This document shows, one piece after another, positions 1 to 12,421 of a stretch of DNA of 12,421 nucleotides; position 1 is the first letter of the stretch; each line of letters starts with the position of its first letter. The translations under genes and the position numbers were made by a program. The notes beneath the pieces were generated by a model. That model was not told where the DNA came from. It saw only the letters and a list, made by a program, of their open reading frames with translations, and made no database searches. The stretch is from a bacterium. Its GTDB lineage: Bacteria; Blakebacterota; Blakebacteria; Blakebacterales; Blakebacteraceae. The stretch spans positions 1 through 12,421 of the forward strand of contig JALGVQ010000084.1 of NCBI GenBank assembly GCA_025774615.1. The letters are read 5' to 3'.

Positions 1-46
1 GGTGTGTTCGCTCATCCTCGGTGAGAGTCACAATGTACTTCTTCAT
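1..46 (-). CDS. IS630-family transposase, N-terminal fragment (cut by window edge)
   Basis: Read on the minus strand, an ATG at 46-44 opens MKKYIVTLTEDERTH and runs off the left edge. A strong ribosome binding site (GAGGAGG, within 51-60) sits just upstream. The phrase MKKYIVTLT.EER is the usual start of IS630-family transposases, ahead of the helix-turn-helix that binds the element's ends; that is recall of the family, not a search. Only 15 residues are visible, so neither completeness nor the DDE catalytic residues can be judged. If correct, one end of the insertion sequence lies in the following AT-rich stretch. I could not identify a terminal inverted repeat or the TA target site. Confidence 0.6.
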   Translation of the reverse strand, partial: MKKYIVTLTEDERTH

Positions 47-223
47 ATCCAAACCTCCTCGGTTGGGTATGACGAGAAAGTACAAACATTATACGACAGT
101 ACACGGTTGACATGACACTAGAAGGTTCTTCAGCCCGCTAGAATGGCGCTCAGGAGGAGGGCTTCGTTGCCGTTAACTATTCATAACGAGCATGATTCTT
201 TCCGCTCCTCTTAGCAACAGTAA
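47..223. other. Non-coding stretch, probably containing the end of the IS630-type element
   Basis: No credible gene is seen here. The first bases carry the transposase ribosome binding site, and the remainder presumably includes the insertion sequence's terminus and flanking DNA. Partly complementary purine- and pyrimidine-rich runs (GGAGGAGGGC near 151-161, CGCTCCTCTTAGC near 202-214) could form a weak imperfect stem. I cannot assign a function to it. Confidence 0.3.
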
Positions 224-312
224 TTATGCCTTAAGATCGAATATCAGATAGCAGAGCACATCAGATGGAAGATGATCTTTAACAGAGTTTATGAACACTG
301 AGAAAAGGATGA

Positions 313-340
313 GTCCGTGTGCCAGATGTGTGCCAAACTC
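313..340 (+). repeat. Copy 1 of a ~27-nt motif shared with 5393-5419
   Basis: The core GTGTGCCAGA, followed by TGTGT, CA and ACTC, recurs in the same order and orientation at 5393-5419, with only small indels between the two. The two copies lie about 5.1 kb apart, both in AT-rich intergenic DNA. This could be a dispersed repeat or the end of a mobile element. No element boundary can be shown from this window. Confidence 0.4.
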
Positions 341-461
341 TGCAATGATGACGTTCATATACCGACCGGTTAATGAACGAATAGAAACCCTATCACGGCA
401 GATAGGCATTCAAGCCTCGTTGAACTGCTTTTCATAATCAGCAATCTGGTTGAAGAGAGTC

Positions 462-490
462 CTGGCATAGTAAGCATCATATATTATACT
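462..490 (+). promoter_or_regulatory. Candidate sigma-70-type promoter for the ArsR-rhodanese gene
   Basis: A -35-like CTGGCA (462-467, 4 of 6 consensus bases) lies 17 bp before a -10-like TATACT (485-490, 5 of 6). Transcription would begin near 497, inside the palindrome at 491-502, leaving a leader of about 75 nt that contains both copies of the 40-bp repeat. The assignment rests on consensus matching and position only. Confidence 0.4.
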
Positions 491-502
491 TATCAATTGA
501 TA
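491..502. promoter_or_regulatory. Perfect 12-bp palindrome, candidate ArsR operator
   Basis: TATCAATTGATA is its own reverse complement and directly follows the candidate -10 element, where a bound repressor would block initiation. ArsR/SmtB proteins are dimers that bind AT-rich inverted repeats overlapping their own promoters, so autoregulation by the adjacent gene product is a reasonable inference. TGAA..TTCA half-sites resembling SmtB-type operators also occur at 506-515 and, through the duplication, again at 546-555. Confidence 0.4.
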
Positions 503-579
503 AATTGAACATTCATAGATCTGGAGTGCAATCGTGACAATAAATTGAACATTCATAGATCTGGAGTGCAATCGTGACA
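500..579 (+). repeat. Exact 40-bp tandem duplication carrying a ribosome binding site and GTG start
   Basis: Positions 500-539 and 540-579 are identical. Each unit contains TGAACATTCA, a ribosome binding site (GGAG, at 523-526 and 563-566) and a GTGACA start. Only the second GTG (574) opens the ArsR gene. The first (534) reads GTG ACA ATA AAT TGA, a four-codon peptide ending at 548. Because 40 is not a multiple of three, the two starts are in different frames. The perfect identity points to a recent duplication or to selection for both copies. Confidence 0.9.
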
Positions 580-1245
580 GGTCGAGAGTTCAAGGATGCA
601 GTTTTCCAGCAGTTCGCAAAAATGGCACAGGCCTTCTCGAGCCCGAAACGACTGGAAATCCTCGATATCCTTACCCAGGGTGAGCGGGATGTAGCGACTC
701 TGGCTCGGGAAGCAGGGGCAACAGTTGCCAACACCTCCCGCCATCTTCAGGTATTGAAGAACGCCAGGCTTGTGGAGATTCGAAAACAGGGTGTCCAGGT
801 GTTCTACCGTCTGGCTGGTCCCATGGTGCACCAATCCTGGAACGATCTCAAAAATCTCGCAGAAAACAGACTCCCCGAGGTAGATGAAGCGGTTCGGGCG
901 TTCTTTCAGGAACTCGATGGTATGGAACCGATCTCCCTCGATGATCTGTTGAGCCGGATCGAGCGGGATGAAGTAGTGGTTCTCGATGTACGACCGCCAG
1001 AGGAGTTCAAATCGGGCCACATCCCGGGGGCTGTCAGCATTCCATTGAGGGAGCTGAAGGCGCGTCTCGCTGAAATACAACCTGGTAAGGAAGTGGTCGC
1101 CTACTGTCGTGGACCATACTGCGTACTGTCGGCGGAGGCGGTATCGATGCTTCGGGAGAACGGACGAGAGGCCATCCGGTTATGCGAAAGCATGTTTGAC
1201 TGGCAGGAGCGTGGCTTTGAGGCTGCCGTCAATGAATCCGTATGA
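574..1245 (+). CDS. ArsR-family transcriptional regulator fused to a rhodanese domain
   Basis: This 223-residue protein joins a winged helix-turn-helix DNA-binding domain (about residues 12-95; recognition region near 40-62, with TSRHLQVLK) to a C-terminal rhodanese domain (about 120-218). The rhodanese part shows DVR at 138-140, GHIPGA at 148-153 and the active-site loop CRGPYC at 178-183, so Cys178 can carry a persulfide. The ArsR domain has no cysteine, so any sulfur or metalloid sensing should rest on Cys178, Cys183 and Cys204. The likely role is a repressor that responds to sulfane sulfur, a metalloid or redox stress; the true signal is unknown. The GTG start at 574 follows GGAG by 7 nt and matches the family's N-terminus. 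A membrane-protein gene follows 19 bp downstream and is probably co-transcribed. Confidence 0.92.
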   Translation: MTGREFKDAVFQQFAKMAQAFSSPKRLEILDILTQGERDVATLAREAGATVANTSRHLQVLKNARLVEIRKQGVQVFYRLAGPMVHQSWNDLKNLAENRLPEVDEAVRAFFQELDGMEPISLDDLLSRIERDEVVVLDVRPPEEFKSGHIPGAVSIPLRELKARLAEIQPGKEVVAYCRGPYCVLSAEAVSMLRENGREAIRLCESMFDWQERGFEAAVNESV

Positions 1246-1264
1246 CACAGAAAAGGAATAACAT

Positions 1265-1795
1265 ATGATAGCAGAACAGATCATTCACGGCATCTTACTG
1301 GCTTTTCACAACATAGCGCTCGTGGGGTGCGCTGCAGCACCGTTCTACAACCGCAACCTGGTACTGAAGAGAAGCCAGTATGGGCCGAAGTTGCATTATG
1401 AGTTGGATAAAGTAGTCGAGGAAACAATTCAAGGGAACGCCCCCTACTGCATGGTCTTCATTTCGGTCCTTTTCATCACAGGAATCGGGATGCCCGTCAA
1501 CCATTACCTGTTCCACGGAACGTTCCAGACACTCCCTCCGGTGGCTCTGACGGCTCTGGTGCTGAAACTGGGTTTCGTCTTCGCAATGATGGTGATCATG
1601 GCGAAGATCTTCTTTGGTTTGAATCCCCGGTTGAGCGAACTCTTTAATGGTTTCAAGCCGGATGTCGATCCCGATCTGGAGCTGGAGAAGGAGTTCTTTG
1701 GCAAGCGCGCGCGGCGGAAGTCGCTCTGCGATACCTGTCTCTGGTTTGCCCTCGGGGTTCTTGTTTCCAGTGCCTTCATCGGATTCGGAGGCTGA
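1265..1795 (+). CDS. Conserved-type integral membrane protein with four helices
   Basis: The 176-residue product has four likely membrane helices, at about 7-26, 60-79, 91-117 and 157-175. A polar loop lies between helices 1 and 2, and a charged stretch between 3 and 4. I do not recognise a named family. Helix 1 places His8, His15 and Cys22 exactly seven residues apart on one face, and His80 and His84 lie just after helix 2. A CxxC pair (Cys155, Cys158) sits at the start of helix 4. These could bind haem or metal or form a redox pair; this is inference from residue pattern alone. The gene directly follows the ArsR-rhodanese regulator and is presumably its target. An AGGA-type ribosome binding site precedes the ATG at 1265. 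The eight-codon frame ATG..TGA at 1242-1268 overlaps both genes and might couple their translation. Confidence 0.75.
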   Translation: MIAEQIIHGILLAFHNIALVGCAAAPFYNRNLVLKRSQYGPKLHYELDKVVEETIQGNAPYCMVFISVLFITGIGMPVNHYLFHGTFQTLPPVALTALVLKLGFVFAMMVIMAKIFFGLNPRLSELFNGFKPDVDPDLELEKEFFGKRARRKSLCDTCLWFALGVLVSSAFIGFGG

Positions 1796-1803
1796 TCACC
1801 ACC

Positions 1804-1938
1804 ATGCCAAATCAGGGAGAAAGTTGCATGGATACTCGGGCACTGTTGGTAACGGAAACACTTGAAGGATGTCAGAGAAGCGACATGGATGAGCTCACCA
1901 GCCTGACACTGGAAGCGGACAAGGTACTCGTATTCTAG
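1804..1938 (+). CDS. Short 44-codon frame, possible remnant of an HflX-like GTPase N-terminus
   Basis: An ATG at 1804, or an in-frame ATG at 1828 behind AGGGAGA, opens a frame ending with TAG at 1936-1938, eight bases from the end of the convergent kinase gene. From the second start it reads MDTRALLVTETLEGC, then a helix-like DELTSLTLEADKVLVF. An RALLV strand followed by an acidic stretch and an EL..L..A segment resembles the first 35 or so residues of HflX ribosome-associated GTPases, but the G domain is absent. It could be a truncated gene left by a deletion, a genuine small protein or chance. The good ribosome binding site favours at least past expression. Confidence 0.3.
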   Translation: MPNQGESCMDTRALLVTETLEGCQRSDMDELTSLTLEADKVLVF

Positions 1939-1945
1939 AAGTTGC

Positions 1946-3853
1946 TCAACCTGTCCATTTCTCAAGAATAGCGATCAGTTCCTTCGGCTTAATGGGTTTG
2001 GCTATGTAGTCATCCATCCCGGCCTCCAGACAGCGTTCCCTGTCACCTTCCATGGCATGAGCAGTCATGGCGATGATCGGCACGTGGTGACCACTTTGCT
2101 CCTCTTGATTTCGGATGAGGGCTGTAGCCTCAAAGCCGTCCATTTCAGGCATCTGAACATCCATGAATACCAGGGCGTAAGATGAACGCTCCAGAGCCTC
2201 CAGAGCCTCTTTACCGTTTTCGGCAACATCCACTCTGTATCCGGCTTTATCCAGCATGATAGTGGCGACCTTCTGATTGACAGGATTGTCCTCAGCAAGA
2301 AGGATACGAACCCGGCGTTTCTTGTCCTCTTTTATGGAGTATTGAGTGACTAATGGTGGTGCAGAGGGTGAAGATGTTCCCGAAACAGGCATCTGCCTGC
2401 CCATGACTTCAACCAGTGCATCGAAGAGTTGTGTCATGCGGACCGGCTTGGTCAGATAAGCGGCGAATCCTATCTCCTTCATCCTCTGGGCATCCCCTCG
2501 CTGCCCCATCGAAGTGAGCAGTACCAGTTTGATATTCGCCAGAGTGGGATCCTCTTTGATTTTCTGCGCCAGTTCTGCACCATCCATCTCGGGCATCTGC
2601 ATATCCAGGATCCCCAGAGGAATTGGATCACCAGACTCTGCAGCGTCCCTTAGTATCTTTAAAGCTGTATACCCATCTGCGGCCTGCTCGGAGTGGCACT
2701 CCCACGACCTCAGCTGCTCATTGAGAATTCGCCTGTTGGTATCGTTATCATCCACGACCAATATGCGCATGCCCTGAATATCCACGGGGACGACTGTCGG
2801 AGTCACAAGGGTGTCGAGCTGCTTTTCAAGCAATACGGTGAACCAGAAGACACTTCCCTCTCCCAGTTCACTGTCAACATTGATTCCCCCTCCCATGATA
2901 GTTGCCAACTGTTTCGAAATGGATAATCCCAGCCCGGTCCCTCCGAAATGCCGGGTTGTAGAACCATCGGCCTGTGAGAAACTGTCGAATATGAGCTTCT
3001 GCTTGTTGGGCGCGATCCCAATCCCTGTATCGTGAACTCCGAAGCGCACGGTTATATGTGTATCTGTCTCGTCATTCAAAGTCGCCCGGATCACTATCTC
3101 CCCCTCACTGGTGAACTTGATCGCGTTCCCAACAAGGTTGGTGAGAATCTGTCGCAATCGTCCGGGATCTCCCTTGACCAGAGAAGGCACCTTGTGGTGA
3201 ATCAGATATACCAGTTCCAGGTTCTTCTTTTCGGCAAGAGGAGCGAACAACTCTGCAACTTCCGACACCAATGTGCGAAGATCGAATTCAATGACCTCGA
3301 GTTCTATCTTGTCTGACTCGATCTTCGAGAAATCGAGAATATCATTGATCAGACTTAACAGAGTGTTCGCCGAACTCTTTGCCGTCTCCGCAAAGTCCCG
3401 TTGAGCCTTGTCCAGCTCTGTGTCAAGCAGGAGCTCCAGCATCCCGATGACACCGTTCATCGGAGTGCGAATCTCATGACTCATATTGGCCAGAAACTGG
3501 CTCTTGGCGACATTAGCAGCCGCTGCGGCCTCCATGGAGACTCGTGTTGTCAGAAGATCATTGATTGTCACCTGACTGATCCTGACCACCAGGAAGACAA
3601 ATAAAGCACCAAAAAAGAAAATCACTCCGGTCAACACCAGCAGAGACTCGATTCTTCCCGATAGCACCAGCAGAAGAACACCGATATAACCCACCAGGAA
3701 TCCAGCCATGAGAAAAGATAATCTGCGCCAGCTGGGGATATACCGACTTCCCTTTATCAGCGTCAGGACCTTCTTGGTGCCCAGCAGGGCGAACAGCATT
3801 ACCACTGCTCCGAAAACGACCAGGATAGAGGTTGTAATTTCAATGGAGTTCAT
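1946..3853 (-). CDS. Membrane-bound hybrid sensor histidine kinase with two receiver domains
   Basis: The 635-residue protein starts with three hydrophobic helices (about 8-26, 44-66, 70-91) and no recognisable extracellular or PAS sensor domain. A HisKA domain follows with the H-box [10 protein letters not shown] (phospho-acceptor His126). The HATPase domain shows [10 protein letters not shown] (Asn243), DTGIGI (275-280) and GGTGLGL (304-310). Receiver 1 (about 362-485) has Asp368/Asp369, acceptor Asp417 and Lys469. Receiver 2 (about 514-633) has Glu521/Asp522, acceptor Asp565 and Lys619. All catalytic residues are present. There is no HPt domain, so phosphate must pass to a partner encoded elsewhere, or the second receiver acts alone. 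A ribosome binding site (GAGGAG) lies about 11 nt before the ATG. No response regulator is adjacent, making it an orphan; its signal is unknown. Confidence 0.93.
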
Positions 3854-4073
3854 GACCAGATCATCTCCTCAAGACTGACTGGAAATGTACATTACAGATA
3901 TCATCAATCATTGGCGCTATCCGACTACTTTCAAGTGTATGTCCGGTGAAGTCAATCTCATTGCCGCCATTTTTACCATCCGGTCGGAGGCTGGTGTTTC
4001 ATATCTGCTTTTCCATTGAAGACTCTCTCAACTAGAATTCCGTTGCATAATTCAATGGTATTGGAGGTCGACG
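3854..4073. promoter_or_regulatory. Divergent intergenic region between kinase and beta-propeller genes
   Basis: This 220-bp gap must hold the promoters of both divergently transcribed genes. On the plus strand a clear ribosome binding site (GGAGG, 4063-4067) precedes the ATG at 4074 by six bases. CATAAT (4046-4051) and TAGAAT (4033-4038) resemble -10 elements, but no well-spaced -35 box accompanies them. On the minus strand TTGACT-type sequence occurs without a convincing partner. I can place neither promoter firmly. Confidence 0.4.
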
Positions 4074-5291
4074 ATGAGATTCTTGCGGATCCTCGCGGTT
4101 GGAACCATTTGCTGTATGAGCCTTGCTCTCCTCACTGCCGGGTCAGATCTGATGCCTTCTCCACAGGTACAGCAAGGGGCAGACGGAGTTCAGGAGGTGG
4201 TTTCGAGAGCACGCCGACCCCTGCCGTCACCCTGGCGTCTCGAGGAGGACCTCATCATCGGCGTGGAATACGGTGATGAAGAGTTCATGATCAGGGGTCC
4301 GAGGGATTTCACTGTCCTCGAGGATGGATCGATGGTCATTCTTGACAGCAATCCCGTTCAACTCCGGGTGTACGATCCTGCTGGCAGATTCATCAGGGAG
4401 TTCGGACAGGCCGGCCGGGGACCAACCGATCTGCCATCCTATGCAGCGGGAAGGGGTGTTTTCAGGGATGCCGGGCAGGAACGATTCGAGATCTGGAGCG
4501 GATGGCCCACCCGGATTCAGACGTGGAATATCAGCGGCGAGATGTTGTCGGTGGAGACCATGGGTGAGGATCATCCGCTCAGGCGGGGCAGGGCTCCCCG
4601 GATTATCAAGTTGTCGGGAGAACGCATCTATGGAATGACCCTGACGGTCCGGAGTCCGCGCCAGGAGCTGCGCCAGTGGGTCACAACCCTTCTGACATCG
4701 AGTTGGGAAGCCACTGAGGCAGATACCGTCAGGATCGTAGAACACTCGGAAATGCCATTCGAGACAGGTTGGTTCCTTGAGGGAGCGGGTGTCTTTCCGT
4801 GGGACGACATTCTCCTTACGCGGAATGGGAATATGTACATATCCAGCTATGAGGATGACTGGATTCGGGAACTGGATCCAGTTTCTGGTAAGGAATTGCT
4901 CCGTTTCAAGTGGGAGCATGAACCCGATTCATTCTCACAGATGGACTTTGATAGTCCGAATAAGGAATTCGTGGATAACGCCAGAAAGGGCTTCGAGTGG
5001 TTCCAGGAGAGAGTATCGATAATGCATCTGGCCGAGGGACCTGGGGGAGAGATCTGGGCACAGCGCATCGTCTGGCCACGTGGAGGAGCAGGTAGAACCT
5101 TTAGGCACAGCTATGAAGAGGGAACATGGCCAACAGATGTTTTCAGTGCTACCGGGCAATACCGGGGCCGGATGATCCTCCCCTATGAACCTCGGGCCCA
5201 GAAGATGATTGGTGACTACATCTACGCCATTGGCTCTACCGAAGGAGGAGCTTCGGCTCTGATACGATTCAGACCCGTACCTGTGCGGTAG
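4074..5291 (+). CDS. Secreted 6-bladed beta-propeller protein
   Basis: The 405-residue product begins with a signal peptide (basic MRFLR, hydrophobic core to about residue 22, likely cut near TAGS). It continues as a repeat-rich beta protein. Residues about 78-120 hold the hallmark of the 6-bladed beta-propeller family: a DG turn, VILDSN, a VYDPAGRFIREFG strand and the GRGPTDL turn. Aromatic and Trp-rich strands run through to the C-terminus, consistent with further blades. Such proteins are exported, and most have no assigned substrate; binding or sensing roles are usual guesses. No lipobox is evident, so it is probably periplasmic or secreted rather than a lipoprotein. The GGAGG ribosome binding site supports the ATG at 4074. 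The gene stands alone, divergent from the kinase and closed by a hairpin downstream. Confidence 0.75.
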   Translation: MRFLRILAVGTICCMSLALLTAGSDLMPSPQVQQGADGVQEVVSRARRPLPSPWRLEEDLIIGVEYGDEEFMIRGPRDFTVLEDGSMVILDSNPVQLRVYDPAGRFIREFGQAGRGPTDLPSYAAGRGVFRDAGQERFEIWSGWPTRIQTWNISGEMLSVETMGEDHPLRRGRAPRIIKLSGERIYGMTLTVRSPRQELRQWVTTLLTSSWEATEADTVRIVEHSEMPFETGWFLEGAGVFPWDDILLTRNGNMYISSYEDDWIRELDPVSGKELLRFKWEHEPDSFSQMDFDSPNKEFVDNARKGFEWFQERVSIMHLAEGPGGEIWAQRIVWPRGGAGRTFRHSYEEGTWPTDVFSATGQYRGRMILPYEPRAQKMIGDYIYAIGSTEGGASALIRFRPVPVR

Positions 5292-5326
5292 TATCTCGTC
5301 AGCCGTGTCCCGATAGCACTGCCTGC

Positions 5327-5387
5327 CAGAGTCAGATACCAGAGAATCTGCGGTACTTTCCCTGACTCTGTATGCACAGAGTCAGGG
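5327..5387 (+). terminator. Strong hairpin, terminator-like, with a competing upstream pairing segment
   Basis: CCCTGACTCTGT (5360-5371) and ACAGAGTCAGGG (5376-5387) are perfectly complementary over 12 bp with a four-base loop, which is a very stable stem. It lies about 70 bp after the beta-propeller stop and suits transcription termination, although no run of T follows, so it is not a classic intrinsic terminator. The nine-base CAGAGTCAG also occurs at 5327-5335 and could pair with 5362-5370 instead, giving two mutually exclusive folds. Confidence 0.65.
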
Positions 5388-5392
5388 ATGGG

Positions 5393-5419
5393 GTCGTGTG
5401 CCAGAAATGTGTCATACTC
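5393..5419 (+). repeat. Copy 2 of the ~27-nt motif shared with 313-340
   Basis: GTGTGCCAGA, then ATGTGT, CA and ACTC, repeats the arrangement seen at 313-340 in the same orientation. It lies between the hairpin and the ATPase gene, where base composition becomes AT-rich. This would fit the border of a separately acquired segment, but that is only inference. Confidence 0.4.
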
Positions 5420-5425
5420 GATAAC

Positions 5426-5468
5426 TAGCCTTGATTATTGTGCGTTAAATAAGAATTATAGCCTTGAT
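5426..5468 (+). promoter_or_regulatory. Leader of the ATPase gene: 10-bp direct repeat and possible promoter
   Basis: TAGCCTTGAT occurs at 5426-5435 and again at 5459-5468, 33 bp apart, about three helical turns, so one protein could contact both on the same DNA face. Within the span, TTGATT (5431-5436) and AATTAT (5454-5459) are separated by 17 bp and could be weak -35 and -10 boxes, each matching 4 of 6. Promoter identity is uncertain. Confidence 0.3.
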
Positions 5469-5541
5469 ATATGAGCGATTAACTACAATAATAACCCCGT
5501 ATAATCAGATTGATGTTGTTTGCGGTGGGGAGGAAATAATC

Positions 5542-6846
5542 TTGAAACGGATGATTGAGCAATCATTGATCGAGTGGAAGGTTTCACTTCACCGCAAACC
5601 TCTTCTTGTCAGGGGAGCGAGACAGGTCGGAAAAACCTGGTCGATTGAAGAATTCGGACACGAGCATTTCAACTACCTGGTGAAGATAGATCTTGAGCGT
5701 AACCGTGAATGGCACCGGGTTTTTGAAGGAGATCTGGATGCAAAGAGGATCTGTGCTGAACTCGAGGTGCTCACCAATCAGTCGATTATATCCGGGGAGT
5801 CGCTTCTCTTTCTTGATGAGATTCAAAGCTGTCCGCGGGCAATCATGGCTCTTCGGTATCTCCATGAGGAATTGCCGGACCTGCATGTAATCGCAGCCGG
5901 TTCGTTGCTCGAATTTGCGATTACCGATATCCCGTTCCCGGTTGGGCGTATCCAGTTCCTCGATATGCATCCGATGATTTTTGCAGAATTCCTCTGGGCC
6001 ATCGGTCAGGATAAGCTGGCAGATATCGTACTGGGGGTGCCGGCTGCAGTTTCGGCCTCCGTGCATCATCTCCTGATGAGCGAATTGAAGAAATATTGCT
6101 TCATTGGAGGTATGCCTGAGGTAGTAGCCAGATACCTCGAAACGGAATCCATTCAGCATGTATCACAGGTTATCGGTGATCTCTGTGAGGCATACAGACT
6201 GGATTTTCCAAAATATTCCAGACGATCGGATCCGGACTGTATCGACACGGTCTTCCGTAGTCTGGCGAGGAATCTCGGCCATCAGGTGAAATACTCACGT
6301 CTTACCGATGCCTGGGCGCATACAACGGTTAAACGGGCGGTGAATCTGCTCGACAAGGCACAGATAATCAAGCGGGTTCCCTCGGCATCACCGTCCGGGC
6401 TTCCCCTGGGAGCATCAATCTCAGATCGGAAGTTCAAGGCGATCATGGTGGACGTAGGCATCTGGCAGCACCTGAGTGGTATGAGAATCGATACAGCCAT
6501 TGCGGAAGATGATCTGCTGGACATCTACCGTGGTGCGATGGCTGAGCAGTTCGTCGGCCAGGAAATGGTGGTATCACAAGGCTCGGACCTATATTACTGG
6601 GCGAGGGAAGCCAGGGGGAGTTCGGCAGAGGTTGATTACCTGGCGGTCGTGCAAGATTCCATCTTTGGTGTAGAGGTAAAGAGCGGCCCCGCGGGACGAC
6701 TCCGCAGTATGCACCTGCTCCTGGAAACCTATCAGAACTGTGCGGGCGGAATGGTGTTCTCTTCAGGTCCATATGCAGAGCTACCTGAGCAGAGGTTGAC
6801 TTTCATACCACTCTATTACGTTTATGCTGCGACGCGCTCCCGGTGA
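5542..6846 (+). CDS. AAA ATPase with C-terminal DUF4143 (PD-(D/E)XK-like) domain
   Basis: From a TTG at 5542 the protein has 434 residues. The N-terminal AAA_14-type ATPase shows Walker A GARQVGKT (25-32, Lys31), Walker B LLFLDE (88-93) and a sensor-like VIAAGSLLEF (116-125). The C-terminal DUF4143 region carries AEVDYL (362-367) and EVKSG (378-382), the E..D..ExK spacing of nuclease-fold proteins. These ATPases are common, often horizontally moved genes of unknown cellular role. I chose TTG 5542 because GGGGAGGAAA ends about six bases before it and the resulting MKRMIEQSL..W matches the family's usual opening. A frame opening at TTG 5464 would add 26 unusual residues, and ATG 5551 is too far from the binding site. 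It is on the hydrogenase strand but looks functionally unrelated; no partner gene adjoins it. Confidence 0.88.
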   Translation: MKRMIEQSLIEWKVSLHRKPLLVRGARQVGKTWSIEEFGHEHFNYLVKIDLERNREWHRVFEGDLDAKRICAELEVLTNQSIISGESLLFLDEIQSCPRAIMALRYLHEELPDLHVIAAGSLLEFAITDIPFPVGRIQFLDMHPMIFAEFLWAIGQDKLADIVLGVPAAVSASVHHLLMSELKKYCFIGGMPEVVARYLETESIQHVSQVIGDLCEAYRLDFPKYSRRSDPDCIDTVFRSLARNLGHQVKYSRLTDAWAHTTVKRAVNLLDKAQIIKRVPSASPSGLPLGASISDRKFKAIMVDVGIWQHLSGMRIDTAIAEDDLLDIYRGAMAEQFVGQEMVVSQGSDLYYWAREARGSSAEVDYLAVVQDSIFGVEVKSGPAGRLRSMHLLLETYQNCAGGMVFSSGPYAELPEQRLTFIPLYYVYAATRSR

Positions 6847-7072
6847 AATATCTTATTGGGGGGCGTGGCCATTCAATATTCCAGTTGAATATGTATTAGT
6901 ATGGTTGAGTTACTTTTTGCACCATATCTTTTCCATGAACACGGAGGTCTGATCACCACACAGACCGAAGGGTGCTTTGAAATAGATCTGACATTAATCT
7001 GCGGTCCAGGCAGAGATGGCGATGATTCTTCATCTGAGATAGGTCGAACAGCAGCGACCATCGGGGGCCACG
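6847..7072 (+). promoter_or_regulatory. Upstream region of the hydrogenase gene cluster, with inverted repeat
   Basis: This 226-bp gap should hold the promoter of the hydrogenase genes. It contains ATATTC (6876-6881) and GAATAT (6887-6892), a perfect 6-bp inverted repeat around CAGTT, nested with ATTCAA (6871-6876) and TTGAAT (6885-6890). This is a candidate operator. No match to the redox-sensor Rex site (TTGTGA..TCACAA) is seen. A nine-codon frame (ATG 7016 to TAG 7042) precedes the first gene but has no proven role. No convincing -35/-10 pair was found. Confidence 0.35.
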
Positions 7073-8776
7073 ATGCAGGTAGTGTACAGGCAGCAGATAG
7101 CCCAGGAGATAGAGGAGCTGAAGCAGGAATTCGGCTCTGACCGTTCTGCACTATTGCCCATCCTGCATGTCATGCAGGAGAGGTACCGATATATCCCCGA
7201 TCGAGTCCTCCAGTCGATTGCACACGCATTTGACATCCACCCGGCCGAAGTCGAAGGGGTGGTGAGTTTTTACAGTTTCTTCGAGACCAGGGAGAAACTC
7301 GGTAAATACGTCATCCGTCTCTGTCAGACCATCTCATGTGACATGGTGGCCAAGGATAACGTTGCCCGCCAGCTTGAGAATGAGTTGGGTATCAAGTTCG
7401 GCGAGACCACCAGGGATGGGATGTTCACCCTGAAGTATACCAATTGCCTCGGTCTGTGCGATCAGGGTCCGGCGATGCTGGTTAATGAACGGTTATTCGC
7501 CGGAGTTACACCGGACATGGTTCACCAGATTCTCATAGAAGCACGACGGAATTTCGTCAGGTCGGATTTCCCCTGTTTCATTCCCTCAAACGTTTGCCGG
7601 CGCGGACCGATACTCGATAATGGGACCGAACCGGGTGAAGGTCTCAGGGCTGCTCTCGAGCAGCATCCAGAGGAGATCATCGCGATCATCGAGGCCTCAC
7701 AGCTGAGAGGACGGGGGGGAGCAGGATTCCCGACCGCATTCAAATGGCAGCTTGCGGCACAGGATCCAGACGAGCAGAAATACGTGGTATGCAACGCCGA
7801 TGAGGGTGAACCGGGCACCTTCAAGGACCGCTATCTGCTGACAGAACATTTCGAGGCGGTACTCGACGGCATGACCATTGCTGCTTATACCATCGGTGCC
7901 AGTCAGGGGTACATCTATCTGCGTATCGAATATCTCTATCTGAGAGACACACTGCTTGCTGCGATCACCAGGCGAAGAGAGTCGGGACTGCTCGGAGATA
8001 AGATCCTCGGGAAGGAGGGTTTTACCTTCGATATCGATATCCGCATGGGAGCCGGCAGTTACGTCTGCGGTGAGGAGACAGCGCTGATACAGTCACTGGA
8101 GGGAGAACGCGGCGAACCGCGCAACCGTCCCCCCTTCCCGGTGGATACAGGCTTCTTCGGGCACCCCACGATCGTCAACAATGTCGAGACCTTCCTCGAT
8201 GCAACGCTCATCGTCGTCAAAGGACCGGAGTGGTTCAGCCAGCATGGCACCGACACCTCGAAAGGAACAAAACTGTTCAGCATCTCGGGCGAATGTGAGC
8301 GACCGGGGATATACGAGCTCCCGTTCGGAACATCTATCCATGACCTGCTGAAGGAAGTGGGGGCTGAGGACGCCAAGGCGGTGCAGATCGGCGGAGCAGC
8401 CGGCCGCTGCGTCTCACGGGATCATTTCGACAGAACACTGGGCTTCGAGGACCTGTCGACCGGAGGATCGATCATCGTCTTCGGACCAGAGACAGACATG
8501 CTGGAGGTCGCCAGGAATTTTTCAGACTTCTTTGTTGATGAGTCGTGTGGCCAGTGCACCCCCTGCCGGATCGGGAACGTGAAGATCCGGGAGTGTATCA
8601 CGATGCTCGAAGAGGGGCGCTGTTCCTCAGCCTACCTGAACGAACTGATCAAACTCGGCGACACCATGCGTCTGGCCTCGAAATGCGGACTGGGTCAAGC
8701 GGGTGGCAATGCCTTCAGGACGATCGCCGGCGCCTTCACCGATGAGATCCTTGGCCGCATTCCAGGGTCTGATTGA
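7073..8776 (+). CDS. hydB: NAD(H)-linked hydrogenase diaphorase subunit, NuoE-NuoF (HydC-HydB) fusion
   Basis: The 567-residue protein fuses two complex-I-type modules. Residues 1-160 are NuoE-like: a helical bundle, then a thioredoxin-like [2Fe-2S] domain with Cys84, Cys89, Cys125 and Cys129. Residues about 185-567 are NuoF-like: GRGGAGFPT (213-221) and NADEGEPGTFKDR (241-253) for NADH/FMN, GAGSYVCGEETAL (326-338), and a [4Fe-4S] site of Cys492, Cys495, Cys498 and Cys538. It should exchange electrons between NAD(H) and the hydrogenase encoded 9 bp downstream. In trimeric bifurcating enzymes these modules are separate HydC and HydB, and HydB carries a C-terminal 2x[4Fe-4S] domain; that domain is absent here, as in HoxF-type fusions. 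An in-frame TAG at 7040-7042 limits the start, and ATG 7073 has only a weak G-rich binding site. Confidence 0.93.
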   Translation: MQVVYRQQIAQEIEELKQEFGSDRSALLPILHVMQERYRYIPDRVLQSIAHAFDIHPAEVEGVVSFYSFFETREKLGKYVIRLCQTISCDMVAKDNVARQLENELGIKFGETTRDGMFTLKYTNCLGLCDQGPAMLVNERLFAGVTPDMVHQILIEARRNFVRSDFPCFIPSNVCRRGPILDNGTEPGEGLRAALEQHPEEIIAIIEASQLRGRGGAGFPTAFKWQLAAQDPDEQKYVVCNADEGEPGTFKDRYLLTEHFEAVLDGMTIAAYTIGASQGYIYLRIEYLYLRDTLLAAITRRRESGLLGDKILGKEGFTFDIDIRMGAGSYVCGEETALIQSLEGERGEPRNRPPFPVDTGFFGHPTIVNNVETFLDATLIVVKGPEWFSQHGTDTSKGTKLFSISGECERPGIYELPFGTSIHDLLKEVGAEDAKAVQIGGAAGRCVSRDHFDRTLGFEDLSTGGSIIVFGPETDMLEVARNFSDFFVDESCGQCTPCRIGNVKIRECITMLEEGRCSSAYLNELIKLGDTMRLASKCGLGQAGGNAFRTIAGAFTDEILGRIPGSD

Positions 8777-8785
8777 GAGAATACA

Positions 8786-10714
8786 ATGTCTCACGACAGC
8801 CAGACAGACCCTGATCAGGGTCGCGCACCACGCAGCGAGACGATCAGTGACTACCGGCGGCACACCGATGACGCCACTCTGCGATCCATTGTCAAGGCGA
8901 CCATAGACGGCATCGAAATCGAAGTGCCGTTCGGGACGACGATTCTGGACGCGGCCAAGACGGTCGGCGTGACGATCCCGACACTGTGCCAGCATGACAA
9001 CCTGTGCATAGCGGGTGTCTGCCGTATCTGTGTCGTTGAGGTCGACGGAGAGCGGACGCTTCACGCTTCCTGCTCCTATCCGATCACCTCACCGATCGAC
9101 ATCCGGACGCACACGCAGAAAATACGCCAGGCCCGGCGGCACATCCTCGAACTGATGCTGTCGGAGCACGTTGGAGAATGTTACGCCTGTTGCCGGAACG
9201 GTCACTGCGAACTGCAGAAACTGGCCTCCACCTACGGGGTCGATTTCTATCGCTTCGGTCACCGGACCGAAGAGCGGTACGGCAGGGACGATTCCAGCCC
9301 GTCGCTGGTCCGTGACATGGATAAATGCATCCTCTGTCGCCGCTGTGTGAGGGCGTGCATCGATCTGCAGGAGGTGGGTGCCTACAACATATTCAACCGG
9401 GGGTACGAGACGAAGGTCACTACCTTTCTGGACCGTCCCATGTGGGAAGCGGTATGCATCAACTGCGGGCAGTGTATCAACCACTGCCCAACCGGAGCGC
9501 TCCATTCGAAAGATATGAGTGACGATGTCTGGGCTGCGATCGATGATCCCGAAAAGCATGTAGTGATCCAGACGGCCCCGGCACCACGGGCGGCGATCGG
9601 AGAATGCTTCGGACTCGAGCCGGGGACACCGGTAACCCTTCAGCTCAATACCGCGATCAGGCACTGTGGTTTCGACCGCGTGTTCGATACGAATTTCGCG
9701 GCCGACCTGACCATCATGGAGGAGGGGGCCGAACTGCTGCAGCGGCTCTACCAGGCGGTGGTGGAGGAGAAGGAAGTGGCCCTGCCTCTCTTCACCACAT
9801 GCTCTCCGGGATGGGTCAAGTTCCTCGAGTACTTCTATCCGGAGATGATCCCGCACCTTTCGTCGGCAAAGAGCCCGCAGCAGATGTTCGGGGCAGTGAT
9901 CAAGACGTATTATGCCGAACTGAACGACATCGATCCGTTCGATATCGTCACCGTCTCGCTGATGCCCTGCACCGCGAAGAAGTATGAATGCAATCGACCT
10001 GAATTCCATGATTCGGGATTCAAGGATGTCGACTACGTGCTGACAACGCGAGAGATGGCGCAGATGATCATGGAAGTTGGTGTGAATCTGCCCGACATGC
10101 CCGAATCGGATTTCGATGACCCATTCGGCAAGGCCACGGGATCGGGTGTCATCTTCGGCGCCACCGGCGGGGTGATGGAATCGGCGATCAGGACCGTATA
10201 CGAGCTGGTAACAGGTGAGTCGGTCGAAAACCTCTTCGATCATCTGCGGATCATGCCGGTGCGCGGATTCGAGGGGATCAAGTACGCCGAATTGGAAATC
10301 CCCGGGACAGCCGGGGTGCCCGACCTTCTGAAGGAGGTCATACCCGACCTCGACTGGCTGGCCGGTAAAACGCTCAAGGTAGCGGTGGCTCACGGAACGG
10401 CCAATGCCAAGCGGGTCCTGGAGAATATCCGTCGCGGAGGTGAGTTCGCCGATTGCCATTTCATCGAGTTCATGGCCTGTTCCGGCGGATGTCTGGGAGG
10501 GGGTGGTCAGCCCATCCCGACCAACCGGGCGATCCTGGAGGCGAGAGCCCGGGGCATCTATGAAGAGGATGAACATTCTTCGGTAAGGAAGTCCTTTGAG
10601 AATCCGGCGATCGTACAACTCTACCGGGATTTCCTGACCGAAGGCCCTCTGGGGAGCAGGAGCCACGAGTTGCTACATACCAGTTATACTGTTCGCACCA
10701 GGATGATGGTCTGA
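8786..10714 (+). CDS. hydA: [FeFe]-hydrogenase catalytic subunit
   Basis: The 642-residue cytoplasmic enzyme makes or consumes H2. In order: an unusual polar extension (1-35); a plant-type [2Fe-2S] domain (Cys68, 79, 82, 96); a His-ligated [4Fe-4S] site (His128, Cys132, 135, 141); two [4Fe-4S] clusters (Cys181, 184, 187, 191 and 224, 227, 230, 234); the H-cluster domain; and the C-terminal small-subunit-like region ending near SHELLHTSYTVR. H-cluster motifs are TTCSPGW (337-343), MPCTAKKYE (393-401) and EFMACSGGCLGGGGQP (561-576). The first departs from canonical TSCCPxW: position 340, normally a cubane-ligand Cys, is Ser (codon 9803-9805). The proton-transfer Cys339 and ligands Cys395, Cys565 and Cys569 are kept. 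No extra C-terminal [2Fe-2S] domain is present. The start at ATG 8786 follows GAGAG, 9 bp after the diaphorase stop. Confidence 0.96.
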   Translation: MSHDSQTDPDQGRAPRSETISDYRRHTDDATLRSIVKATIDGIEIEVPFGTTILDAAKTVGVTIPTLCQHDNLCIAGVCRICVVEVDGERTLHASCSYPITSPIDIRTHTQKIRQARRHILELMLSEHVGECYACCRNGHCELQKLASTYGVDFYRFGHRTEERYGRDDSSPSLVRDMDKCILCRRCVRACIDLQEVGAYNIFNRGYETKVTTFLDRPMWEAVCINCGQCINHCPTGALHSKDMSDDVWAAIDDPEKHVVIQTAPAPRAAIGECFGLEPGTPVTLQLNTAIRHCGFDRVFDTNFAADLTIMEEGAELLQRLYQAVVEEKEVALPLFTTCSPGWVKFLEYFYPEMIPHLSSAKSPQQMFGAVIKTYYAELNDIDPFDIVTVSLMPCTAKKYECNRPEFHDSGFKDVDYVLTTREMAQMIMEVGVNLPDMPESDFDDPFGKATGSGVIFGATGGVMESAIRTVYELVTGESVENLFDHLRIMPVRGFEGIKYAELEIPGTAGVPDLLKEVIPDLDWLAGKTLKVAVAHGTANAKRVLENIRRGGEFADCHFIEFMACSGGCLGGGGQPIPTNRAILEARARGIYEEDEHSSVRKSFENPAIVQLYRDFLTEGPLGSRSHELLHTSYTVRTRMMV

Positions 10715-10766
10715 CCGGGTACGGACTCCGGGTCGGGATCATCCTCTCTGCGCGAGAAACCGGAAC

Positions 10767-11834
10767 GTGATGCATCGCAGTGAAATCATCAGCTGGCTCA
10801 GGGAGACCGATCCTTCCCGGCTCGAATCACTGTGGTTATCTGCCGACCAGGTTCGGAGAGCGCAGGTGGGAGACTCGGTCCATCTGCGGGGTATCATCAA
10901 CTTCTCGAACTGGTGTATTCGACGCTGCACCTATTGCGGGATCAACGCTGACAACCGGGTTCTGCGTCGCTACCTGATGACTTCCAATGAGATCGTGGAA
11001 TGCACCCGCACGTTCAGGCAGTGGGGGTTGATGACCGCAGTCCTGCAGTCGGGTGAGGATCAGCGGATCACCACGGGCTGGGTGACAGGACTGATTGCCC
11101 GGATCAGGCAGGAAACCGACCTGGCGGTCACTCTCAGCCTGGGTGAACGGCAGGAGGAGGAACTCACGAAGTGGCGAGCAGCCGGGGCAGAGCGCTACCT
11201 GCTGAAGATCGAGAGTTCGAACCGGGAGCTGTATGAGTCGATGCAGCCAGGCCGCAGGAACGCATGGCTCTCGCGGATGGAGGTGCTGAAGACCCTGCGG
11301 GCGCTCGATTATGAGGTAGGGACCGGGATCATGATCGGGATCCCCGGTCAGACGTATGAGATGCTGGCAGATGACCTGCTGTTCATCGGCGATCTCGAAC
11401 CGGACATGATCGGGATCGGCCCCTATATTCCTCATCCGGCCACCTCGTTGCCCGCCGCTCCGCGAGCCCGGACCGATCAGGTTCCAAACGACCAGGTGAC
11501 GACACTGAAGACACTCGCGCTGACGAGGATGATCTGCCCGGAGGCCAATATCCCTGCTACGACGGCACTGTTGACGATCAGTCAGCACGAGGAGCTGGAG
11601 ATGGGACTGGCGTGCGGTGCGAACGTTATCATGCCTGACCGTACTCCGGCAGAGTACCGTCGATTGTACGATATCTACCCCTCGCGGATCCCATTCACGA
11701 CAGAGCGCCTGACTGAGTTGCAGAACGCGATCCACCGGATGGGCCGGACCATCAGCACCGACAGCGGAAGATCAGTGCACTACCTGAAGCGTAACAGGAA
11801 TACACCTGCCGTTCCGGCAGGAGTGGACCGATGA
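10767..11834 (+). CDS. hydE: [FeFe]-hydrogenase H-cluster radical SAM maturase HydE
   Basis: The product (355 residues from GTG 10767, 354 from ATG 10770) is a radical SAM enzyme. The family helps build the H-cluster's bridging dithiolate from an iron-cysteine precursor made by HydG. The RGIINFSNWC segment leads into the CxxxCxxC cluster motif (Cys50, 54, 57). GEDQ (about 106-109) and the GIMIGIPGQT stretch (about 187-196) are typical of HydE barrels. The C-terminus keeps GANVIMPDRTP..YR.LY..YPSR but has no cysteines after it, so the accessory cluster found in some HydE proteins, which is not needed for activity, is absent. The length matches the family. The gene lies 52 bp after hydA, and its TGA overlaps the hydG ATG by four bases, implying coupled translation. 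Confidence 0.95.
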   Translation: MMHRSEIISWLRETDPSRLESLWLSADQVRRAQVGDSVHLRGIINFSNWCIRRCTYCGINADNRVLRRYLMTSNEIVECTRTFRQWGLMTAVLQSGEDQRITTGWVTGLIARIRQETDLAVTLSLGERQEEELTKWRAAGAERYLLKIESSNRELYESMQPGRRNAWLSRMEVLKTLRALDYEVGTGIMIGIPGQTYEMLADDLLFIGDLEPDMIGIGPYIPHPATSLPAAPRARTDQVPNDQVTTLKTLALTRMICPEANIPATTALLTISQHEELEMGLACGANVIMPDRTPAEYRRLYDIYPSRIPFTTERLTELQNAIHRMGRTISTDSGRSVHYLKRNRNTPAVPAGVDR

Positions 11835-12421
11835 CAGCGAGATCAGGCAGATCGGAGACCGAGCGGAAGCTCTCCAGGGGGGCGGTGGATTTCATCGATG
11901 ACGCCGGGCTCACCCAACTGCTGGAAGAGAGCGCCGGCACGGATACCGGGCGGTTCCGGGATGTGATCGACAAGAGTCTCGACCGGCAGCCGCTCACTCC
12001 TGAAGAGAGTGCTGTCCTCATCGGTGCGACCGCACCGGAGCAGGTCGAGGAACTGTTCACCGCCGCACGACGCCTGAAGCAGGATGTCTACGGAAACCGG
12101 ATCGTGATCTTCGCGCCGCTCTACATCGGAAACAGATGTGTCAACAACTGCCTCTACTGCGGCTTTCGCCGGGACAACGATGAGATGCACCGGCGTACCC
12201 TGCAGCCCGACGAGATCGCCAGACAGGTCATCAGCCTTGAGAACACCGGTCACAAGCGCCTGATTATCGTCTTCGGTGAACATCCGTCGTACGATGCCGA
12301 GTTCATCGCTGAAACGGTCAGATCGATTTACAGGATCAAAACAGACCGGGGATCGATCCGTCGTCTCAACATCAACGCCGCTCCGCTCTCGGTGGAGGAA
12401 TTCGGTCTGGTGAGGAAGCGG
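11831..12421 (+). CDS. hydG: [FeFe]-hydrogenase maturase HydG (tyrosine lyase), 3' end beyond window
   Basis: The first 197 codons of hydG are present and the frame runs off the right edge. HydG is a radical SAM enzyme that cleaves tyrosine to supply the CO and cyanide ligands and an Fe(CO)2(CN) synthon for the H-cluster. Visible features are the conserved GNRIVIFAPLYIGNRC approach, the radical SAM motif CVNNCLYC (Cys103, 107, 110), LIIVFGEHPSYDAEFIAET (about 144-162), and the RLNINAAPLSVEEFG segment. All match HydG rather than the related ThiH. The second, C-terminal iron-sulfur motif that holds the dangler iron would lie outside the window. The ATG overlaps the hydE stop (ATGA), so the two maturases are probably translated together. 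The remaining maturase, HydF, may follow downstream. Confidence 0.96.
   Translation, partial: MTARSGRSETERKLSRGAVDFIDDAGLTQLLEESAGTDTGRFRDVIDKSLDRQPLTPEESAVLIGATAPEQVEELFTAARRLKQDVYGNRIVIFAPLYIGNRCVNNCLYCGFRRDNDEMHRRTLQPDEIARQVISLENTGHKRLIIVFGEHPSYDAEFIAETVRSIYRIKTDRGSIRRLNINAAPLSVEEFGLVRKR

Follow-up and report, generated by a model that had tools for sequence, protein, structure and literature searches.

A clade-typical serine at the CpI Cys300 position in HydA of a probable NADH-linked [FeFe]-hydrogenase

The hydrogenase genes and their surroundings

The stretch of DNA analysed, called the window here, is 12,421 nucleotides long and comes from an assembly of 324 contigs that is 82% complete. 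The forward strand carries hydA (8786-10714, +), which was identified as an open reading frame with NCBIfam and Pfam matches and encodes a catalytic subunit of 642 aa. The frame is full length and has no internal stops. The domains of HydA follow the order 2Fe-2S, NuoG-type His/Cys 4Fe-4S, 2x[4Fe-4S], H-domain and small-subunit domain, with Pfam matches to PF02906, PF02256, PF13510, PF10588 and PF22117. HydA scored 790.5 bits against NF040763, the NCBIfam family "NADH-dependent [FeFe] hydrogenase, group A6", whose cut-off is 765, and 478.8 bits against TIGR02512 (cut-off 406). In profile searches of the whole assembly no other protein exceeded the group A cut-off. An AlphaFold model of HydA (mean pLDDT 68.6) had the right fold when compared with the PDB, the top matches being HydA1 of T. 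kivui and of A. woodii. The model contains no cluster and is uninformative on cubane ligation.

Upstream of hydA lies hydB (7073-8776, +), in which a HydC-like part (NuoE, residues 6-157) is fused to a HydB-like part (NuoF, residues 190-561); this fused frame ends 9 bases before the start of hydA. Downstream, hydE (10767-11834, +) encodes a radical SAM H-cluster maturase (281 bits, cut-off 254.6) and is followed by hydG (11831-12421, +), recognised by a profile match. Both maturases had been described as intact in the preliminary description. This is true of HydE, which is complete, but only the 5' part of hydG is present, with 197 aa visible before the contig ends at 12421. A profile search of the 82%-complete assembly for HydF gave only generic GTPases and none above the cut-off.

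The nearest named relative outside the genus of the window is Candidatus Electryonea. In one Candidatus Electryonea sequence (L011) HydE and HydG form a single fused ORF of 863 aa (7990-10578, +; HydE at residues 12-349, HydG at 403-862), unlike the window, where hydE and hydG are two genes with an overlap of 4 bases. HydF follows the fusion in that sequence (10562-11800, +), and because of this order hydF of the window has possibly been lost past hydG at the contig end. Maturation of the window HydA is thus assumed here, HydG being truncated and HydF not having been found in the incomplete assembly.

Other genes of the window were also noted. An ArsR-type regulator fused to a rhodanese domain (574-1245, +) is followed by a hydrophobic protein of 176 aa, possibly a membrane protein (1265-1795). 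Directly upstream of the hyd genes, the frame at 5464-6846 (+) encodes 460 aa which by eye resemble an AAA-type ATPase (GARQVGKT). A further frame, at 4074-5291 (+), encodes 405 aa with an N-terminal hydrophobic stretch and, by eye only, the look of a secreted beta-propeller-type protein. Neither of these two products had an NCBIfam match.

Serine at the CpI Cys300 position

The L1 motif of HydA is located at 9788-9814 (+), where the sequence CTCTTCACCACATGCTCTCCGGGATGG is translated in frame as LFTTCSPGW, containing Thr338, Cys339 and Ser340. HMMER alignment to CpI, the Clostridium pasteurianum enzyme, placed Cys339 at Cys299, the proton-relay residue, and Ser340, encoded by TCT (9803-9805, +), at Cys300, a ligand of the cubane. 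MAFFT alignment gave the same placing of Ser340 and matched Cys395, Cys565 and Cys569 to CpI Cys355, Cys499 and Cys503. Of these remaining three cubane ligands, Cys395 lies in the L2 motif MPCTAKKYE (9962-9988, +), and Cys565 and Cys569 lie in the L3 core MACSGGC (10472-10492, +). The CpI proton path residues Glu279, Glu282, Arg286 and Ser319 are likewise conserved. The replacement of the second L1 cysteine by serine, with the first cysteine and the other three ligands retained, is therefore as the preliminary description had read it. All three H-cluster motifs were found, L1 in the wider form TSC[C/S]PxW, as TTCSPGW, MPCTAKKYE and MACSGGCLGGGG; the strict textbook form of L1, TSCCPxW, is lacking in the window HydA and in most of its clade too.

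The frequency of serine at this column was counted first of all in 80 relatives fetched from one-genome-per-species contigs. Their record titles name Neomarinimicrobiota, KSB1, Electryoneota, Verrucomicrobia, Kiritimatiellales, Eisenbacteria, Acidobacteriota, Ignavibacteria, Bacteroidota, Fusobacteriota, Omnitrophota, Riflebacteria and others. Serine was present in 77 of the 80, and cysteine in three Clostridium sequences (L085, L086 and L088). A wider group A set also took in paralogues in the same genomes, sequences sampled from Clostridia and from the phylum to which the Deltaproteobacteria bin L050 belongs, and, from PDB alignments, the sequences of CpI and of HydA1 of A. woodii and T. kivui. 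In the resulting 153-row alignment the column held 125 Ser, 27 Cys and one gap, a proportion which is not a census, as the set is skewed to relatives of the window. Cys299, Cys355, Cys499 and Cys503 were invariant where present. In the tree, the clade of the window (77 rows including the window, support 98) had serine throughout. Serine at the CpI Cys300 position is thus fixed in the clade of the window and widespread in group A. A count of a loose DNA pattern in 290 genomes was discarded on account of its many chance matches.

Since Ser340 does replace a textbook cubane ligand, it might be taken for a rare, lineage-specific swap which retunes the H-cluster of this one enzyme, and rarity was indeed implied when the residue was first pointed out. 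The counts, with serine in all 77 clade rows and in 125 of 152 sequences overall, refute this reading, as does the literature, and we regard it as very improbable. A survey of Great Salt Lake, in which TSC(C/S)P was used for searching, found the Cys-to-Ser exchange at CpI 300 to be common in hydA from there and from Guerrero Negro (PMC4284687, 2014). In Hydrogenedentota, serine at the fifth position of P1 is common in four of the five A3 subtypes, cysteine being often present in the remaining one (PMC11406978, 2024), and a paper on Melainabacteria lists TSCSPGW (PMC3787301). With A. woodii HydA1 as a further example, the suspicion that the variant might already be known in NAD-linked clades proved right: it is known, not new.

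A sequencing or assembly error, or decay of a pseudogene, would be another explanation of Ser340, as TCT differs from the cysteine codon TGT by one base and the assembly is fragmented into 324 contigs. The codons argue against it. TCG is the codon both in the nearest relative, which is 88% identical, and in a genome of the same genus, and the rest of the clade has serine with different codons. Across the alignment all six serine codons are in use (TCT 23, TCG 30, TCA 27, TCC 10, AGC 24 and AGT 10, i.e. 90 TCN and 34 AGY), while the cysteine codons at the column are TGC (13) and TGT (12). With all six codons in use, assembly error and decay both drop out as causes of Ser340, and the exchange of synonymous codons while the amino acid stays the same indicates that serine is selected. 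As the ORF is also intact and passes the family cut-off, the error reading is refuted for Ser340 and has practically no probability left; the earlier judgement that this is not simple decay was sound.

Two other residues differ in this respect. Thr338 (codon ACA, 9797-9799, +), at the second position of L1, is one conservative Ser-to-Thr change found in the window alone; each of the 151 remaining sequences in the alignment has serine there. Ser566 (10481-10483) adjoins Cys565; proline occupies this position in 70 of 72 clade rows and valine in the nearest relative (L009). Both are near-private residues of active-site loops, beside cluster or relay cysteines, and replace no ligand. For these two residues, and solely for them, sequencing or assembly error may still be the cause. 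The strict pattern TTCSPGW, searched over 145 genomes, occurred in the window and in two others, both of which were rejected: one match (L200) lay in a frame unlike a hydrogenase, and the other (L199) gave on translation no open frame of at least 60 residues with the motif.

The trees contained at least 7 Ser/Cys changes (151-row FastTree) and 8 changes (51-row IQ-TREE), but in an AU test cysteine as one clade was not rejected (p 0.089). Repeated exchange between serine and cysteine is consequently likely but not proven.

The HydB partner and electron bifurcation

Where bifurcating enzymes show PGAFM and GGPSG, the HydB of the window reads PGTFKDR and GGAAG. It also has no C-terminal 2x[4Fe-4S] bridge domain: only 68 residues follow the last cluster motif, and there is no CxxCxxCxxxCP motif. 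The marks of a bifurcating HydABC, i.e. GGPSG and the C-terminal [4Fe-4S] bridge domain, are thus both missing. Non-bifurcating enzymes are recognised by Thr or Ser together with Lys, Ser or Ala at T. maritima HydB positions 232 and 234, by the lack of GGPSG at 427-431, and by Tyr rather than Phe at position 367 (PMC7311640). The window HydB has Thr and Lys at 232 and 234 and lacks GGPSG; all of these positions were mapped except 367, for which the T. maritima chain numbering used here gave no matching Phe. The non-bifurcating marks are common to almost all relatives in the clade of the window. In two other sequences, L078 and L080, a second HydB-like ORF (1037 and 1013 aa) carries the bifurcating signature PGAFMDR and GGPSG, and about 550 residues follow its NuoF cluster motif as a large C-terminal extension.

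That serine could be a mark of electron-bifurcating enzymes is suggested by A. woodii HydABC, which is bifurcating and has serine. The bifurcating enzyme of T. kivui has cysteine, however, as have the three Clostridium sequences, whose HydB is of the bifurcating type, and in the clade of the window serine is found together with a non-bifurcating HydB signature. The proposal is refuted by these cases and is highly unlikely to hold. Serine is found beside partners of either kind, bifurcating or not, so that the residue alone does not decide whether an enzyme bifurcates.

Judged from its sequence, the window enzyme is probably a dimeric, non-bifurcating, NADH-linked HydAB of NCBIfam group A6. It is probably active and would move electrons between NAD(H) and the H-cluster through FMN and Fe-S clusters. 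It resembles the HydAB of Syntrophus aciditrophicus, a NADH-linked dimer in which a gamma-like part is fused to the beta N-terminus and the beta subunit has the non-bifurcating signature (PMC7311640). Among solved structures the best sequence match is A. woodii HydA1 (PDB 7q4v, 7q4w, 8a5e), with TSCSPGW and thus serine at CpI 300, but in A. woodii HydABC three subunits make up a bifurcating complex, and its HydB carries PGAFMDR, GGPSG and a cluster domain at the C-terminus, whereas the fused HydC-HydB of the window has none of the three. CpI shares the H-domain, the proton-relay cysteine and three of the four cubane ligands, and differs in being a monomeric, non-bifurcating enzyme with Cys300, in place of Ser340 and a NADH-binding partner. 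With NF040763 group A6, which is related to group A3 of PMC11406978, the window HydA shares a full-length match above the cut-off, the domain order and the L1 serine; it differs in no family-defining feature, only in the near-private Thr338 and Ser566, neither of which replaces a ligand. Its status as an ordinary, clade-typical HydA is close to certain, and taken as a whole the findings are very probably best explained by an ordinary HydA of a dimeric NADH-linked [FeFe]-hydrogenase, in which serine is typical of the clade.

The fourth cubane ligand and the meaning of the serine

The preliminary description had named as a ground for its own refutation that serine is routine at this column with the ligand supplied by another residue. 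The first part agrees with the counts given above; the second is not borne out. When the mutual information between every column and the Ser/Cys state was calculated, the H-domain yielded no potential ligand (Cys, His, Asp or Glu) peculiar to the Ser-type enzymes; the best correlates of the serine state there were CpI 229 (Thr in Ser-type enzymes) and CpI 336 (Tyr). The CpI-300 column itself held nothing but Ser or Cys in the 152 sequences. The strict column, the fixed other ligands and the lack of a co-varying ligand make coordination through the serine oxygen, or through water that it holds, the simplest reading. Ser340 would then occupy the place of Cys300, and its oxygen, or a water or hydroxide held by it, would complete the ligand set of the cubane, with Cys395, Cys565 and Cys569 as the other three. 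We incline, with some reserve, to the view that Ser340 is an actual ligand. The shift in potential or catalytic bias suggested in the preliminary description may or may not go with it.

It is also conceivable that the serine does not ligate, the cubane having three cysteines and water or hydroxide, or another residue moving in, and this has a substantial, though less than even, chance of being correct. Ligation by serine is uncommon in Fe-S clusters (PMC4284687), which speaks for such an arrangement. The lack of any co-varying potential ligand in the domain speaks against it, and a column restricted to serine and cysteine is more in keeping with coordination than with a residue free to vary.

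Coordination by Ser340 itself seems to us somewhat the likelier reading, and in either case the chemistry of ligation is a question of the family and not of the window. The idea of a Ser-type cubane was put forward already in 2014, together with the proposal that serine might stabilise an oxidised cluster (PMC4284687). The chances are about even that a very large natural group of NADH-linked [FeFe]-hydrogenases has a cubane with three cysteines and one serine (or open-site) ligand, and that its potential or its behaviour towards oxygen is altered; the enzyme of the window would then be one ordinary member of this group.

For the genome of the window nothing is changed, as its hydrogenase is a normal member of the family. 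Searches which require TSCCPxW would throw out a large number of genuine NADH-linked hydrogenases. What the serine does at CpI 300 is a clean question, and one that could be answered with existing purified enzymes such as A. woodii HydABC.
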